Source of the DNA: Bacteroidia bacterium
GTDB lineage: Bacteria > Bacteroidota > Bacteroidia > B-17B0 > Aurantibacillaceae
Length of the DNA stretch: 64,000 bases
Direction: 5' to 3'
NCBI GenBank assembly: GCA_016787785.1
Contig: JAEUTO010000011.1
Span: 496,001 to 560,000 of the forward strand
Notes under the pieces: generated by a model
Databases searched by the model: none
Told to the model about the DNA's origin: nothing
What the model saw: only the letters and a program-made list of their open reading frames with translations
Translations under genes and position numbers: made by a program
Part shown: positions 1-64,000 of the stretch, one piece after another
Layout: each line of letters begins with the position of its first letter
How positions within the stretch are numbered: position 1 is the first letter of the stretch

Positions 1-570
1 ATGATGGAAGCACTGGCAACTAAATTCGATAATTTTTGCATTCTGCAAATTGATGCGCATGCCGATCTTAGAAATGCATACGAAGGCTTTGAGTTTTCGC
101 ACGCGTCCATTATGTACAATGCGTTAAAAATTAAACAGTTAGAAAAATTAGTGCAGGTTGGTATTCGCGATTATTGCGAAGAAGAGTTAAATTTAATTAA
201 TAACAGTAACGGCCGTATAAAAACTTTTTTTGACCGCGATATTAAGTATGCCCAATACAATGGGGATAGCTGGAACAGAATTTGCGACAGGATCATTAAA
301 GAACTACCCCAAAATATTTATTTAAGTTTTGATATTGATGGCCTTGATCCAAAATTATGCCCGCACACCGGAACGCCTGTAGCAGGGGGATTTGAGACCG
401 AGCAGATCTTATTTTTATTAGAAAAAGTGGTAAAGAGTGGCCGTAAAATAATTGCTTTTGATATTAATGAGGTTACACCGGGACCCGAAGGCGATGAATG
501 GGATGCAAATGTAGCAGCGCGTTTATTATACAGGATCGCCAATATGGCTGCTATGAGTAGTGGCAAATAA
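1..570 (+). CDS. Agmatinase/arginase-family ureohydrolase (5' end outside the window)
   Basis: Binuclear-manganese amidinohydrolase of the arginase/agmatinase/formimidoylglutamase family. Metal-binding motifs are visible: DAHADLR (D18, H20, D22 counted from the first base) and SFDIDGLDP (D111, D113), followed by GTPVAGGF and an EVTPG segment. The upstream GGDH histidine ligand and roughly the first 100 residues are missing, so the gene begins before the window and the ATG at base 1 is probably internal. In this family agmatinase (putrescine synthesis) is the likeliest activity in Bacteroidota, but the fragment alone does not separate it from arginase. The next gene starts four bases after its stop, so they may be co-transcribed. 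Confidence 0.85.
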   Translation: MMEALATKFDNFCILQIDAHADLRNAYEGFEFSHASIMYNALKIKQLEKLVQVGIRDYCEEELNLINNSNGRIKTFFDRDIKYAQYNGDSWNRICDRIIKELPQNIYLSFDIDGLDPKLCPHTGTPVAGGFETEQILFLLEKVVKSGRKIIAFDINEVTPGPEGDEWDANVAARLLYRIANMAAMSSGK

Positions 571-573
571 AAA

Positions 574-1806
574 ATGCGTTTATTTAAAATTACATATTTC
601 TTAATTTTATTTTTTGTGAGCTCATCTTTGTTTTCAAAAAAACTGAAGGAAGGTTATTATCGTGGCGTATTAACGTTAAATGAGGAAAACAATATTGAAC
701 TGCCTTTTACCTTTGAAGTAAAATACAAAGGAAAAAAACCAACAATCGTAATTAAAAACGCAGATGAGCGTATTGTGGTTGATGAGATAACGATAAAAGG
801 AGATTCGGTGAACTTTAAAATGCCGGTGTTTGATACGGAATTTAAAACCGTTTTTGTTGGCGATGATTTGGAAGGGCTTTGGATAAATAATTACAAGACC
901 ACAAAAAATAAAATAAAATTTAAAGCTACTTTCGGTCAATCCAACCGTTTTCCATTTGTGCCGGGCAAAGCCAATCCCTATTTTGAAGGTAGATGGGAAA
1001 CCACATTTTCTCCGAATACAAAAGATAGCTCTAAGGCCATCGGGATCTTTCACCACGAGGAACAAACGGACTATATGAGCGCTACTTTTTTAACAGAGAC
1101 CGGGGATTACAGATATTTGGAAGGCATGAAAGTGATGAACAAATTGTACCTTTCGTGTTTTGATGGGAGCCATGCTTTTTTATTTATTGCAGAACATAAA
1201 GACGATAAGTTTACGGGAACTTTTTATAGCGGTGCCAGTTGGCAGGAACCCTGGACTGCAAAACTGAACGAGAATTTTAAACTTGCTAATGCCGAAGAAA
1301 TAACGTTTGTAAAAGATAAAGAAGCAAAAATAAACTTTTCTTTTCCCGATCTAAATAAAAAACCGGTTACATTAAACGATAAAAAATTTGAGAATAAACC
1401 TGTTATCATACAAGTGATGGGAAGCTGGTGCCCAAATTGCATGGATGAGAGCGCTTATTTGGCAGGCGTTTACAAGCAATATAAAAATGATGGCCTCGAA
1501 ATTATTGCATTAGCTTTCGAAAAAACAAATGATTTTGAAAAAGCAAAGAACCAATTGCTGCGCTTAAAAAAGAAATTTAATATGGACTACGATATTTTAG
1601 TGACGCAACAAACAGGGAAAGAAAAAGCGAGTGAAATTCTTTCAGCCTTAAATAAGATAACAGCTTTTCCCACAACTATTTTTTTAAACAAACAGCATAA
1701 GGTAGTAAAAGTTCATACCGGCTTTAGTGGCCCGGCCACAGGTAAAGAGTATGAGGATTTTAAACAAAGCACAGAAAGCTTTATTAAGCAGCTATTAAAA
1801 GAATAG
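574..1806 (+). CDS. Secreted thioredoxin-fold (TlpA/AhpC-TSA-like) protein
   Basis: A 410-residue protein with a signal peptide (hydrophobic residues about 5-20), a beta-rich region of unknown role (about 25-240), and a C-terminal TlpA-like thioredoxin fold. The redox motif is WCPNC with Cys286 and Cys289, followed by a TAFPTTIFL segment resembling the cis-Pro loop. Known members of this family act in the periplasm as thiol-disulfide reductants, often for cytochrome c maturation or envelope proteins. The start lies four bases after the ureohydrolase stop, suggesting one transcript. A hairpin terminator follows. The substrate cannot be told from sequence. Confidence 0.85.
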   Translation: MRLFKITYFLILFFVSSSLFSKKLKEGYYRGVLTLNEENNIELPFTFEVKYKGKKPTIVIKNADERIVVDEITIKGDSVNFKMPVFDTEFKTVFVGDDLEGLWINNYKTTKNKIKFKATFGQSNRFPFVPGKANPYFEGRWETTFSPNTKDSSKAIGIFHHEEQTDYMSATFLTETGDYRYLEGMKVMNKLYLSCFDGSHAFLFIAEHKDDKFTGTFYSGASWQEPWTAKLNENFKLANAEEITFVKDKEAKINFSFPDLNKKPVTLNDKKFENKPVIIQVMGSWCPNCMDESAYLAGVYKQYKNDGLEIIALAFEKTNDFEKAKNQLLRLKKKFNMDYDILVTQQTGKEKASEILSALNKITAFPTTIFLNKQHKVVKVHTGFSGPATGKEYEDFKQSTESFIKQLLKE

Positions 1807-1815
1807 CTTCGGCGC

Positions 1816-1842
1816 GTTAGCTACAAGTACAGCTAACTTTTT
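1816..1842 (+). terminator. Rho-independent terminator after the thioredoxin-fold gene
   Basis: Seven-base stem GTTAGCT (1816-1822) and AGCTAAC (1831-1837) with an eight-base loop, followed by a T-run. It separates the upstream two-gene unit from riboflavin synthase. Confidence 0.75.
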
Positions 1843-1868
1843 AATATAAATAAGATTAAATTTAAAAG

Positions 1869-2453
1869 ATGTTTACAGGAATAATAGAAACACTTGCTAA
1901 AGTAGAAAAAATTGAAAAGGAAGGTAGCAATGTGCACTTTACTTTTTCGAGTTCAATTACGCAGGAACTAAAGATCGATCAAAGCGTGGCGCACAACGGC
2001 GTTTGTTTAACCGTGGTTAAAATAGATGGCAAGAATTATACTGTAACGGCAATTGACGAAACATTAAAGCGCACCAATTTAGGAGAATTAAAAACCGATA
2101 ACCTTGTTAATTTAGAACGTTGCATGCCAGCGAATGGGCGGTTTGACGGACACATTGTGCAGGGCCATGTTGACTCTACTGCAAAATGCATTGAAGTAAA
2201 AGATCTTAATGGCAGTTGGGAGTTTGTATTTGAGCACGCAAAAACCAAAACCAATATTACTGTGGAAAAAGGAAGTATTACCATTAATGGTGTAAGCTTA
2301 ACAGTGGTGAATTCAACCGAAACGACTTTTTCGGTTCACATAATTCCGTACACGTTTGAGCATACCAATTTTAAAGAAATTAAAGTTGGCAGCAGCGTTA
2401 ATTTAGAATTTGATATTGTTGGAAAGTACGTAGCTAAAATTCTGGCAAAATAA
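1869..2453 (+). CDS. ribE: Riboflavin synthase, alpha subunit
   Basis: Converts two 6,7-dimethyl-8-ribityllumazine molecules to riboflavin in the cytosol. The protein starts with the hallmark MFTGIIE and consists of two tandem lumazine-binding domains (about 1-95 and 96-194); GHVDST opens the second. Its 194 residues match the usual length of about 200. The gene stands alone: a terminator lies just upstream and a convergent gene ends two bases after its stop. The 62-base upstream gap is too short for an FMN riboswitch and none is visible. Confidence 0.95.
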   Translation: MFTGIIETLAKVEKIEKEGSNVHFTFSSSITQELKIDQSVAHNGVCLTVVKIDGKNYTVTAIDETLKRTNLGELKTDNLVNLERCMPANGRFDGHIVQGHVDSTAKCIEVKDLNGSWEFVFEHAKTKTNITVEKGSITINGVSLTVVNSTETTFSVHIIPYTFEHTNFKEIKVGSSVNLEFDIVGKYVAKILAK

Positions 2454-2454
2454 A

Positions 2455-2862
2455 TTACTGCCACTTAATACAATTTATCGGATAAATGTATATCGAGCAA
2501 ACCTTTGTTTCTGCGACCTTTCCTGGATGCCACCCATCCATTTTTAATAGTTCAGCATTTAATTTCCCTTTGCAATAATCGGTTAACACAGGTTTTAAAT
2601 AATCAACAGCAACTACTTTTCCATTTAGGTCAATGGTAAATTTTATGGTCATGCTGTTAACGAATTCCATTTTTTGTTTGATACAATCGCCCAGAATTGG
2701 AATTATTTTATCGTTTACATATTGGGCAAGGCTTTTTTTGCCGGTTTTATATTTCGCCAAAGAATCGGGGTTATCATAGATCTTTTCGCAAGTAGGATTT
2801 GTTTGAGAATGTATCGACATATTCAACACAAGACAAATTAGTATCGAAATTGATCTAAACAT
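2455..2862 (-). CDS. Secreted TonB-C-terminal-like hypothetical protein
   Basis: A 135-residue protein with a signal peptide ending near Ser-Gln. The start at 2862 was chosen because MFRS opens the signal peptide and lies one base after the upstream gene's stop; a start at 2889 would add residues before the signal. The pattern KFTIDLNGKVVAVDYL...WHPGK resembles the TonB C-terminal fold common in Bacteroidota secreted proteins, with four cysteines that could form disulfides. It follows the lipoprotein gene at 2864-3292 in the same direction, so the two probably form a small operon. The function is unknown. Confidence 0.7.
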   Translation of the reverse strand: MFRSISILICLVLNMSIHSQTNPTCEKIYDNPDSLAKYKTGKKSLAQYVNDKIIPILGDCIKQKMEFVNSMTIKFTIDLNGKVVAVDYLKPVLTDYCKGKLNAELLKMDGWHPGKVAETKVCSIYIYPINCIKWQ

Positions 2863-2863
2863 T

Positions 2864-3292
2864 TTATTGTGCTGAATGCAAAAGCGCATCGCCCCTGTTG
2901 TTCTTTAATAAAATAAGATTAAAGAATTTTAATTCGTTATCTTTTAAAATAGTTGCAATCGCATCTACATGCATACCGTTCTTCAACTTAATAAATTCGT
3001 GATCGCTTAAACTGTATGTTGTTGCAAGGCTGCTGAAGTATTGGTTAGACTTATTTACCGAAGCGCTAATATTCTCAATATCCTTCGAGAGCAATATTAA
3101 AGTATTTACAATACTGTCAACTTTATTCGGGTCTACTTTCAAAGAATCAGTTTGCACCGAGTCTTTGTTCAGTAATTTTATTCTGTCGCCAATTTCTTTG
3201 CTAAAAGAAGCGCTTGTTTTTCTATTTTCTTTATTGTCTTCAGAACAGGCAACAAACAAAAAAACACAAACTATAATAAAACAACAGCGCAT
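2864..3292 (-). CDS. Small lipoprotein of unknown function
   Basis: A 142-residue protein with a lipoprotein signal: MRCCFIIVCVFLFVACSED puts the acylated cysteine at residue 16. The rest is helical and polar with no recognised domain. It is translated just upstream of the secreted protein at 2455-2862 with a one-base gap, so the two may work together in the envelope. I do not recognise a family. Confidence 0.7.
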   Translation of the reverse strand: MRCCFIIVCVFLFVACSEDNKENRKTSASFSKEIGDRIKLLNKDSVQTDSLKVDPNKVDSIVNTLILLSKDIENISASVNKSNQYFSSLATTYSLSDHEFIKLKNGMHVDAIATILKDNELKFFNLILLKNNRGDALLHSAQ

Positions 3293-3307
3293 AAATAAAG
3301 ATACAAA

Positions 3308-3796
3308 TTAAACCTCTAATTTCTTTCTTATCTCTTCTGTAATTTTTAAAACCGCCGGGCACACCAAAGTATTTTTAAAAGTAAGATCTAAGATCTGTTG
3401 TATTTTTTTTCGGTTGGTGTGCGGGTATTCGCGGCAGGCGTTTGGCCTTTCGTTATAGATCGCGCAATAATTATCCGCATTTAAAAAAGGGCAGGGGGCT
3501 TGTTGCAAAACAAAATCCTGGTCCTCATCCACACGCAGGTATTTTTCAATAAAGGCCCCTGGCTTTAATTTAAGCACTTTTGAGGCACGCTCAATATCGC
3601 GCTGATAAAATATAGGCGAAGTTGTTTTGCAGCAGTTAGCGCAGCTTAAGCAGTCCGTTTTTTCAAACACTTCGTCGTGGGTGCTGTGAAAGATCTCGTC
3701 AAGGTTCTTCGGCGGACGATTAATGAGTCGCCTGAAGAAATTTTGATTTTCTTTTTTAAGCCTTTGTGCTTTTTTATTGAAATCAGGAAGGTCCAT
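3308..3796 (-). CDS. YkgJ-family cysteine-cluster protein
   Basis: A 162-residue cytosolic protein with the zinc/iron-chelating cysteine pattern of the YkgJ (CxxCxxCC) family: CLSCANCC around residues 49-56, then CPFLNADNYCAIY and RPNACREYPH further on. Family members are thought to bind a metal or iron-sulfur cluster; their role is not settled. The gene lies directly downstream of the bTHX gene on the same strand, but a terminator-like hairpin lies between them. Confidence 0.85.
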   Translation of the reverse strand: MDLPDFNKKAQRLKKENQNFFRRLINRPPKNLDEIFHSTHDEVFEKTDCLSCANCCKTTSPIFYQRDIERASKVLKLKPGAFIEKYLRVDEDQDFVLQQAPCPFLNADNYCAIYNERPNACREYPHTNRKKIQQILDLTFKNTLVCPAVLKITEEIRKKLEV

Positions 3797-3801
3797 AAAA
3801 T

Positions 3802-3825
3802 AAAAAAGCCGCCATGTGGGGCAGC
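3802..3825 (-). terminator. Terminator after the bTHX gene
   Basis: On the minus strand GCTGCC (3825-3820) pairs with GGCGGC (3813-3808) and is followed by six Ts (3807-3802). It sits between bTHX and the YkgJ-type gene and should limit read-through. Confidence 0.5.
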
Positions 3826-3844
3826 TCTTTTGCTTGTAATTTTT

Positions 3845-4015
3845 TTAGTCAGCTTTTTTAGCTGCCTTTTTTGGCGCTGCTTTTTTAGCTGCAGCTTTTT
3901 TTGGTGCCGCGGTTGACGCTGTTTTTTTAGCCGCCTTTTTCTTTTTTTGGCGTTTTACACCAGTTGATCCGATATGTATTTTGCCACGTTTAGTTCTTTT
4001 ATCGCCTTTTCCCAT
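3845..4015 (-). CDS. Small ribosomal subunit protein bTHX with a Lys/Ala-rich tail
   Basis: A 56-codon gene. The product starts MGKGDKRTKRGKIHIGSTGV, matching the conserved core of the bTHX (30S protein Thx) family that binds the head of the small subunit. Bacteroidota members usually start MGKGDKKxxRGKI. After about residue 25 the sequence becomes an almost pure Lys/Ala/Pro tail. A good promoter lies just upstream (TTTG at 4070-4067, 19-base spacer, TACTTTTA at 4047-4040). It is divergent from rnpA, so two translation/RNA-processing genes share one control region. Confidence 0.85.
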   Translation of the reverse strand: MGKGDKRTKRGKIHIGSTGVKRQKKKKAAKKTASTAAPKKAAAKKAAPKKAAKKAD

Positions 4016-4039
4016 AATTATTTTATTTGTTTATGTGTG

Positions 4040-4070
4040 TAAAAGTAAAAAATTATCTTTACCAATCAAA
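4040..4070 (-). promoter_or_regulatory. Promoter of bTHX (Bacteroidota type)
   Basis: Minus-strand TTTG (-33) at 4070-4067 and TACTTTTA (-7, consensus TAnnTTTG) at 4047-4040, separated by 19 bases. The start codon at 4015 follows at a suitable distance. Confidence 0.6.
4054..4061 (+). promoter_or_regulatory. -7 element of the rnpA promoter
   Basis: TATCTTTA matches TAnnTTTG except in the last base. TTTG at 4026-4029 is a possible -33 with a long 24-base spacer. It overlaps the divergent bTHX promoter. Transcription from here would start near 4068 and favours a translation start at 4074 or 4083 over 3981. Confidence 0.45.
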
Positions 4071-4082
4071 CTATTGAACCAA

Positions 4083-4478
4083 TTGCAGGCTAAATTTAAT
4101 AAACAAGAGCGCTTATGCAGCAAAAAACAAATAGATGTGCTTTTTTTAAAAGGCAGTTCGGCCGTTGCATTTCCATTAAAGCTCATTTATATGGAAACCG
4201 CACTTGCATATGTAAACCCTTGTCAGGCAATGTTTGTAGTGCCAAAGCGCAGTTTTAAAAAAGCGCACGATCGCAATAAATTAAAACGCCGCATGCGCGA
4301 AGCCTACCGTTTAAACAAAGCACCTTTCTATGAAATGGTAATTTCGGAGAACAAAAAGATAATTTTGTCGTTTTTGTTCATTGGTAAAAAAATAGAGGGG
4401 TATGAGGAAATTGAGACTGCTGTTATAAAGCACCTTAAAAAAATAGAAACTGTTCTAAAAAATAAAGGGATCGTTTAG
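4083..4478 (+). CDS. rnpA: Ribonuclease P protein component
   Basis: Protein subunit of RNase P, which matures tRNA 5' ends with the catalytic RNA. The conserved core is the RNR-like motif in KKAHDRNKLKRRMREAYR, plus the N-terminal KQERLCSKKQIDVLF segment typical of the family. The open frame extends to 3981, but that part overlaps the divergent bTHX gene and promoter and is unlike RnpA. A TTG at 4083 (or 4074) gives the usual length of about 130 residues; there is no in-frame ATG near. Its stop overlaps the convergent hemD stop by four bases. Confidence 0.85.
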   Translation: MQAKFNKQERLCSKKQIDVLFLKGSSAVAFPLKLIYMETALAYVNPCQAMFVVPKRSFKKAHDRNKLKRRMREAYRLNKAPFYEMVISENKKIILSFLFIGKKIEGYEEIETAVIKHLKKIETVLKNKGIV

Positions 4479-5617
4479 CGTTTATTCGCCTCTTTTACAT
4501 ATGCATCAATAGCGCCCGACATACTTGGGTTTTGTGGGTTTGGCGCAAATATATCCAAACGGTAACCTAAGTCCTTAACGGTTTGCGCTGCCACGTGACC
4601 AAAAGCGGCAATACGTGTAGAGCCTTGTTTAAAGTTTGGGAAATTTTGTTTTAGTGATTTAATGCCCGCCGGCGTAAAGAACACCAACATATCAAAATCA
4701 TTTAAAGATTTAATATCGCTTAAATTAGCACTTACGGTTCTGTAAAAAGTAGCTTTGGTATAAGTGATCTTTAATTCATCTAGAAAATCAACAATTTGTT
4801 CTTTGGTAACATCACTTGCAGGTAATAAAAACTTCTCGTCTTTATTTTTGCGAATAACATCAACAAGATCAAGAATGGTACCGTGTCCAAAAAATATTTT
4901 ACGCTTACGGTATTGAATATATTTTTGCAGGTAATAAGCGGTTTGCTCGTTAATGCAAAAATACTTCATGCTTTCAGGCACAGTAATGCGCATTTCGTTA
5001 CAAAGGCGGAAATAATGATCAACCGAAAGACGGCTGGTTAAAATTACTGCACCGTGTTCTAATATATCAACACGTTGTGTTCTAAAATCCTGTGAGTTTA
5101 ACCCTTCAATTTTAATGAACTGACGGAAGGTAGGAATTAGATTATATTTTTTTGCAAGATCAAGGTATGGGTTCTTATCACCTTCAGCCGGTTTTGGTTG
5201 AGAGATCAAAAGACTTTTAACTTTGTTTTTTGGATAATTGCTTACCTCGATCTTTGGAGGAGGCGGCAAGGTGATGATCGGCTTTTTTGATGATTTACGG
5301 GGGCGTTTTACAGAAACTGCTTTTTCAATATTTTCCTTGTCGCTACTTACTAAAACCTTTTTTTCTTTAACAGGTTTTACTTTTTCAACCGCAACAGGTT
5401 TAACAACCGGTTTAGCAACTGCTTTAACCTGTTTTTTAATTATTTTTTTTGCAAGGGCTTTTTTAGCTATCTTTTTTAAAGCGGGCTTCGCTTTTTTTGC
5501 AGCCGGTTTGGCGTTATTTTTCTTTTTAGTTGAAGAAGCTTTTTTAAGAGGCGCTTTAGATTTTTTAATGAGCTTTTTAACTAACTTTTTTTTAACTAAC
5601 TTTTTTTTCGCTGACAT
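4475..5617 (-). CDS. hemD: Uroporphyrinogen-III synthase with a Lys/Ala/Pro-rich N-terminal extension
   Basis: Cyclises hydroxymethylbilane to uroporphyrinogen III in heme synthesis. The HemD-like part spans about residues 132-380 (VKSLLISQPKP..., NPYLDLAKKY, FFTPAGIKSLKQNFPNF, IAAFGHVAAQTVKDLGY). Bacteroidota HemD is about 250 residues. This one carries about 130 extra N-terminal residues made almost only of Lys, Ala, Pro and Val, similar to histone-H1-like tails. The start at 5617 is the first Met and the reading frame is unbroken into the enzyme. It follows the DUF4271 gene by 13 bases, a gene pairing common in the phylum. Whether the tail is kept in the mature protein is unknown. Confidence 0.85.
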   Translation of the reverse strand: MSAKKKLVKKKLVKKLIKKSKAPLKKASSTKKKNNAKPAAKKAKPALKKIAKKALAKKIIKKQVKAVAKPVVKPVAVEKVKPVKEKKVLVSSDKENIEKAVSVKRPRKSSKKPIITLPPPPKIEVSNYPKNKVKSLLISQPKPAEGDKNPYLDLAKKYNLIPTFRQFIKIEGLNSQDFRTQRVDILEHGAVILTSRLSVDHYFRLCNEMRITVPESMKYFCINEQTAYYLQKYIQYRKRKIFFGHGTILDLVDVIRKNKDEKFLLPASDVTKEQIVDFLDELKITYTKATFYRTVSANLSDIKSLNDFDMLVFFTPAGIKSLKQNFPNFKQGSTRIAAFGHVAAQTVKDLGYRLDIFAPNPQNPSMSGAIDAYVKEANKR

Positions 5618-5630
5618 TAATTAAGCCTTA

Positions 5631-6356
5631 TTAAAATGTTTCAATAATATATTTTACCAACACAATAACCGGTAAAATTTCTAAGCCGCAAAAGTAGGTA
5701 AAAGTTTGTAATAATCCTACTCTTTCCTCTATAAGACCAATAATCACGCCTTTATACCACCTATAAACAACAGCTGCGGCAAGAACAACAAATGCGCCTG
5801 AAATAAAAATAAGCGCGTTAAACTGCGTCAATTCGGCCAATACAAGCCACGGAAATAAAAAGATGCCGAAGGTTTGATTGATCTTTAAAGAACTATAAGA
5901 ATATTCAGAAAGCGTTTTCCAATCGTTAGACAAGAAGCATATAAATTGATTTAGCAAAGTCTTAAAGGCTATAAAAAGTAAAACAATAAGCAATATAAAT
6001 GCGAATTGAACAAACAAAGCACTTTCGGTAAAAACCAGATTATAAAAACTATTTACTTTGTATAAGAGAAAAGAAACATTCAATAAAAAAAACAACGAAA
6101 GCAGAACGGAATACAGTTTAAAGCTTTTGCTTTCTTCTCGCTCTAACTCATGTAAAGCATTGGAGTTAAAAGTTGACTGGATGATCTTTAGTACTTTAGA
6201 ATAAGAGGTTACCTTGATGAAAACCAGCAAGCCCAGGCAACATAAAAAGAACACAGATGTCCAGATCACATCAGTATGATTCTTTAATAATGGCGCTAAG
6301 TGTTGTTTTTGTAATAAATGATCGCTAAAAATATGGTTTGTGATCACTTTATTCAA
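5631..6356 (-). CDS. DUF4271 membrane protein
   Basis: A 241-residue inner-membrane protein with about five hydrophobic segments (around 32-50, 88-108, 113-132, 165-200 and 220-240). The size, topology and position directly upstream of hemD match the DUF4271 family of Bacteroidota. The function is unknown. It lies three bases downstream of the barrel-like protein gene, so 7307-4475 may be transcribed together. Confidence 0.75.
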   Translation of the reverse strand: MNKVITNHIFSDHLLQKQHLAPLLKNHTDVIWTSVFFLCCLGLLVFIKVTSYSKVLKIIQSTFNSNALHELEREESKSFKLYSVLLSLFFLLNVSFLLYKVNSFYNLVFTESALFVQFAFILLIVLLFIAFKTLLNQFICFLSNDWKTLSEYSYSSLKINQTFGIFLFPWLVLAELTQFNALIFISGAFVVLAAAVVYRWYKGVIIGLIEERVGLLQTFTYFCGLEILPVIVLVKYIIETF

Positions 6357-6359
6357 ATT

Positions 6360-7307
6360 TTAAAGTGCAAAGGTACGCGAGATGCAGAAACCAAATTTAA
6401 CTTGTCCTTTGCTCCACGTTTCGGTAGTATATGGAATAAAATTATTCTCAATTAAGCCGGCAGCATTTGTAAAGAACAAACTAAAAACGTGACCGCCCGT
6501 TTCTATCTCAAAACCTAGGGATAAAGGGTTAAAAGCTTTATCATTATTTGCGTAGAAAGGAGATACGTTATAAAAATAATCACCAATAAAGCTCACACGT
6601 TTGTTCAATTTTATTCTACCGCCAAAACCAATACTAAAGAATCCGTTAACATCAGCTTCGCCATTTTTGTTTACGCGTTCTTTAATAAAATTGCGATGCA
6701 TATAGCTCGGTAAAAGTTCTAATGATAACCAGCTATTAATTTTACTGGCAATAATTATTTGGTTAAAGTAATTTAAACGGTGCATTTCATTTGTTTCAAA
6801 ATCCTTTACAATACCACTGTAAATAGTAGATGGCAGATCGTGGGTATAACCCGTGCTCGAAAAAAATGAAATTGAAACCGGTTTACTAAAGTTGGCAGTT
6901 TGCCTCATAAAGGTCCACTTAATGCTTCCATCAACAATGTGGTTCATTCTGCTACGGCCAATACCAATAGTAATATCGTCGGTTAAACCATAATCAAAAC
7001 TAAAACGGATGTCGCTGGCGCCTTCAAAACCTACAAAGGTTTGCCCGGTTGTATTAATTGGGTTAGGAAGATCACTGTTATAGATATTTCCGAAACGGTG
7101 ACTGGTTCTAAAATCCAAATGTTTTTTCTTTACTGTTTCAATGGTTTGAGCGTTACCAATGCGCACGGTTTTAAATGTTGCATAAACTTTTTGGGGCTTT
7201 TCATCTTTTTTATCTGTTACCAGGTCTAAAAGATCGTCTTGCGAAAACAGTAAATTAGAAGAAAGTGCAAGGGAAAGAATAAAAAATGATTTTTTAAAAA
7301 TGCTCAT
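6360..7307 (-). CDS. Secreted DUF5777-like beta-barrel protein
   Basis: A 315-residue protein with a signal peptide (cleavage near LLFSQ). The rest is amphipathic beta-strands with the family-like segment HRFGNI, then DIRFSFDYGLTDDITIGIGRSR, ending in an aromatic strand typical of outer-membrane barrels. I place it with the DUF5777 family, whose members in other Bacteroidota often sit next to YceI-like genes, as here. Role not established. Confidence 0.7.
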   Translation of the reverse strand: MSIFKKSFFILSLALSSNLLFSQDDLLDLVTDKKDEKPQKVYATFKTVRIGNAQTIETVKKKHLDFRTSHRFGNIYNSDLPNPINTTGQTFVGFEGASDIRFSFDYGLTDDITIGIGRSRMNHIVDGSIKWTFMRQTANFSKPVSISFFSSTGYTHDLPSTIYSGIVKDFETNEMHRLNYFNQIIIASKINSWLSLELLPSYMHRNFIKERVNKNGEADVNGFFSIGFGGRIKLNKRVSFIGDYFYNVSPFYANNDKAFNPLSLGFEIETGGHVFSLFFTNAAGLIENNFIPYTTETWSKGQVKFGFCISRTFAL

Positions 7308-7320
7308 AATAAATAACGGG

Positions 7321-7875
7321 TTATTTTTTTACAAATGGTTCTAGGGTGCTTACTAATGTTACATCAACAACTTCTGCAATATTTTTTACATATAACGATG
7401 GAACCTGAATATTATAATCAGCCACTTTAATTTTGAATTTTGTATCTAATAGAATTTCAGCGCCTTTTTTGGTGAGTGTACCGTCTAATGTTACATCTTT
7501 TGTTACACCATGTAATTCCATTTTACCTGTAACAGTAACTTTGTGTTCGCCATCGGCTGTGTAATCAATTTTTTCGTTGATCTTGCCTTTAAAAACGCAG
7601 TTTGGGTATTTGGTCGATTCTAAATAATTCTCGTTAAAATGCTCTTCCATTAAAGCATTCTTAAATTTAAAATTCTGAATGGTAACCCTCACTTGTAGGT
7701 CGCTACTGTTTGTATTCAAGACAATTACAGCGCCTTTGTTAGCGGCATCGATATCCTCTAAGGGCGATTTAGAATAAAAATGTATTAAAGTGGTACCATC
7801 TTTTGCTTTATAAATTTGCGAGTAAACACCCGTTAAGCAAAAAGATAAAAGTGTAGCAAATACTAATTTTTTCAT
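7321..7875 (-). CDS. YceI-family periplasmic protein
   Basis: A 184-residue protein with a signal peptide MKKLVFATLLSFCLTGVYSQ. The start at 7875 is preferred over 7893 because it opens the signal peptide. The body has the YceI lipocalin-like pattern (LMEEHFNENYLESTKYP, then VTVTGKMELHGVTKDVTLDG). Known YceI proteins bind isoprenoid-like lipids in the periplasm. It lies just downstream of mutY and upstream of the DUF5777-like gene on the same strand. Confidence 0.85.
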   Translation of the reverse strand: MKKLVFATLLSFCLTGVYSQIYKAKDGTTLIHFYSKSPLEDIDAANKGAVIVLNTNSSDLQVRVTIQNFKFKNALMEEHFNENYLESTKYPNCVFKGKINEKIDYTADGEHKVTVTGKMELHGVTKDVTLDGTLTKKGAEILLDTKFKIKVADYNIQVPSLYVKNIAEVVDVTLVSTLEPFVKK

Positions 7876-7895
7876 AGGTTGAATTTTAATCAAAT

Positions 7896-8957
7896 TTAAA
7901 CTATTTCTTTTAAATCACAATCATTTAAGAATTTTTCGCTTAACCTCGAAAAAGCAAAATCTGTTAAATTTTTTAAAGCACTTTTTGTTTGTGTTTTTTT
8001 AAAAGCTGTTTTGGTTTTTACAACATAAAATTTAGCATATAAGTGCTGGTGACTTAAAACGTGTTTATATAATTTTGACGTATGCAACAGATCAAATTTT
8101 TGACCGGCCGTTTGCAGTAATTTTGTATGCTTAAGCAATTGTTGTGTGGTAATTTCTTTATCAGATTCAATTAACAAGAACTCGTAAAGGCCTTTCCAAA
8201 TGTCGTTTGCGGCCCTTTTATTTAAATAGATAGCGTTATTCTTATCAATTAACACCACATAATTTAAAAATCTATTGGTAATCTTTATTTTTTTTGCTTT
8301 AACCGGCAATTCATGAATGCGCGCTGTTTTAAAAGCAAAACATTTTGCGTTGAACATACAATTTTCGCAATCGGGATTTACCGGTTTGCATAATTGTGAG
8401 CCAAATTCCATGATGGCCTGGTTGTGTATGCCCGGGTTATTTTTATCCAATAATTCTGTAGCCAGGGCTTGGAATTCTTTCTTACCCTGCCCCGAATCTA
8501 TGGGCGTTTCAACCCCAAACAAACGGCTTAACACCCTATAAACATTGCCATCTACCACGGCAAAGGGTAAATTAAAAGCAAAGCTGCTAATGGCCGCAGC
8601 TGTATAGTCGCCAATACCTTTTAAAGCCTTAATATCATTGTAATTGGAAGGAAATTTGCCGTTAAATTGATCATTTACAACTTTAGCTGTGGCATGCAGG
8701 TTTCGCGCTCTTGAGTAATAACCTAAGCCTTGCCATAGTTTAAGAACCTCATCTTCGTTAGCGCCGGCCAGCTGACCTATTTTTGGGTATTTTTGCGTGA
8801 ATTTTAAGTAATAGCTGGTACCCTGAATCACCTGTGTTTGCTGCAAAATGATCTCCGAAAGCCAGATCTTGTAAGCATCGGTTTCGCGGCGCCAGGGCAG
8901 GTCGCGTTTGTTCTTTTTATACCATTTTATAAGCCCCTGACTAAACCAATTTTCCAT
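7896..8957 (-). CDS. mutY: A/G-specific adenine DNA glycosylase
   Basis: Removes adenine mispaired with guanine or 8-oxoguanine. Visible features: catalytic Glu35 in SEIILQQTQV, helix-hairpin-helix LKGIGDYTAAAI with catalytic Asp136 in VVDGNVYRV, and the [4Fe-4S] loop Cys190, Cys197, Cys200, Cys206 with canonical C-x6-C-x2-C-x5-C spacing. A C-terminal MutT-like domain follows, about 225-353. The length (353) is normal. It is divergent from the HU-type gene. Confidence 0.95.
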   Translation of the reverse strand: MENWFSQGLIKWYKKNKRDLPWRRETDAYKIWLSEIILQQTQVIQGTSYYLKFTQKYPKIGQLAGANEDEVLKLWQGLGYYSRARNLHATAKVVNDQFNGKFPSNYNDIKALKGIGDYTAAAISSFAFNLPFAVVDGNVYRVLSRLFGVETPIDSGQGKKEFQALATELLDKNNPGIHNQAIMEFGSQLCKPVNPDCENCMFNAKCFAFKTARIHELPVKAKKIKITNRFLNYVVLIDKNNAIYLNKRAANDIWKGLYEFLLIESDKEITTQQLLKHTKLLQTAGQKFDLLHTSKLYKHVLSHQHLYAKFYVVKTKTAFKKTQTKSALKNLTDFAFSRLSEKFLNDCDLKEIV

Positions 8958-9042
8958 TATGGAGGTAAAATTAAGGCTTAAACCCTTATTAATGCTTAAA
9001 AAAAGAAATTCTTAAAAAATTTTCAATTAATAATAATAATAC

Positions 9043-9050
9043 TATCTTTG
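9043..9050 (+). promoter_or_regulatory. -7 element of the HU/IHF-gene promoter
   Basis: TATCTTTG is a perfect TAnnTTTG match, 47 bases before the start codon in the divergent mutY intergenic region. No clear TTTG -33 is present at the normal distance. Confidence 0.6.
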
Positions 9051-9096
9051 CCTCCCGTTTTAAAATACAATTAATTGATTTTAAATAGTTTGTAAA

Positions 9097-9411
9097 ATGA
9101 CCAAAGCAGATATTGTTAACGAAATCTCAGAAAAAACAGGCATTGAAAAAATGGCTGTACAAGCCACGGTAGAAGCGTTTATGAAGACCATACGCAACTC
9201 CATGGTAGAAGGAAAAAATGTTTATTTACGTGGGTTTGGAACCTTTGTAGTAAAAAAACGTGCCGAAAAGATCGGGCGTAATATTTCTAAAAATACAACC
9301 GTAGTTATTCCTGCGCATTATATTCCTGCGTTTAAAGCTTCAAAAACTTTTGCAGACAGGGTTAAACGCAATGTAAAAACAGCAGAACCAATACAAAAAA
9401 ACATGGATTAA
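9097..9411 (+). CDS. HU/IHF-family DNA-binding protein
   Basis: A 104-residue histone-like protein with the family's dimerisation helices (about 1-40), VYLRGFGTFVVKKR beta-arm start, and basic arm ending in PAHYIPAFKASKTFAD. Known members bend DNA and organise the nucleoid. The short polar C-terminal tail after residue 92 is slightly longer than in E. coli HU. The TPR gene follows seven bases downstream and probably shares its transcript. Confidence 0.9.
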   Translation: MTKADIVNEISEKTGIEKMAVQATVEAFMKTIRNSMVEGKNVYLRGFGTFVVKKRAEKIGRNISKNTTVVIPAHYIPAFKASKTFADRVKRNVKTAEPIQKNMD

Positions 9412-9418
9412 ATAAACG

Positions 9419-10243
9419 ATGAGCGTTAAAAAAACACAGTTAGTTTTAATTATTAGCGCTTTAGGTTTATTCGTTCTTTTATTTATTGCACCAAAAATTG
9501 CCCCAAAACACAGCGATGATGACGGGCACGATCATGCTACCAAGGCAAACCTTGCTTCGAGTGATGCGAATTTGGAGGTTTATTTGAACATGGCTCTTAA
9601 AAGCCTTGAAACTTCTAAAAAAAAGCAATACGATAAGATGCTTGCCGCGCAACAGTTAGATAGTGTGGTTGCATTTTGGGATAAAGCAAAAAGGCCCGAC
9701 CTTGCTGCCCATTATACCGAGCAATTGGCAAAAAAGCAAAATAATGCAGCAGCCTGGCTTAAAGCCGGTAACCGCTATTATTATGCTATCCAATTCATTC
9801 AGGATAAAACAGCAATTCCGGTTCTGTATCAATCTGCAAGCCGTTGTTTTTCTAAAGGACTTGAGCTGGAGCCAAATAACACCGATGCTAAAATTATGTT
9901 AGCCTCTTGTTATGTGGAAGGATCGGAAGATCCGATGGAAGGTATAAAACGCTTGAAAGAAATTGAAAAGACAGATAGCAGCAACATAAAACTGCAATTA
10001 ACCTTTGCATTTTTCTCGGTTAAAAGCGGGCAGTTGGATAAAGCAATTAGCAGGTTTAACGCGGTTACTAGAATAGATAGTAATTATATTGAAGCTTATT
10101 TGCATTTAGCAGATGCGTATGAGCAACAAGGTAACACAACAAAAACAATTGAAATGTTGCAAAAGTACTCGGCCAAAACAAACGATGTTACAGCACGACT
10201 AGAGATTAATAAATATATTGACCAATTAAAAAGTAAAAATTAA
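9419..10243 (+). CDS. Membrane-anchored tetratricopeptide-repeat protein
   Basis: A 274-residue protein with an N-terminal membrane anchor (about 6-24), a His/Asp-rich stretch (SDDDGHDHATK), then TPR-like helices about 45-270 (for example AAAWLKAGNRYYYAIQF, and IEAYLHLADAYEQQGN). Likely a periplasm-facing scaffold. It lies between the HU-type gene and the 29-residue basic protein gene, in one apparent operon ending at the terminator at 10350. Confidence 0.8.
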   Translation: MSVKKTQLVLIISALGLFVLLFIAPKIAPKHSDDDGHDHATKANLASSDANLEVYLNMALKSLETSKKKQYDKMLAAQQLDSVVAFWDKAKRPDLAAHYTEQLAKKQNNAAAWLKAGNRYYYAIQFIQDKTAIPVLYQSASRCFSKGLELEPNNTDAKIMLASCYVEGSEDPMEGIKRLKEIEKTDSSNIKLQLTFAFFSVKSGQLDKAISRFNAVTRIDSNYIEAYLHLADAYEQQGNTTKTIEMLQKYSAKTNDVTARLEINKYIDQLKSKN

Positions 10244-10261
10244 CAACTTAAAAATAAAATT

Positions 10262-10351
10262 ATGCCAAGCGGAAAGAAAAGAAAAAGACATAAAATGGCG
10301 ACACACAAACGCAAAAAACGTTTGAGGAAGAATCGTCATAAGAAAAAATAA
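10262..10351 (+). CDS. 29-residue AURKAIP1/COX24-like basic protein
   Basis: An ATG-started 29-codon gene, 18 bases after the TPR gene stop and directly followed by a terminator. The product begins MPSGKKRKRHKMATHKRKKR and is almost wholly Lys/Arg/His. It matches my knowledge of very short, highly conserved Bacteroidota proteins with an AURKAIP1/COX24 (mS38-like) domain, thought to be ribosome-associated. It is easily missed because of its size. The ribosomal role is inference from the family. Confidence 0.8.
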   Translation: MPSGKKRKRHKMATHKRKKRLRKNRHKKK

Positions 10352-10373
10352 TCAGCCTTAGCTGATTGTTTTT
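10350..10373 (+). terminator. Terminator after the short basic protein gene
   Basis: Stem AATCAGC (10350-10356) and GCTGATT (10361-10367), loop CTTA, then T-rich. It overlaps the stop codon of the 29-codon gene. Confidence 0.75.
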
Positions 10374-10468
10374 AGTAAAAAATTACTTTAACGGAAGACA
10401 TTTTTTGTTTTTCCGTTTTAGTTATTTTAATAATATAATAAATATGCGCCTTAAATTATAGGAGCTAT

Positions 10469-10492
10469 AGGTCGTGTTTTTTTGAACGACCT
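10469..10492 (+). promoter_or_regulatory. Hairpin in the leader of the RNase G/E gene
   Basis: AGGTCGT (10469-10475) pairs with ACGACCT (10486-10492) around a U-rich ten-base loop, 61 bases before the GTG start. It has no long T-run afterwards, so it is more likely a leader structure than a terminator. A second weaker stem lies at 10390-10417. Confidence 0.4.
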
Positions 10493-10553
10493 GTTTGACA
10501 ACATTCAATATTTATTGTAGCCAATACTATTAATAATTTAAAATATTACGCGC

Positions 10554-12110
10554 GTGAACCAAGAATTAATAATTAATTCCACGCCTAACGAAGTTGTTAT
10601 TGCCCTGCTACACGATAAACGTTTAGTAGAATTACACCGCGAAAAGAATAATTCAAAATTTTCGGTTGGCGATATTTACTTAGGCAAAGCTAAAAAGGTT
10701 ATGACAGGCCTTAATGCAGCTTTTGTGGATGTAGGATATGAAAAAGATGCATTTTTGCATTACCTCGACCTGGGACCTCAGGCCAACTCACTTATAAAAT
10801 ATGTTAACCAGTCGCAAAGCGGAAAACAAAATGTGAGTAACCTTATGTACTTTAAAAATGAGCCCGAAATTAAAAAAGACGGCAAAATTAATGAGGTCAT
10901 AAAATCCGGGCAAAATGTTTTGGTACAGGTTGCCAAAGAACCCATCAGCGCAAAGGGTCCGCGAATTACTACCGAAATTTCTTTAGCCGGCCGTTATTTA
11001 GTACTTATTCCCTTCTCTGATAAAATCTCTGTTTCGTCAAAAATTAGAAATTTTGATGAGAAGAAACGTTTAAAGGATCTTATGCAAACGATAAAGCCAA
11101 AGAATTTTGGCGTTATTGTGCGCACCGTTGCCGAAAACAAACCGGTAGCCGATCTTGAAGCTGATCTTAACGACCTTGTAAAACGTTGGGACGATGCTTT
11201 TAATATGTTGAAGAGCGGACAACCGCCTTTACGTGTTTTAGGTGAGGTTGACAGAACAAACGCTATACTTCGTGATTTTTTAAATGCATCTTTTAACGCT
11301 ATTCATGTTAACGATGCAAAAGTTTACGAAGACCTTAAACAATACATAAAAACCATCTCTCCGGATAAACTCGATATTTTAAAACACTATTCGGGCAAAC
11401 TTCCAATTTTTGATGCGTATGGAATTGAGAAACAAATAAAATCTTTGTTTGGAAAAACCGTGCACATGAAAAGCGGCGCTTATTTAGTTGTTGAACATAC
11501 CGAGGCTTTACACGTATTTGATGTGAACTCTGGTAACCGCGCAAAAAGCGACAGCAGCCAGGAAGAAAATGCACTTGAAGTAAATTTAGAATCGGCAGTT
11601 GAGGTTGCCCGCCAATTACGTTTACGCGATATGGGTGGTATTATTGTGGTTGACTTTATTGACATGCACAATGCTGACAACCGTAAGTTACTTTTTGATA
11701 AGTTGAAAGACGAGATGAAAAGCGACCGCGCAAAACATAATATTTTGCCGCCGAGTAAATTTGGTTTAATTCAAATCACTCGTCAACGTTTGCGCCCTGA
11801 AGTTAATGTTGAGGTTTTAGAAACTTGTCCTAGTTGTAATGGAACAGGTAAAGTACAACCAAGTATCTTATTTGTTGACCAAATTGAAAATACATTACGT
11901 TTTATAATTAAAGAACAAAACCAAAAAAACATTACACTAAATGTTCATCCATACATTGAGGCCTTTATTAAAAAAGGCGGTTTGTTTAGAAGCAAACAAT
12001 GGAAATGGTATTCAGAACACAAACAATGGGTTAAAGTACAAAGCATGGCCAGCCAGGGCTTTATGGAATTTAAATTCTTTAATAAAGATGGTGATGAGAT
12101 CGTAGTTTAA
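10554..12110 (+). CDS. rng: Ribonuclease G/E family endoribonuclease
   Basis: A 518-residue endoribonuclease of the RNase E/G family for rRNA and mRNA processing. It has an S1-like domain in the N-terminal 140 residues (GDIYLGKAKKVMTGLNAAFVDVGYEKDAFLH), a DNase-I-like domain with metal-binding Asp in VFDVNSGN and VVDFIDMHN, and the zinc-link motif CPSCNGTG that joins subunits. It lacks the long C-terminal degradosome arm of E. coli RNase E, so it is RNase G-like. It starts with GTG; no in-frame ATG is near. Confidence 0.93.
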   Translation: MNQELIINSTPNEVVIALLHDKRLVELHREKNNSKFSVGDIYLGKAKKVMTGLNAAFVDVGYEKDAFLHYLDLGPQANSLIKYVNQSQSGKQNVSNLMYFKNEPEIKKDGKINEVIKSGQNVLVQVAKEPISAKGPRITTEISLAGRYLVLIPFSDKISVSSKIRNFDEKKRLKDLMQTIKPKNFGVIVRTVAENKPVADLEADLNDLVKRWDDAFNMLKSGQPPLRVLGEVDRTNAILRDFLNASFNAIHVNDAKVYEDLKQYIKTISPDKLDILKHYSGKLPIFDAYGIEKQIKSLFGKTVHMKSGAYLVVEHTEALHVFDVNSGNRAKSDSSQEENALEVNLESAVEVARQLRLRDMGGIIVVDFIDMHNADNRKLLFDKLKDEMKSDRAKHNILPPSKFGLIQITRQRLRPEVNVEVLETCPSCNGTGKVQPSILFVDQIENTLRFIIKEQNQKNITLNVHPYIEAFIKKGGLFRSKQWKWYSEHKQWVKVQSMASQGFMEFKFFNKDGDEIVV

Positions 12111-12129
12111 ACATTAGATAAAATTAAAG

Positions 12130-12157
12130 AAGCCTCTGAAAAGAGGCTTTTTATTTT
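12130..12157 (+). terminator. Terminator after the RNase G/E gene
   Basis: Perfect eight-base stem AAGCCTCT (12130-12137) and AGAGGCTT (12142-12149) with a GAAA tetraloop and a T-run. Confidence 0.9.
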
Positions 12158-12203
12158 TATACAACTCTAATTTGTATTTTTAGCTATATATTCGGCCAAG
12201 CCT

Positions 12204-15113
12204 ATTAATTATTTTAAAAAAATACAAATTTTATTATCGGGCATTCAATTATTAAAAATAATTGGGCTTATATTTTCTTTATTTCTTTTTGATAATTTAT
12301 GTGCACAGCAACCTGCTTATTTTATTCTTGGCGAGAGCCAGTTTAAAGGCGTTCAAATTTATGATGCTGTACAGGACAACGATCTAAATTACGTGTTTGC
12401 AACAAACGAGGGGCTTTATTTGTTTAACCATTACAGCTACGAAAAGATCGAATGCGATAAAGCCAAAAGTAATTCGTTTTTTAATTTTGTAATGGATAGT
12501 AAGGGAATCATTTATTGCAATAACCTTAATAATCAGGTATTTCAAATTAAAAACAAAACCTGCTCTCTTTTTTATGAGTTAAAATCGGATGAGGCTAATT
12601 CAGATATAAGCCTTGCGGTAACTGGCAACAATCACGTTTTAATAGGCGCAAAAAAAATAATTGAGCTAAGTCCGCAAGGTATAGTAATAAATCGTATTTC
12701 GATAAAAAGACACTATTTAGGCCAACCTTATACAGATAAAAACCAAAACATTATTTATCATTTGGCCGCCAGCGATTCTGTCTTGGTGTTATCTAAAAAT
12801 AGAATTAGTAGGCACAAATTAAATTTCAGGTCGGGATCCATTCAAAAAAACGAAGTATTAAAATTTTTCAAAATTAAATCTTCCACTTTTGCCGTCAAGC
12901 TCAAAACAAAAACACTTTACAAGTTTAATGAAGAAACCTTTGATCTGGAAGAGTTGCCAAAAAATGAAGCGTTTGAACGAAGTGAATCGATCCGTCTTTA
13001 TTCAACCGATGATGTGCTTTGGGTTGCCGGAACCTTGCCGGGAACGCTTCTATTAGACGAAGCGTTAATGTCAAAAAAAAGTAATTTATTCTATCAGGAT
13101 TATTTTATCTCTAACATTTATAAAGATCGCGAAGGGAATATTTTGCTTAGCACTTTTGATAAAGGCGTGTTAGTTATTCAGGATATGCAAATACCTGATG
13201 TGATCCATTCGTTCAAAGACGATCCCATCACATCAATACAGTATGATTTGGAACTAGGCTTATTACTTGGCTCATCAAAAGGTAAACTTATGAGCTACAA
13301 AAACGAAACGCTTGATCTTATAAACGATAAAGGTAGCAGACCAATTGAGCGATTATATAACAGATCCGAATTCCCCTTGGTGCTCTTTGACGACGGCCAT
13401 ATTCGTGCTTACAACAAAAAAAATAAAAGCCTTAGCAATGTTTACGAGGCTTCGTTAAAAGATGCAATAATTGTATCAGAAAAACAATTTTATTTGGGCA
13501 CTAACCGGGGCATCATTAAATGTAATTGGAATGTAGATACAAGATTTGAATGTGAGGGTTTAAAACATTTCGCATTCAGGATCTATACAATGGCTTTTGA
13601 TCCCATTAGCGGATATTTATATGCCTCAACTTCTAATGGGTTATTTAAAATACTACCAGACGGCACAGGTACAGAAATAAAGTATAATAATGAGGCTATT
13701 TTTCCAAACACGTTGTACTATCATGATGGTAAAATTTATGCTCCCGATAAAAAAGGGGGCGTTTTAATAATAGAAGCGGGTAATGTAAAAAGCCTACTTC
13801 TTCCTACTGTTATTGGCAACCCCGAAGTAATTACAAAACTTATCATTCATAATAACAGTATCATTGCCAGATCATCAAAAGGCTTATTTCAATTTGATAT
13901 GAGCGGAAAACTAATGAATTCGCTAAGTATTTCTCAGGGATTTTCTTCAAATCGGGTGGTTGATTTTATAATTCAGGATGATCAACTATGGGTAAGCCAT
14001 ACAAATGGTGTGCAGCAAATTGATCTTAACAGCTTGCAAGAAAAAATCACTCCCGCTAGCATTCGTGTTTCGGAAGTAATAATTAATGAATCTCAAATAA
14101 ACTCTATCAATAGAACAAACCTCTCAAGTGGTGAACGAAAAATTCAATTTGTGCTCTCTTCTCCTACACTTCGAAACAGGGAAAATATACGCTACCATTA
14201 TAAGTTGGAGGGCAATGATAAGCAGTGGAACATTAACGATTTTAAGTCGAATAAGATTACGTATAATGCGCTTGCCCCCGGCAACTATACATTTTTGGTA
14301 AAAGCCGAAAAGCAGGGCGTTTTTAGTTCGGTTGTATCTTATCCTTTTAGTATTGCTTCACCATTTTATTCACGTTGGTGGTTTATCACTTTTATTGTGG
14401 CGGCGTTTTTAATAATAGTTTATTTAATTTATCGTTGGCAGCTAAATGTTCAACGTAAAAAATCAGAGCAGATAAATGAGTTAAATGCTTCAAAACTTAT
14501 TGCCATCCAATCGCAAATGAATCCTCATTTTATATTTAACGCGCTTAACTCTATCCAGGACCTTGTATTAAAAGGTGATGTAGAACACTCTTACTCTTAC
14601 ATTACAACATTTTCTAACCTTGTACGACGAACATTAAATTACTCTGAAAAAGATTTTATTGATTTTGATCAGGAAATTAAATTGCTTGAATTATATTTAT
14701 CATTAGAAAAATTAAGGTTTAAGAAGGAATTAAACTACACCATAGATTATAAAAATGTAGAAGACATTATGCTTCCCCCTCTATTAATACAACCATTTAT
14801 TGAGAACGCGTTAATACATGGTTTGCTTCATAAAGAAGGAGAAAAGAAGTTGAAGATAACTTTTGAGTTGAAAGAAATGCTGGTTTGCACGATAGAAGAT
14901 AATGGAATCGGTCGCGAAAAAGCTAAAGCCATTAAACTTAGGCAGCGTTCCGAACACGAATCTTTTTCAGGAAAAGCGATTCATAAACGTTTTGAAATTT
15001 TGAGTAATGTGTTTGAAGGAAATTTTGGCTATGTTTATGAAGATCTTTATAAAAATGAAGAGGCGATAGGGACAAAAGTTATTTTAAATATTCCAATAAA
15101 ACGTAAATTCTGA
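12204..15113 (+). CDS. LytS-type sensor histidine kinase with a periplasmic propeller
   Basis: Order of parts: signal peptide, two-component-regulator propeller repeats in the periplasm (to about nt 14040), a Y_Y_Y-type domain (ENIRYHYKLEGNDKQW...ALAPGNYTFLVKA), one membrane helix (nt about 14370-14440), a His_kinase domain with NPHFIFNALNSIQD (phospho-acceptor His at 14526-14528) and an HATPase with PFIENALIHG. The first normal start is GTG at 12393, but the frame is open upstream to 12171 and encodes a convincing signal peptide (NYFKKIQILLSG...IIGLIFSLFLFDNLCAQ). No ATG, GTG or TTG exists in that stretch, so initiation at ATT 12204 is my best guess. It pairs with the LytTR regulator 77 bases downstream. 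Confidence 0.85.
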   Translation: MNYFKKIQILLSGIQLLKIIGLIFSLFLFDNLCAQQPAYFILGESQFKGVQIYDAVQDNDLNYVFATNEGLYLFNHYSYEKIECDKAKSNSFFNFVMDSKGIIYCNNLNNQVFQIKNKTCSLFYELKSDEANSDISLAVTGNNHVLIGAKKIIELSPQGIVINRISIKRHYLGQPYTDKNQNIIYHLAASDSVLVLSKNRISRHKLNFRSGSIQKNEVLKFFKIKSSTFAVKLKTKTLYKFNEETFDLEELPKNEAFERSESIRLYSTDDVLWVAGTLPGTLLLDEALMSKKSNLFYQDYFISNIYKDREGNILLSTFDKGVLVIQDMQIPDVIHSFKDDPITSIQYDLELGLLLGSSKGKLMSYKNETLDLINDKGSRPIERLYNRSEFPLVLFDDGHIRAYNKKNKSLSNVYEASLKDAIIVSEKQFYLGTNRGIIKCNWNVDTRFECEGLKHFAFRIYTMAFDPISGYLYASTSNGLFKILPDGTGTEIKYNNEAIFPNTLYYHDGKIYAPDKKGGVLIIEAGNVKSLLLPTVIGNPEVITKLIIHNNSIIARSSKGLFQFDMSGKLMNSLSISQGFSSNRVVDFIIQDDQLWVSHTNGVQQIDLNSLQEKITPASIRVSEVIINESQINSINRTNLSSGERKIQFVLSSPTLRNRENIRYHYKLEGNDKQWNINDFKSNKITYNALAPGNYTFLVKAEKQGVFSSVVSYPFSIASPFYSRWWFITFIVAAFLIIVYLIYRWQLNVQRKKSEQINELNASKLIAIQSQMNPHFIFNALNSIQDLVLKGDVEHSYSYITTFSNLVRRTLNYSEKDFIDFDQEIKLLELYLSLEKLRFKKELNYTIDYKNVEDIMLPPLLIQPFIENALIHGLLHKEGEKKLKITFELKEMLVCTIEDNGIGREKAKAIKLRQRSEHESFSGKAIHKRFEILSNVFEGNFGYVYEDLYKNEEAIGTKVILNIPIKRKF

Positions 15114-15184
15114 TCCATTGCTAAAATAAATAGTATGATTGCTGAATTAAAAACGTATAACTTCAAAATCGTGAATTAAGTTTA
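15114..15184 (+). promoter_or_regulatory. Paired LytTR-type half-sites and -7 element before the regulator gene
   Basis: Half-sites TCCATTGCTAAAA (15114-15126) and ATGATTGCTGAAT (15135-15147) are 21 bp apart. TAAGTTTA (15177-15184), a TAnnTTTG-like -7, begins 63 bp after the first. It begins right after the kinase stop codon. It is the same motif as at the five downstream genes, with one extra base in each gap, and suggests the regulator controls its own gene. A transcript from here would have almost no leader before the ATG at 15191. Confidence 0.6.
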
Positions 15185-15190
15185 CACCAA

Positions 15191-15934
15191 ATGAATAAAC
15201 TAAGGGCTATATTAGTTGACGATGAAGAAGGGGCAAGAGATGTGCTTGAAAATCTGCTATTACGTTTCTGTCCTGATGTTGAATTAATTGCCAAATGCGA
15301 AAATGTAACCAAGGCGGTTGAGGTTATAAATAAAGAAAAGCCGGAGCTGGTTTTTTTAGACATTGAAATGCCCAACTATGCCGGCTACGAAATTGTAAAC
15401 TTTTTTAAAGAAATAAATTTCGAAATCATTTTTGTTACCGCGTATGATCAGTATGCCATTCGTGCTTTTGAAATTGCAGCTATTGATTATTTGCTAAAAC
15501 CAATTGATATCGAACGTTTAAAACTTGCCGTTGAAAGAGCGCTTCAGCAACGAAACATTCAGCAACAATCGCAGCGATTAAGCTTATTAAGTAATACATT
15601 AGAAAGCAAACAGCTTAAAAATATTGTGGTTAGCGATAAGGGACAACAAAATATTATACCTATTGAAAGTATAATCGCTATAGAAGCTCAGGAATCTTAC
15701 TGCATTATTCATACAACAGAAAAAAAGATCGTTGCAAGTAAAAATCTGAAACATTTTGAAACAATCCTTGAAAGTTTACCGCAGTTTATAAGAGTGCACA
15801 AATCTTGGATTGTAAATAAAGAACACATTAAAAATTATTCCAAATCCGATCTTTCAATTCAACTTTCAAATGGTTTGTTAACTAAACTTTCCAAATACAA
15901 AAAAGCAGAGTTTGAAACTGCTATTTCTTCTTAA
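15191..15934 (+). CDS. LytTR-family response regulator
   Basis: A 247-residue two-component regulator. The receiver domain spans about 1-120 with the acidic pocket D10/D11, phospho-acceptor Asp57 in FLDIEMP, and the LLKPID lysine. A LytTR DNA-binding domain spans about 150-247 (IVAIEAQESYC-like strand, then FIRVHKSWIVNKEHI). LytTR proteins bind paired direct repeats about two helix turns apart and often activate transcription. Such pairs are present upstream of this gene and the next five genes. Confidence 0.93.
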   Translation: MNKLRAILVDDEEGARDVLENLLLRFCPDVELIAKCENVTKAVEVINKEKPELVFLDIEMPNYAGYEIVNFFKEINFEIIFVTAYDQYAIRAFEIAAIDYLLKPIDIERLKLAVERALQQRNIQQQSQRLSLLSNTLESKQLKNIVVSDKGQQNIIPIESIIAIEAQESYCIIHTTEKKIVASKNLKHFETILESLPQFIRVHKSWIVNKEHIKNYSKSDLSIQLSNGLLTKLSKYKKAEFETAISS

Positions 15935-15939
15935 AATAG

Positions 15940-16008
15940 TCCATTCCTAAAGCCGATTGTCCGTTACTAAAGAATAAAAAAAGCTTTTGTTCTGAAGCGA
16001 TATGTTTG
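15940..16008 (+). promoter_or_regulatory. LytTR-type site and promoter, copy 1
   Basis: TCCATTCCTAAAG (15940-15952) and TCCGTTACTAAAG (15960-15972), 20 bp apart. The -7 element TATGTTTG (16001-16008) follows after exactly 28 bp. No normal -33 box is present; the second half-site lies just upstream of where it would be, as for an activator-dependent promoter. The start codon is 24 bp after the -7 start. Confidence 0.75.
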
Positions 16009-16024
16009 TATAAACTAAATTACT

Positions 16025-17974
16025 ATGAAAAAATTATTACTATCACTGGGATTCTTAACCAGCACAATCTATGCTCAATTGCCAAATTATAATTGGGCTA
16101 AACCAATAGGTGGAGGCAGTGGAGACGAAGGTAGATCTGTTGTTACCGATGCTACGGGTAATGTGTATACCACAGGTGTTTTTTCGGGAACTGTAGACTT
16201 TGACCCTAGCGCAGCAATTTTTAATTTAAGTAGTGCTGGGGCGTTTGATGTTTATATTTCTAAAGTTGACGCTGCCGGAAATTTTGTGTGGGCAAAAAAA
16301 ATTGGAGGTACAGGAAATGATAATAGTTGGGGAATTGCTCTTGACAACTCAGCAAATGTGTTCGTCTCTGGAAACTTTAATGGCACCTGCGACATGGATC
16401 CGGGACCAGCTCTCAATAACGCTTTCTCTGCAGGGCAAACAGATGTATTTATATTAAAATTAGATGCTACCGGAAATTTTGTATGGGCAAAAACTATGGG
16501 AGGTACAGACTTTGATGGAGCAGTAGGAATAGCAGTTGATGCAAATGGAAATGTTGTTACAACAGGCAGCTATCGCGGCACAGCTGATTTTGATCCGGGT
16601 GCAAGAACAGCTAATGTAACATCAAATGGTTTGGATGATATTTTTATTTCACAACTAGACAACAATGGAAATTTTGTAATGATCAAAAGTATTGGCGGAA
16701 CTGGCACGGATTATGGAAATGCTATAGCAACCTATGCAAGCATGACCTTGTTTATTACCGGTACATTTCAAAATACCGCAGATTTTGATCCGGGTGTAGG
16801 AACAACTACTTTAACTTCTGGCGGTTCTTGGGATGCGTTTGTTTTACGTTTGGACGCTGGTGTTTTTAACTGGGCAAAAAGCATGGGAGGTATTGGCACC
16901 GAGCAAGGGCGCTCCATATCTATTGATAATTCAGGATCTGTATTAACGTGTGGCGAGTTTTTTTCAACAGTTGACTTCGATCCGGGTGCAGGAACTTATA
17001 CACTAACATCAGCAGGAAATTATGATGTGTTTGTTTCAAAATTAGATGGTAGTAACGGTAATTTTTTAATGGCAAAACAAATAGGTGGAACCGGACCGGA
17101 TTATGCCTATAGTATTAAAACAACCATAAGTGATATATATGTATCGGGAACTTTTCAAAACACTCCCGATTTTGATCCGGGTCCATTCACATTCACAATG
17201 ACTTCGGCTGGCACTAACGATTGTTTTTTAGTAAAGCTAAACAACATTGGTAATTTTAGTTGGGCATTTAAATTCGGAAGTACGCTTAATGATGGTGTTT
17301 ATGGTATTAATGTGGATGTAAATGGTGGCTTGTATGCAACAGGCTGGTTTAGCAGTACAGTAGATTTCGATCCTTCGGCCGCTAACGCTCCGTTAACTTC
17401 ACTTGGTGGAACAGATGCTTATGTTGTAAAATACGTGTCGTGTATTGCCCCAGCCGACCCAATAAACAACACAGCACCGGCAAGCCAAACTATTTGCGCA
17501 GGCAGTTCAACAACACTAAGTGCTAACAGTGGTACTAATACGATAAACTGGTTTGCCACATCAACTTCAACCAGCGTAGTTGGTACAGGCACATTATTTG
17601 CCACTCCTGTTTTATCTGTTGGCACTTACTCATACTACGCAGAAGCCAGCGGTTGTACTACAAGTTTTTCAAGAACAGAAATTGTAGTTAGCGTTCAATT
17701 ATGCACGGGCATAAATGAATCAAAAAATAATTCCGATCAAATAATTAAAGTGTATCCTAATCCCGCTCATTCTATCATTTACGTTGATGTTGAAAATATA
17801 GAAGAAAACACCAACGTTTTTGTAACTACTATGTTGGGGCAAATTGTTATGCATGAAAGGGTTAATACTAAACACATGCCGGTCAATATTTCGGAGCTAC
17901 CAGGTGGAATTTATTTTATTCAATTAAAAAACAATAGCAATGCATTAAGCACATACAAATTTGTGAAAGAGTAA
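16025..17974 (+). CDS. Secreted SBBP-type repeat protein with T9SS sorting domain
   Basis: A 649-residue protein: signal peptide (to about residue 18), about eight 50-residue repeats with the pattern GNFVWAKxxGG...GNVxxTGxFxGTxDFDPG (to about 475), an Ig-like segment (ICAGSSTTLSANSG), and a T9SS type A sorting domain from VYPNPAHS to TYKFVKE. The repeats resemble SBBP/beta-propeller proteins of unknown function found on Bacteroidota surfaces. It is a paralog of the gene at 19240. It lies immediately downstream of a LytTR-type site and ends at a strong terminator. Confidence 0.85.
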   Translation: MKKLLLSLGFLTSTIYAQLPNYNWAKPIGGGSGDEGRSVVTDATGNVYTTGVFSGTVDFDPSAAIFNLSSAGAFDVYISKVDAAGNFVWAKKIGGTGNDNSWGIALDNSANVFVSGNFNGTCDMDPGPALNNAFSAGQTDVFILKLDATGNFVWAKTMGGTDFDGAVGIAVDANGNVVTTGSYRGTADFDPGARTANVTSNGLDDIFISQLDNNGNFVMIKSIGGTGTDYGNAIATYASMTLFITGTFQNTADFDPGVGTTTLTSGGSWDAFVLRLDAGVFNWAKSMGGIGTEQGRSISIDNSGSVLTCGEFFSTVDFDPGAGTYTLTSAGNYDVFVSKLDGSNGNFLMAKQIGGTGPDYAYSIKTTISDIYVSGTFQNTPDFDPGPFTFTMTSAGTNDCFLVKLNNIGNFSWAFKFGSTLNDGVYGINVDVNGGLYATGWFSSTVDFDPSAANAPLTSLGGTDAYVVKYVSCIAPADPINNTAPASQTICAGSSTTLSANSGTNTINWFATSTSTSVVGTGTLFATPVLSVGTYSYYAEASGCTTSFSRTEIVVSVQLCTGINESKNNSDQIIKVYPNPAHSIIYVDVENIEENTNVFVTTMLGQIVMHERVNTKHMPVNISELPGGIYFIQLKNNSNALSTYKFVKE

Positions 17975-18001
17975 TAATCAAATTATTTACAATAGTGATG
18001 T

Positions 18002-18033
18002 AAAAGCCCAAACAATATTGTTTGGGCTTTTTT
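18002..18033 (+). terminator. Strong terminator after the first repeat-protein gene
   Basis: A perfect 15-bp inverted repeat centred on 18016/18017 (AAAAGCCCAAACAAT and its complement) followed by Ts. It isolates the next LytTR-controlled promoter from read-through. Confidence 0.9.
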
Positions 18034-18052
18034 CTATTTATATAGCCTTTTG

Positions 18053-18121
18053 TCTATTCCTAAACTAATTTGGCTATTGCTGAAGTATTTACAAAAAACG
18101 CCTTTCGAAGTTATAGTTTTG
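18053..18121 (+). promoter_or_regulatory. LytTR-type site and promoter, copy 2
   Basis: TCTATTCCTAAAC (18053-18065) and GCTATTGCTGAAG (18073-18085), 20 bp apart. The -7 TAGTTTTG (18114-18121) follows after exactly 28 bp, and the start codon is at 18148. Confidence 0.75.
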
Positions 18122-18147
18122 TAGTTAAATCTATTAAACTAACAACA

Positions 18148-19095
18148 ATGAAATCAAACACGCTCATCAAATTAATTATTATTTTATGCTCTTTTCAATT
18201 TGGATATAGCCAGGTAAAAAATCAGCACACCCTGCTTCAAGAAATTGGAGACGGTTCAGTATTTAAAGAATATTATGGAATTACAAAGGAGGGCGATTCC
18301 TATTCAGGTCAGGCTAATGCTGACGTTGATATTAAGTTTGTAAACAACATTCATAACAAGTTATCGGCGTTTGAATTAAATAAAGAAGGTAAAAAAGAAG
18401 TTTTAATTAACTGCGGGTTTGGTTTTTTAAAACCAAATCATTACACAGAACCATCACTTATATATTCAAAAACTCATCGACTTGCTTATGTTTATATTGA
18501 TGGACTACTTTATACATTAAAAAATGTTTCAGATGCCAATAATGTTGCGAAGATAGAGTTAGGAAATATTTATGTATTAATGAAGCCAATGAAGGGAGAC
18601 CATATTAGTGGTAAGGCTGCTATTAAACAACTGAAAAAAGGCGATCACGATGCTATAATTAAAAAATATTTAAGTGATATGAAAGTTGTACAAGATGCTG
18701 CTACTAAAAGTTTTTCACCGGAAATTTTAGCGGAAATAGATGCGATAGAAAATAAGAACAGCGCAGATAAAAAAGCGATTAAAGATGCGAACGATGCTTA
18801 TTGGCAATCTGCCGAAGGGCAAAGAGTGTTGGCTGCGAATAAAGCTAAAGAAGGCGCCGGCAATGATGGTTGGTTTACAATTAAAAATACAGGTAACGAA
18901 CGCTTATATGTTATAACCGGAAGCGGCACATCATCGCACATTGCGCCTGGCGGAACTAATAAGTGGCAATGCAACACAGATATCTATTACTGCTATTTAG
19001 ATTCTAAAAATACAACATACAACGTAAAGGGAGCTTTAATCGCAAATGGAAAACAAGCTTGCGGAAAAACAATTGAAGCATCTGCTTCAAAGTAA
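18148..19095 (+). CDS. Secreted protein with shared C-terminal Cys domain (paralog A)
   Basis: A 315-residue protein. The start at 18148 is used because it opens the signal peptide (MKSNTLIKLIIILCSFQFGYSQ) and lies downstream of the -7 element; the longer frame from 18070 would run through the promoter. The middle contains YWQSAEGQRV, also seen as YWNTAEGKRV in the product at 23254. The last 65 residues carry ERLYVITGSGTSSHIAPGG, then WQC, and end with CGKTIEAS, matching the ends of the products at 21336 and 23254. No T9SS sorting motif and no known family recognised. Confidence 0.75.
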   Translation: MKSNTLIKLIIILCSFQFGYSQVKNQHTLLQEIGDGSVFKEYYGITKEGDSYSGQANADVDIKFVNNIHNKLSAFELNKEGKKEVLINCGFGFLKPNHYTEPSLIYSKTHRLAYVYIDGLLYTLKNVSDANNVAKIELGNIYVLMKPMKGDHISGKAAIKQLKKGDHDAIIKKYLSDMKVVQDAATKSFSPEILAEIDAIENKNSADKKAIKDANDAYWQSAEGQRVLAANKAKEGAGNDGWFTIKNTGNERLYVITGSGTSSHIAPGGTNKWQCNTDIYYCYLDSKNTTYNVKGALIANGKQACGKTIEASASK

Positions 19096-19148
19096 CAACA
19101 GGCATATTTTAAAGGCCTCAAAAAATTCATCATTAAGATGGTTTTTTG

Positions 19149-19217
19149 TCTGTTACTAAATCAAACAGGCTGTTGCTGAACAATAAAGAATTTTAGCTAA
19201 TTGACGATATATTTTTG
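19149..19217 (+). promoter_or_regulatory. LytTR-type site and promoter, copy 3
   Basis: TCTGTTACTAAAT (19149-19161) and GCTGTTGCTGAAC (19169-19181), 20 bp apart. The -7 TATTTTTG (19210-19217) follows after exactly 28 bp, and the start codon is at 19240. Confidence 0.75.
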
Positions 19218-19239
19218 CGTAATATTTATAATACTAACT

Positions 19240-21198
19240 ATGAAAAAACTCTTGCAATTCAAAAAAACAACATTTTTAGTAAGTGCCTTTTTTTTGACAT
19301 TTACTTTTTTAGACAACTTACAGGCACAGACTTTTACCTGGGCAAAAAACATGGGCGGCACTTCTCTCGATAACGGCCTATCCATTGCGGTAGATGCCTC
19401 TGGTAATGTTTACACTACTGGTTACTTTCAAGGCACGGCCGATTTTGATCCAGGAGTTGGGGTTTCTAATCTAACCTCAATTGGTAGTACAGATATTTTT
19501 ATAAGTAAATTAAATGCTTCGGGAACTTTTGTTTGGGCAAAACAAATAGGAGGTGCCGGTAGCGATATTGGACGAAGCATAAAGGTAGATGCATCCGGTA
19601 ACGTGTACACAACAGGTCATTTCAGCGGCTCGGTTGATTTTAATCCCGGAGCAGGAACATTTAGTTTAACCTCATTTGGTTCAAACGATATTTATGTGAG
19701 TAAATTAGATGCGTCAGGAAATTTTGTTTGGGCAAAACAAATGGGAGGAATAAATAATGACCAGGGTTACTCTATCGCTTTAGACGCCTCTTCAAATGTT
19801 TACACCACCGGGGCTTTTGAAGGTACGGCTGATTTTGACCCAAATGCAGGGGTTTCTAATTCAATTTCAGCAGGAAGTTTTGATATTTTTATAAGTAAAC
19901 TGGATGTTAATGGTAATTTTGTTTGGGCTAAAAGCATTGGTTCCACTTCCGATGATTTTGGATTATGCATAACGATAGATGCTCCGGGGAATGTTTTGAC
20001 TTCCGGTTATTTTAAGGCCACGGCCGATTTCGATCCAAGTGCTGCAACTTACACTTTAACTTCAGTTAACGCTCGCGATATTTTTATTAGTAAGTTAAGC
20101 TCTTCAGGTAATTTTGTTTGGGCAAAGCAAATTGGTGGCGGTGGCGATCAAACCGCTAATGGCTTAGTAACTGATGCGTCTGGCAATGTATATGCAACTG
20201 GTAGTTTTGCAGGCGCAACAGATTTTGACCCAAGCGCCGGAGTTTTTTCATTAAATAATATCGGCGCAGACGATATTTTTATATGTGCATTAAACCAATC
20301 AGGATTATTTAATTGGGCAAAAGGCATTGGTTCATCAGGTTTCGATTATGGCCGTGGTATAACTCTTGATGGCTCCGGAAATGTATTAACAACCGGTGAA
20401 TTTTCAGGAACAGCAGACTTTGATCCGGGTGTTGGCACAAATAGCCTGGTTGCTTTTAGTTCTAGTTCTGATTCTTATATAAGCAAATTGAATGTCAATG
20501 GAAATTTTATTTCCGCAAAAAACATTGGAAGTTCTGGCGGCGCCGCTGTAGGAAATGGAATAGTTTCTGATGCGTCAAGTAATATATATACTACAGGTTA
20601 TTTTTCGGGCACAACAGATTTTGATCCAAATGCTGGCGTTTTTAATTTAGTTTCACCGGGTACTCAGGCAGATGTGTTTGTTTTAAAATTATCCAGCTGC
20701 GTTTCATTAAACCCAATTGCGGCAACTAACAATACAGTATGTGCAGGTTCTAGTATTAATTTTAGTGTAACCACAACCGGAACTGTAACACCAACTTATA
20801 GTTGGAGTGGGCCAAATTCTTTTACATCAAATAGTCAAACCCCAAGTATAGCAACAGCGGCGAGTATACACAGCGGTGTTTATACGGTTACAGTTACAAA
20901 TGGCAGTTGTATCGAAACTGCTACAACGCAAGTTAATGTAACAATTTGCACAGGGTTAAAACATAATTTACAAGCTAATCTTAACACGGTTATAGTTTAT
21001 CCAAATCCAGCGAGTTCAAGTCTGACAATAAAAACAGAGGAAACAATAGAAACAGTTTACGTTTATAATTTGCTAGGCGCTGTAGTTATAGAAGCTAAAA
21101 GTAATTCCTTCTCGATTGAACATTTAGCGAAAGGTGTTTATACGTTACAAATTAAAACTGTAAATGGAACAGGAACAGTGCGTTTTATAAAAGAATAA
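19240..21198 (+). CDS. Secreted SBBP-type repeat protein with T9SS sorting domain, second paralog
   Basis: A 652-residue paralog of the product at 16025. The start at 19240 opens the signal peptide (MKKLLQFKKTTFLVSAFFL) and lies after the -7 element, unlike the longer frame from 19201. About nine repeats of the pattern FVWAKQxGG...GNVYTTGxFxGTADFDPxAG run to about residue 480. An Ig-like segment (VCAGSSINFSV...SGVYTVTVTNGSC) follows, then a T9SS tail from VYPNPASS to VRFIKE. Probably exported and attached to the cell surface. A terminator follows. Confidence 0.85.
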   Translation: MKKLLQFKKTTFLVSAFFLTFTFLDNLQAQTFTWAKNMGGTSLDNGLSIAVDASGNVYTTGYFQGTADFDPGVGVSNLTSIGSTDIFISKLNASGTFVWAKQIGGAGSDIGRSIKVDASGNVYTTGHFSGSVDFNPGAGTFSLTSFGSNDIYVSKLDASGNFVWAKQMGGINNDQGYSIALDASSNVYTTGAFEGTADFDPNAGVSNSISAGSFDIFISKLDVNGNFVWAKSIGSTSDDFGLCITIDAPGNVLTSGYFKATADFDPSAATYTLTSVNARDIFISKLSSSGNFVWAKQIGGGGDQTANGLVTDASGNVYATGSFAGATDFDPSAGVFSLNNIGADDIFICALNQSGLFNWAKGIGSSGFDYGRGITLDGSGNVLTTGEFSGTADFDPGVGTNSLVAFSSSSDSYISKLNVNGNFISAKNIGSSGGAAVGNGIVSDASSNIYTTGYFSGTTDFDPNAGVFNLVSPGTQADVFVLKLSSCVSLNPIAATNNTVCAGSSINFSVTTTGTVTPTYSWSGPNSFTSNSQTPSIATAASIHSGVYTVTVTNGSCIETATTQVNVTICTGLKHNLQANLNTVIVYPNPASSSLTIKTEETIETVYVYNLLGAVVIEAKSNSFSIEHLAKGVYTLQIKTVNGTGTVRFIKE

Positions 21199-21218
21199 TT
21201 TTTAATGATGTATGGATC

Positions 21219-21250
21219 AAGGCTTATCTGCAAGGATGAGCCTTTTTTTT
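21219..21250 (+). terminator. Terminator after the second repeat-protein gene
   Basis: AAGGCT (21219-21224) pairs with AGCCTT (21239-21244), with a partly paired inner loop, followed by a T-run up to 21250, directly before the next LytTR-type site. Confidence 0.7.
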
Positions 21251-21251
21251 A

Positions 21252-21320
21252 TCCATTCCTGAACCCGTTTGGCTGTTGCTAAAAAACTAAACATTAATCG
21301 CTAGATTCTTGGTATCATTA
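21252..21320 (+). promoter_or_regulatory. LytTR-type site and promoter, copy 4
   Basis: TCCATTCCTGAAC (21252-21264) and GCTGTTGCTAAAA (21272-21284), 20 bp apart. TATCATTA (21313-21320) stands exactly where the -7 is expected but is degenerate at the TTTG end. The start codon is at 21336. Confidence 0.65.
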
Positions 21321-21335
21321 TCTTAAAATAATTTT

Positions 21336-23165
21336 ATGAAGAAGTTAAGTTTACTCGCGTTAATTTTTTGCACACTTATTTTTAATGCTCAAGAAAATAC
21401 AGCCGCCCAAGAAAAGGCAAACAAAGCGGCCCAAGAGAAGGAAAGCTGGCTGGCAAAGGAGAAGTTGAAGAACATAACTGATGCAAAAACACTGCCGGCA
21501 CTAGCTACTTCCTCATTTATAGGTTTACAAATAGGTAAATCCAGTGTTATTGACCGAAGGTTATATGATGACTTCTCTGACATATATTATATGAACGAAA
21601 AATTTATTGGTGGAAATTCAAAGGGAGTAGCATATAATATTGTGTTAAATTCAAAAAGCTTTAAAGAAAATTATTCAACAGATAGCGACTGGTTTTCCGA
21701 TAGAGTTTTTAAAACTTCAAAAAATGAATTCATAGTTAAATCAGGGTATATTCATTACATAAAAGAAATTAGTAGTAATTCAATAAAAGCTGAAAGTAAA
21801 ACTAACATAGAAGGACAGCTTTTAGACATTACTGAATTGAAAGATGGAAAAATTGCATTTCTAACTGGCCTATTTTATGGCAAGGGGGTTAAAAATTTAT
21901 ATTTAACAATATGGGATCAGAAAAACAATAAGTCTGTAAAATATTTAATCCACCCCGAATTTTCGTCCCAAAATCCTCAATTAGTAGCAACCAAAGATAA
22001 TAATCTGATTGTTGGATTCGATGCTCGGGAAAGTGACGAAGGTGCCAAAAACCGCACAACTTTTGAAAAAATTAATCCAACGGCATCCTTTACGGGTAAT
22101 GAGTTAAAATCAATCTGGAAAAAAACCTACGCAATCGCAGATGCTTACATGCTCACAGATATGATAGAAGATAGTAAGGGAAACATTGTTTGCATGATGA
22201 AGTCAAATGTAGGTAAAATAAAAAGTGATTTTTCACCTGAAAAAGGATTGGAATATGTTGAATACGGCCTGATTAAATTTAATTCAAAAGGAGAAGATTT
22301 TAGGAATAAGGTAATTTATAAATTAAGCAAGGATAAATGGGGCAGAAGCTCTGAGGGTGGCTCATTAACAATGGACAAACAAGAGGAGATATACTTTTCT
22401 GCTTATGAAAATCCAAGAATTATTCAAAATCCAAATGGGAGCGGTTATATTATTTGCGGACGATATATTTACGGGTTATGGGCATACTCTACACTTACCG
22501 AATCTGTTTCAACAACTGATGGCAGAACACGGATGTTTGCCGATCAACCTGCATTGTTTTACGCAGATGAAAATTCAATGGCTATTACTTCAACCGATTT
22601 TATTGAAACAACTTATAGTAAAGATTATGGTCACTATTATAAAGAATTTAGCCTTACAAATCAATTAGGAATGAATTGGAGCATAAGATCATTTCAATAC
22701 ATACCCGAGCTAAAGCGATTTCTGATATTAGAATCTAAAAGGCAAAAGCCATTTGAATCACATTTATGGTTATTTGATATCGATCTAAAAAATAATTGGA
22801 AAGGCGAAGCCTCAGCTAATACAGAAATTGCTTCTAATACCGTTAATGCAAATAAACAAAAAACAAGTACAACAAAATCTAATTCTACAGCTACAAATAA
22901 TTCTTCCGAAGTTGACTTTTCAGGCAGTGTTTATTTTAGTTATGACATGATGGGTAAAGATAGGCCAGGTGAAAGGCTATACATTCATTCTGGAAGCAAT
23001 GCTGCTTATGTGAGTAGCACGAGTCCGGGTTCTAAAGCAACTGTTAAATGTGAAAAAGGAAAAGCCTATTATTCCTTTACCGGAAAAAAAGCTGACATGA
23101 AACTGATCAAGGAACTTTCAGTTGATGACTGTGGTAAAACATTTAAATATACCGATTTTAAATAG
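21336..23165 (+). CDS. Secreted protein with shared C-terminal Cys domain (paralog B)
   Basis: A 609-residue protein with a signal peptide (MKKLSLLALIFCTLIFNAQE), an Ala/Lys/Glu-rich helix (about 20-50), a long central region with propeller-like strands (for example ITELKDGKIAFLTGLFYG), a Ser/Thr/Asn-rich linker (about 500-530), then a C-terminal domain of about 75 residues. This domain has ERLYIHSGSNAAYVSSTSPG, VKC and DDCGKTFKYTDF, and aligns with the ends of the products at 18148 and 23254. No known family recognised. It is controlled by a LytTR-type promoter. Confidence 0.75.
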   Translation: MKKLSLLALIFCTLIFNAQENTAAQEKANKAAQEKESWLAKEKLKNITDAKTLPALATSSFIGLQIGKSSVIDRRLYDDFSDIYYMNEKFIGGNSKGVAYNIVLNSKSFKENYSTDSDWFSDRVFKTSKNEFIVKSGYIHYIKEISSNSIKAESKTNIEGQLLDITELKDGKIAFLTGLFYGKGVKNLYLTIWDQKNNKSVKYLIHPEFSSQNPQLVATKDNNLIVGFDARESDEGAKNRTTFEKINPTASFTGNELKSIWKKTYAIADAYMLTDMIEDSKGNIVCMMKSNVGKIKSDFSPEKGLEYVEYGLIKFNSKGEDFRNKVIYKLSKDKWGRSSEGGSLTMDKQEEIYFSAYENPRIIQNPNGSGYIICGRYIYGLWAYSTLTESVSTTDGRTRMFADQPALFYADENSMAITSTDFIETTYSKDYGHYYKEFSLTNQLGMNWSIRSFQYIPELKRFLILESKRQKPFESHLWLFDIDLKNNWKGEASANTEIASNTVNANKQKTSTTKSNSTATNNSSEVDFSGSVYFSYDMMGKDRPGERLYIHSGSNAAYVSSTSPGSKATVKCEKGKAYYSFTGKKADMKLIKELSVDDCGKTFKYTDFK

Positions 23166-23169
23166 AAAA

Positions 23170-23238
23170 TCCATTCCTAAACACAATTGTCTATTGCTAA
23201 AGTATAATAACTCTATACGCAATAAGGCATTACTTTTG
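23170..23238 (+). promoter_or_regulatory. LytTR-type site and promoter, copy 5
   Basis: TCCATTCCTAAAC (23170-23182) and TCTATTGCTAAAG (23190-23202), 20 bp apart. The -7 TACTTTTG (23231-23238) follows after exactly 28 bp, and the start codon is at 23254. Confidence 0.75.
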
Positions 23239-23253
23239 CTCAAAATCAAATTT

Positions 23254-24219
23254 ATGAACACAAAAAATTTTTTATTTAACACCTGTCTCTTTGTTGGAGG
23301 CTTATTAAATGCTCAGGAAGATCAAACGGCTAAAGCCACTAAAATGGGCGACGGGCCATTTATGAGTTACGTTATTAATGAGAGTGGTGGTAATTACACT
23401 TACGCCGGAATTAATAAAGAAGTTTGGACCTTTACTTTTAAACCGTACGAAGTTAATTTTAAAGAGATAGAAATTAAAGAAGCGGATAAAACGTCAACCG
23501 ATAATTATTATCCCGATGAAGAAGCTTTTCCTGCAACGTATGTTTGGGGAAGATTAAATACAGAAGCCTGTATGAAAGGATGGGATTATATTGAGCTTAG
23601 AAAGCAAAACAGAATGGTTATTTTGGATGAGTGGGTTTATATTCTTGAAAAATGGGAAAACAAAGATAGCTATAGAATACAAAAATGTTTTAAAAAAGGA
23701 CAGCTATCTGGTTTTGGTCTAACAAAAAAAGCTTTTGGCGCAGCAAAAGAAATGGAAAAAGCGAATCATAAAGAAACCCTTCAAAAATATTTGGATGAAG
23801 CTTTTAAAAAACAAGGCGAGTTATTACCTGCATGGCAAGCAAACAACAAATCAAAAATAGACAAACGTATAGCAGCTAAAGAAAGATACCAATTTACTAT
23901 AGATTCAGTAAACGGTAATTATTGGAATACGGCTGAAGGGAAAAGGGTAAAAGCTCAACTTGACAGAAAGGCTGGTCAGGCAAAAATTACTCTTGTAAAT
24001 GATTTGTCAATTGACTTATTATTACGCCATGGTCAAGGTGTATCTACTCGATTAAAACCAGGAGAAAAAAAGCAATTTGAATGTTCTGGAGACAAAGTAA
24101 GAAAAGGTAAACCACGCCAAAATAACAATACGCAGTTTGATGACACAGATGTAATTTTAATTGAATCAGATGGAAAGGGATGCGGACAAACAGTTAATGC
24201 ATCGAGTGTATATAAGTAA
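23254..24219 (+). CDS. Secreted protein with shared C-terminal Cys domain (paralog C)
   Basis: A 321-residue protein. The start at 23254 opens the signal peptide (MNTKNFLFNTCLFVGGLLNAQ) and lies downstream of the -7 element; the frame is open back to 23122 through the LytTR-type site, so the longer reading is rejected. It shares YWNTAEGKRV and the terminal pattern (SIDLLLRHGQGVSTRLKPG, FEC, GCGQTVNAS) with the product at 18148. The acidic middle part is specific. The function is unknown. A terminator follows. Confidence 0.75.
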   Translation: MNTKNFLFNTCLFVGGLLNAQEDQTAKATKMGDGPFMSYVINESGGNYTYAGINKEVWTFTFKPYEVNFKEIEIKEADKTSTDNYYPDEEAFPATYVWGRLNTEACMKGWDYIELRKQNRMVILDEWVYILEKWENKDSYRIQKCFKKGQLSGFGLTKKAFGAAKEMEKANHKETLQKYLDEAFKKQGELLPAWQANNKSKIDKRIAAKERYQFTIDSVNGNYWNTAEGKRVKAQLDRKAGQAKITLVNDLSIDLLLRHGQGVSTRLKPGEKKQFECSGDKVRKGKPRQNNNTQFDDTDVILIESDGKGCGQTVNASSVYK

Positions 24220-24280
24220 AAAGAACAATATATAACCTTTCAAGTTTTAAATAGGAAACGAAACATTTTTTAAAGCAAAA

Positions 24281-24310
24281 AAAAAGAGCCTCCAAAGGGG
24301 GGCTCTTTTT
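24281..24310. terminator. Bidirectional terminator between convergent genes
   Basis: AAAAAGAGCC (24281-24290) pairs with GGCTCTTTTT (24301-24310); the loop can pair further. A and T runs flank both sides, so it can serve the plus-strand gene ending at 24219 and the minus-strand gene ending at 24313. Confidence 0.85.
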
Positions 24311-24312
24311 AT

Positions 24313-25779
24313 TTAAGTTCTTCTTGGCAACGCCAACTGTTTTACAAATAATTTTTTCATGAAGGGTAAGCAAATAAAGAAAAGTATTATGGGCGTCCAT
24401 TTGCAAATCGTGAACCAAAGATCATATTCTTCCTGCCAATAAGTATATAGATACTGATCTAAATAATAACGGTAATCGTAAACGGTTACTTGTTGGCCGT
24501 TAATATTTGCAACAGATTGTACTGCAGGGCTACTATAATTATAAGAGTAGAAATCGTGAAATACAGAAGTGTAACGGCGCAAATAATAAACGATCATCAT
24601 GGGCATATAAACAACTAACAAGAAAAATATCTGATTTAAAATATTAAAGAAAGGTTTAAATGATCTCTGTTGTGTGCCCGTTATAAATAAACTCACAATA
24701 GAAGTAACAAACAATAAAAATACAAACCATTGAAAACAATGTTCAGAGTTGGAGCTTCTAAAGAATATTTGCGAGATTATAAACGCCAGCAACGGATAAA
24801 GGGCCATAGTAATAGCCGTCATTAAATATTGCTGCCACGAGTTTAATTTAAATAAGATCAGCATCAAGGTTAGCGAAAAGATAGCGTAGAACATGCCCCA
24901 CAAAAAATCCTTATCCCAAATAAATAACTTTCCAAACTTTGCTTCAAATAAATTATTAAAAGCGGTTCGCATTTCTTCTTTGTGATAATCGTTCCCCAGG
25001 CTTAACTCATCAATACTTATCCAACCCGTTTTTTGAGCCTTGATATATTTGGCAGCCATTTCATCAATATCCAAATTGGGATGTATCCCGTATTTTTCGC
25101 AAATAGAAACATGCCTTGCGATCTTAACTCTCACTATAGAAATATCTGCAATTGGTTTGTAGTTGGTTCTTATTCGAAAACTGCTTACCAGCTTTGGAAA
25201 AATTAAAGTATCGTTCAAATACTGGTAAGGTGTGTAATTATTGTAAGCGTATATTTTATTTACATTAAAAAAGGTTTGCTTTTTTGTGGTATCATAACTG
25301 TTTTCGTAAGAATAATAATTGGTAACAACATAGGGTTCTGTTTCGTTTAGTGTATTTACATCCTGTATAATTTCATCATCGGTAAACATGTGGGCTATTT
25401 TTGCATTGTAACTTATTACAAAGGGCGAAGCAAACCAGGCAAAAATGGTCACACATAGAAATACCAAAAAGAAATTCTTATACTCGTCGCCAAATTTTAA
25501 ATTCCCAAAATTCTTTTCTTTGTTAAAGATCAAATAGCGGTAACCCCAAAACCAGGAAAGTATAAAGGAGAGCACACTTAACAGCAAGAACCACAAACCG
25601 GAGTCAGCTCTGCTTGTAAGATCAATTGGCACAAAGCAACCGATCAACGTTGAAATTAAATACAACAGCAAACCAAACCATACTACATAATGGATCTTGC
25701 TGATCCACACAATTGGGTAGTTGGTAAGCAAATAAGTATCAATGCGGTTTAAAAAACCGGGAGCTATTTTTTTAAACAT
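24313..25779 (-). CDS. Multi-pass membrane protein, probable ABC transporter partner
   Basis: A 488-residue protein with about eight membrane segments in two groups (around 25-115 and 295-480), separated by a soluble domain of about 170 residues rich in Tyr/Asn. It starts one base after the stop of the ABC ATPase gene, so the two are surely co-expressed and this is the likely permease of the pair. I recognise no named family. The substrate is unknown. Confidence 0.7.
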   Translation of the reverse strand: MFKKIAPGFLNRIDTYLLTNYPIVWISKIHYVVWFGLLLYLISTLIGCFVPIDLTSRADSGLWFLLLSVLSFILSWFWGYRYLIFNKEKNFGNLKFGDEYKNFFLVFLCVTIFAWFASPFVISYNAKIAHMFTDDEIIQDVNTLNETEPYVVTNYYSYENSYDTTKKQTFFNVNKIYAYNNYTPYQYLNDTLIFPKLVSSFRIRTNYKPIADISIVRVKIARHVSICEKYGIHPNLDIDEMAAKYIKAQKTGWISIDELSLGNDYHKEEMRTAFNNLFEAKFGKLFIWDKDFLWGMFYAIFSLTLMLILFKLNSWQQYLMTAITMALYPLLAFIISQIFFRSSNSEHCFQWFVFLLFVTSIVSLFITGTQQRSFKPFFNILNQIFFLLVVYMPMMIVYYLRRYTSVFHDFYSYNYSSPAVQSVANINGQQVTVYDYRYYLDQYLYTYWQEEYDLWFTICKWTPIILFFICLPFMKKLFVKQLALPRRT

Positions 25780-25780
25780 A

Positions 25781-26977
25781 TTAAATATCTTTATGAAATA
25801 ATTGACGGGTACTTTGACTGATATCCCTGTAATAATTTAACTCTAAGCCATTCTTTTGAATGACCGATAACACATCGAACCATTTTACATCAATACTACA
25901 ACTGATAATAAAAGCAGTTCCGGCATCTTCAATTTTATAACCGTTATTTTCAGTTAAACAATTCTGTAATTGTTGTAATGTAAAATTTCCTGCCACTTCA
26001 TAATTATTCACAGCGCGGTCAATTCCAAAATCTATTTGTTTGCCATTGTAAATTGTTTTTCCCTGACGAATAAAAATAATGTTATCTGCAATACGCTCTA
26101 TCTCATGTAACTGCTGCGAACTTAAAATAATTGAGATGGGATTGCTTTGCGATTGCGCAAAAAATCTTAGATCCTGTAAAAATAATTGTTGCGCGTTAAT
26201 ATCTAAATTAGCCAAAGGCTCATCTAATATTAACAAATGTGGGCGCCACAATAACATCTTGGCCAATTCAAAACGCATACGGTAACCGCTGGAAATTTGA
26301 CTCCAGGTTAGGTCGCGAAATTTATCCAGGCCTAAACGAAATAAAATATAATCTATTTGTTTTAAATTTTGTTCGCCGGTAATATTATGTATGGTGGCAA
26401 AAAATAATAAATTCTCTAATAATGTGCCATGCCATTTTGGAATTCGCTGAGGAATAAAAGCGAATTTATTTTTTGCTTCGTACCAATTATTTGAAAAATT
26501 ACCCAATGCCGGAAATTCAATGCTCCCGCTATCAGTAGAAAGTTGTCCGGATACAATGCGCAGCAAAGTTGTTTTGCCATTTCCATTCTCACCAACCACA
26601 CCGGTAATTTGTCCTAACTTTAAATCAAAAGAAATGGGATGCAACTTAAAAGGGTTGCGCCCGCTGTGAAATTGTTTGGTAATACCCTGCGCTTTAAAAA
26701 CAATGTCAGAATCGGCATTGGCAGTATTTACCAAAGTAGCATCCTGCAATTTTATTTTTTCTAGTACCTGCAAGGCGGCGCCGGTAATTGCATCTTGCTG
26801 CGTGGGATTAACATCAATAATGCTTAGATAGTTCTTTCTTAGTTCAAAGATCTCGCCTACCAAAGTTTCCGGTAATTGATAATCGTTTGTAAGATCAAGA
26901 CTGCGCCGTGTAAACAAACTGTAGTCCTTTGACTGGAAAGATTCCTCCAACTGTTGTATAAATTTATTTTCAACCAT
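25781..26977 (-). CDS. ABC transporter ATP-binding protein
   Basis: A 398-residue protein. The nucleotide-binding domain spans about 85-310: Walker A GENGNGKTT, a degenerate signature ISSGYRMRFELAK instead of LSGGQ, and Walker B LLILDEPLANLD. Extra regions lie at both ends: about 85 helical residues before the domain and a C-terminal part (about 325-398) of unknown role. It is followed by the membrane partner gene. The domain type resembles exporter or gliding/efflux ATPases of the CcmA class. Confidence 0.85.
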   Translation of the reverse strand: MVENKFIQQLEESFQSKDYSLFTRRSLDLTNDYQLPETLVGEIFELRKNYLSIIDVNPTQQDAITGAALQVLEKIKLQDATLVNTANADSDIVFKAQGITKQFHSGRNPFKLHPISFDLKLGQITGVVGENGNGKTTLLRIVSGQLSTDSGSIEFPALGNFSNNWYEAKNKFAFIPQRIPKWHGTLLENLLFFATIHNITGEQNLKQIDYILFRLGLDKFRDLTWSQISSGYRMRFELAKMLLWRPHLLILDEPLANLDINAQQLFLQDLRFFAQSQSNPISIILSSQQLHEIERIADNIIFIRQGKTIYNGKQIDFGIDRAVNNYEVAGNFTLQQLQNCLTENNGYKIEDAGTAFIISCSIDVKWFDVLSVIQKNGLELNYYRDISQSTRQLFHKDI

Positions 26978-27146
26978 AGTTTAAAAACGTTTGATGGTGC
27001 TCAATAGTACTAAAAAAGAGAAATATCTTTTCTTATTCAAATATTAATATTAAATTTAATCAAAGGTTTCGGATATAGCAAAACAATAAAAAATAGCGCA
27101 CACAGAACTTTGAACTTTCTAAACGTTTAACTTTAAACTCAAAGCC

Positions 27147-29330
27147 ATGAAAAATAAATACTACTTCTTTGCATTAATTATGCTTTTTAGCATTGTTAGC
27201 TTTGCATCACCAACGGTAACCGTTCAATTTATTAAAACCGACCAGTTTGGCTATAAACTAACTGCGCAAAAGATCGCGGTCATCTCTAATCCAATAACAG
27301 GTTACAATAATGGCACACCTTTTACGCCGGGCACCACCTACCAGGTGCGTGACTGGGTAACCGATGCTGTTGTATTCACTTCTTCTATAACCCCATGGAA
27401 TGGCGGCGCCACGCAAACACAAAGCGGCGATAAAGCCTGGTGGTTCGATTTTTCTACCTATACAGTACAAGGCTCTTACTATATTTATGACCTTACCAAT
27501 AATGTAGGCTCGTATCGTTTTGATATAAATGATTGTGTTTATAATCCGGTTTTAACGCAGGCTGTGCGCATGTATTATTATGCACGTTGCGGTTCGGCAA
27601 AAACAGCTACTGCGGCAGGCACAGGCTGGGCCGATGCTGCCTGTCATGCAGGTACGCAGCAGGACCTTGACTGCAGGTTATATAATAATACCAACATCTC
27701 TACCTCAAAAAATTTAAGCGGAGGCTGGCACGATGCCGGCGATTATAATAAGTATGTGAATTTTACGTGGAGCGCATTGACAGATCTTTTACTGGCGTAC
27801 GAAGAAAATCCATTGGTGTGGCAGGATAATTATAATATTCCTGAAAGCGGAAATGGAGTTCCTGATCTTTTAGACGAAATAAAATACGAGTTAGACTGGC
27901 TTTTAAAAATGCAACAACCTAACGGTTCGGTGCTTTCCGTAGTGGGTGGTGGTGGTGTTAGTCCGCCAAGTGCCGACGTAGCTTTTAGACGATATGGTCC
28001 TGCAAATACTTCCGCAGCTTTAACCAGCGCTGCTATGTTTGCGTTGGCCGCTATGCAATATACTACAGCTGCTCAAACCGCTTACCATAATCAATTACAG
28101 GCAGCTGCAGTAAATGCTTATACCTGGGCAGTGGCCAACCCAAGTGTTACGTTTTACAATACAGGTTTGCTGGCAGCGGGTGAGCAGGAAGTTTCTGCCT
28201 ACGATCTTATGGCGCACAAAGTTTGCGCAGCTATTTATTTATATGCGTTAACAGGTACGGCGTCTTACAAAAGTTTTGTTGACGCTAATTATACAAACAT
28301 GCATTTATTGCAATGGACCTTCGCTTACCCATTTGAAGGACCGGAGCAAGATGCGTTATTATATTATACAAAAATTCCGGGCGCTACACCCGCGGTGAAG
28401 ACAGCAATTTTAAATGCCTACACAGGCTCAATGCAAACCAATAATGCAGATAACCTACCGGCCTATACCAATAAAACCGATGCCTACAGGGCCTGGTTGG
28501 CAAATAACAATTATACCTGGAACAGCAACCAGACAAAATCAAAACAAGGCAATATGTTCTTAAGCATGAATCAGTATTCATTAAATGCTGCAAACGCAAC
28601 CAATTATAAAAACGCAGCTTCAGGTTTTATACATTATATGCATGGTGTAAATCCAAATTCAAAAACCTATTTAAGTAATATGGCTGGTTATGGTGCCGAA
28701 AATTCGGTAACACAATTTTACCATGGCTGGTTCCATAACGGCAGTGCGCTTTGGGATGAAGTAGGCGTATCAACTTACGGCCCGCCTCCGGGATATATTC
28801 CGGGTGGACCAAACCCGGGTTACGCTTTAGATCCTTGTTGTCCGGGTTCTTGCGGCAACCCAACGGTTAACGCTATTTGTGCAACAAACGTTACACCACC
28901 AATGGGACAACCCATACAAAAATCGTATAAAGATTTTAACGATAGTTGGCCATTAAACTCTTGGACCATAAGCGAAGCAGGAATTTACACCAATGCCGCA
29001 TACGTTAGAATGCTTTCTAAATTTTGCATTGCAGCACCTTGTAATACAATTACAACGGCATTAAAAAATAACGAGAGCGCTGTTTCTGGCTTGATACAAA
29101 CTATTTACCCGCAACCGGCAGAAAATAAAATGACCGTTAAGTTTTACAATAGCGAAAATAATGTTGACCTGTTTTTATACGATGTAAGCGGCAAACAATT
29201 ATTATCGCGTAACGAAGCGGTTGTAAACGGATTAGTAGAAGTTGATCTTTCTAACATTGCCAACGGTGTTTATTTTTTGAAAGTTATTTCGAAGAATAAA
29301 ACGGAGACGAGAAAGGTAATAAAAGAATGA
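27147..29330 (+). CDS. Secreted glycoside hydrolase family 9 (endoglucanase-like) with T9SS sorting domain
   Basis: A 727-residue enzyme. Order: signal peptide (1-20), a CelD_N-type Ig-like domain starting VQFIKTDQFGYKLTAQKIAV (to about 125), a GH9 (alpha/alpha)6 catalytic domain (about 130-635), and a T9SS tail (IYPQPAENK to TRKVIKE). Catalytic residues fit GH9: Asp196 and Asp199 in GWHDAGDYNKY, and proton donor Glu610 in SEAGIYTNAAYV. GH9 enzymes cleave beta-1,4-glucans. It is a lone gene here, with no SusC/SusD or other CAZyme neighbours, so cellulose or mixed glucan use is only inferred. Confidence 0.92.
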   Translation: MKNKYYFFALIMLFSIVSFASPTVTVQFIKTDQFGYKLTAQKIAVISNPITGYNNGTPFTPGTTYQVRDWVTDAVVFTSSITPWNGGATQTQSGDKAWWFDFSTYTVQGSYYIYDLTNNVGSYRFDINDCVYNPVLTQAVRMYYYARCGSAKTATAAGTGWADAACHAGTQQDLDCRLYNNTNISTSKNLSGGWHDAGDYNKYVNFTWSALTDLLLAYEENPLVWQDNYNIPESGNGVPDLLDEIKYELDWLLKMQQPNGSVLSVVGGGGVSPPSADVAFRRYGPANTSAALTSAAMFALAAMQYTTAAQTAYHNQLQAAAVNAYTWAVANPSVTFYNTGLLAAGEQEVSAYDLMAHKVCAAIYLYALTGTASYKSFVDANYTNMHLLQWTFAYPFEGPEQDALLYYTKIPGATPAVKTAILNAYTGSMQTNNADNLPAYTNKTDAYRAWLANNNYTWNSNQTKSKQGNMFLSMNQYSLNAANATNYKNAASGFIHYMHGVNPNSKTYLSNMAGYGAENSVTQFYHGWFHNGSALWDEVGVSTYGPPPGYIPGGPNPGYALDPCCPGSCGNPTVNAICATNVTPPMGQPIQKSYKDFNDSWPLNSWTISEAGIYTNAAYVRMLSKFCIAAPCNTITTALKNNESAVSGLIQTIYPQPAENKMTVKFYNSENNVDLFLYDVSGKQLLSRNEAVVNGLVEVDLSNIANGVYFLKVISKNKTETRKVIKE

Positions 29331-29358
29331 CGTTTTTGACTAATTAAAAACTGAAAAC

Positions 29359-29392
29359 AAAAAACCCTCACCAGTTTGGCGAGGGTTTTTTA
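29359..29392. terminator. Bidirectional terminator after the GH9 gene
   Basis: AAAAAACCCTC (29359-29369) pairs with GAGGGTTTTTT (29381-29391). It lies between the convergent GH9 and AsmA-like genes. Confidence 0.88.
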
Positions 29393-29435
29393 ATTTTCCG
29401 TTTCCGGTTATTGAGCTTGTCGAAATGACGGGACA

Positions 29436-32261
29436 CTACTTCTTACTCTCTGCCGCTTTTGCAGCTGCTTTTGCCTGGGCATCTGCAATTGTTTGCTGGC
29501 ATTTTGCGTCAGCATCGCTCACGATCTTAGCAACTTTTTCGTCTACTTTTTTCTTGGCAACTTCTGCAGCTTTTTTAGCAGCAATTTTTGCAATTGGGTT
29601 ACTGGCTTGTTCAATTAATTTATCTGCTTCTGCATAACCGTCGGCTTTAGATTTATCGGCATTAGCTTGTGCTTCTGCTTTTTGTTTTTCGCACTGTGCT
29701 TTGGCATCTTCTAATATTTTTTGTGCTTCTTCTGCCGCTTTGTCAATTGCATTATTTACAACTTGTGTTGTTACAGTAGCAACTGTACTTTTTACATCGT
29801 CTTTTAAACTTGTTTTAACTTCCGGTTTCATAACCGTTCCGCCAAACAAAGCGGTTACTTTTATTTTATCACCAACAGTTACGTTAGTTCCCGCGGCAGC
29901 ATTACCTTGCGCCAATAAACTTGTAAGCGCAGAATTAGCAGCGCCACCAAACATGGCTTTTGGTATTTCCATTTTCCATTTGTAATCTATCGTTTGGTCA
30001 AAACCTGTACTACCGCTAATGTTGGTTGGCACATTCGCTACCTTGGTATCAAACGGTGCCATTACAACACGCCCATCTTTTATCTGATAGTTCACTAAAA
30101 GATTATCTACGTCCATACTTTTAAGTTGTTCAATTTTTAAAGCCTCGCCTAATTTAACGAACGGAGGGAAACCGCCCACATTTACTTTAGCAGTTTTAAA
30201 TGTACCGTTTGCTCTTACAGCATTTAGGTCCGGTTCCATTTTATCGTTTAAAGAAGTATTAAAGTTCTCTAACGTTGCAGTGAATTTACCCTTTGCATAT
30301 TGTCCAACCGGCGCTAATTTTTGCACCGTGTTAAACGATTTAAAGGTTTCCTGGATATCAAAGTTCTCAACTTTTAAATTTAAACCTGTTGTTGGTTTTT
30401 TAATGTTAGATGTTTCGTAAAAACCATTTACAGTTAATGCACCACCCATGGTGTTCATGCGTAAATTGGTCATGTCTACTTTTTGGTTACGCACCACAAC
30501 ATTACCAACCATATTATCTAAAATTAAATTGGTATAAATTACTTTACCAATTTTTGCATCTAAATTAAAATCAATATTAGCAGGCACTGCTGCAACGCCG
30601 GTAGATGCAGTCGATGTTGGCGCGGCCGTAGTTGTTGTAGCAGCAGTAGTAGGTGTTGGTGGACCCATTAATTCGTTAAGATCCATTAAAGCAGAGTTAA
30701 TAGCGAATGATCCTTTAATAAGATCGTCTTTAAACATGTATTGTAAAAGATTTTCAATTTTACCGCTTGCTTGTATATCACTCTTGCCCATTTTCGCATC
30801 AAACTTCGCTAACTCAACATACTGTGTTGTAAAATTTAAGAGCATAGAATTCAATTGAATTAAATACGCTACGCTTGCGGTTTTGTAATTCATTTTATCA
30901 ATTCCTAGAGAACCGCTTGCTTTAAATTTGTCGTATTCTTTTTTGTCAATAGAACTCATGTGACCTGCAACGCTGATGTCAGATTTAATGATACCGCTAA
31001 GCTCATCACCTTTTTCGGTTGGAATAAAATCTTTCATGGTAGAAAGATCGATGGTTCCTTTTAATTCAGCAGTAATTCCCGGATCAGAGATCGGTGTCTT
31101 TACATGTGCGGCAATGTCGATCGGGTTACCTGCTAACTCCATGTGGAAACGATTTACATCAACTGTTGTAGCATCTAAAACACCTGTCGGGTTTAATACT
31201 TTTACATCAATATTAATGTTGTTAACCGATTTTGGCAGGCTAGGGTATTTGAACATAGCATCTTTAATACTTAAGTTAACCCCAAAGGCAGGCATTTGCA
31301 CCGCGTTGTATGTTCCTTTTGCATAACCATCCAAAGCTAATTTACCCGCAGTTTTTACCGAAGCAAAATCTTTAGAGTACACAGATGGAATTAAAGATAA
31401 GATAGATTTAAATTCTGTTTGGTTGGCTTTAAATTTAAGATCCATTTTAATGTTGGTGTCAGGCATTTCAACAAAACCATCAAAGCCCAGGGTAAGATCA
31501 TTTAAACTAAATTCATTTTCTTTAAACGTAAATTTCATTTTTGGCATATCCATATCAAGATCTGCTTTTAAATGTGTGTGTACCTCATTCAAATAAGCAA
31601 CGCCACCCATTTTAAATGTTGTTTTCGCAATGTCCAGTAAATTATTCAACACAAAATTATCCTGTGTAAAATCGCCGTTCAGTTCGTAATTAAAATTTTC
31701 GAGTTTGGCATACATGCCACCTTGTTGATCATCGTAAACAATGTGCGCTTCTTTAATTTTAAATTCTTTTAATTTAACCGAGAATTTTGAAGGAGCGCTT
31801 GTATCTGCAGGCGCAGCACCGGCAGAATCAGGACCCGCTTTTGCAATGTCCCAACTGGCTTTACCGTTCTTTAAAACCGTTCCAAAAATGCGGGCTTTAT
31901 CAATAACAATGGAGTTAACGCCATAAGGTCCGCCGCTTATAACCGACTTTAAATTAATATCGGTGCTTAATGTATTAATGTAGGCAAGCGTATCTCCCGC
32001 AAATTCATTAACGCCAATTACACTCACTTTATTTATCTTAAATCTAAAATCGGGGAAAGAAGAAAAAATTGAAAGATCAAAATCGCCAAAATCTACTTTC
32101 GCGTTTAAATTATTATTTGCCTGTTCTTTAACAATGGCAACAATTTTATCTTTAAAGATAAAAGGCGCTGCTATTAATAAAACAATAATTAATAATAACG
32201 AGATGCCACTCCATTTCATAATGCGGCGAAACAAAGATTTTTTTGGTTTTGTAGTAGTCAT
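29436..32261 (-). CDS. AsmA-family protein with a long coiled-coil tail
   Basis: A 941-residue protein. It has an N-terminal membrane anchor (about 14-33), then an AsmA-like beta-groove region (NLNAKVDFGDFDLSIFSSFPDFRFKI... to about 800) of the type now linked to lipid transport between membranes in the AsmA/TamB/YhdP superfamily. A Thr/Ala-rich linker lies near 545-565. The last about 125 residues are an Ala/Lys/Glu/Gln-rich coiled coil with two lone cysteines, reminiscent of a TolA-like helix and not a usual part of AsmA. A terminator separates it from rpoD upstream. Confidence 0.82.
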   Translation of the reverse strand: MTTTKPKKSLFRRIMKWSGISLLLIIVLLIAAPFIFKDKIVAIVKEQANNNLNAKVDFGDFDLSIFSSFPDFRFKINKVSVIGVNEFAGDTLAYINTLSTDINLKSVISGGPYGVNSIVIDKARIFGTVLKNGKASWDIAKAGPDSAGAAPADTSAPSKFSVKLKEFKIKEAHIVYDDQQGGMYAKLENFNYELNGDFTQDNFVLNNLLDIAKTTFKMGGVAYLNEVHTHLKADLDMDMPKMKFTFKENEFSLNDLTLGFDGFVEMPDTNIKMDLKFKANQTEFKSILSLIPSVYSKDFASVKTAGKLALDGYAKGTYNAVQMPAFGVNLSIKDAMFKYPSLPKSVNNINIDVKVLNPTGVLDATTVDVNRFHMELAGNPIDIAAHVKTPISDPGITAELKGTIDLSTMKDFIPTEKGDELSGIIKSDISVAGHMSSIDKKEYDKFKASGSLGIDKMNYKTASVAYLIQLNSMLLNFTTQYVELAKFDAKMGKSDIQASGKIENLLQYMFKDDLIKGSFAINSALMDLNELMGPPTPTTAATTTTAAPTSTASTGVAAVPANIDFNLDAKIGKVIYTNLILDNMVGNVVVRNQKVDMTNLRMNTMGGALTVNGFYETSNIKKPTTGLNLKVENFDIQETFKSFNTVQKLAPVGQYAKGKFTATLENFNTSLNDKMEPDLNAVRANGTFKTAKVNVGGFPPFVKLGEALKIEQLKSMDVDNLLVNYQIKDGRVVMAPFDTKVANVPTNISGSTGFDQTIDYKWKMEIPKAMFGGAANSALTSLLAQGNAAAGTNVTVGDKIKVTALFGGTVMKPEVKTSLKDDVKSTVATVTTQVVNNAIDKAAEEAQKILEDAKAQCEKQKAEAQANADKSKADGYAEADKLIEQASNPIAKIAAKKAAEVAKKKVDEKVAKIVSDADAKCQQTIADAQAKAAAKAAESKK

Positions 32262-32322
32262 AATTCAGTAAATTTTGAATCATAAAAATAAGAAGAATTA
32301 GGTTAAGAACCCGAATAAAATT

Positions 32323-32359
32323 AAAAAACCCCTTTGACCTGACATCAAAGGGGTTTTTT
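32323..32359 (-). terminator. Terminator after the primary sigma factor gene
   Basis: A perfect 15-bp inverted repeat (32323-32337 with 32345-32359) built on AACCCCTTTGA, ending in six Ts on the minus strand. Confidence 0.88.
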
Positions 32360-32459
32360 GTGGAACTTAACTATGAAATGAAAAATTATAAAAGGTCAAA
32401 TGTAAGATCGGGGCATTGAGTATAAAACATTTTCCTTTTCCCTTACACTTTCCCTTTAA

Positions 32460-33326
32460 CTATCCTAAATAGGCTTTTAATAAACGGCTTCTGCTGCCAT
32501 GTTTTAAACGGCGTACCGCTTTTTCTTTTATCTGGCGTACACGCTCGCGTGTAAGATCAAATTTTTCGCCTATCTCTTCTAAAGAGTGTGCGTGTTTACC
32601 GCCAAGGCCAAAAAACAATTTCACAACATCCGCTTCACGTTCTGTTAAAGTAGATAATGCGCGTGTAATTTCTAATTGTAAGCTCTCGCCAATTAATTCT
32701 TTATCCGGCGCTTGCGAACTTTCGTTTGTCATAAGATCATACATGCTTCCACCGTCTTCGCCCAGGGTTAAAGGCGCGTCCATACTTAAATGGCGGTTGT
32801 TGTTACGCATGGTATCTTGTATATCCTGTGGCAACATTTCTAAAACTTCTCCTAACTCGTCGTAGCTTGGTTCTCTTTCAAGATCCTGCTCCATTTTAGA
32901 AAGTGTTTTATTTATTTTATTAATGGCACCAATTTTATTTAATGGTAAACGCACAATACGGCTTTGTTCTGCCAAAGCCTGTAAAATGCTTTGACGGATC
33001 CACCATACGGCATAAGAAATAAATTTAAAGCCACGGGTCTCATCAAAACGCTGTGCTGCTTTTATTAAACCTAAATTTCCTTCATTTATAAGATCGGGTA
33101 AACTTAAGCCTTGATTTTGATATTGTTTACTAACCGAAACCACGAAACGTAAATTGGCGCGCACTAATTTATCCAGCGCACGCTGATCGCCGGCTTTTAT
33201 TTTTTGAGCTAAAATTACTTCCTCTTCGGCAGTAATTAGTTCAACACGCCCAATATCGTGTAAGTACATATCTAAAGAAGCTGTTTCACGATTGGTGATC
33301 TGTTTGGTTATTTTGAGTTGTCTCAT
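32460..33326 (-). CDS. rpoD: Primary RNA polymerase sigma factor (sigma-70 group 1, Bacteroidota type)
   Basis: A 288-residue housekeeping sigma factor. Region 1.2 ([19 protein letters not shown]), region 2 ([29 protein letters not shown] and [15 protein letters not shown]), region 3 and region 4 ([15 protein letters not shown]...[17 protein letters not shown]) are all present. Region 1.1 is absent, as is normal for this phylum, whose sigma recognises TTTG/TAnnTTTG promoters like those seen in this window. It is divergent from recN and followed by a strong terminator. Confidence 0.95.
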
Positions 33327-33533
33327 AACTGGGGTATTTTATAACTATTACGTGTATATAGACTATTACGTTGGGTATAAAGTTTAGATACCTTAAAAAA
33401 AACTAAAAAAACGGCCAAATATTGAGCTAAAGCAAGGCTGTATTGAGTAAACAAAAGCCCGCTTGTTGAAAATAAAGCGCTTTTTTTGTTAAAAATGGCT
33501 TTTTTAACTGTCTAAATTGTGCGAAATTGGCGA

Positions 33534-35189
33534 ATGCTTAAACGGTTATACATAAGCAACTTTGCGCTTATAAATGAGATGGATGTTTCGTTTCCCGGCA
33601 AATTATCAGTAATTACGGGCGAAACAGGGGCTGGAAAGTCGATTTTTTTAGAGGCACTTGGCCTGGTTCTGGGCAATAGAGCAGATCTGGCGGCTCTTCA
33701 AAATAAAAACAAAAAATGCATTATTGAAGCAGAATTTGATACAAAAGGACTGGAATTAAAAAGTTTTTTTGAAGAGAATGACCTTGATTTTGAGACCACC
33801 GTTTTATTACGAAGAGAAATTAGCACGGAAGGAAAATCGCGCAGTTTTTTAAACGATACACCCGTAGGGTTGAACAGTTTAAAATTATTGTCAGAAAAAT
33901 TAATCGATATTCATTCGCAACACCAAACGTTATTATTAAATCAAACTAATTTTCAGTTAGAAGTGCTGGATGCTTTTGCCGGAAGCTTAAATGAGTTTAA
34001 AGAATACAGAACCGAGTTTGGAAAATTAAATAAACTAAATACCGTTCTAAAAAATTTACTGGAACAGGAAACACAAGCAAAAAAAGAACTGGATTATTTT
34101 CAGTTCTTATTTAATGAGTTGGAAGAATCAGAAATTAAGACCGGCGCTTTAAAAACGCTGGAAGAAGAAAGCGCGGCTTTAGAAAATGCCGAAACTATTA
34201 AAAGCACTTTATTAAATGCCGCCAACAGCATTAATGGCGGCGAAGAAAATGTTTTAAAAGCCTTAGCTATTGCCAAACAAAATTTACAAGCGCTTTCAAA
34301 ATACGGGAAAAATTATTCAGAATTCTTTGAAAGAATAAACTCTGCCTACATCGAATTAAAAGACCTTGCTTCTGAATTAGAAGACGCTGAAACAGAGGTA
34401 AACTTTGATAATGTAAAACTGAACGAGGTAAATAATAAGTTGGATAAATTGAACCGCTTGTTAAAAAAACACAACGTAAATACGGAAGAGGATCTGTTAA
34501 GCGTTAAAACAGAAATTGAAAACAAGTTGACGCAGTTCGAATCTATAGAAAAAGACATAAACGATACGCAAAAACAAATTGATAAATTAAATGCTGTTTG
34601 TATAAAGATCGCTAAAAAATTAACTGAGACAAGAACCAAAGCAATTGCGGATATTGAAAAACAAGTAAAAGAAGTTTTGTCGGATCTCTCGATGCAAAAC
34701 GCCAATTTTAAGATCGATATATCTCAAACAAAAGAACTAACCGCAAATGGTTTCGACCAGGTTAAATTTTTATTCTCGGCTAACAAAGGTGTTGCATTAA
34801 GTGAGCTGCATAAAGTTGCCAGCGGTGGAGAATTATCGCGTTTGATGTTATGTTTAAAAGCGTTATTGGCTTCTAAAAAACAATTACCAACTATTATTTT
34901 TGATGAGATAGATACAGGGGTAAGTGGCGATGTGGCAGATAAAATTGGCAACATACTTTTAAAAATGGGTAACACCATGCAGGTGGTTACCATTACGCAT
35001 TTACCGCAAATGGCAAGTAAAGGCAATCATCATTTATTTGTTTATAAAAACGACGAGGCAGATAAAACGGTTTCGCATATTAAACAACTAAATAAAGAAG
35101 AACGTATTACCGAGATCGCTAAAATGTTAAGCACCGGTAACCCAACAGCATCTGCACTAAAGAACGCCAAAGAACTTTTGAATGCTTGA
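33534..35189 (+). CDS. recN: DNA repair protein RecN
   Basis: An SMC-like ATPase for double-strand-break repair, 551 residues. The start at 33534 gives the family's MLKRLYISNFALI; the GTG at 33519 would add five residues and is less likely. Walker A is GETGAGKS, the middle is two coiled-coil arms (about 150-370), and the C-terminal ATPase half has ASGGELSRLMLCL and IIFDEIDTGVSG. Its last eight bases overlap the sulfatase gene, implying coupled translation. Confidence 0.93.
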   Translation: MLKRLYISNFALINEMDVSFPGKLSVITGETGAGKSIFLEALGLVLGNRADLAALQNKNKKCIIEAEFDTKGLELKSFFEENDLDFETTVLLRREISTEGKSRSFLNDTPVGLNSLKLLSEKLIDIHSQHQTLLLNQTNFQLEVLDAFAGSLNEFKEYRTEFGKLNKLNTVLKNLLEQETQAKKELDYFQFLFNELEESEIKTGALKTLEEESAALENAETIKSTLLNAANSINGGEENVLKALAIAKQNLQALSKYGKNYSEFFERINSAYIELKDLASELEDAETEVNFDNVKLNEVNNKLDKLNRLLKKHNVNTEEDLLSVKTEIENKLTQFESIEKDINDTQKQIDKLNAVCIKIAKKLTETRTKAIADIEKQVKEVLSDLSMQNANFKIDISQTKELTANGFDQVKFLFSANKGVALSELHKVASGGELSRLMLCLKALLASKKQLPTIIFDEIDTGVSGDVADKIGNILLKMGNTMQVVTITHLPQMASKGNHHLFVYKNDEADKTVSHIKQLNKEERITEIAKMLSTGNPTASALKNAKELLNA

Positions 35190-37131
35190 TAAAGTAATTG
35201 AAAAAATTCCTGCACACATTAAATTTTTAATAAAGCTCTATTTATTAAATCTGGTTTTCTTTTTTGTTATTCGCTTTATTTTTTATTGCGTTAACCGTTC
35301 TACCGATGTTGGCGAAGTTCCTTTTTTTGAGAAGTTGATGGCCTTTAGAATGGGCCTTGAATTTGATACAGCTGTGTTTTGCTGGATAGCGTTCTTGCCG
35401 ACACTTGTTTTTTCAATCAGTCATTTTTTAAAGCACAAAATAAAAAGCATTTATGTTTTTGGTTTTTATTCTTTTCTAATTTTAGAGTTAATTTATTTTT
35501 TTGTATGCATTGTTAACCTGCCTTATTTTGCACAATTTGGAAATCATTTAAACAGAAATGCGCTGCTGTGGAACGAAGATCCCGGTTTTATTGTTGGGAT
35601 GATCTTTGGCAGTTTTTCGTATTGGGGCTATTTGCTGTTATACCTTGTTATTGCTTTTGTATTTTCAAAAATTGCCAAAGTTCTTTACAACAAATTCAGG
35701 TCAAAAATAGCAATCGAAAAAGAAAGTAAACTTATTTTTTCTGTACTTATTTTTATTGTTTTTTCTGCAGTGCTGGTTTTGGGCGCAAGAGGTCGCACAT
35801 CCGACAGAACAGGACTTCACGAAGGCCTCTCTATTGTTTCGCAAAATAATTTTGTTAACCAGGTGGCCATTAATCCCAATTTTACTTTTTGGAAAACCCT
35901 TGTGTATAACGAAAGCAAAAAGCCATACGTGGTACCAAAAAATATTGACGAACAAATTGCTTACACGAGAAACTATTTGGGAATAAAGGGGCCGTTTGAA
36001 CAAAATATAAATAGAGTAATAACCGACAGCGCCGGCAAAAAATACAATTTTGTAATAATTGTTATGGAAAGTATGTCGCTTTACAAAATGGGTTATTACA
36101 ATGGCAAAAAACTAACACCAAATTTTGATAAACTAATTGGCGAATCGGTTTTCTTTAATAATTTTTTCTCTTCAGGTATCCATACTTTTAATGGCTTGTT
36201 TTCTACAAGTAGCGGTTTTCCAAGTATATTGGCCGAAAAAGCGATGAAGTGTTATGTGAAAAAAGCGTTTCGTGGTGTAGGACCGTTGTTAAGCGAAGAG
36301 GGTTACGAAACGTATGCCTACTCTACACACGATCCACACTTTGATAACATGGAAGGCTTTTATAAAATAAATAAGTTTGAGCATTTTGTAAGCCAATACG
36401 ATTTCGATTTTTCGCAAGCTGAAAGTTCGCTTGGCGTACCCGATCATCTCTTATTTGATAAATTGCTGGAAGTAACTAACGCAAGGAAAAATGAAAAACC
36501 TTTTGTTGCAGTTCTAATGACTGCCTCAGATCACGGTCCGTGGAAAATACCGCAAGATATTCCCTTTAAACCAAACAGCGGCAGGGAACAAGATAACTGC
36601 ACTTTATATGCCGATTGGAGCATTGGCCGTTTTATGGAAATGGCAAAAAAAACTTCCTGGTATAAAAATACTGTGTTCATGTTTTTGGGCGATCATGGTT
36701 TATCTATGGGCCATACGTATGAAATGCCGATCTCTTATAATCATGTTCCTTTTGTTATTCATCAACCTGCGCTTTTTAAAGCCGATACTATTTCTTATCC
36801 TGCCTATCAACCCGATGTGCCCGCAACCATTATGGGAATAATTGGCGCAACTTACACCAACAGTACATTTGGGATAAATATTTTAAAAGAGAAACATCCT
36901 TTTGTTGTTTTTTCTGCTGATGATAAAATTGGTTGTGTAGATAGCATGGGTTTTTATTATTATAAAACCCTTGCGAACAACCAACGCTTTTTAAGAAAAT
37001 ACAAGGATCTTGATCCTGTAAACTATATAGACAGCATGAAACAAAAAAGTGATTCTATGGAAAAGAACATGATGATGATCTACGAATCGGCTAATTATTT
37101 TATAAGGAAAGATCATTTTCTGTTCGAATGA
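35182..37131 (+). CDS. LTA-synthase-like membrane sulfatase/phosphotransferase
   Basis: A 649-residue protein with five membrane segments in the first 215 residues and an extracytoplasmic sulfatase-fold domain (about 280-600). Metal-site features: FVIIVMESMS, a Thr/Ser-rich nucleophile region around SSGIHTFNGLFSTSSGFPS, and FLGDHGLSMGH. The layout matches the LTA synthase/phosphoglycerol transferase group. Gram-negative members transfer phosphoglycerol or phosphoethanolamine to envelope glycans; the exact acceptor here is unknown. It overlaps the end of recN. Confidence 0.85.
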   Translation: MLDKVIEKIPAHIKFLIKLYLLNLVFFFVIRFIFYCVNRSTDVGEVPFFEKLMAFRMGLEFDTAVFCWIAFLPTLVFSISHFLKHKIKSIYVFGFYSFLILELIYFFVCIVNLPYFAQFGNHLNRNALLWNEDPGFIVGMIFGSFSYWGYLLLYLVIAFVFSKIAKVLYNKFRSKIAIEKESKLIFSVLIFIVFSAVLVLGARGRTSDRTGLHEGLSIVSQNNFVNQVAINPNFTFWKTLVYNESKKPYVVPKNIDEQIAYTRNYLGIKGPFEQNINRVITDSAGKKYNFVIIVMESMSLYKMGYYNGKKLTPNFDKLIGESVFFNNFFSSGIHTFNGLFSTSSGFPSILAEKAMKCYVKKAFRGVGPLLSEEGYETYAYSTHDPHFDNMEGFYKINKFEHFVSQYDFDFSQAESSLGVPDHLLFDKLLEVTNARKNEKPFVAVLMTASDHGPWKIPQDIPFKPNSGREQDNCTLYADWSIGRFMEMAKKTSWYKNTVFMFLGDHGLSMGHTYEMPISYNHVPFVIHQPALFKADTISYPAYQPDVPATIMGIIGATYTNSTFGINILKEKHPFVVFSADDKIGCVDSMGFYYYKTLANNQRFLRKYKDLDPVNYIDSMKQKSDSMEKNMMMIYESANYFIRKDHFLFE

Positions 37132-37146
37132 TTTAACGCTACAATT

Positions 37147-37318
37147 TTAAACCACATAGACACATAGAAAAAAGGGCACAATAAAGCTGCCCAAAAGACT
37201 CACATAATTTTCTTCGCATGCGAAGAAAATACTATGTATACTGTTATAGAGCTTGATGATTTTGTGCCTCTCGGAAAGGTTCTTCAATTGAGAGAAACTA
37301 TGTGCCTATGTGGTTAAA
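37147..37318. repeat. 172-bp imperfect inverted-repeat element
   Basis: Outer arms of about 21 bp (37147-37167 and 37298-37318) share the core CCACATAGnCACATAG. A second inner pair (GGCACAA near 37175 and TTGTGCC at 37262-37268) and a perfect 22-bp palindrome centred at 37219 (TTCGCATGCGAA core) lie between. It has no coding capacity. Similar CCACATAG-type arms recur between genes in other Bacteroidota genomes as far as I recall, so it is probably a small non-autonomous mobile or REP-like element. Confidence 0.65.
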
Positions 37319-37421
37319 TTTTTCTTTAATATTTCATGTTGTGTTCGGCGTCTTAGTGGTAAAAAATCGATAGTTATTTTGATCATAAATCGTATATTTA
37401 CCCAACTAAAAAACACAAAAA

Positions 37422-38231
37422 ATGGCTTATAACTTATTAAAAGGAAAACGCGGAATTATTACCGGTGCATTAGATGAAAATTCAATTGCATGGCAAGTGG
37501 CTCTTAAAGCACACGAGGAAGGTGCAACATTTGTACTTACTAATGCGCCAATTGCTATGCGCATGGGCGAAATAAATAAATTAGCAGCAGCAACCAATTC
37601 AAAAATAATTCCTGCCGATGCAACCAGCGTAGAGGAAATTGAAAAATTATATACCGAAGCAATGGCGCACCTAGGCGGCAAAATTGATTTTGTTTTACAT
37701 TCAATTGGAATGAGTGTTAACATGCGCAAGGATATTCCGTATACAGAATTAAATTATGAATATTATCAAAAAGGTGCTGATATTTCTGCACTTTCTTTTC
37801 ATAAAATGTTAGCGGTGGCATATAAATTGGATGCTATTAATGATTGGGGTTCTGTTGTGGCACTTACATACATGGGCGCTCAACGTGCATTCCCATTTTA
37901 TACAGACATGTCAGACATTAAAGCAATGTTAGAAAGTATTGCGCGCAGTTTTGGGTATCATTACGGCAAACGGAAAAACGTTAGAATAAATACAGTTTCA
38001 CAATCTCCAACAAAAACAAAGGCCGGAACAAGTATTAAAGGCTTTTTGGATTTTTATGATTTTGCTGAGTTACAAGCGCCGCTTGGTAATGCCAGCGCCG
38101 AAGACTGCGCTAATTTTTGCGTAGCTCTTTTTAGCGATATGACGAAGATGGTGACGATGCAAAATTTGTTTCATGATGGAGGTTATTCTTCAACAGGTGT
38201 TAGCCAGGAGCAATTAAACAGAATGAAATAA
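37422..38231 (+). CDS. fabI: Enoyl-[acyl-carrier-protein] reductase (NADH)
   Basis: Final reductive step of fatty-acid elongation. A 269-residue short-chain dehydrogenase fold with the FabI-type start (LLKGKRGIITGALDENSIAWQVA), the catalytic Tyr-x6-Lys in FYTDMSDIKAML, and the C-terminal NLFHDGGYSSTG. The length is normal. It is a single gene after the inverted-repeat element, closed by a terminator. The motif GALDENSIAW is the FabI version of the dinucleotide loop. FabI is the usual target of triclosan-type inhibitors. Confidence 0.95.
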   Translation: MAYNLLKGKRGIITGALDENSIAWQVALKAHEEGATFVLTNAPIAMRMGEINKLAAATNSKIIPADATSVEEIEKLYTEAMAHLGGKIDFVLHSIGMSVNMRKDIPYTELNYEYYQKGADISALSFHKMLAVAYKLDAINDWGSVVALTYMGAQRAFPFYTDMSDIKAMLESIARSFGYHYGKRKNVRINTVSQSPTKTKAGTSIKGFLDFYDFAELQAPLGNASAEDCANFCVALFSDMTKMVTMQNLFHDGGYSSTGVSQEQLNRMK

Positions 38232-38251
38232 TATTTTTTTAGAGTAGATTT

Positions 38252-38290
38252 AAAAACGTTTACTGAATTAATTTTCGGTAAACGTTTTTT
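38252..38290 (+). terminator. Terminator after fabI
   Basis: AAAAACGTTTAC (38252-38263) pairs with GTAAACGTTTTT (38278-38289), loop of 14 bases, then Ts. Confidence 0.88.
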
Positions 38291-38318
38291 TATTGCTTTT
38301 AAATAGTGGTAAGCGGCA

Positions 38319-38900
38319 TTATTTTACAGATCTTTTTAAATCATAGTTTTGCGCTGTGCGCTTTGGCGTCTCGTTAAAACGCAGATCAGTGCAAGTTTCA
38401 AGGGTAAATATTTGTTTTTCGATAGCAGTTGTATAGACGGCGTTCGGACAAAATTCATCTTCGCTGGTATCAGAATTTGTAACCCCTAATGGCAGATCGG
38501 ATAGCTGTTTAGTAAACGAGTTTATTAAGGTATCCTTCAATCGGTCGGCGTCGTAATAAGAAGCGCAATGTTTGAGGTTTTTACTAAAAAATCGGGTGTC
38601 AACACTTAATAATAACGAAACAAGTCCCTTTTTAGAAATGCGAATGGTATAAAAGATATTTTTATACAATTTAATTTCAAAACGTTTGTTGCAAGAAATC
38701 ATATTCGAATTAATAAGCGTTTTACTGGATAATAATTCTATTTTATAGATACCGTGCTTTGAATGGTTAGACCTAAGGACCATACCGTTGAGCTTTATTT
38801 CGTTTGAAAAATTTTTTGGCGTTGCAGCAAAGCTACCATTTACGAAACGTAGTAGCATAAAGGCTGTTAGGATCAGGGATGAATAATATTTGTTTTTCAT
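38319..38900 (-). CDS. Secreted hypothetical protein
   Basis: A 193-residue protein with a signal peptide ending near GSFA. The middle has a beta-strand pattern (IKLNGMVLRSNHSKHGIYKIELLSS...YTIRISKKGLVSLLLSVDTRF) resembling carboxypeptidase-regulatory-like or PEGA-like beta-sandwich folds of Bacteroidota secreted proteins, but no firm family match. Cysteines in the C-terminal half may form disulfides. It stands alone between fabI and the large T9SS protein. Confidence 0.6.
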   Translation of the reverse strand: MKNKYYSSLILTAFMLLRFVNGSFAATPKNFSNEIKLNGMVLRSNHSKHGIYKIELLSSKTLINSNMISCNKRFEIKLYKNIFYTIRISKKGLVSLLLSVDTRFFSKNLKHCASYYDADRLKDTLINSFTKQLSDLPLGVTNSDTSEDEFCPNAVYTTAIEKQIFTLETCTDLRFNETPKRTAQNYDLKRSVK

Positions 38901-39005
38901 ACCACAAAGTTGGCGCTAATTAATTGGTTTAATCGCCTGATTTGCCGGGTAATGCCACATATGTAAGATTAGGCCGGATTATGTAGATAAGAGAATGCGC
39001 AGTAT

Positions 39006-42000
39006 TTACTGAATGATGAGCTTTTTAGTGAACGTTTTTTTATTGCTCTCAACACTCACAAAATAAATTCCTCTGGTAAATGTGCTTACATCAATTGTTT
39101 GCGATGTAAGCGATGAAGGTTTATTGTTTTCGTAAACAATTCTTCCAAGCGCATCTCTTATTAACACTGCGCTTATAGTTTCTAACTGAGTGTTAAAAGC
39201 GAGTGTTATTTTTTCGTTAGCAGGATTTGGAAAAATATCAAACATCGAAATTTCAGCAGAGGCTGTTTTAACATCTGTGGTTATTAAACTTGCATTTAAA
39301 TTAATGTTATCTACATAAAGCACGTTACCATAATTTCCACGATTTTGAAACGTGATCATTACTTCGGGCTGTCCAATATACGCGTTTAAGTAAACGGTAT
39401 CTGTACGCCACTGTGTTGCGGTTGGCGTAAAAAATCCTGTATTATCCGGAGCCGTTGCTAAAGTGGTACTGCCTTTTGTGTACACAATGTTGTAGGATTG
39501 TCCGCAGTTAGTGGAGATGCCAACAGCCAACGAATCAAAATTCACATTATCGTAACGCGCATAAGCCACATCAAAATAAAGTTTTGGATTAGTAACGCCA
39601 ACTAAATTGTAATTCTGCGTGGTAAACGCATCACGTTTTCCTAATACTGCAAAATTATAATTATCAAAAAATGCACTTTCGCTGCTTGCGCTATATCCAC
39701 CAACGGTATTACTTTTTTGCCATACTATCTGGTCTTGTGTATCATCAAACAAGGTCCAGTTGTTTGGCGGAAAGGGACCCGCAAAACTTTGTGTTACCGG
39801 AAGTACTAACGAAGTAATAACGGTAATGTAAGCGGTTTGTGTTAATACGCTTGTACCATTTGCATTTGTTACACTAAGCGATACGGGATAGATACCGGGT
39901 GTTGCATAGGTAACCGAAGGATTTGTTAGTGTTGATGTTGCGGGACTACCACCGCTAAATGTCCAGGCCCATGCAATTGGGTTGCCATAACTTTGATCGG
40001 TAAAGGTTACAGTTGTATTTGGGCAAATAATTTGTTTGTTTACAATAAAACCTGGTGCCGGTGGCATAGAGGTATTTATCGGCAATTCCCAAACGCCGCG
40101 ACCATAGTACCCAACGCGTAATGCAGAAGAAGCTGTGCCCGAATTAAAGAACATAAAATCATTCATATCGGCAATGGTTGGTAAATTATAGGTAATATTT
40201 TGCCATGCTGCTAAAGAAGAATTTCTGTAATACACTTTTTTTGCCGTGCAGGCGTAAACACTTTCATCATTACTAAATTCGTCATGATAAATAGCAATGA
40301 TATTTAAGCCGCCTGTAATACCGGTATTATAATTTGTAAACGTTTGTCCTTTATTGGTAGAACGGTAAATGGTGTTGCCGCATGATACAATAACTACGTT
40401 AGAGTTGGTTGCTATACTTGTAATGCAGGCTGCAACTCCTGTAGCCCCCGGTGCACCAAAAGTGGTAAAGCTTGGCGAAGCTGCAAAAACATTATCGCAG
40501 CGATAGAAAACGTTGTTACTTGTAAAAGCATAAATTACTGAAGAGTCGGCCCAGGATGAATGTAAAGCAACAACGGTATTTGTTGTAGTACCAATTTGTG
40601 TCCATGTTGGTGTTGTGGCTGTTAAAGAATTACTTCTGTAAAAATTTTGCAGAGCACAAAAACCGGTGTTTGGTATTTTTTTATTGAAGGCTAAATTAAT
40701 ATTGTTGCTGGCTGTAAATGGTAAATTATAGCTTGTCTCCGATCCATTTACCGGCCGGCGATTTCCATTCTCATAATAATAAACCGTATTGGCACTATTA
40801 TAAGAGAATAACATTTTACTTCCCCAATCGCCACCGCGGTTAGTGAACCAGGTACTTGAATTTAAGAACAACTCACCATTATCCTGTGTGCCAATACTTA
40901 CCGTGTTACGTTGCAAATTACTCTGCGCTGCGTGGTAAATTTCTGTTGCTTCAATGCCATCCGAGCGATCGTGCCATGTTACCCCACCATTGCGACTTAC
41001 AAAAACACCACCATCATTTACATTAAACAACAGGTTGCTGTAAACAGGATGTTGTCGTATGCCGTGCATATCGGTATGGCAGTTATCATACCAGTTGGTT
41101 AATTTTGTCCAGGCAACACCGCCATTGGTACTTTTCCAAACGCAGTGTGCGGCAATGTATAAAGCGTTAGCATTGTTCTGGTCACAGGTCATGCTAAAAT
41201 TATAATCGCCCTGCCCGGGGGTGGTGGCATCATAACCTACTAAACTTTGCGCGGCGTTATTGTAAACGGTTGTAAAACTTGTGCCAAAATTAGTTGACTT
41301 CAAGGTTAGTCCTTCGTTAGCGATCATAGAAAGATAAACCACATTTGGACTTGCCTTACTCACTGCCAGACGCATGCCTTGCCCGTTGCTTGACGGCACA
41401 AAAACACCGGCGGTAATTTGGGTCCACGTGGCACCAAAATTTAACGAGCGCCAGAGTTGAGAATCAGTTACAGCGTAAACCGTATCGGCACTATTAGGTT
41501 TTAATAGCATAGCCTTAAAAGCGCCACCGGTTTTTACAACGCTCCAGTTGGCACCGGCGTTGGTTGATTTATAAATTCCGTTTTCGGTTGCCGCTAAAAT
41601 ATTTTGGTTGTTAATGGGGTCCATAATTAACTCCACCACCAAACGGTTACCCATGCCGGTATTTGAAAGTGCCCAGCTGGTGCCGCCATTGGTACTTTTC
41701 CAAACACCAAAGCCGGATGAATAATAATTAGGATCGCCGCTGCCCAAATACAAAGTGTTGTTGTTGGTATGATCAATGCAAATAGAAGCACATTCCATTT
41801 TTGGAAAATAATCGGTACCCACATTTTGCCAGGTAGCACCTGTATCGTTACTGCGCCACAAACCACCGGTGGCAGAAGTAACATATAAACGGTTGGTAGT
41901 TATAGGATCAAATTTTATTTGCGTGCAGCGGCCAATACCATTTATTTGCCCGCTGGCATTGATAGGAAAATTAATTGGCCCTGATGCTGACCAGGATGTT

Positions 42001-42065
42001 GCAGGTTGTGCTATGGCGAAATGGCAAACACAAAAGGCAAACACAAAATTTAATAAGGCTCTCAT
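39006..42065 (-). CDS. Large secreted sortilin-like propeller protein with PKD and T9SS domains
   Basis: A 1019-residue protein. The start at 42065 overlaps the upstream stop as ATGA and opens the signal peptide (MRALLNFVFAFCVCHFAIAQ). Order: BNR/sortilin-type propeller repeats (GGLWRSNDTGATWQNVG, GVWKSTNGGTSWALSNTG and so on, to about 660), a PKD domain (ICPNTTVTFTDQSYGNPIAWAWTFSGG), a jelly-roll-like domain (about 775-920), and a T9SS tail (IFPNPANEK to FTKKLIIQ). Probably surface-exposed and adhesive or glycan-binding; no catalytic signature was found. Confidence 0.85.
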   Translation of the reverse strand: MRALLNFVFAFCVCHFAIAQPATSWSASGPINFPINASGQINGIGRCTQIKFDPITTNRLYVTSATGGLWRSNDTGATWQNVGTDYFPKMECASICIDHTNNNTLYLGSGDPNYYSSGFGVWKSTNGGTSWALSNTGMGNRLVVELIMDPINNQNILAATENGIYKSTNAGANWSVVKTGGAFKAMLLKPNSADTVYAVTDSQLWRSLNFGATWTQITAGVFVPSSNGQGMRLAVSKASPNVVYLSMIANEGLTLKSTNFGTSFTTVYNNAAQSLVGYDATTPGQGDYNFSMTCDQNNANALYIAAHCVWKSTNGGVAWTKLTNWYDNCHTDMHGIRQHPVYSNLLFNVNDGGVFVSRNGGVTWHDRSDGIEATEIYHAAQSNLQRNTVSIGTQDNGELFLNSSTWFTNRGGDWGSKMLFSYNSANTVYYYENGNRRPVNGSETSYNLPFTASNNINLAFNKKIPNTGFCALQNFYRSNSLTATTPTWTQIGTTTNTVVALHSSWADSSVIYAFTSNNVFYRCDNVFAASPSFTTFGAPGATGVAACITSIATNSNVVIVSCGNTIYRSTNKGQTFTNYNTGITGGLNIIAIYHDEFSNDESVYACTAKKVYYRNSSLAAWQNITYNLPTIADMNDFMFFNSGTASSALRVGYYGRGVWELPINTSMPPAPGFIVNKQIICPNTTVTFTDQSYGNPIAWAWTFSGGSPATSTLTNPSVTYATPGIYPVSLSVTNANGTSVLTQTAYITVITSLVLPVTQSFAGPFPPNNWTLFDDTQDQIVWQKSNTVGGYSASSESAFFDNYNFAVLGKRDAFTTQNYNLVGVTNPKLYFDVAYARYDNVNFDSLAVGISTNCGQSYNIVYTKGSTTLATAPDNTGFFTPTATQWRTDTVYLNAYIGQPEVMITFQNRGNYGNVLYVDNINLNASLITTDVKTASAEISMFDIFPNPANEKITLAFNTQLETISAVLIRDALGRIVYENNKPSSLTSQTIDVSTFTRGIYFVSVESNKKTFTKKLIIQ

Positions 42066-42469
42066 TGTTTTTGCTCCCACATTTTTAATTGTTCTTCTTT
42101 GCTGATGATGTGGCCGTCGGCCTGCACATAAGGTTTAACCTGCATTTTCCAATGCTCGAATTTTTTACACTCTAAACCGTATTTTTTGTACATTTCTTTT
42201 TCTTTTCTTTTTTCGCGCATCTCGCGGCGGCTCTCCATCTTTTGTTCTTTGCTGGCTTCGCCTTTGGTTTGGCCAATTAGTTCATCTTCCTCTAAGGGTT
42301 TGCGTTTGCCCTTCCAAAACGTTTCGTAGGCGTTTATTGCTTCAAAATAATTAACGTTAGGATCTTTGATCATCTCTATCCAATAGGGATGTTTTTTGTA
42401 ATTTTTACTTTGCTGCGCCTGTGCAGTACCAAAACAAATTAGCGTACAAAAAATAAGGAAGTATTTCAT
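42062..42469 (-). CDS. Secreted charged hypothetical protein, partner of the propeller protein
   Basis: A 135-residue protein with a signal peptide (MKYFLIFCTLICFGTAQAQ), a short conserved-looking part (HPYWIEMIKDPNVNYFEAINAYETFWKG), and a highly charged helix (about 70-110). Its stop overlaps the propeller-protein start (ATGA), so the two are translationally coupled and probably act together. I have seen similar small proteins coupled to such propeller proteins in Bacteroidota. Function unknown. Confidence 0.7.
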   Translation of the reverse strand: MKYFLIFCTLICFGTAQAQQSKNYKKHPYWIEMIKDPNVNYFEAINAYETFWKGKRKPLEEDELIGQTKGEASKEQKMESRREMREKRKEKEMYKKYGLECKKFEHWKMQVKPYVQADGHIISKEEQLKMWEQKQ

Positions 42470-42637
42470 ATGTTGAAATTATTATTTTTAATTGTCATAT
42501 GGTTTATCCAGTTTAACTTTTTGTTTTTGTGTTTTGGCAAACATGGATAGTTCATAAAAACAAAAATACTTAATAATGTTGAGCAGGGACTTCCTAAAAA
42601 TATTTAGTTTATTATTTAAGGATCTTATCTCCAATGT

Positions 42638-43480
42638 TTATGGATAGTTTTTGTCTACTACGTTTTGTATGATGCGGATTTTCACCTCGTCAAGACCGGC
42701 GTGATATTTTATAGATGTTGCCTTCTTTTTTGTAAAATATTTAAAGAATACGCAGGCGTTTAAATACGCCCCAAGCATAGAGGGATGCTGGTCATCATCA
42801 TATAAATTAATATTCGGATGGGATTTTAGTATTTCCAAATAACAATTAGTTATCGGCACGGTTTTCATGTTTGTCGCTTTAGCAACTGTATCATAGGCGT
42901 TATTTATAAATTTAGCTTCTTCATCTAAAGAATTTATCAGTGGTGAGCAACATTTTAGTTTTGTTATTATTGGGCTAACAACACCGCTAGGGTAACAGTA
43001 TTGTTTTGGAAAGGTATCAAGACCAGGCCAGGTTTTAAAAAGTATAAACGATGTATTGTTATAATTAGATAATTTCTTTATGTTTATTATGGCGGGAATA
43101 ACCTGTAAATTTTTTACTTCAGGAATAAGTAACCTAACGGTACCTTCCTGTAATATAATGTGATCCCACTTTTTTAATAACAGTGTTTTTTCAGTTTCAG
43201 TAGTGTCTCCTTTTTGCTTTGGACGCGATGAAGCAAAGTCTCGGTTTTTAGAAGTAATTATTATATTGAGGTGACTGTCAAGGGAGATTCCAGGAAAGGT
43301 TGACTGAGAAACCTTATAATTTAATTTGGCATGATCAAACATTTTTTGGAGGGTTATTGGCATATCAAAATAGTAAGTCAAACTATTTCCAATAAATAGT
43401 ATGGAAATCCTAGGCTTAGCTTTTTCGGTTGAGAATGAAAGTAATAAAAAGGATAAAATTATTTTTAAAAATGTTCTCAA
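42638..43480 (-). CDS. Secreted SGNH/GDSL-like hydrolase
   Basis: A 280-residue protein with a short signal peptide. Block I is FIGNSLTYYFD (nucleophile Ser in GNSL), and the C-terminal catalytic pair is DDQHPSMLGAYLNA (Asp-x-x-His type). The pattern fits the DUF4886-like/SGNH group that removes ester groups from glycans or lipids. The middle segment (WDHIILQEGTVRLLIPE) is the expected GxND-equivalent region. It is flanked by intergenic gaps on both sides, so probably a single gene. The substrate is unknown. Confidence 0.75.
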   Translation of the reverse strand: MRTFLKIILSFLLLSFSTEKAKPRISILFIGNSLTYYFDMPITLQKMFDHAKLNYKVSQSTFPGISLDSHLNIIITSKNRDFASSRPKQKGDTTETEKTLLLKKWDHIILQEGTVRLLIPEVKNLQVIPAIINIKKLSNYNNTSFILFKTWPGLDTFPKQYCYPSGVVSPIITKLKCCSPLINSLDEEAKFINNAYDTVAKATNMKTVPITNCYLEILKSHPNINLYDDDQHPSMLGAYLNACVFFKYFTKKKATSIKYHAGLDEVKIRIIQNVVDKNYP

Positions 43481-43642
43481 AAGATTAATTAAATAAATTT
43501 AGAACTGAATACTCCATCCGATAGAATCTTAATAATACTCTATTTGCCATTAATATAATATAGCTTTTAAGCGGTATTAATGTATTCCTTTTCTATAATG
43601 TTAAGTTGTTTGTTTATTTTAACGCGAATAGATTAAATTTTT

Positions 43643-44614
43643 CTATTTCTTTTTTAGTTCCCTTAAGAGCATATCTTTTTTATATTGTTCAACATCCCAT
43701 TTTAGCTGCCAGTTGCTTATATACTCTGCCATTGGTGGCAAGAAAACTTCAGCTCTGCGTTTATCCACATTGTCCGGGTCTTCTAAGGGTAAAACATATA
43801 AAATACCAGTTTCATCATCGCGTCCAAGCTGGCTTCCATAAATCTGCTTTTTATTTTGGCCTATTGCAACTCTATCCTCTAATAAAGCAAGATCTTTACT
43901 TGCAGCTTTACGATTTTTTACTGCTTCGCGCATCATCGGTAAGTATTTTTCCTGTATTTTTTGATCTGAGTGCTGAATAACCAAAAACAACGTTGAGCTT
44001 CCTCGACCTCCAATAATATCAGGACCAAGCCACCCATATTGATCTAAAATTTTTGTTATAAATATAACATTTGATGCGTCTTTTTCACTTATGATCTGCC
44101 AAAGGCTATCCATTTGCTTAGAATTGTGTCCATATTTTTTTTCAATAACATCTACCTGTAATCTGTAATGCTGGTCTTCAAAATCAATACTATCTAGCGT
44201 TTTTACGAGAGGTTTGTTTAGTTTAGCTTCCGCTTTTTCTTTATTTTGCTTAACAGTTTCAATCAAAGGTGCCCATCTTGGATCAGAATGTAAAGTAGTA
44301 AAATCCTTATCTGAAGTTATAGTAATGAGATCCTTATACTTACCCTGGATAACAATTCGATTTAAATGAAAAAAAGCGCTGTCTGGATACTTTGCTAAGG
44401 CCCAGGAACAAGCAGCGCTGTATCGGTCCTTCTCATAAGCTTTTCCCTCGTTTTCTTTAAACGCAGATGAAAAAAATAGCGCTGAACTTTTGTACTCTTT
44501 AGCGTAATAAAGTGAATCCGCCTTTTTTATTAAGTCAAAATATCTGGCAGGAGGTCTTTGACTATAAAAACTGAATGTAAATAAAACACCAAAGAAAAGG
44601 AGCAAGTTTTTCAT
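43643..44614 (-). CDS. Secreted DUF6624-type protein at the end of the peptide-maturation locus
   Basis: A 323-residue protein with a signal peptide (MKNLLLFFGVLFTFSFYSQ). TPR-like helices fill the N-terminal half, and a conserved block follows (QYGWLGPDIIGGRGSSTLFLVIQHSD...YLPMMREAVKNRKAASKDLALLEDRV...QIYGSQLG), which I recognise as DUF6624. Such genes are often found beside grasp-with-spasm peptide systems. It follows the SPASM gene on the same strand after 59 bases. Its role there is unknown. Confidence 0.75.
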   Translation of the reverse strand: MKNLLLFFGVLFTFSFYSQRPPARYFDLIKKADSLYYAKEYKSSALFFSSAFKENEGKAYEKDRYSAACSWALAKYPDSAFFHLNRIVIQGKYKDLITITSDKDFTTLHSDPRWAPLIETVKQNKEKAEAKLNKPLVKTLDSIDFEDQHYRLQVDVIEKKYGHNSKQMDSLWQIISEKDASNVIFITKILDQYGWLGPDIIGGRGSSTLFLVIQHSDQKIQEKYLPMMREAVKNRKAASKDLALLEDRVAIGQNKKQIYGSQLGRDDETGILYVLPLEDPDNVDKRRAEVFLPPMAEYISNWQLKWDVEQYKKDMLLRELKKK

Positions 44615-44673
44615 GTTATATAAAATTACACAATTTTTAACTAGTATGTGGAAAAATTCAGCCGCAATGTACT

Positions 44674-45693
44674 TTATCTTAGGCCATAGTACTCGATTGC
44701 TTTTGCCTTAAGAGGGTTCGTGCTCCAATCGTCCCAAGAGCCAGTATATGGATCGTACCCACATTTTAAAGGCTTACTGTATAGATCACTTGGGTCTTCA
44801 GTAAACGCCCTACAGTCAGTGCAAACGTGTCTGTACTCACAATCTTTGCATACTTTTATATCGGCTTTTTTTATGCCCCACAATTTTTTAAAACCAGGTT
44901 TATTTACCGCTTCTGCTAATTTCGTATCTTTTATATTACCAAAATTTTCTTTCATACAGGGGCAGTTTTTAATATTACCTGATGAATCTATATTTATTTT
45001 TCGGTTTAAACATGTATTGTTCTGTTGTGATTCAGTGAACAAGGATAAGTTTATATTAAAATTTTCTTCTTTTATAAGACCGCAGCACTTATTACCAAAT
45101 GGCATATTTCTAACTATTAAAACGTCTTTAAACTCATTTAAAAATATGGAGTCGTTACAATTAAATACTTTTATCTTATTTTGTAACCTTGGTGACATTA
45201 AAAGTTTATTTATGAATTCGTTTAGCTTTTCACTTTTAAAATAATTTATAACTAGATCAAAACTAATAATTGAATACCCCAATAGGGCGGTTTCTAATAT
45301 TTCAACATCTTTATCGCATATATTTTCAGAAATGATAAAGGTATAGTAGAAACAATTCAATTGTTCTAAATCGCTCAAGATTTTTCCAATGGCAGAAACA
45401 TTTTTTTTATTAATTTCTATAACAGCATTTGAGATTGTTGCTGGTAAATCCCATTCTAAATTTAAGTCAGGAAAAAGTAGCTCTTCATCTGAGTCAATTC
45501 TAAAAATTATTTCTTTTTTAAGGAGTTCATCCAATAATACAATATCCTGATCTTTTAAACTTTCATTTTTAAGAGACTCAATAAATGCAGTTACTTTTTT
45601 TGGCAATACTGTCATTTGATCCCTACCAAAATCAATAAGTAAGTCTCTGGTATAACCTTTTGTTATAATATTGTCAGGAAAAATTTTGTACAT
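44674..45693 (-). CDS. gwsS: Grasp-with-spasm system SPASM-domain protein
   Basis: A 339-residue protein with a SPASM-type cysteine set in the C-terminal third: Cys228, Cys244, Cys246, then Cys282, Cys285, Cys291, Cys294 and Cys311 (pattern CKDCEYRHVCTDC). No CxxxCxxC radical-SAM motif is seen in the N-terminal part, which fits my knowledge of the grasp-with-spasm SPASM family. It is presumed to bind the precursor and help the ATP-grasp enzyme. Its ATG abuts the stop of the 51-codon gene upstream (TAG-ATG), so translation is coupled. Confidence 0.85.
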   Translation of the reverse strand: MYKIFPDNIITKGYTRDLLIDFGRDQMTVLPKKVTAFIESLKNESLKDQDIVLLDELLKKEIIFRIDSDEELLFPDLNLEWDLPATISNAVIEINKKNVSAIGKILSDLEQLNCFYYTFIISENICDKDVEILETALLGYSIISFDLVINYFKSEKLNEFINKLLMSPRLQNKIKVFNCNDSIFLNEFKDVLIVRNMPFGNKCCGLIKEENFNINLSLFTESQQNNTCLNRKINIDSSGNIKNCPCMKENFGNIKDTKLAEAVNKPGFKKLWGIKKADIKVCKDCEYRHVCTDCRAFTEDPSDLYSKPLKCGYDPYTGSWDDWSTNPLKAKAIEYYGLR

Positions 45694-45849
45694 CTAGAAT
45701 TGAGTTATACATTTATAAAAAGGCCTTTCTCTTATCTTTAATCTAGGCATGACCTTCATTTCATTAAATCTTGTATTTATTAAGCCGGTTATTGGTTTTA
45801 TTTTTAATTTAGAAAACCCTATTGGTTTTTCAGTTTTTAAATTTTTCAT
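45694..45849 (-). CDS. 51-residue basic protein wedged between the two maturase genes
   Basis: An ATG-started 51-codon frame. Its start overlaps the ATP-grasp gene stop as ATGA (45849-45846), and its TAG stop directly abuts the SPASM gene ATG at 45693. The product begins MKNLKTEKPIGFSKLKIKPI, is strongly basic (13 Lys/Arg-rich positions), has MPRLKIRERPFYKC near the end and one Cys. No signal peptide or membrane segment. The tight fit on both sides argues that it is a real gene. It could be a second precursor, a chaperone or leader-binding helper. I recognise no family. Confidence 0.7.
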   Translation of the reverse strand: MKNLKTEKPIGFSKLKIKPITGLINTRFNEMKVMPRLKIRERPFYKCITQF

Positions 45850-46793
45850 GTACATATTAATTCCGAAATTTTTTTATCTAAGTGATAGTTTCCAAAGTAA
45901 GAAACGTTTCCAAATTGCCCGATTGGATTAATTTCTAGAAAATAAATTTTTTTATCATGCCCATATATTAAATCAATTGAACAATATTTGAGATTTAAAT
46001 CCACAATTAAAGCCTGTAATTTCTTTTGTACACTTTCAGGCAGTTGGAATGGAATTTGTCTGTTAGGGAGCGCTCTATCATAGTTTCTAGAGTCGATTTT
46101 AGTTTGATCATTATTTTGTGACACAACTGCGATAGAGTAAAATTTATTATCCAGAAAGAAAACCCTGACGTCAAATTTTTTGGTTATTAATTTTTGGAAA
46201 AAAGTGGGATGAAAATTTTCTCCAAGACTCGCAACATCATCGCGTGTTAGCTCTTCTGTATAACTAAAGTAATTATTCCCACTTACTTCATAGCTATAAC
46301 TTGATAAAATGATTTTCGTAATAACTTGTTTATGTGTTTCTCGAAAACTTACTAGGTCTGATTTTTGTGAAGTAAAGATGTATTCGGGAATTAATAGATT
46401 AAATTTACTCGCTTTATCAAGTATTATTAATTTATTCAAGTCTGCAAGTTGTGGATGCCCCAAATGATCAATTTGTTTTATTTTATGGTAAAGATATTGT
46501 CTGATAATCTTGTTTTCCTTCGTTAAAAAATCAACTACATTATCGCTGTGTTCTTTATGAATTTCTGGCGTAATTAAAATATCACCTTGTCTGTAAAAAA
46601 TTTTACTAATACTATTTAAGTCAATTTCATATCCACCAGTAATATTTTTTATTACCATAGAATCCCCTTCAATTTTGACTAGTCTTACAACATCTTCCCC
46701 GTACAAGATTTTAAAGGGTTTTTTCATATGTAGAAGCCATTGACATATACTAGGAGTTATAGGGTCATGATCAATGCTTATTAGAAGGATCAT
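45846..46793 (-). CDS. gwsG: Grasp-with-spasm system ATP-grasp peptide maturase
   Basis: A 315-residue ATP-grasp ligase of the graspetide type, expected to form ester or amide crosslinks between side chains of a precursor peptide. Visible: N-terminal pre-ATP-grasp fold (ILLISIDHDPITPSICQWL), RQGDILITPE, the nucleotide-binding strand QVITKIILSSYSYEV, and the C-terminal metal/ATP site YCSIDLIYGHDKKIYFLEINPIGQFG (ExN motif). The precursor gene lies 46 bases upstream, and the 51-codon gene overlaps its stop. Confidence 0.87.
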   Translation of the reverse strand: MILLISIDHDPITPSICQWLLHMKKPFKILYGEDVVRLVKIEGDSMVIKNITGGYEIDLNSISKIFYRQGDILITPEIHKEHSDNVVDFLTKENKIIRQYLYHKIKQIDHLGHPQLADLNKLIILDKASKFNLLIPEYIFTSQKSDLVSFRETHKQVITKIILSSYSYEVSGNNYFSYTEELTRDDVASLGENFHPTFFQKLITKKFDVRVFFLDNKFYSIAVVSQNNDQTKIDSRNYDRALPNRQIPFQLPESVQKKLQALIVDLNLKYCSIDLIYGHDKKIYFLEINPIGQFGNVSYFGNYHLDKKISELICT

Positions 46794-46839
46794 TTTTAAT
46801 TATATGATTTTATTATTGAGAATTGAAAGCCATTATATT

Positions 46840-47082
46840 TTAATATGGAAGTGGGTCGGTGCAATCCTCTACTATTGTCCCGTTATCACCAGTAGTGACG
46901 TATCGCGTATCTACAATACAATTCCAAGCATCGTATGAGGGAGACGCTACTGTACCTCCGGAACATCTATCAGCAAAATCCCAATCATTTATTAATTGTC
47001 TTCTCGATGGGTTTCGGACAGGGTTTAAAACGTATCTAGTATTTAAAGTAGGAACTTCTTTCAATTTCTCTTTTTTCTTCAT
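46840..47082 (-). CDS. gwsA: Grasp-with-spasm precursor peptide
   Basis: An 80-residue peptide immediately upstream of the ATP-grasp gene. The N-terminal half is a basic leader (MKKKEKLKEVPTLNTRYVLN...NPSRRQLINDWDFADRC). The C-terminal core is rich in Thr, Ser, Asp and Glu, the residues that graspetide ligases join: DAWNCIVDTRYVTTGDNG then TIVEDCTDPLPY. Three Cys (around 40, 55 and 74) are present. The assignment rests on position, size and composition. Confidence 0.75.
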   Translation of the reverse strand: MKKKEKLKEVPTLNTRYVLNPVRNPSRRQLINDWDFADRCSGGTVASPSYDAWNCIVDTRYVTTGDNGTIVEDCTDPLPY

Positions 47083-47114
47083 AATCTTAAATTTTAAAAT
47101 TGTTTAATAATTTT

Positions 47115-47909
47115 TTACGGGACATAGTCCCAATCGTTACCAGTTACTGTAATATCAAACTCTTCGGCATTTTCGGTTGAAGCAAAAATTTGATAGTCTG
47201 CTTGCAACTCAAAATTGTTTTCAAAATCAATTTCATGCGTAAATGATAAATCGGAGCCAGATGGCTTTACACCCAGCACAACTACTTCGGTATAAAGAAA
47301 TTTTGTAGTTCCATTATAAATAAACAGCCTTACCATACCCGGTGTTGTTAAAGTATCATCCGCCTTAATGATTATAGATGTAAGGCTAGATCCTTTATAG
47401 GTTAAAGAACTACCAGCTGAATAAACGCTTGTTAATGTTCCAGTGCCATCTAAATTAGAATTTGCTGTGTTAGGCAAGCCATAACCTAGTTTTGTATGGT
47501 ACATGGTGGTATCTGTTCTTACGGAGGGGGCATAATACACCCATTCTAAGGTTTCCGCAATAATGTTAAACGATTCGGCGTTTTCGGTTGCAGCCATTAA
47601 TTCATAACCGGCCTTTAACTCAAAATTTAGTACTAAGGTGGTTTGAAATGTCGGTCGCGAAGCAGCTTTTGTTATTGCCGGTACTAAAATCTCCTTTAAT
47701 AGTACTTTACTGCTTGTATTATTAATAAATAAACGCACCACGCCGGCGGTGGTATTTTGTATTGCCTTTACTGTAACTGCTTTTATCAATGCGCCGTTCG
47801 AACCGCTTCTTATAACTGTAGTTATTGTGCCGGTACCATCTAAATTTGGATTAGCGGTGCTAATAGTTACTAAGCCTGTTTTTGCTGTATATTGTGTTTC
47901 TTCTGCCAT
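47115..47909 (-). CDS. Two-copy beta-domain protein (paralog 1)
   Basis: A 264-residue protein made of two tandem copies of a domain of about 130 residues. Each begins YTAKTG/YHTKLG, continues ANxNLDGTGT, IIKAxxxTTxGxVRLFIxNxT, and ends AESFNIIAETLEWVYY or AEEFDITVTGNDWDYVP. No signal peptide. It is 32 bases upstream of the precursor-peptide gene on the same strand and is likely in the same transcript. The fold looks beta-sandwich-like, as in some virion or fibre proteins, but I recognise no named family. Confidence 0.75.
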   Translation of the reverse strand: MAEETQYTAKTGLVTISTANPNLDGTGTITTVIRSGSNGALIKAVTVKAIQNTTAGVVRLFINNTSSKVLLKEILVPAITKAASRPTFQTTLVLNFELKAGYELMAATENAESFNIIAETLEWVYYAPSVRTDTTMYHTKLGYGLPNTANSNLDGTGTLTSVYSAGSSLTYKGSSLTSIIIKADDTLTTPGMVRLFIYNGTTKFLYTEVVVLGVKPSGSDLSFTHEIDFENNFELQADYQIFASTENAEEFDITVTGNDWDYVP

Positions 47910-47953
47910 TTGTTTTTAAGTTTATTATCAACTCATAAAAATATTTATTTAGT

Positions 47954-48745
47954 CTAGGCAGGGTATTTCCAATCATTTCCTTCTACTGTAATGTGAAAAG
48001 ATTCGGCATTTTGTGTTGATGCTTTTATAAGATAATCGGGTTTCAGTTGAAAACCTTCAACATCTACCTTACATTCAAATGCTGCTTGGGTTGCCGATTT
48101 TGTTATGGCTGGTATCATTACCTCTTTAAAAATTCGAGTGTTGGTTCCATCGTAAATATATAAACGTATCATACCTGCCGTAGTTGTAACTATGCCTTTA
48201 ATGGTAAGCGATTCAATTCTGCAACCTTTCCAACCTGAAGCCGAAGGCCCGGTAGTTAAGACCGTAACAACTGTACCTGTTCCATCTAAATTTGAGTTAG
48301 CAGTAGATACTAAGCCCGTACCTGTATTTGCCGTAAAATTGGTGCTTTCTGGTCTAACAGCTCCACCATAATACGCCCAATCCAAACCCTCGGCTATTAT
48401 GTTAAACGATTCGGCTTTCTCAGTACTTGCTTTAAGCACTTGTCCCGATTTTAATTTTATGTCACAATTCCATTTATATTGTACTGCTGGGTTAACAGAG
48501 GATTTTGTATTTGCCTCTACTGGAATCTCTTTTATTAACCTTGTATTTGTACCGTCAAAAATAAATAGCCTTATCATACCCTGTGTGGTAGTAACAAGTG
48601 ATTTTACTGTTATCGATTTTATTAGCGTGCCGTTTGAGGCGGCGGTTAAAACAGTTCCTAAAGTTCCCGTTCCATCAAGGTTTGCGTTTGCGGTTGCAAT
48701 GTTTGCCATTCCGGTGTTTGCTGTGTATTGGGTTTCTGCTGCCAT
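47954..48745 (-). CDS. Two-copy beta-domain protein (paralog 2)
   Basis: A 263-residue paralog of the product at 47115-47909, again with two copies of the domain (MAAETQYTANTGMANIATAN, then STNFTANTGTGLVSTANSN). Both end in AESFNIIAEGLDWAYY or AESFHITVEGNDWKYPA. The start MAAETQY parallels MAEETQY of the next gene. It is 44 bases upstream of paralog 1. The high similarity points to recent duplication. Confidence 0.75.
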   Translation of the reverse strand: MAAETQYTANTGMANIATANANLDGTGTLGTVLTAASNGTLIKSITVKSLVTTTQGMIRLFIFDGTNTRLIKEIPVEANTKSSVNPAVQYKWNCDIKLKSGQVLKASTEKAESFNIIAEGLDWAYYGGAVRPESTNFTANTGTGLVSTANSNLDGTGTVVTVLTTGPSASGWKGCRIESLTIKGIVTTTAGMIRLYIYDGTNTRIFKEVMIPAITKSATQAAFECKVDVEGFQLKPDYLIKASTQNAESFHITVEGNDWKYPA

Positions 48746-48792
48746 TTTTTTTCTTTTTAAATTTATTTTTAAATTAGATTCTTTTGAATGAA

Positions 48793-49212
48793 TTAATAAG
48801 AGGCGTCTAAAGCCTCAACTGTTATCATAAACGACTCAGCGTTTCCTAACCAGGCAATTAATGTTGCCGACGGCTGAACATAATAATTAACCTCATAAGA
48901 TACCTCAAAGGCTGGACAGATACTCGATTTTACAACTGCATCAATTGCTATTTCATCTACCAAAGTATAGTTGCCCCCACCGACGTCTGAATAAATAAAA
49001 ATTTTCCCCTTTGTTGTATTGCCAGTAGCTTTTACGGTTATAGTTTTTATCAAAGAGCCATTGCTTGCACCTGTAATTAATGTGTAAATCGTTCCGGTAG
49101 CTGTACAGGCAGTACTTTGTGTGTTGCTAGTATATTTTACACGTTGATTAATATTTGTAGTAACTCCACTTTCTTTAAGGGAATCCCCTGTATTTATATA
49201 TTCTACTAGCAT
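48793..49212 (-). CDS. Single-copy beta-domain protein (paralog 3, first gene of the cluster)
   Basis: A 139-residue protein carrying one copy of the same domain (VKYTSNTQSTACTATGTIYTLI, TTKGKIFIYSDVGGG, AESFMITVEALDASY). The start at 49212 is chosen because it sits about 12 bases after the expected transcription start of the promoter at 49224-49253; a start at 49329 would run through that promoter. As the first gene of the run it may be the ancestral unit from which the two-copy paralogs grew. Confidence 0.7.
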   Translation of the reverse strand: MLVEYINTGDSLKESGVTTNINQRVKYTSNTQSTACTATGTIYTLITGASNGSLIKTITVKATGNTTKGKIFIYSDVGGGNYTLVDEIAIDAVVKSSICPAFEVSYEVNYYVQPSATLIAWLGNAESFMITVEALDASY

Positions 49213-49223
49213 ATTTAATTTTT

Positions 49224-49253
49224 TTAAAGTAAAGGAATAATGACTTAAACAAA
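49224..49253 (-). promoter_or_regulatory. Promoter of the beta-domain/grasp-with-spasm gene run
   Basis: Minus-strand TTTG (49253-49250), an 18-base spacer and TACTTTAA (49231-49224). It points into the gene at 49212 and could serve the whole run down to 43643. Confidence 0.5.
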
Positions 49254-49362
49254 ATACGTTCAGAAAAACCGGAATGTCAACTGGGTAAATGCCTAGATAT
49301 GCTACTGGCGAATTAGATAATGACGACACTATCTATTTCACTAGGTAATATTGTTTAAAATG

Positions 49363-49391
49363 TCGTTAACACTGAAGAAAAATTCGTTAAC
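49363..49391. promoter_or_regulatory. Paired TCGTTAAC direct repeats before the NarL-type regulator
   Basis: TCGTTAAC occurs at 49363-49370 and 49384-49391, exactly 21 bp apart; each contains the palindrome GTTAAC. A weak -7-like TTTATTTG follows at 49392-49399. It is in the divergent region between the regulator and the peptide-cluster run and may control either. Confidence 0.5.
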
Positions 49392-49426
49392 TTTATTTGT
49401 AGAAATTATTCCCCGTCCCTATTCTT

Positions 49427-50068
49427 ATGAGAACTAAAATTAAGATCATCATTGCTGAAGACCAACCGGTTATGCGCAGGGGTTATGTTGGTTTATTTAG
49501 TGATTATAATGATCTTGAAGTAATTGGCGAAGCAGCTAATGGAGAAGAGTTACTGGAATTATTAAAACACAAAAAGCCGGACATTGTATTACTCGATATA
49601 GAAATGCCAGTAATGAATGGTGGCGTTGCGTTTGATATTATCAAAGAAAAGTACCCTAAAATAAAAGTTATTATCTCTACCATACATAATGAAAGTGAAT
49701 ACATTATTGAATATTTAAAGAAGGGCGCCAATGCTTATGTTTCTAAAGATAAACAGGCAAATTGTTTGATTGACGCAATTTATGCAGTGCACACAAATGG
49801 TTTTCATTTTGATAAAAGTTGTTCTGACGCATTATTAAAATCTGTTGATAAAGTGGATGGCATAAAATTTACCGAAAGAGAGATGGAGATCATCTTATTA
49901 ATAGCTCTCGGTAAAACAAATAAAGAAATATCTACTGTACTGAATGTCGTTCTTAAAACAATCGATTTTCATAAAGCTAACATGTACAAAAAGACAAAAA
50001 CCTATACTTCTGCCGGCTTACTTTCTTTTGCCTATAATGCAGGTATTGTAATTTCAAAGAAAGATTAA
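49427..50068 (+). CDS. NarL/FixJ-family response regulator
   Basis: A 213-residue regulator: receiver domain (1-120) with E11/D12 pocket and phospho-acceptor Asp57 in LLDIEMP, and a LuxR-type HTH (about 150-200: FTEREMEIILLIALGKTNKEIS). The recognition helix region VVLKTIDFHKANMYKK is less standard than usual. No sensor kinase is adjacent. It is divergent from the peptide-maturation run with paired repeats between, so it may control that cluster. Confidence 0.88.
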   Translation: MRTKIKIIIAEDQPVMRRGYVGLFSDYNDLEVIGEAANGEELLELLKHKKPDIVLLDIEMPVMNGGVAFDIIKEKYPKIKVIISTIHNESEYIIEYLKKGANAYVSKDKQANCLIDAIYAVHTNGFHFDKSCSDALLKSVDKVDGIKFTEREMEIILLIALGKTNKEISTVLNVVLKTIDFHKANMYKKTKTYTSAGLLSFAYNAGIVISKKD

Positions 50069-50129
50069 CTCTTTTATTTTCAACTAAAGTTTTGAACATT
50101 TTCCCTTAGGCGCTAGTCAATCTCGGTAC

Positions 50130-51407
50130 TCATAATCTCTTACAGCAAATTGTATTTTTAGCCTTTTTGCATCTGTTTTTTCTTGCTTTTTTCCATTGTT
50201 CATTTATCCATTCGGCTTTTGATGGTAAACCATTATAGAGTTCATAAGGAGTTTGTCCATTTATACACTCCATGCGTTTAATGTAGTTATGTTCTTTTAT
50301 TGCAAAACCAACTGCCGAGATTAATGCTTTTAGCGTGTAAATATTTTCTCTGTATAGATACATGTACTTTAAATCCATGTTATATCTTTCAATCATTGAA
50401 TTTGAAAATACAATATCCTTTTTGGCATATTTAATATCCACATTTGTAAACCCCTTGAAAAATTTTTTGACTTTGTTGTTTTTATTCTCGCTACCAGAAT
50501 CTGTAATAAAAGAAATTTTAATATTTGATTCCGGGTCAATGTCGGAGAGTGAATGTTGAAAGGTTTCGATTCGAGTATCAGCAGCTATTTTATCAGAAAT
50601 TGCCCATGACTTAATATATTTAGAATAATTATCTTTTACTAGGTAGATATAATAAGTTTCACCATTTTTTAATTTAAAGTATGTAATATCTGCATGAAGG
50701 TATTGGTTGGGATAGTCTGCCTTTAAAGATTTTGAAGAATACCTTTTTCTTTTTTTTGGTTTTAGTCTTACAATCTTATATCGTCTTTGAAGTCTTCGCC
50801 AACTAGTCCTTGTTGCGTGAACAATATTTTCATGATGCGCTTTCCAGACAAGTGAACTTATAGGGAAATGTTCAAATCGCGGATCCTGAAGTAACTGAAG
50901 GATTTTAAATTCTTCTTCCAAGGTAATTTGATTTGGAGATCTTTTAATGCAAGTTAACCTGCTGGAATGTCGGCAATCATCCTTCGCAAGCGTTTTCCAT
51001 TCATAATAAGTCATATTGTTGATGTTTAACAATTCGGAACATCTTTTTACACCTATAGCTTTTTTGTTGCTTTCAACAAAATCTACAATTTGCGCTCTGT
51101 TTTCGTAAATGAGTTTACGATACTCTTTGCCACTTGAAGCAATCTTTATTGCTAACGACAAAACTTCATTCTCAGCTTTCAAGTTTTTTAAAGACTCATT
51201 AACAGATTCTTTTAGTACATCAATTTCGTGGTTTAATTTTCTAATATTTTTTTCTTGTTTATTATAATAATCAAACCCAATCAATTTGTTCCAGTTTTCT
51301 TTTTTCCACGCATATACCATATTGGATTTTACTATTTTCTTAAATTTACTTGGTATTTTTCCGTTTACGGCGTCTAGTTTTAACCTGAAATCATAAGTTC
51401 TTATCAT
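50130..51407 (-). CDS. DDE-type integrase-core transposase
   Basis: A 425-residue single-frame transposase. N-terminal HTH and coiled-coil part (about 1-110), HTH_21-like segment (KAIGVKRCSELLNINNMTYYEWK), and an rve catalytic core with Asp in LHADITYFK, Asp in FITDSGSENK and Glu in NSMIERYN, about 36 residues after the second Asp. It resembles IS3-group cores but is not split into two overlapping frames. No clear terminal inverted repeats or target duplication could be found at 50069-50129 or 51408-51480. The frame is intact. Confidence 0.8.
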   Translation of the reverse strand: MIRTYDFRLKLDAVNGKIPSKFKKIVKSNMVYAWKKENWNKLIGFDYYNKQEKNIRKLNHEIDVLKESVNESLKNLKAENEVLSLAIKIASSGKEYRKLIYENRAQIVDFVESNKKAIGVKRCSELLNINNMTYYEWKTLAKDDCRHSSRLTCIKRSPNQITLEEEFKILQLLQDPRFEHFPISSLVWKAHHENIVHATRTSWRRLQRRYKIVRLKPKKRKRYSSKSLKADYPNQYLHADITYFKLKNGETYYIYLVKDNYSKYIKSWAISDKIAADTRIETFQHSLSDIDPESNIKISFITDSGSENKNNKVKKFFKGFTNVDIKYAKKDIVFSNSMIERYNMDLKYMYLYRENIYTLKALISAVGFAIKEHNYIKRMECINGQTPYELYNGLPSKAEWINEQWKKARKNRCKKAKNTICCKRL

Positions 51408-51577
51408 AATGATATTATTACATTAAAGGTGCAAAAAAATATATTTATTCGATAAAGTGTTTGGGTTTTTATTACAATCAGAAGTGATTTACTTATTGAG
51501 ATCATTGACTTATGGGCTTTTGGTTTTTCGTGGGGTGGTGAAGAGGGAAGTGATTTTAAAGGATTATTAATTAAGCA

Positions 51578-51618
51578 TAGGTAAATTTACCTATCAAAGG
51601 GTAGGTAAATTTACCTAT
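51578..51618. promoter_or_regulatory. Double palindromic operator-like site
   Basis: The palindrome TAGGTAAATTTACCTA occurs twice, at 51579-51594 and 51603-51618, exactly 24 bp apart; the first extends to 18 bp. It lies 65 bases before the gene at 51683. This is the look of a dimeric repressor operator. Confidence 0.6.
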
Positions 51619-51682
51619 TTTAGTTGGGAACAGTATTTGGAGAGGATTTTTTAATAGCTTTATTCTAACCAAAAAAAATCTT

Positions 51683-52519
51683 ATGAAAGAAAAAGAGTTT
51701 CAATTTTATATTATTAATATACCTATTAAACCTAATAAAGAGGCAAATGCTGAATTATATGAAAAGTTTTTTAAAAGTGTCTTTGATCGCAAGAAGTATA
51801 TGAAAATCGGAAAAGATAAAGCTGCTATTCTTAGAACTTATAATAAATCAGATTCGAATCATGGCATCATATATGGCTATTTTTCTACATTTACCAGAAT
51901 TGATGGTAAACACTGGATCAATCTAGATAACATGGAAAAGGAAAGCCATGAAATACCAAAAAATAAATTTCCAAATTTACGTGAATCATACTATTTTTTC
52001 TTCCCTAAAATACATAGGTTTGTAGTTATGAAAACCTCAAGCGGTGTTAGTTTAAAAAGTGTGCTTGCATATTTCCATGAATTAAAAAAGGATTTAAAAG
52101 AACCGGATTTTGAAGTTTTTTATGAACTCTCAAAAAATTCTTTCAAAGAAATTTTAAGTGCAGAGGTTGTTAATTCGCTATGCATCGAGGTTTCTTATTC
52201 AAATGCTGGTATTGGAAATGACGCCTTTAAATTTGTAGATAAGGATATGAAAGATTCTAATACTCAAAAGATAAAAATTGAGGCTAAGGCTGAAAAAGGA
52301 AACGGAATTAATATAAAAGAAAGTAAAATTTTAGAAGGAAGTTTAAAGCTTGCGGAAAGCTATGGCAATGCTACAGCCTCTGTGACGGTTAACAAAAGAA
52401 GAAGAACAATTAAAACAGAAAACTACCCTTTTGTTTTAAAAATAAAATCATCTTTAGCGGACTTTGCCAGGTTTTATAATAAACTATTTTCTGAGACAAA
52501 TGATTACCTTAAAAAATGA
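51683..52519 (+). CDS. Hypothetical cytosolic protein of a coupled pair
   Basis: A 278-residue protein without signal or membrane segment. The N-terminal part (FQFYIINIPIKPNKEANAELYEKFFKSVFDRKKYMKIGKDKAAILR) and following segments vaguely resemble DUF4747-type proteins, a low-confidence impression. The C-terminal half has VTVNKRRRTIKTENYP. Its stop overlaps the start of the membrane protein gene (ATGA). The double palindrome upstream and the nearby transposase mark it as accessory DNA. Function unknown. Confidence 0.65.
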   Translation: MKEKEFQFYIINIPIKPNKEANAELYEKFFKSVFDRKKYMKIGKDKAAILRTYNKSDSNHGIIYGYFSTFTRIDGKHWINLDNMEKESHEIPKNKFPNLRESYYFFFPKIHRFVVMKTSSGVSLKSVLAYFHELKKDLKEPDFEVFYELSKNSFKEILSAEVVNSLCIEVSYSNAGIGNDAFKFVDKDMKDSNTQKIKIEAKAEKGNGINIKESKILEGSLKLAESYGNATASVTVNKRRRTIKTENYPFVLKIKSSLADFARFYNKLFSETNDYLKK

Positions 52520-53160
52520 CAGAAAGCAAACCTAAAATAAAAGAAGATGACTTTAGCACGTTATTAAAAAAAATTCTTAGCGCGAGAGGGATCTTTATAA
52601 TTTATAATTATAAAACCTTTATTAAGACATTTCCATTTATTGTTTCTGTTATTGCTATGTTAGCGTATCTATTACTTACTTATTTTTTCAAATTAAACCA
52701 TTACGAAAATTTAAAATATTTTATTGAAAAGTTCATAAGTATATTTCCAAATTTACTCGGTTTTAGTTTAGGAGGTTTTGCAATTATTGTAGGATTTGGT
52801 AACACTGCGTTTTTAAAACGTATAGCGGAATTAACGGAAAAAAACGAATATTCTATGTATGAAAAATTAAACGCAATTTTCGCTTTTAATCTCTTATTTC
52901 AAATAGCGACAATTTTATTTACGTTATTCTTCGATTTCACTTTGTTTTTAAGCAGCCAGATTGCGATTGACTTAAGTGCGAGGTCAGTTGCGGTTGTTAA
53001 CGTTACAGCAATTTGTTTTTTACTCCTTCTTGGAACATGGACTTTATTGGTAATTCCTTATTTAATTTCAAACATATTTATTTTTGGCGAATCGCATCAT
53101 TTTATTTTAAGAAATGAAGCCGAAAAAGAAAAAGGTACTAAAGACAAAGCACAAGATTAA
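52516..53160 (+). CDS. Hypothetical membrane protein of a coupled pair
   Basis: A 214-residue protein with about four membrane helices (around 35-58, 75-95, 112-145 and 157-185) and charged ends. It is translationally coupled to the gene at 51683. A cytosolic protein coupled to a small multi-pass membrane protein is a common layout of two-gene anti-phage systems, but nothing here proves that role. No family recognised. Confidence 0.65.
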   Translation: MTESKPKIKEDDFSTLLKKILSARGIFIIYNYKTFIKTFPFIVSVIAMLAYLLLTYFFKLNHYENLKYFIEKFISIFPNLLGFSLGGFAIIVGFGNTAFLKRIAELTEKNEYSMYEKLNAIFAFNLLFQIATILFTLFFDFTLFLSSQIAIDLSARSVAVVNVTAICFLLLLGTWTLLVIPYLISNIFIFGESHHFILRNEAEKEKGTKDKAQD

Positions 53161-53210
53161 GGTAGTTTTATACAATCATTTTGTTACATTTACTATTAAA
53201 ATAATGAATC

Positions 53211-54005
53211 ATGAATCCTTTAGATCCTAAAACTTTCTTTTTCGAACTTCCACCTTATACCCCAATTCAAATTGAAGCTGCAAGCGAAAGAGCATTAGTT
53301 TTGCTATTGCAGTTCAGAGATAGGATCGATGCGTATAATCCAATAATAAAAGAGCAAACGACTTATTCTTCAAATCATTCTATACTTGGAAGCGATGCCT
53401 ATAATTTTATTAAGTATGGAGGGTATGGCTATCTTTCTCTTAAGTGTGTCAGGACCGATGAATTGTTCCATTTTTGTTTGTATTATGATTCAAATAAGAA
53501 AATTTTTATGAAAATTGGGCAATTTCCTTCCATAGCAGATCTTCACATTGGAAACATTAAAGAGTATGCCTCAGTTTTAAGTAGGGAAAAGATTAAGGAG
53601 TTTACTAGAGCAATAGGTATAGCGGCTAATGGGGTTGGAATAGGTTCTTTTGTTTATTTGCGTAGAATTTTTGAGGATCTAATTGAGGAGGCTCATATCA
53701 TAGCTAAAGAAAATTCTAGTTGGAATGAACAAGATTTCAAAAAGAGTAGGATGGATGACAAAATAAACCTTTTAAAAAATTTCTTACCAGAATTTCTTAT
53801 AGAAAATAAAGGCATGTATGGTATACTTAGCGTTGGTATTCACGAGTTAACTGAAGAGCAATGTTTAACACATTTTGAAACGGTAAAAGTTGGAATAGAA
53901 TTAATTTTAGATGAAAAACTTGAAAAATTTCGGAAAACAAAGAAAATAGAAGACGCAAAAAATAAACTAACAAATGTAACTACGAAGCTTAAAGAAAGTA
54001 AATAA
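53211..54005 (+). CDS. Hypothetical cytosolic helical protein
   Basis: A 264-residue protein without signal or membrane segments. The second half is helical (SREKIKEFTRAIGIAANGVGIGSFVYLRRIFEDLIEEAHIIAKE... GILSVGIHELTEEQC) and resembles DUF4145-like proteins often found in defence islands, a weak impression. A lone TACATTTA (-7-like) lies at 53185-53192, so it may have its own promoter. Convergent with the coupled pair at 54016-54779. Confidence 0.6.
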   Translation: MNPLDPKTFFFELPPYTPIQIEAASERALVLLLQFRDRIDAYNPIIKEQTTYSSNHSILGSDAYNFIKYGGYGYLSLKCVRTDELFHFCLYYDSNKKIFMKIGQFPSIADLHIGNIKEYASVLSREKIKEFTRAIGIAANGVGIGSFVYLRRIFEDLIEEAHIIAKENSSWNEQDFKKSRMDDKINLLKNFLPEFLIENKGMYGILSVGIHELTEEQCLTHFETVKVGIELILDEKLEKFRKTKKIEDAKNKLTNVTTKLKESK

Positions 54006-54015
54006 GTTTCAACTT

Positions 54016-54228
54016 TCACTTTTTTACCCCCTTAACAATGTCGGCAATTATTGCAACCGCTATAACTATTAAGGCAAAACCAATTAAGTTAGGCAAACCA
54101 TTTTCACTATCAAACTCATTAGGGTTTTTCCCCAATAGACTTGCCAACTCATTTCTTTCGATCTGCGTTATTGCTCCTCGTTGAGCTTTTCTAGTTAAGT
54201 ACTGTATTCTTTTTGTTTTTTCGTTCAT
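54016..54228 (-). CDS. 70-residue single-span membrane protein
   Basis: A small protein with a charged helical N-terminus (MNEKTKRIQYLTRKAQRGAI...) and one membrane helix at about 49-66 (IGFALIVIAVAIIADIV), followed by a basic end. Its ATG overlaps the TIR-like gene stop (ATGA), so the two are coupled. Unknown function; could be an effector or anchor for its partner. Confidence 0.6.
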   Translation of the reverse strand: MNEKTKRIQYLTRKAQRGAITQIERNELASLLGKNPNEFDSENGLPNLIGFALIVIAVAIIADIVKGVKK

Positions 54229-54779
54229 TTATCATTTATTATGCTTTTAACCGCCCCTTCAATCAAATCTTTGCCGAATCTTTCAAAATTTTCTTTAGAC
54301 AATTTGCCTTCCTTATATAATTCTTTAAAATCATAAAGTGTCGCAATTAATTCATGCATTTTCATTTCGCTACCGCGTATTTCATAATAGTTTTGGAAAT
54401 ACCCCAAACTACCTAATTCTATTAATATCGAACGTGCGATTGGTCCAAAATCTGTTCTTCTATATTTATAATCAGTTTCGGTTTCCAAAGTATTTAATCC
54501 TGTAATATCCTCTTTGATAATAAAGTATTTTTTTTCCTTTAATTGTTTTATTTCTTTTAAAAAGTCTACAAGAATGGTGTCGGTAGTAAGTATAAAAACA
54601 ACTGCGTTACAGCCTTCAGTAGAACCACTTATTAGGTTAGGTGTAATTCTTGCGCGTTTAACCATTGAATCACTCATAACCGGCGTGCATCCTAATAAAT
54701 CAACTATTTCTATAGCATAATCTACCGCCCCAAAATTGACGCCAAAAGGTGAAATAAATATTTTCGGTTTGTTATTGAT
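54225..54779 (-). CDS. TIR-like hypothetical protein without a normal start codon
   Basis: The first ATG is at 54677, but the frame is open upstream to 54788 (TAG just before) and encodes NNKPKIFISPFGVNFGAVDY, then AIEIVDLLGCTPVMSD, which continues into ITPNLISGSTEGCNAVVFILTTD. This pattern (strand, helix, GC-x-VVFIL strand) resembles TIR or TIR-like nucleotide-binding domains. No ATG, GTG or TTG exists in the extension. I place the start at ATC 54779 as a guess; loss of the start codon is the alternative. The C-terminal part (about 110-184) is helical. Coupled to the small membrane protein gene. Confidence 0.55.
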   Translation of the reverse strand: MNNKPKIFISPFGVNFGAVDYAIEIVDLLGCTPVMSDSMVKRARITPNLISGSTEGCNAVVFILTTDTILVDFLKEIKQLKEKKYFIIKEDITGLNTLETETDYKYRRTDFGPIARSILIELGSLGYFQNYYEIRGSEMKMHELIATLYDFKELYKEGKLSKENFERFGKDLIEGAVKSIINDK

Positions 54780-54835
54780 AAAATAGAGCTATTAGTTCGA
54801 ACAAAATTTTGTAATATATGCGTATGGTTAAATAG

Positions 54836-56692
54836 TTACTCCACCACCACTTTCTTCGTAATAGCTGTATTATAATTTCCTTTTATTTTTAAAAGATAAA
54901 GGCCTTTGCTTAATGCTTGTGTGCTAAAACTAAAAGTGTTTTGTGTTACCTTAACCCAATCGCGCAACAAGGTTGTAATTAATTTGCCTTGTTGGTCGTA
55001 CAACTCAAAACTTAAATATTCGGGCTGCGCCAAACTAAGCTCTACACTAAAAATATCTTTTGCAGGATTTGGAAAAACAGTGGCAGAGGCATTGTTTAAT
55101 GTTACCTCGCTTTTAATAGTGGTAACAATAAACGGGCTTAAGCCCAACTCTGTTACCCAGGCCCTGTGCGCAAAAGGGTAAGAGCCGCTGTAAAAATAAG
55201 TATTGTAACCGCTCATCCACACTTTGCCGGGATCGTTATACCTGCGTTGCGAGCCCGAGTAATCGCCCCAACGTTCTTGTGTGGCTGCTAACAGGTTTAC
55301 ATAGGTCGTTCCATTTTGTATGCGCAACACCGGCGAAAAATCGCCCAACGCATCTGCCCTCATGGCAGAGGTACCGCCAAATACTTTGTTAGAGCTGTGG
55401 TTAAAGGTAAAAATAGAAGTATTGTCTGTTGCAGAATTTCCGGCATACGAAATATTGGGGTAAGCAAAATCCATGGTATCATTAAAAATAATATAACCCG
55501 TTACGGTTGGACTAACGGCCGCGGGATTGTTGATGGTACCATAATAAATTGTTGGTCGGTTATTAACCGGGTGGTTGGTGTTGTGCACATACTGTATCAA
55601 ACCATTTTCGTAAAAAGCACCCAAGTTACGACAATCGTTTGTAGCCAATGTTTGTACGGTGTTGGTTTGCCTGCCATCAACCGGTAAATAATAAGGTTGA
55701 TTTGAAATTAATGCTTTGGTGGTTACAGTGCCTGTTGGTGCGCCAATGGTATCGGTAACGTTCACTAAAAAAACCGTATCGTTTTGCGAGGCCAAATTAC
55801 GGTTAGAAATAAAATACATGTTTGGCGAATACAATTGGCTTCCACCTTTTACCGGGCATAAATTACGAATGGGCTTGTTGTTGAATTTAATATTAGAGTG
55901 TAAAACAGAACCTAATGGTAAACCGGCATAACCGCTGTCTTTTTTCATTTGCCAAATTAAGGTTTCGTTAAAACCTGTTTGCCAGGGCTGGTTGTTGTAA
56001 AGCAAATTAACAGTTAAAAATAATTCTTTATTGGTCATGCTTATCATTGGATAATCTGACCACAAATTATTATTTAAAGGGTTACCGGGTAGTGAATACA
56101 AATTCCATGCGCCCGATGGATCGTTGGTTTGCGAAAAGCCAATAATTATTTTACTGGTAGTATCTACAAAGCCAACCAAACACACCAAAACAAAACGGTC
56201 TTTTAACGGGTCGTACATTACTTTTGGATCGAACTCCTGGTGCAGGCTGTTAATAGGTGTAGTAAAAGCGTTTAAGGATTTAATTGGTGAGTTAACATTT
56301 GTAACCGTATTTCTCACAAAAATATTTGTATTTATTACAGAGATCAGCATGCCACCGTTTGAGATGGCCATATCATTATCGTTAGGTGTGCTTAAACCCC
56401 AGGGGTTGGCAACAAAATTTTGACCAATAGAAAGTGTTGGCAAAACAGCTGCAGCCGCATTAACCTGGCCGGTTTTATAATTTGCAGGATAATTATAGAT
56501 CTCCATTTTCTCAGATCTTTGTTTTGGCATTTCCAGCATCAATAACTTTGGGCTGTAATCTGGTTGGGCGCTGGTATAATTAACTACTGCCTGTCTTTGA
56601 AAAGTGAAGGAAGTTTTTTTGGTTGCAGTTACCTGCGCCATGCCGGAAACTAAAAAAGATACAATAAATAAACTGCTGTATAAAAATTTCAT
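54836..56692 (-). CDS. Secreted T9SS-sorted protein of unknown function
   Basis: A 618-residue protein: signal peptide (to about 19), a large beta-rich body with propeller-like segments (VMYDPLKDRFVLVCLVGFVD, SDYPMISMTNKELFLTVNLLYNN, YNDPGKVWMSGYNTYFYSG) and a T9SS tail from VFPNPAKDI to ITKKVVVE. No catalytic motif recognised. Divergent from the DUF420 gene. Confidence 0.82.
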   Translation of the reverse strand: MKFLYSSLFIVSFLVSGMAQVTATKKTSFTFQRQAVVNYTSAQPDYSPKLLMLEMPKQRSEKMEIYNYPANYKTGQVNAAAAVLPTLSIGQNFVANPWGLSTPNDNDMAISNGGMLISVINTNIFVRNTVTNVNSPIKSLNAFTTPINSLHQEFDPKVMYDPLKDRFVLVCLVGFVDTTSKIIIGFSQTNDPSGAWNLYSLPGNPLNNNLWSDYPMISMTNKELFLTVNLLYNNQPWQTGFNETLIWQMKKDSGYAGLPLGSVLHSNIKFNNKPIRNLCPVKGGSQLYSPNMYFISNRNLASQNDTVFLVNVTDTIGAPTGTVTTKALISNQPYYLPVDGRQTNTVQTLATNDCRNLGAFYENGLIQYVHNTNHPVNNRPTIYYGTINNPAAVSPTVTGYIIFNDTMDFAYPNISYAGNSATDNTSIFTFNHSSNKVFGGTSAMRADALGDFSPVLRIQNGTTYVNLLAATQERWGDYSGSQRRYNDPGKVWMSGYNTYFYSGSYPFAHRAWVTELGLSPFIVTTIKSEVTLNNASATVFPNPAKDIFSVELSLAQPEYLSFELYDQQGKLITTLLRDWVKVTQNTFSFSTQALSKGLYLLKIKGNYNTAITKKVVVE

Positions 56693-56750
56693 GCTAAAAG
56701 TTTTTAGTTATCTAAATGTACAAAAAATTTACTTAGAAGCAAGTTTTTAG

Positions 56751-56783
56751 TTGGTTTTAGTATTTGAATTACAGTTATCTTTA
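56751..56783 (+). promoter_or_regulatory. Promoter of the DUF420 gene
   Basis: TTGG (56751-56754) as a -33-like box, a 21-base spacer, and TATCTTTA (56776-56783), close to TAnnTTTG. The start codon is at 56798. Confidence 0.4.
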
Positions 56784-56797
56784 TCAAAAATTTTACA

Positions 56798-57388
56798 ATG
56801 GCAACACTTAGTACTTATAGCGAAAAAGGCGTTAAATTAACTATCTACATAACTACAGTTGCAGTTTGTGCATTGGTGGTTGTGTTAAATCAAAAATGGA
56901 TCCCGCATCCTGATACTTTTCCTGATCTTATTTACAAGTTACCCATGGTTAACGCTTTCTTAAACGGCAGCTGTACTATTTTACTTTTGTTTTCTTTATG
57001 GGCCATTAAAAAAAGAAACATACAACTGCATAAAAAATTAAACATTACCGCTTTTATTTTTAGCTCTGTTTTTTTATTGAGTTATGTAACCGCGCATTAT
57101 TTTATTCCCGATACAAAATATGGCGATGTGGATCACGATGGTATTATGAGTGCTGCAGAAAGTGCAGCAGTGAGCGGCATTAAACCCGTTTACATTATTA
57201 TTTTATTAACGCATATTTTTTTAGCGGTAGCGGTTTTACCAATGATCTTATTATCGTTTTATTATGGTCTAACCGATCAACGCGAGAAACATAAAAAATT
57301 AACGCGCTTTAGCTATCCTGTTTGGTTATACGTAACGGTAACCGGTGTGGTAGTGTATTTAATGATAGCCCCTTATTATAATTATTAG
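56798..57388 (+). CDS. DUF420 membrane protein (CtaM-like)
   Basis: A 196-residue protein with about five membrane segments and conserved histidines (for example in RNIQLHKKLNITAF, and ILLTHIFLAVAVLP). The pattern INAFLNGSCTILLL... plus HKKLTRFSYPVWLYVTVTGVVVYLMI identifies DUF420, whose Bacillus member CtaM is needed for cytochrome oxidase assembly. The other usual oxidase genes are not in this window. Confidence 0.85.
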   Translation: MATLSTYSEKGVKLTIYITTVAVCALVVVLNQKWIPHPDTFPDLIYKLPMVNAFLNGSCTILLLFSLWAIKKRNIQLHKKLNITAFIFSSVFLLSYVTAHYFIPDTKYGDVDHDGIMSAAESAAVSGIKPVYIIILLTHIFLAVAVLPMILLSFYYGLTDQREKHKKLTRFSYPVWLYVTVTGVVVYLMIAPYYNY

Positions 57389-57460
57389 TTTAGCGCTTTT
57401 CCTAGCTATTATTTCTCAAAATACGTGTTATTGGGTATTTTTTTGCGAATATACCTTAGC

Positions 57461-57468
57461 TAGTTTTG
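57461..57468 (+). promoter_or_regulatory. -7 element before the lipoprotein gene
   Basis: TAGTTTTG is a full TAnnTTTG match, 34 bases before the start codon at 57495. The -33 box is unclear. Confidence 0.5.
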
Positions 57469-57494
57469 TACTGAATAACTAATAATATAATAGT

Positions 57495-58031
57495 ATGAAA
57501 AAAACAATTTTTCAAGTATTGAGCGCTGCTCTTTTGATAGCAAGCATTTTAGTGTCATGCAAAAAGAAAGAAACAAGTCCGGAGCCAACACCCGAACCAA
57601 GCCCCACTTCAACAACCACCGGCGGCACTACAACTGGTAACGGACAGCTTTCGTATAATGACGGAAACAGTATTACGGTAGATTCGGCAAACGCAACCTT
57701 GTACACAAATTCGGTATCTAATCAAAGACATTTGGATGTTTATGGCTTTAAGGCAGGTAAACAGGTGGTTGAATTTCATTTTAAACCTATAACTGGTGCG
57801 CAAACCGTTGCACAAAATTTTAATGGTGCCTGGTTAACGTATTTAACCAACAACGGTCTTTCCTATCCTGGTGATTATTATAATTGTACCTCCGGAAATT
57901 TTAGTCTTACCACTTGCGATACAGTTGGCAATAAGTTGATAGGTACTTTTGATTTTGTTGGAAGTAATTCTGTTAGCACTAAAACCATTACCGCAGGCAC
58001 AATTAATATTAACAAAATTAAAAAGCAGTAA
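57495..58031 (+). CDS. Lipoprotein of unknown function
   Basis: A 178-residue protein with a lipoprotein signal (LLIASILVSCKKK, acylated Cys22), a Pro/Glu/Thr-rich linker (PEPTPEPSPTSTTTGGTTTG) and a C-terminal beta-rich domain (HLDVYGFKAGKQVVEFHFKP...). The lipid anchor and linker suggest an outer-membrane or periplasmic location. No family recognised. Downstream lies a decayed T9SS domain. Confidence 0.75.
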   Translation: MKKTIFQVLSAALLIASILVSCKKKETSPEPTPEPSPTSTTTGGTTTGNGQLSYNDGNSITVDSANATLYTNSVSNQRHLDVYGFKAGKQVVEFHFKPITGAQTVAQNFNGAWLTYLTNNGLSYPGDYYNCTSGNFSLTTCDTVGNKLIGTFDFVGSNSVSTKTITAGTININKIKKQ

Positions 58032-58120
58032 AACGTAAAAAACTAAAACTCAAAACATGCGAAGGAGAAATTTCTTTTTAACCCTGACAAGTAAGTTTAT
58101 TAAGATCAGGTTTAATGGAA

Positions 58121-58350
58121 ATTGGTGTTAGCTTATTTCCAAAACGGAGCAATCGCAAAAGCATTTTAGCAGAAACTAAAGAGGCAAGTAACCTACAGAT
58201 AGCCAATTAACTTGGTGATGTCGTATGCTCCGAAACCATCACAGATCAAAGAACCAACTTAGATGTAGTTTTAAGTTAGGGCATTTATTTAGTGAATGTT
58301 TCCTATAAAAAGGCGCCATTACAAAAAAAATGATCGTTAAACAACGAAGT
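58121..58350 (+). pseudogene. Decayed T9SS type A sorting domain
   Basis: One plus-strand frame from 58121 reads IGVSLFPKRSNRKSILAET, then SNLQIAN-stop-LGDVVCSETITDQ, NLDVVLS-stop-GIYLVNVSYKKAPLQKK-stop. It matches the T9SS tail plan (LFPNPS, LQIYNxLGxxV, GIYFVxV, KK), but has two internal stops, lacks the NP, and needs a +1 shift in an A-run at 58323-58330 to reach a final MIVKQ. The gene body is gone. The rest of 58032-58399 shows nothing else apart from the hairpin at its end. Confidence 0.7.
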
Positions 58351-58386
58351 TCCACCTTCAAAGTAGAATAGCTAATTATTAACTAA

Positions 58387-58419
58387 ATTTGCGATAGAAT
58401 TGAAACCCCTATCGCAAAT
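58387..58419 (+). promoter_or_regulatory. Inverted repeat with the TTG start codon in its loop
   Basis: ATTTGCGATAG (58387-58397) and CTATCGCAAAT (58409-58419) are perfect 11-base complements. The 11-base loop (58398-58408) contains the TTG at 58400-58402 that starts the next gene. As mRNA it would form a strong hairpin over the start. Confidence 0.6.
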
Positions 58420-59800
58420 ATTTTTTTTTCTGGCTATTATCGTTACCCTTTTTTCTTGTACGCCAACTTCTGTTAAAGAAGAAACTGTAATTGACGATAA
58501 AGAAATTACCTGGAGCAAACACATTGCACCAATTGTGTATAAAAATTGTTCGCCCTGCCACCGCCCAGGAGAGAGTGGTCCTTTTACATTATTAAATTAT
58601 GCCGATGCCGTAAAAAAAGCAAAGCTTATAAAATTTGTTACGCAAACCAACTACATGCCGCCGTGGCCGGCCGACCCAAACTACTCGCACTTTATTGGCG
58701 AACGGGTTCTAACCAAAACAGAAATAGAATTATTAAAGGTTTGGGTAGATACAAAATGTTTACGGGGCGATAGTTTAGCCGAACCAAAGGCGCCAACTTT
58801 TTATACCGGTTCTTATTTTGGAAAACCCGATCTTGTGGTAAAGGCGCAAAAAGCTTATGCTGTTAAAGGCAACGGCACCGATGCGTTTTTAATTATGAAA
58901 TACCCTTACGCAATTGAAAAAGATACGCTGTTAGATTTTGTAGAGTTTGTTCCCAACCAACGAAAATTAATTCATCATGTAAACGGCCATTTAATTAGTT
59001 ACGATAGTAAGCGCTCTTTTAATTATTTAAGCGGCGAGTCTATTCATGAAGATACACGCGCGCAATTGATAGATGTGTATACGCAAATGCATTTGCCTTA
59101 CACAGATAATTTACAACCGCAATTTCCAACACTCACGCCAAATGTTGTTTATTATTTGCCAGGATATATTCCGCCTTCCTATCCAAAACAAATTGGTGGC
59201 TATAAGTTTAAAAAGAACGGTGCTTTTTTATTGAATAATATTCATTATGGGCCAAGTAATAAAGATCTGTTAGATAGCAGTTATATAAATGTGTTTTTTA
59301 GAAAAACAGCTATTGAACGCCCGGTAACTGAGTCGCAGTTGGGCACATTTGGTGTATCTAAAATTGAACCGGAGTTTATTATTCCGCCAAACGAGGTAAA
59401 AACATTTCAAACACAAACAACGCTGCAACAACCAATTTCAATGCTCTCTGTTAACCCGCACATGCATTTAATTGGAAAAACATTTTGGGCCTTTGCCTTA
59501 AAACCAAACGGCGATACCATTCCTCTAATTAAAATAAACAAATGGGATTTTAGGTGGCAATATTATTACACCTTTAAACATCCTGTAAAACTGGAAAGAG
59601 GCTGCACCATTTTTGTATACGGTACTTTTGATAATACCAGGAATAATCCCAACAATCCTTTTTCTCCGCCTCAAAGTATTACACAGGGTAATGGCGTAGA
59701 AAGTATGAAGACCAGCGAAGAAATGTTCCAGTTTATTTATACTTACGTTCCCTATAAAGCCGGGGATGAGACCATAGACCTGGATCCCGGGGCAAACTAA
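58400..59800 (+). CDS. Heme-c-motif and copper-monooxygenase-like lipoprotein
   Basis: A 466-residue protein starting with TTG. It has a lipoprotein signal (FFFLAIIVTLFSCTP, Cys20) and a heme c motif CSPCH at about 51-55, followed by MPPWPADP (possible Met ligand). A long C-terminal part has a copper type II ascorbate-dependent monooxygenase-like pattern (HHVNGH, NPHMHLIGKTF, WDFRWQYYYTFKHP, EEMFQF). Together this suggests a periplasmic electron-transfer oxidoreductase. The substrate is unknown. Confidence 0.75.
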   Translation: MKPLSQIFFFLAIIVTLFSCTPTSVKEETVIDDKEITWSKHIAPIVYKNCSPCHRPGESGPFTLLNYADAVKKAKLIKFVTQTNYMPPWPADPNYSHFIGERVLTKTEIELLKVWVDTKCLRGDSLAEPKAPTFYTGSYFGKPDLVVKAQKAYAVKGNGTDAFLIMKYPYAIEKDTLLDFVEFVPNQRKLIHHVNGHLISYDSKRSFNYLSGESIHEDTRAQLIDVYTQMHLPYTDNLQPQFPTLTPNVVYYLPGYIPPSYPKQIGGYKFKKNGAFLLNNIHYGPSNKDLLDSSYINVFFRKTAIERPVTESQLGTFGVSKIEPEFIIPPNEVKTFQTQTTLQQPISMLSVNPHMHLIGKTFWAFALKPNGDTIPLIKINKWDFRWQYYYTFKHPVKLERGCTIFVYGTFDNTRNNPNNPFSPPQSITQGNGVESMKTSEEMFQFIYTYVPYKAGDETIDLDPGAN

Positions 59801-59900
59801 AGAAATTGTTGCACCTTAAGATCTAATTATTTATCTTAGTTGTTTAGTTAAAACTCTTTTTTTACGCGAAAATCTAAAAGCATTTAAATTAATACAGAAT

Positions 59901-62900
59901 ATGAAAAAAATTATCCTTCAAGCAGTGCTGTTTTTTGTGGCGTTAAACATTAGCGCACAAGTACCCGGCGATACTATTGTTATAAAAGCATTTAAGTACG
60001 GCAGCACAACACGCGATACCGTAATTAATTTTCCAAACACCAGTTTAACCTATGAAAAAATTATTTTAAAATATAACATGCGTTGCAAAAACGCATTGAT
60101 CTCTACGCAATCTGCCCCTAATCAAGGTTGCGGCGAGTGGGATTATTCGTGCAATACATACATAGTAGACTCTTCAAAAATTGAGACCGATCTTAATCTT
60201 CAACCGAGTCACGTAATTTCAAATTTCACGGGTACCGTTTTTCCTTATGTGACACAGCCTGTTTATGATTATTATAATTACAGCCAAAGCAATGTTGTTT
60301 TAAATAATATTGTGTCAGAAACACAACACACTGTTGGTGTTGGTTCAACCGCTGTTCCAAATTTGTTGAAGTCAGATGAGAAGTCGGGAAAATCGCAGAT
60401 CTTATACACAGCTGCAGAATTAACCACAGCCGGGTTTGTTGCCGGTAATATTGATGGTATTTTATTAAATGTTGCAAATGCAGGTGGTGGCGTTAACTTT
60501 TTTAAAGTTGGCATACAACACAGCAGCGCAACAACTTTAAACTCTGGCACAGTTACTTTAACGGGTTTTACAAATGTGTTCAATCAAAATTTTTCTTTTG
60601 TTAATGGAAGCAACCGTCTTCAATTTCACACACCATTTGTTTGGAATGGTACAAGCAATGTATTGATTGAATTTTCTTTCACCAACACCAACCCAAGCAC
60701 ACCAATTGTTTTTAACGGGGCAAGTTCAGCTTCAGTAATGGCGTTGTACGCAAAAAATAACTATGCGCTTGATCTTTCTGCTTTAGGGCATTCATATCTA
60801 AATACCTCCATGCTTTCAACCGTTAACAATCAAATAACAGTGGCGTTTTGGGCCTATGGTAATTCGGCACAATTGCCAACCAACACCTCTTTATTAGAAG
60901 GGTATTCTGCAAACGTTAACCAACGTAATTTAAATTTGCATTTACCCTGGAGCGATAACAACATGTATTTTGATGCCGGTTACAGTGCCGGTGGTTATGA
61001 TAGGATAAATAAAGTTGCAACTGCTGCAGAGCAGGGTGGACAATGGAATCACTGGGCATTTACAAAAAATGCAACTACAGGTGATATGAAAATTTATTTA
61101 AATGGTTTATTGTGGAGCTCAGGTACAGGAAAAACAAAACCTATGTCCATCTTAACCTTGATACTTGGTAAAGATGCTTTACTGGCAAACAATCTTAATT
61201 ACAAAGGCAAGATCAACGAATTCTCTATCTGGGATAAAGAATTATCATTGGTTGATATTCAATCCTGGATGAATAAATCTATTGATGCAACCCATCCGTT
61301 CTATTCAAATTTAGTTGCTTATTATAAAATGAATGAAGGCACAGGATTAAACATTAACGATTCAAAGAACAGTTTGGTTTCTACCGGTGTTAATTTACAA
61401 TGGACCTACGATCGTGGAAATAATTTAAAACGCTCTTTTTCTGAAACAACGATCAGACCAAACATTGTTTTCTTAAAAGGAACTTACGCGTTAACAACTA
61501 CAACGGTTATTACTAAAGATTCAGTAGCACGTAACCCAAATGTAGTTCAGCAATATTCTATAACATCAAATGCTACATTAACACCCATGACGCATGATGC
61601 TGTCGTTCTATCATCCACATCTAATTTATATGCAACAACACCAAGTAATATTTACAATGGCGATCTGAATACGTTAACCGGAACGCTTGCAATAACACCA
61701 ACAGGAACAATAAACATCACTAATTTAAATTACTACAAACGTTATCCTTTTTATAATGAGATCATGTCTTTTGTAACGCCTTATGGCAAGGGCCTTGATC
61801 TTGGCGTAAACGGCAAAACCTGGTATTATAATGTAACAGATTTTACACCATTGTTGAATGGACAAAAAAGATTATTAATGACCATGGGCGGCGAGAATCA
61901 GGAACAAATGGACCTTGATTTTATTTTTATTGTTGGTACACCTCCAAGAAATGTGCTGGAGTTTAAACAATTATGGCAAGGTGGCGCCCGTTATGGCGGC
62001 GTGCCAATTCAAAGCATCACAAACAACACGCGCTTTGAACCACAAAATGTTTTAATGCACGCGGGTGGTCAAAGCTTCAAACTACGCTCTACCATTACTG
62101 GCCACGGTGCGCAGGGTGAATTTCAGCAAAACGGCGGACAGGTAAATCACTTATTTAATATCAACGGCGGGTCTTACGAGTTGAGTTGGATCGTGTCGCA
62201 GGAATGTTCCAAAAATCCTGTTTATCCGCAAGGTGGCACCTGGGTTTACGACAGACAAGGCTGGTGTCCTGGTCAGGCTTCTTTATTAAAGGAAGCATAT
62301 ATTACCGCTTCTGTAACAGCGGGTTCAACGGCAACATTAGATTATCATACTTCCGGTCCGCCTTCTCCATCAGGCGATTATCGTTATATAGTTGCCAACC
62401 AATTGGTAACTTATGGTGCAGCAAATCACACAAATGATGCGGCTATTATTGATGTATTTTCGCCAAGCAATAAAGTTTTGTATTCAAGACATAATCCTAT
62501 TTGCTCCAACCCGGTTATTGTTGTAAAAAATACAGGCTCATCAAATCTAACAAGCCTTGATATTGAATATTGGGTAAATAACGCTACCACAAAACAAACT
62601 TATAACTGGACTGGTAATTTAGCATTTATGGATACGACAAGCATTTCTTTACCTGTAAATACGTTGTGGCAATCGGGTATTACACCAACCAATAATAAAT
62701 TTAATGTAGAGATCAAAAAAGCAAATTCAGTTGTAGATGATTATTCGTTCAATAATATTTACAGCTCTCCATTTGTTGTTCCCGAAGTTGTTCCTGATCA
62801 TTTTTCTATAGAATTTAAAACAAATAATAACCCTTTCAGTAACACATATAAACTTATCGATGCGCAGGGTAACATTGTAGGACAAAGTAATTTTACTACT

Positions 62901-63371
62901 GCAAATACTGTGTACGAAGATTATTACATTTTAGATGGTTGTTATACTTTAATAGTGGACGATTCCGGTAACGATGGATTATCGTGGTGGGCCAACACCG
63001 CTCAGGGATCTGGCTATGTAAGGTTAAAAGATAATTTTGCCGCAGTATTTAAAACATTTCAACCTGATTTTGGCTGGGGCTTTGAATACAGTTTTACAAC
63101 TAACGGACCTTTATCTGTAAGAGAAAATAATTTAAGCGCATTCCTTAATTTATATCCAAACCCTGCACAAAATAAATTTACGCTGGAAGGATCAGAATTA
63201 GAAGGCGCACAAATTCAAATTACAAATGTATTAGGGCAAACTGTTACGGTTCCATTCACAAAGAAAAATGACGCAATGGAGTTTAATACAAGTTCAATTA
63301 CGAGAGGAATTTATTTTGTAACCATCACTAAGAATGGAGATACGGTTACTAAAAAGGTAGTTATTAATTAA
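59901..63371 (+). CDS. Secreted PNGase F-related protein with LamG and T9SS domains
   Basis: A 1156-residue protein: signal peptide (to about 19), a PNGase F-like N-terminal part with GCGEWDYSCNTYI, a LamG/concanavalin-like domain (about 290-455, with WNHWAFTKNATTGDMKIYLNG), PNGase F-like C-terminal region (about 640-830, with YDRQGWCPGQAS), a CARDB-like part (about 850-980), and a T9SS tail (LYPNPAQNK to TKKVVIN). PNGase F removes N-glycans from proteins; whether this member is active is not shown. Its stop overlaps the convergent gene by four bases. Confidence 0.85.
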   Translation: MKKIILQAVLFFVALNISAQVPGDTIVIKAFKYGSTTRDTVINFPNTSLTYEKIILKYNMRCKNALISTQSAPNQGCGEWDYSCNTYIVDSSKIETDLNLQPSHVISNFTGTVFPYVTQPVYDYYNYSQSNVVLNNIVSETQHTVGVGSTAVPNLLKSDEKSGKSQILYTAAELTTAGFVAGNIDGILLNVANAGGGVNFFKVGIQHSSATTLNSGTVTLTGFTNVFNQNFSFVNGSNRLQFHTPFVWNGTSNVLIEFSFTNTNPSTPIVFNGASSASVMALYAKNNYALDLSALGHSYLNTSMLSTVNNQITVAFWAYGNSAQLPTNTSLLEGYSANVNQRNLNLHLPWSDNNMYFDAGYSAGGYDRINKVATAAEQGGQWNHWAFTKNATTGDMKIYLNGLLWSSGTGKTKPMSILTLILGKDALLANNLNYKGKINEFSIWDKELSLVDIQSWMNKSIDATHPFYSNLVAYYKMNEGTGLNINDSKNSLVSTGVNLQWTYDRGNNLKRSFSETTIRPNIVFLKGTYALTTTTVITKDSVARNPNVVQQYSITSNATLTPMTHDAVVLSSTSNLYATTPSNIYNGDLNTLTGTLAITPTGTINITNLNYYKRYPFYNEIMSFVTPYGKGLDLGVNGKTWYYNVTDFTPLLNGQKRLLMTMGGENQEQMDLDFIFIVGTPPRNVLEFKQLWQGGARYGGVPIQSITNNTRFEPQNVLMHAGGQSFKLRSTITGHGAQGEFQQNGGQVNHLFNINGGSYELSWIVSQECSKNPVYPQGGTWVYDRQGWCPGQASLLKEAYITASVTAGSTATLDYHTSGPPSPSGDYRYIVANQLVTYGAANHTNDAAIIDVFSPSNKVLYSRHNPICSNPVIVVKNTGSSNLTSLDIEYWVNNATTKQTYNWTGNLAFMDTTSISLPVNTLWQSGITPTNNKFNVEIKKANSVVDDYSFNNIYSSPFVVPEVVPDHFSIEFKTNNNPFSNTYKLIDAQGNIVGQSNFTTANTVYEDYYILDGCYTLIVDDSGNDGLSWWANTAQGSGYVRLKDNFAAVFKTFQPDFGWGFEYSFTTNGPLSVRENNLSAFLNLYPNPAQNKFTLEGSELEGAQIQITNVLGQTVTVPFTKKNDAMEFNTSSITRGIYFVTITKNGDTVTKKVVIN

Positions 63372-64000
63372 TCTGTATAAATTATTTTTTTAGTTTGAAT
63401 GGCATTGTTGTCTTGATGTAAGCGAAGGAAGAATAAACCTTTGTTTACATTAAGAGTTGCCAGGTCTAAAATAAATTCTGTTTCAAAAGCAAGCTCTTTA
63501 CTTAAGATTAATTTGCCCTGCGCGTCAAATAATTCAAAGGCTTTTATTTTAGCAGTATTTAAAAATAATTTCCCTGTAGTTGGATTGGGATAAAGTAAGA
63601 TATCTTCAAGTTGTTCATATGAATTTAATCCGGTTACAACCAATTGAGGCGTGCAAGACTTTATTGCTTTGAAACCAAAACTTACAGTAGCGCCGTCACT
63701 TTTAAAACGCAGGGTCAGATTTTGTCCGCTTGAGGTAACGGTTCCGGGGTTGTTGGTTCCGGTGTAAGCACCTATTAATGGCGATGCAACCGTTGGACCA
63801 TTGTATAAGAACAAAGAATCATAGCCTTGTTCTGTTCCAAAACTTTTAAACTGCAATTTCACAACACTTCCTGTTGGTGCAGCTAACGAATAAGTATAAC
63901 TTTCGCTGTCATAATAATTTCGCATCGGCCCACCCATATCAAAAATACTATCATTACAAACAACAGGTGCACAATCGGTAAATTTATTTTGTAACAAGGT
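63368..64000 (-). CDS. CUB-like domain T9SS protein (5' end outside the window)
   Basis: The readable part has a CUB-like beta-sandwich (VVKLQFKSFGTEQGYDSLFLYNGP...LTLRFKSDGATVSFGFKAI) and a T9SS tail (LYPNPTTGK to TKKIIYTD). The frame is open to the right edge of the window, so the N-terminus, signal peptide and probably a catalytic domain lie beyond. The ATG at 63997 is probably internal. CUB-like parts before a T9SS tail are common in secreted Bacteroidota proteases. Confidence 0.8.
   Translation of the reverse strand, partial: TLLQNKFTDCAPVVCNDSIFDMGGPMRNYYDSESYTYSLAAPTGSVVKLQFKSFGTEQGYDSLFLYNGPTVASPLIGAYTGTNNPGTVTSSGQNLTLRFKSDGATVSFGFKAIKSCTPQLVVTGLNSYEQLEDILLYPNPTTGKLFLNTAKIKAFELFDAQGKLILSKELAFETEFILDLATLNVNKGLFFLRLHQDNNAIQTKKIIYTD

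Follow-up and report, generated by a model that had tools for sequence, protein, structure and literature searches.

A small coupled gene between gwsG and gwsS that probably encodes a divergent LPL-type accessory protein of a grasp-with-spasm operon

The gws operon and its small gene

The window, as we call the whole 64,000-nt stretch of DNA analyzed here, carries on its minus strand, in this order, the genes for an 80-aa candidate precursor, GwsG, a small protein, GwsS and a DUF6624 protein. The gwsG gene (45,846–46,793, minus strand) encodes an ATP-grasp graspetide synthetase, which matches TIGR04192 with 247.7 bits (cut-off 230) and has the PDB relatives MdnC (5ig9), AMdnB (7m4s) and CdnC (7mgv). 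The gwsS gene (44,674–45,693, minus strand; TIGR04193, 287.5 bits, cut-off 175) encodes a SPASM protein with a predicted N-terminal RRE, a degenerate radical-SAM part and a SPASM domain with seven cysteines. The DUF6624 gene (43,643–44,614, minus strand; PF20329, 90.3 bits) lies 59 nt downstream of gwsS and probably belongs to the same operon; DUF6624 is reported to occur in other graspetide groups (PMC13097080). At one related locus (L010), a gene that by eye resembles the DUF6624 gene precedes the small gene.

The candidate precursor (46,840–47,082, minus strand) was assigned from its place upstream of gwsG and from its sequence, in which GG at residues 42–43 is followed by a stretch containing Cys, Thr and Asp. 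It has no credible match in family libraries and no convincing relative in 87 genomes of the window's family, the best other match (E 0.017) lying within a 759-codon frame. Just upstream of it, three adjacent proteins of 264, 263 and 178 aa, with internal repeats that look similar by eye, are encoded at 47,115–49,329 (minus strand); none of them gave a convincing match in Pfam, NCBIfam or PHROGs. Also near the operon is a gene for a transposase-like protein with an integrase core (rve; 50,130–51,407, minus strand), a hint of mobility.

The small gene (45,694–45,849, minus strand) has 51 codons and a TAG stop. Direct reading of the letters bears out how the first-pass annotation had described its ends: the start codon ATG (45,849–45,847) shares the string ATGA with the gwsG stop TGA (45,848–45,846), and the TAG (45,696–45,694) abuts the gwsS ATG (45,693–45,691) with a spacing of 0 nt. 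A second in-frame ATG at 45,855 would extend the gene to 53 codons. The product is indeed basic (13 Lys/Arg versus 3 Glu) with one Cys, and has no match in NCBIfam or Pfam at E 1.

Conservation of the small gene and its family

Small proteins encoded at this place have been in print since 2022, when Makarova et al. named the LPL family, 116 proteins whose genes immediately precede the SPASM gene, and proposed that they act as PqqD-like chaperones (PMC8939145). We collected relatives of the window locus by searching with TIGR04193, which matched in 14 of the 87 genomes of the window's family (10 over the cut-off) and in 42 of 395 genomes of its class (28 over the cut-off); a scan of named genomes gave at least 79 further loci. 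The resulting 125 gwsG–gwsS pairs were reduced to 119 by removing six exact duplicates, some near-duplicates remaining. The pairing itself is regular: all 36 over-cut-off TIGR04192 places in the 395 genomes have a downstream TIGR04193 match, some below the cut-off (compared by eye).

The first-pass annotation had pointed to such relatives as the place to look for a conserved small frame and for directly adjacent enzyme genes. The frame is conserved: a candidate of at least 20 aa lies in the gap of all 119 pairs, and in none of the 118 measured gaps are the enzyme genes directly adjacent, the shortest gap being 106 nt. Only three gaps exceed 1 kb (L010, L027 and L071b). From the end of the small gene to gwsS the distance is 954 nt in L027, where the small gene follows gwsG and another frame separates it from gwsS, and 828 nt in L071b; these two loci qualify the published statement that the small gene is "always" directly upstream of the SPASM gene.

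It might be argued that the frame is no protein gene, but an unused frame that persists because gwsS is translationally coupled to gwsG. The window by itself lends this some credit, as 4 of 100 dinucleotide-shuffled versions of its gap carry a comparable frame coupled at both ends; taken alone, the coupling seen in the window could be luck, but the first-pass claim that it goes beyond chance stands for the relatives. Counting as coupled any ATG frame of at least 40 aa whose start lies no more than 40 nt from the gwsG stop and whose end lies no more than 40 nt from the gwsS start, we found one in 106 of the 115 gwsG–gwsS gaps of up to 400 nt, against 4.8 expected from shuffling and 2 on the antisense strand. 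Selection also argues for a protein. The dN/dS test that the annotation had proposed was run on LPL genes of relatives, in 27 pairs with similar GwsS, and gave values mostly well below 1: among the 25 pairs in which the ratio is defined, it ranges from 0 to 0.46 in 23 and is higher, at 0.53 and 0.82, in the remaining two, which have diverged very far. Close pairs gave 0.18 (L117/L127) and 0 (L007/L008, with four synonymous changes and no other), and Flavobacterium pairs, which are mutually non-independent and partly saturated, 0.07 to 0.46 with one infinite dS; two nearly identical pairs (L017/L018 and L057/L058) are uninformative. These values concern the relatives' genes, as no close relative of the window's small gene was found in the genomes searched. 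Moreover, the amino-acid motifs described below are kept with varied codons: all four Pro codons and several Ile and Ser codons are in use at the motif in 58 members, indicating constraint at the protein level. We therefore consider an unused frame extremely improbable.

An iterated profile, built with the window left out, picked up one frame, and no more, in each of 108 of the 119 pairs, from a total of 187 candidate frames. A repeat run with 558 shuffled decoys recruited three of them together with 111 of 186 real frames, so that a false recruit or two is possible among the real ones. In the 395 genomes the profile found 23 places at E ≤0.001, of which 22 lie beside a TIGR04193 match, a specificity that is partly circular because many profile rows come from those same genomes. 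Eleven pairs were not recruited. For five of them (the window, L016, L041 with one of its two frames, L042 and L100), no more than 0–7 of 1000 shuffles of the frame itself reach its score; the other six (L012, L040, L047, L048, L101 and L121b) do not clearly stand out, 31–217 of 1000 shuffles being as good.

Of 100 aligned LPL members, at most one is matched by any given Pfam or NCBIfam model at E 0.01. In annotated records of an Elizabethkingia and a Hymenobacter plasmid, the frame (58 and 68 aa) occupies a place without a listed gene, the gene table being stated to be incomplete. The conjecture that a part of the pathway had been skipped finds support: the small protein regularly accompanies the two enzymes of this RiPP pathway as a third component, and the curated libraries (Pfam, NCBIfam) miss it. 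Neither GwsG nor GwsS was seen naturally fused to the small protein; in the 11 loci inspected whose GwsS frame extends far upstream, that frame by eye contains no LPL sequence.

Some loci show peculiarities of their own. A decaying copy is present in the window's genus (L009 and L020, G020:C2): its gwsG is broken into two frames, its small gene is shortened to 28 aa, and there is also a second SPASM fragment, interrupted by a stop. Detached C-terminal SPASM pieces of about 50–98 aa lie beside gws loci in L009/L020, L023, L030 and L095, possibly as relics of duplicated gwsS genes. On a Hymenobacter plasmid (L144, 815–2,598), ten tandem, similar 47-aa GG precursors precede gwsG; nine of them are annotated as ComC/BlpC-type, and the gwsS of this locus merely as hypothetical.

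Whether the window protein itself is an LPL member is a borderline matter. Against the LPL profile it scores 9.5 bits (E 0.017 for 187 sequences), outside the inclusion threshold of 0.01. This score is equalled by 18 of 5000 shuffles and by 4 of 3351 background frames, one of the four being an LPL-like frame at the edge of L068, before a second gwsS. A whole-genome search with the LPL profile, which scored 15 of the genome's 31 first-look candidates, did not list the window protein at E 0.1. Its best Smith–Waterman match among 109 members is L123, with a score of 58 over an end-to-end alignment and only 1 of 300 shuffles as good. The alignment pairs P-I-G-F-S-K of the window with P-L-T-F-Q-K, and F-Y-K-C-I-T with F-Y-K-P-I-S. 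Accordingly, P-I-G-F-S-K-L (45,805–45,825, minus strand) is the putative counterpart of the relatives' N-terminal L-P-h-x-F/Y, and F-Y-K-C-I-T-Q-F (45,697–45,720, minus strand) that of their C-terminal F-Y-K-P-I-S-K; K-P-I-G-F stands where the LPL signature is expected. The frame has the placement of an LPL gene, between gwsG (TIGR04192) and gwsS (TIGR04193) and directly upstream of the latter, and, in keeping with the family, its product lacks a GG cleavage motif. An Elizabethkingia member sharing the string IRERP was also considered as a relative, but its match is equalled by 98 of 300 shuffles and is not used as evidence. On position and similarity, we file the window protein as a divergent, borderline LPL-type protein.

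The missing GG also bears on the suggestion of the first-pass annotation that the small protein is a second substrate, a precursor modified by GwsG and GwsS. Its size, its position and the conserved Lys/Ser/Thr near its C-terminus would suit a precursor. However, beyond Glu43 the window protein lacks acidic residues around the conserved Lys/Thr, GG occurs anywhere in only 5 of 108 LPL members, and separate GG precursors are encoded upstream of gwsG in 55 of the 75 loci with enough upstream sequence (80 putative precursors, picked by rule, a few of which look wrong). A second substrate is thus very improbable. What remains of the earlier reading is a real gene for a pathway component, with which the idea of a helper agrees. 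All in all, the frame is very probably a real, translationally coupled gene, and its product a divergent accessory subunit, of the LPL family, in the GwsG/GwsS graspetide maturase.

Motifs of the small protein and features of GwsS and GwsG

In the LPL alignment, the consensus retains LP close to the N-terminus and, at the C-terminal end, FYKPISKI. A strict C-terminal pattern, KP[IVY][STVIL][RKTIVSP], is present in 65 of the 119 proteins, many others deviating by a single position (FYRPISK or HKSISR, for example). At the N-terminal motif, 70 of 119 proteins have hydrophobic-P-h-x-h; relaxing this to P-h-x-h raises the count to 88 and leaves 31 without it. The motif sets the small proteins apart from the precursors: h-P-h-x-F/Y/W occurs within the first 35 residues of 45 of 108 LPL members and of none of the 80 rule-picked GG precursors. 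The published pattern Phhx(1,2)h separates them less well (15 of 108 versus 3 of 80).

LPL members are short (49–83 aa in the 100 scanned) and have no match to a solved structure at E 1. A model of one relative of the window protein (L120, from 100 sequences) is of low confidence (pLDDT 80, pTM 0.38); it features a helix at the N-terminus and, ahead of KPIS, a short hairpin, not the three strands followed by three helices of an RRE.

An RRE is predicted instead in GwsS. The AlphaFold2 model of the window GwsS (from 88 sequences) has a mean pLDDT of 91.5, and its first 75 residues or so (45,469–45,693, minus strand) comprise strands and then helices in the layout of an RRE. Leader-bound TbiB1 (5v1v) aligns to residues 1–67 of the model with an rmsd of 2.4 Å and a Z score of 5.2, middling on the tool's own scale. 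CteB (5wgg) aligns to residues 7–320 (Z 11.9) and TigE (8vpo) to residues 1–314 (Z 11.3); both, we assume, bear an N-terminal RRE. SuiB (Z 12.5) and PqqE (Z 12.3) cover residues 80–331 only. The PqqD model PF05402 was not found in the window GwsS at E 1, nor in the 88 GwsS sequences among the best 25 of 67 families. With no PqqD model among these sequence matches, the RRE of GwsS is a fold prediction.

Because of this prediction, we rate a PqqD-like role of the small protein lower. According to that proposal (PMC8939145), the small protein would bind the precursor leader and present it to GwsS, as PqqD presents PqqA to PqqE, and it is true that in most loci the small gene is directly upstream of the SPASM gene. 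Yet GwsS is predicted to have an N-terminal RRE of its own, the L120 model does not have the RRE layout, and in L027 and L071b the LPL gene is well removed from gwsS. In addition, none of 100 LPL members matches PF05402 at E 0.01, a weak argument, because this model does not appear for the RRE-like part of GwsS either, among the families listed. A chaperone of the PqqD type therefore seems quite unlikely.

We also looked for the radical-SAM cluster motif CxxxCxxC in residues 61–160 of the 88 GwsS sequences and did not find it in any. Together with the predicted RRE, this suggests that GwsS may be a substrate-binding scaffold rather than a radical enzyme. The SPASM cysteines fall into two sets, with seven in 100 loci and four in 15 (four short GwsS dropped); six or seven changes between the sets were counted on poorly supported trees.

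The end of the small protein varies with this cysteine set. The residue after KPIS is Lys or Arg in 89 of 95 loci with a seven-cysteine GwsS and in 2 of 13 with a four-cysteine GwsS (Fisher 2.5e-9, inflated by relatedness). In this count, four undefined residues (L043, L048, L121b and the window) were set by eye, and 11 of the 119 rows were dropped: the four short GwsS, two without a readable residue (L012 and L051) and five short GwsG. Without the four eye-set residues, and before the GwsG filter, the counts are 94 of 99 versus 1 of 10. The best tree, with support ignored, yields seven independent contrasts, of which five or six agree and none is opposite; well-supported branches alone leave only two contrasts, which is not significant. 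The window is an exception, with a seven-cysteine GwsS but Gln after CIT.

The N-terminal motif directs attention to GwsG. Makarova et al. pointed out a likeness between the LPL motif and Phhx(1,2)h, a leader motif missing from branch 5 precursors (PMC8939145), and microviridin ligases accept their leader in trans (PMC5934393, PMC7823629). The small protein might thus be a detached leader that switches on GwsG and has no role at GwsS, a possibility in line with its resemblance to a leader motif absent from the GG precursors and with L027, where its gene follows gwsG and another frame comes before gwsS. In MdnC, the acid pair E191/D192 binds an Arg of the leader (PMC7823629). At the corresponding positions of GwsG, both residues are acidic in 15 of 119 proteins and either one in 76, the window having D-D; between the pair and the basic residues of the LPL motif we saw no significant covariation (Fisher p 0.115). 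The mostly unconserved pair and the missing covariation count against a strict microviridin-like mechanism. They also count against activation of GwsG alone, as does the variation of the C-terminal motif with the cysteines of GwsS. We regard a role confined to GwsG as unlikely.

A possible adaptor between GwsS and GwsG, and comparison with known systems

That the small gene is real and that its product plays an accessory part is highly probable. As to the part itself, the explanation that we find best, and by a little the probable one, is that the small protein is a non-catalytic adaptor that docks on GwsS and primes GwsG, docking and priming being steps that we infer. In the full mechanism, the predicted N-terminal RRE of GwsS would hold the leader of the GG-type precursor, and GwsS, which lacks the radical-SAM cluster motif, may serve as a scaffold and not as a radical enzyme. 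The C-terminal FYK-x-I-S/T tail of the small protein would dock on GwsS, while the N-terminal P-h-x-F segment of the small protein, similar to the activating PFFARFL of microviridin leaders, would bind and prime GwsG. GwsG would thereby meet the captured precursor and become active, even though the precursor itself has no P-h-x-F-type motif. Covariation suggests the GwsS half of this bridge, whereas the GwsG half is proposed from motif resemblance only, and the bridge as a whole is a tentative proposal that we think somewhat improbable.

A further and rather doubtful idea is that the small protein is a natural leader split off from the precursors: a generic subunit that would supply the activating motif in trans, tethered by its KPISK tail to GwsS as an RRE-bearing, radical-SAM-like scaffold that has no cluster motif. 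If so, one ligase could process the many unrelated GG precursors of gws loci.

The adaptor reading shifts the question about the SPASM partner, with GwsS perhaps a substrate-binding scaffold and the small protein the link between scaffold and ligase. It would matter in practice as well. Grasp-with-spasm pathways reconstituted from annotation would express gwsG and gwsS and might omit the small subunit; should the subunit be required, a ligase tried without it would seem inactive, as MirB did without MirC (PMC13097080). In the literature searched we found no experiment on LPL small proteins. To the published family our analysis adds several points. One is a C-terminal FYKPISK-type motif besides the N-terminal P-h-x-F, put forward from the alignment; the string KPIS is absent from the main text of PMC8939145, but the motif may already stand in the family alignment of its supplement. 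The others are the predicted RRE of GwsS, which would speak against a PqqD role for the small protein, the absence of CxxxCxxC from residues 61–160 of 88 GwsS, and the basic residue ending KPISK, which follows the GwsS cysteine set with few independent contrasts.

Among known systems, the closest is the LPL family of graspetide branch 5 loci, likewise small proteins of Bacteroidota encoded between the genes for an ATP-grasp protein and a TIGR04193 SPASM protein and devoid of a GG site (PMC8939145). The window member differs in having K-P-I-G-F in place of L-P-L, a length of 51–53 aa and a score below the profile threshold. PqqD and other RREs resemble it as small helpers beside a SPASM-type RiPP protein; here, in contrast, the RRE is predicted inside GwsS, and for LPL proteins there is neither a match to an RRE family nor a prediction of its fold (low-confidence model). 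MirC of the rosaritide pathway (Carter et al. 2026, PMC13097080) is comparable as a partner that the graspetide synthetase there needs and co-purifies with, but as the paper describes it, MirC is set apart by RRE-like and SurA-like parts and by residues numbered to at least 315. Finally, the microviridin leader is normally part of the precursor, and the acid pair that binds it is mostly unconserved in GwsG; like the motif proposed here, however, its PFFARFL is a P-hydrophobic motif, one that activates the ATP-grasp ligases MdnC and MdnB and can work as a separate peptide (PMC7823629, PMC5934393).
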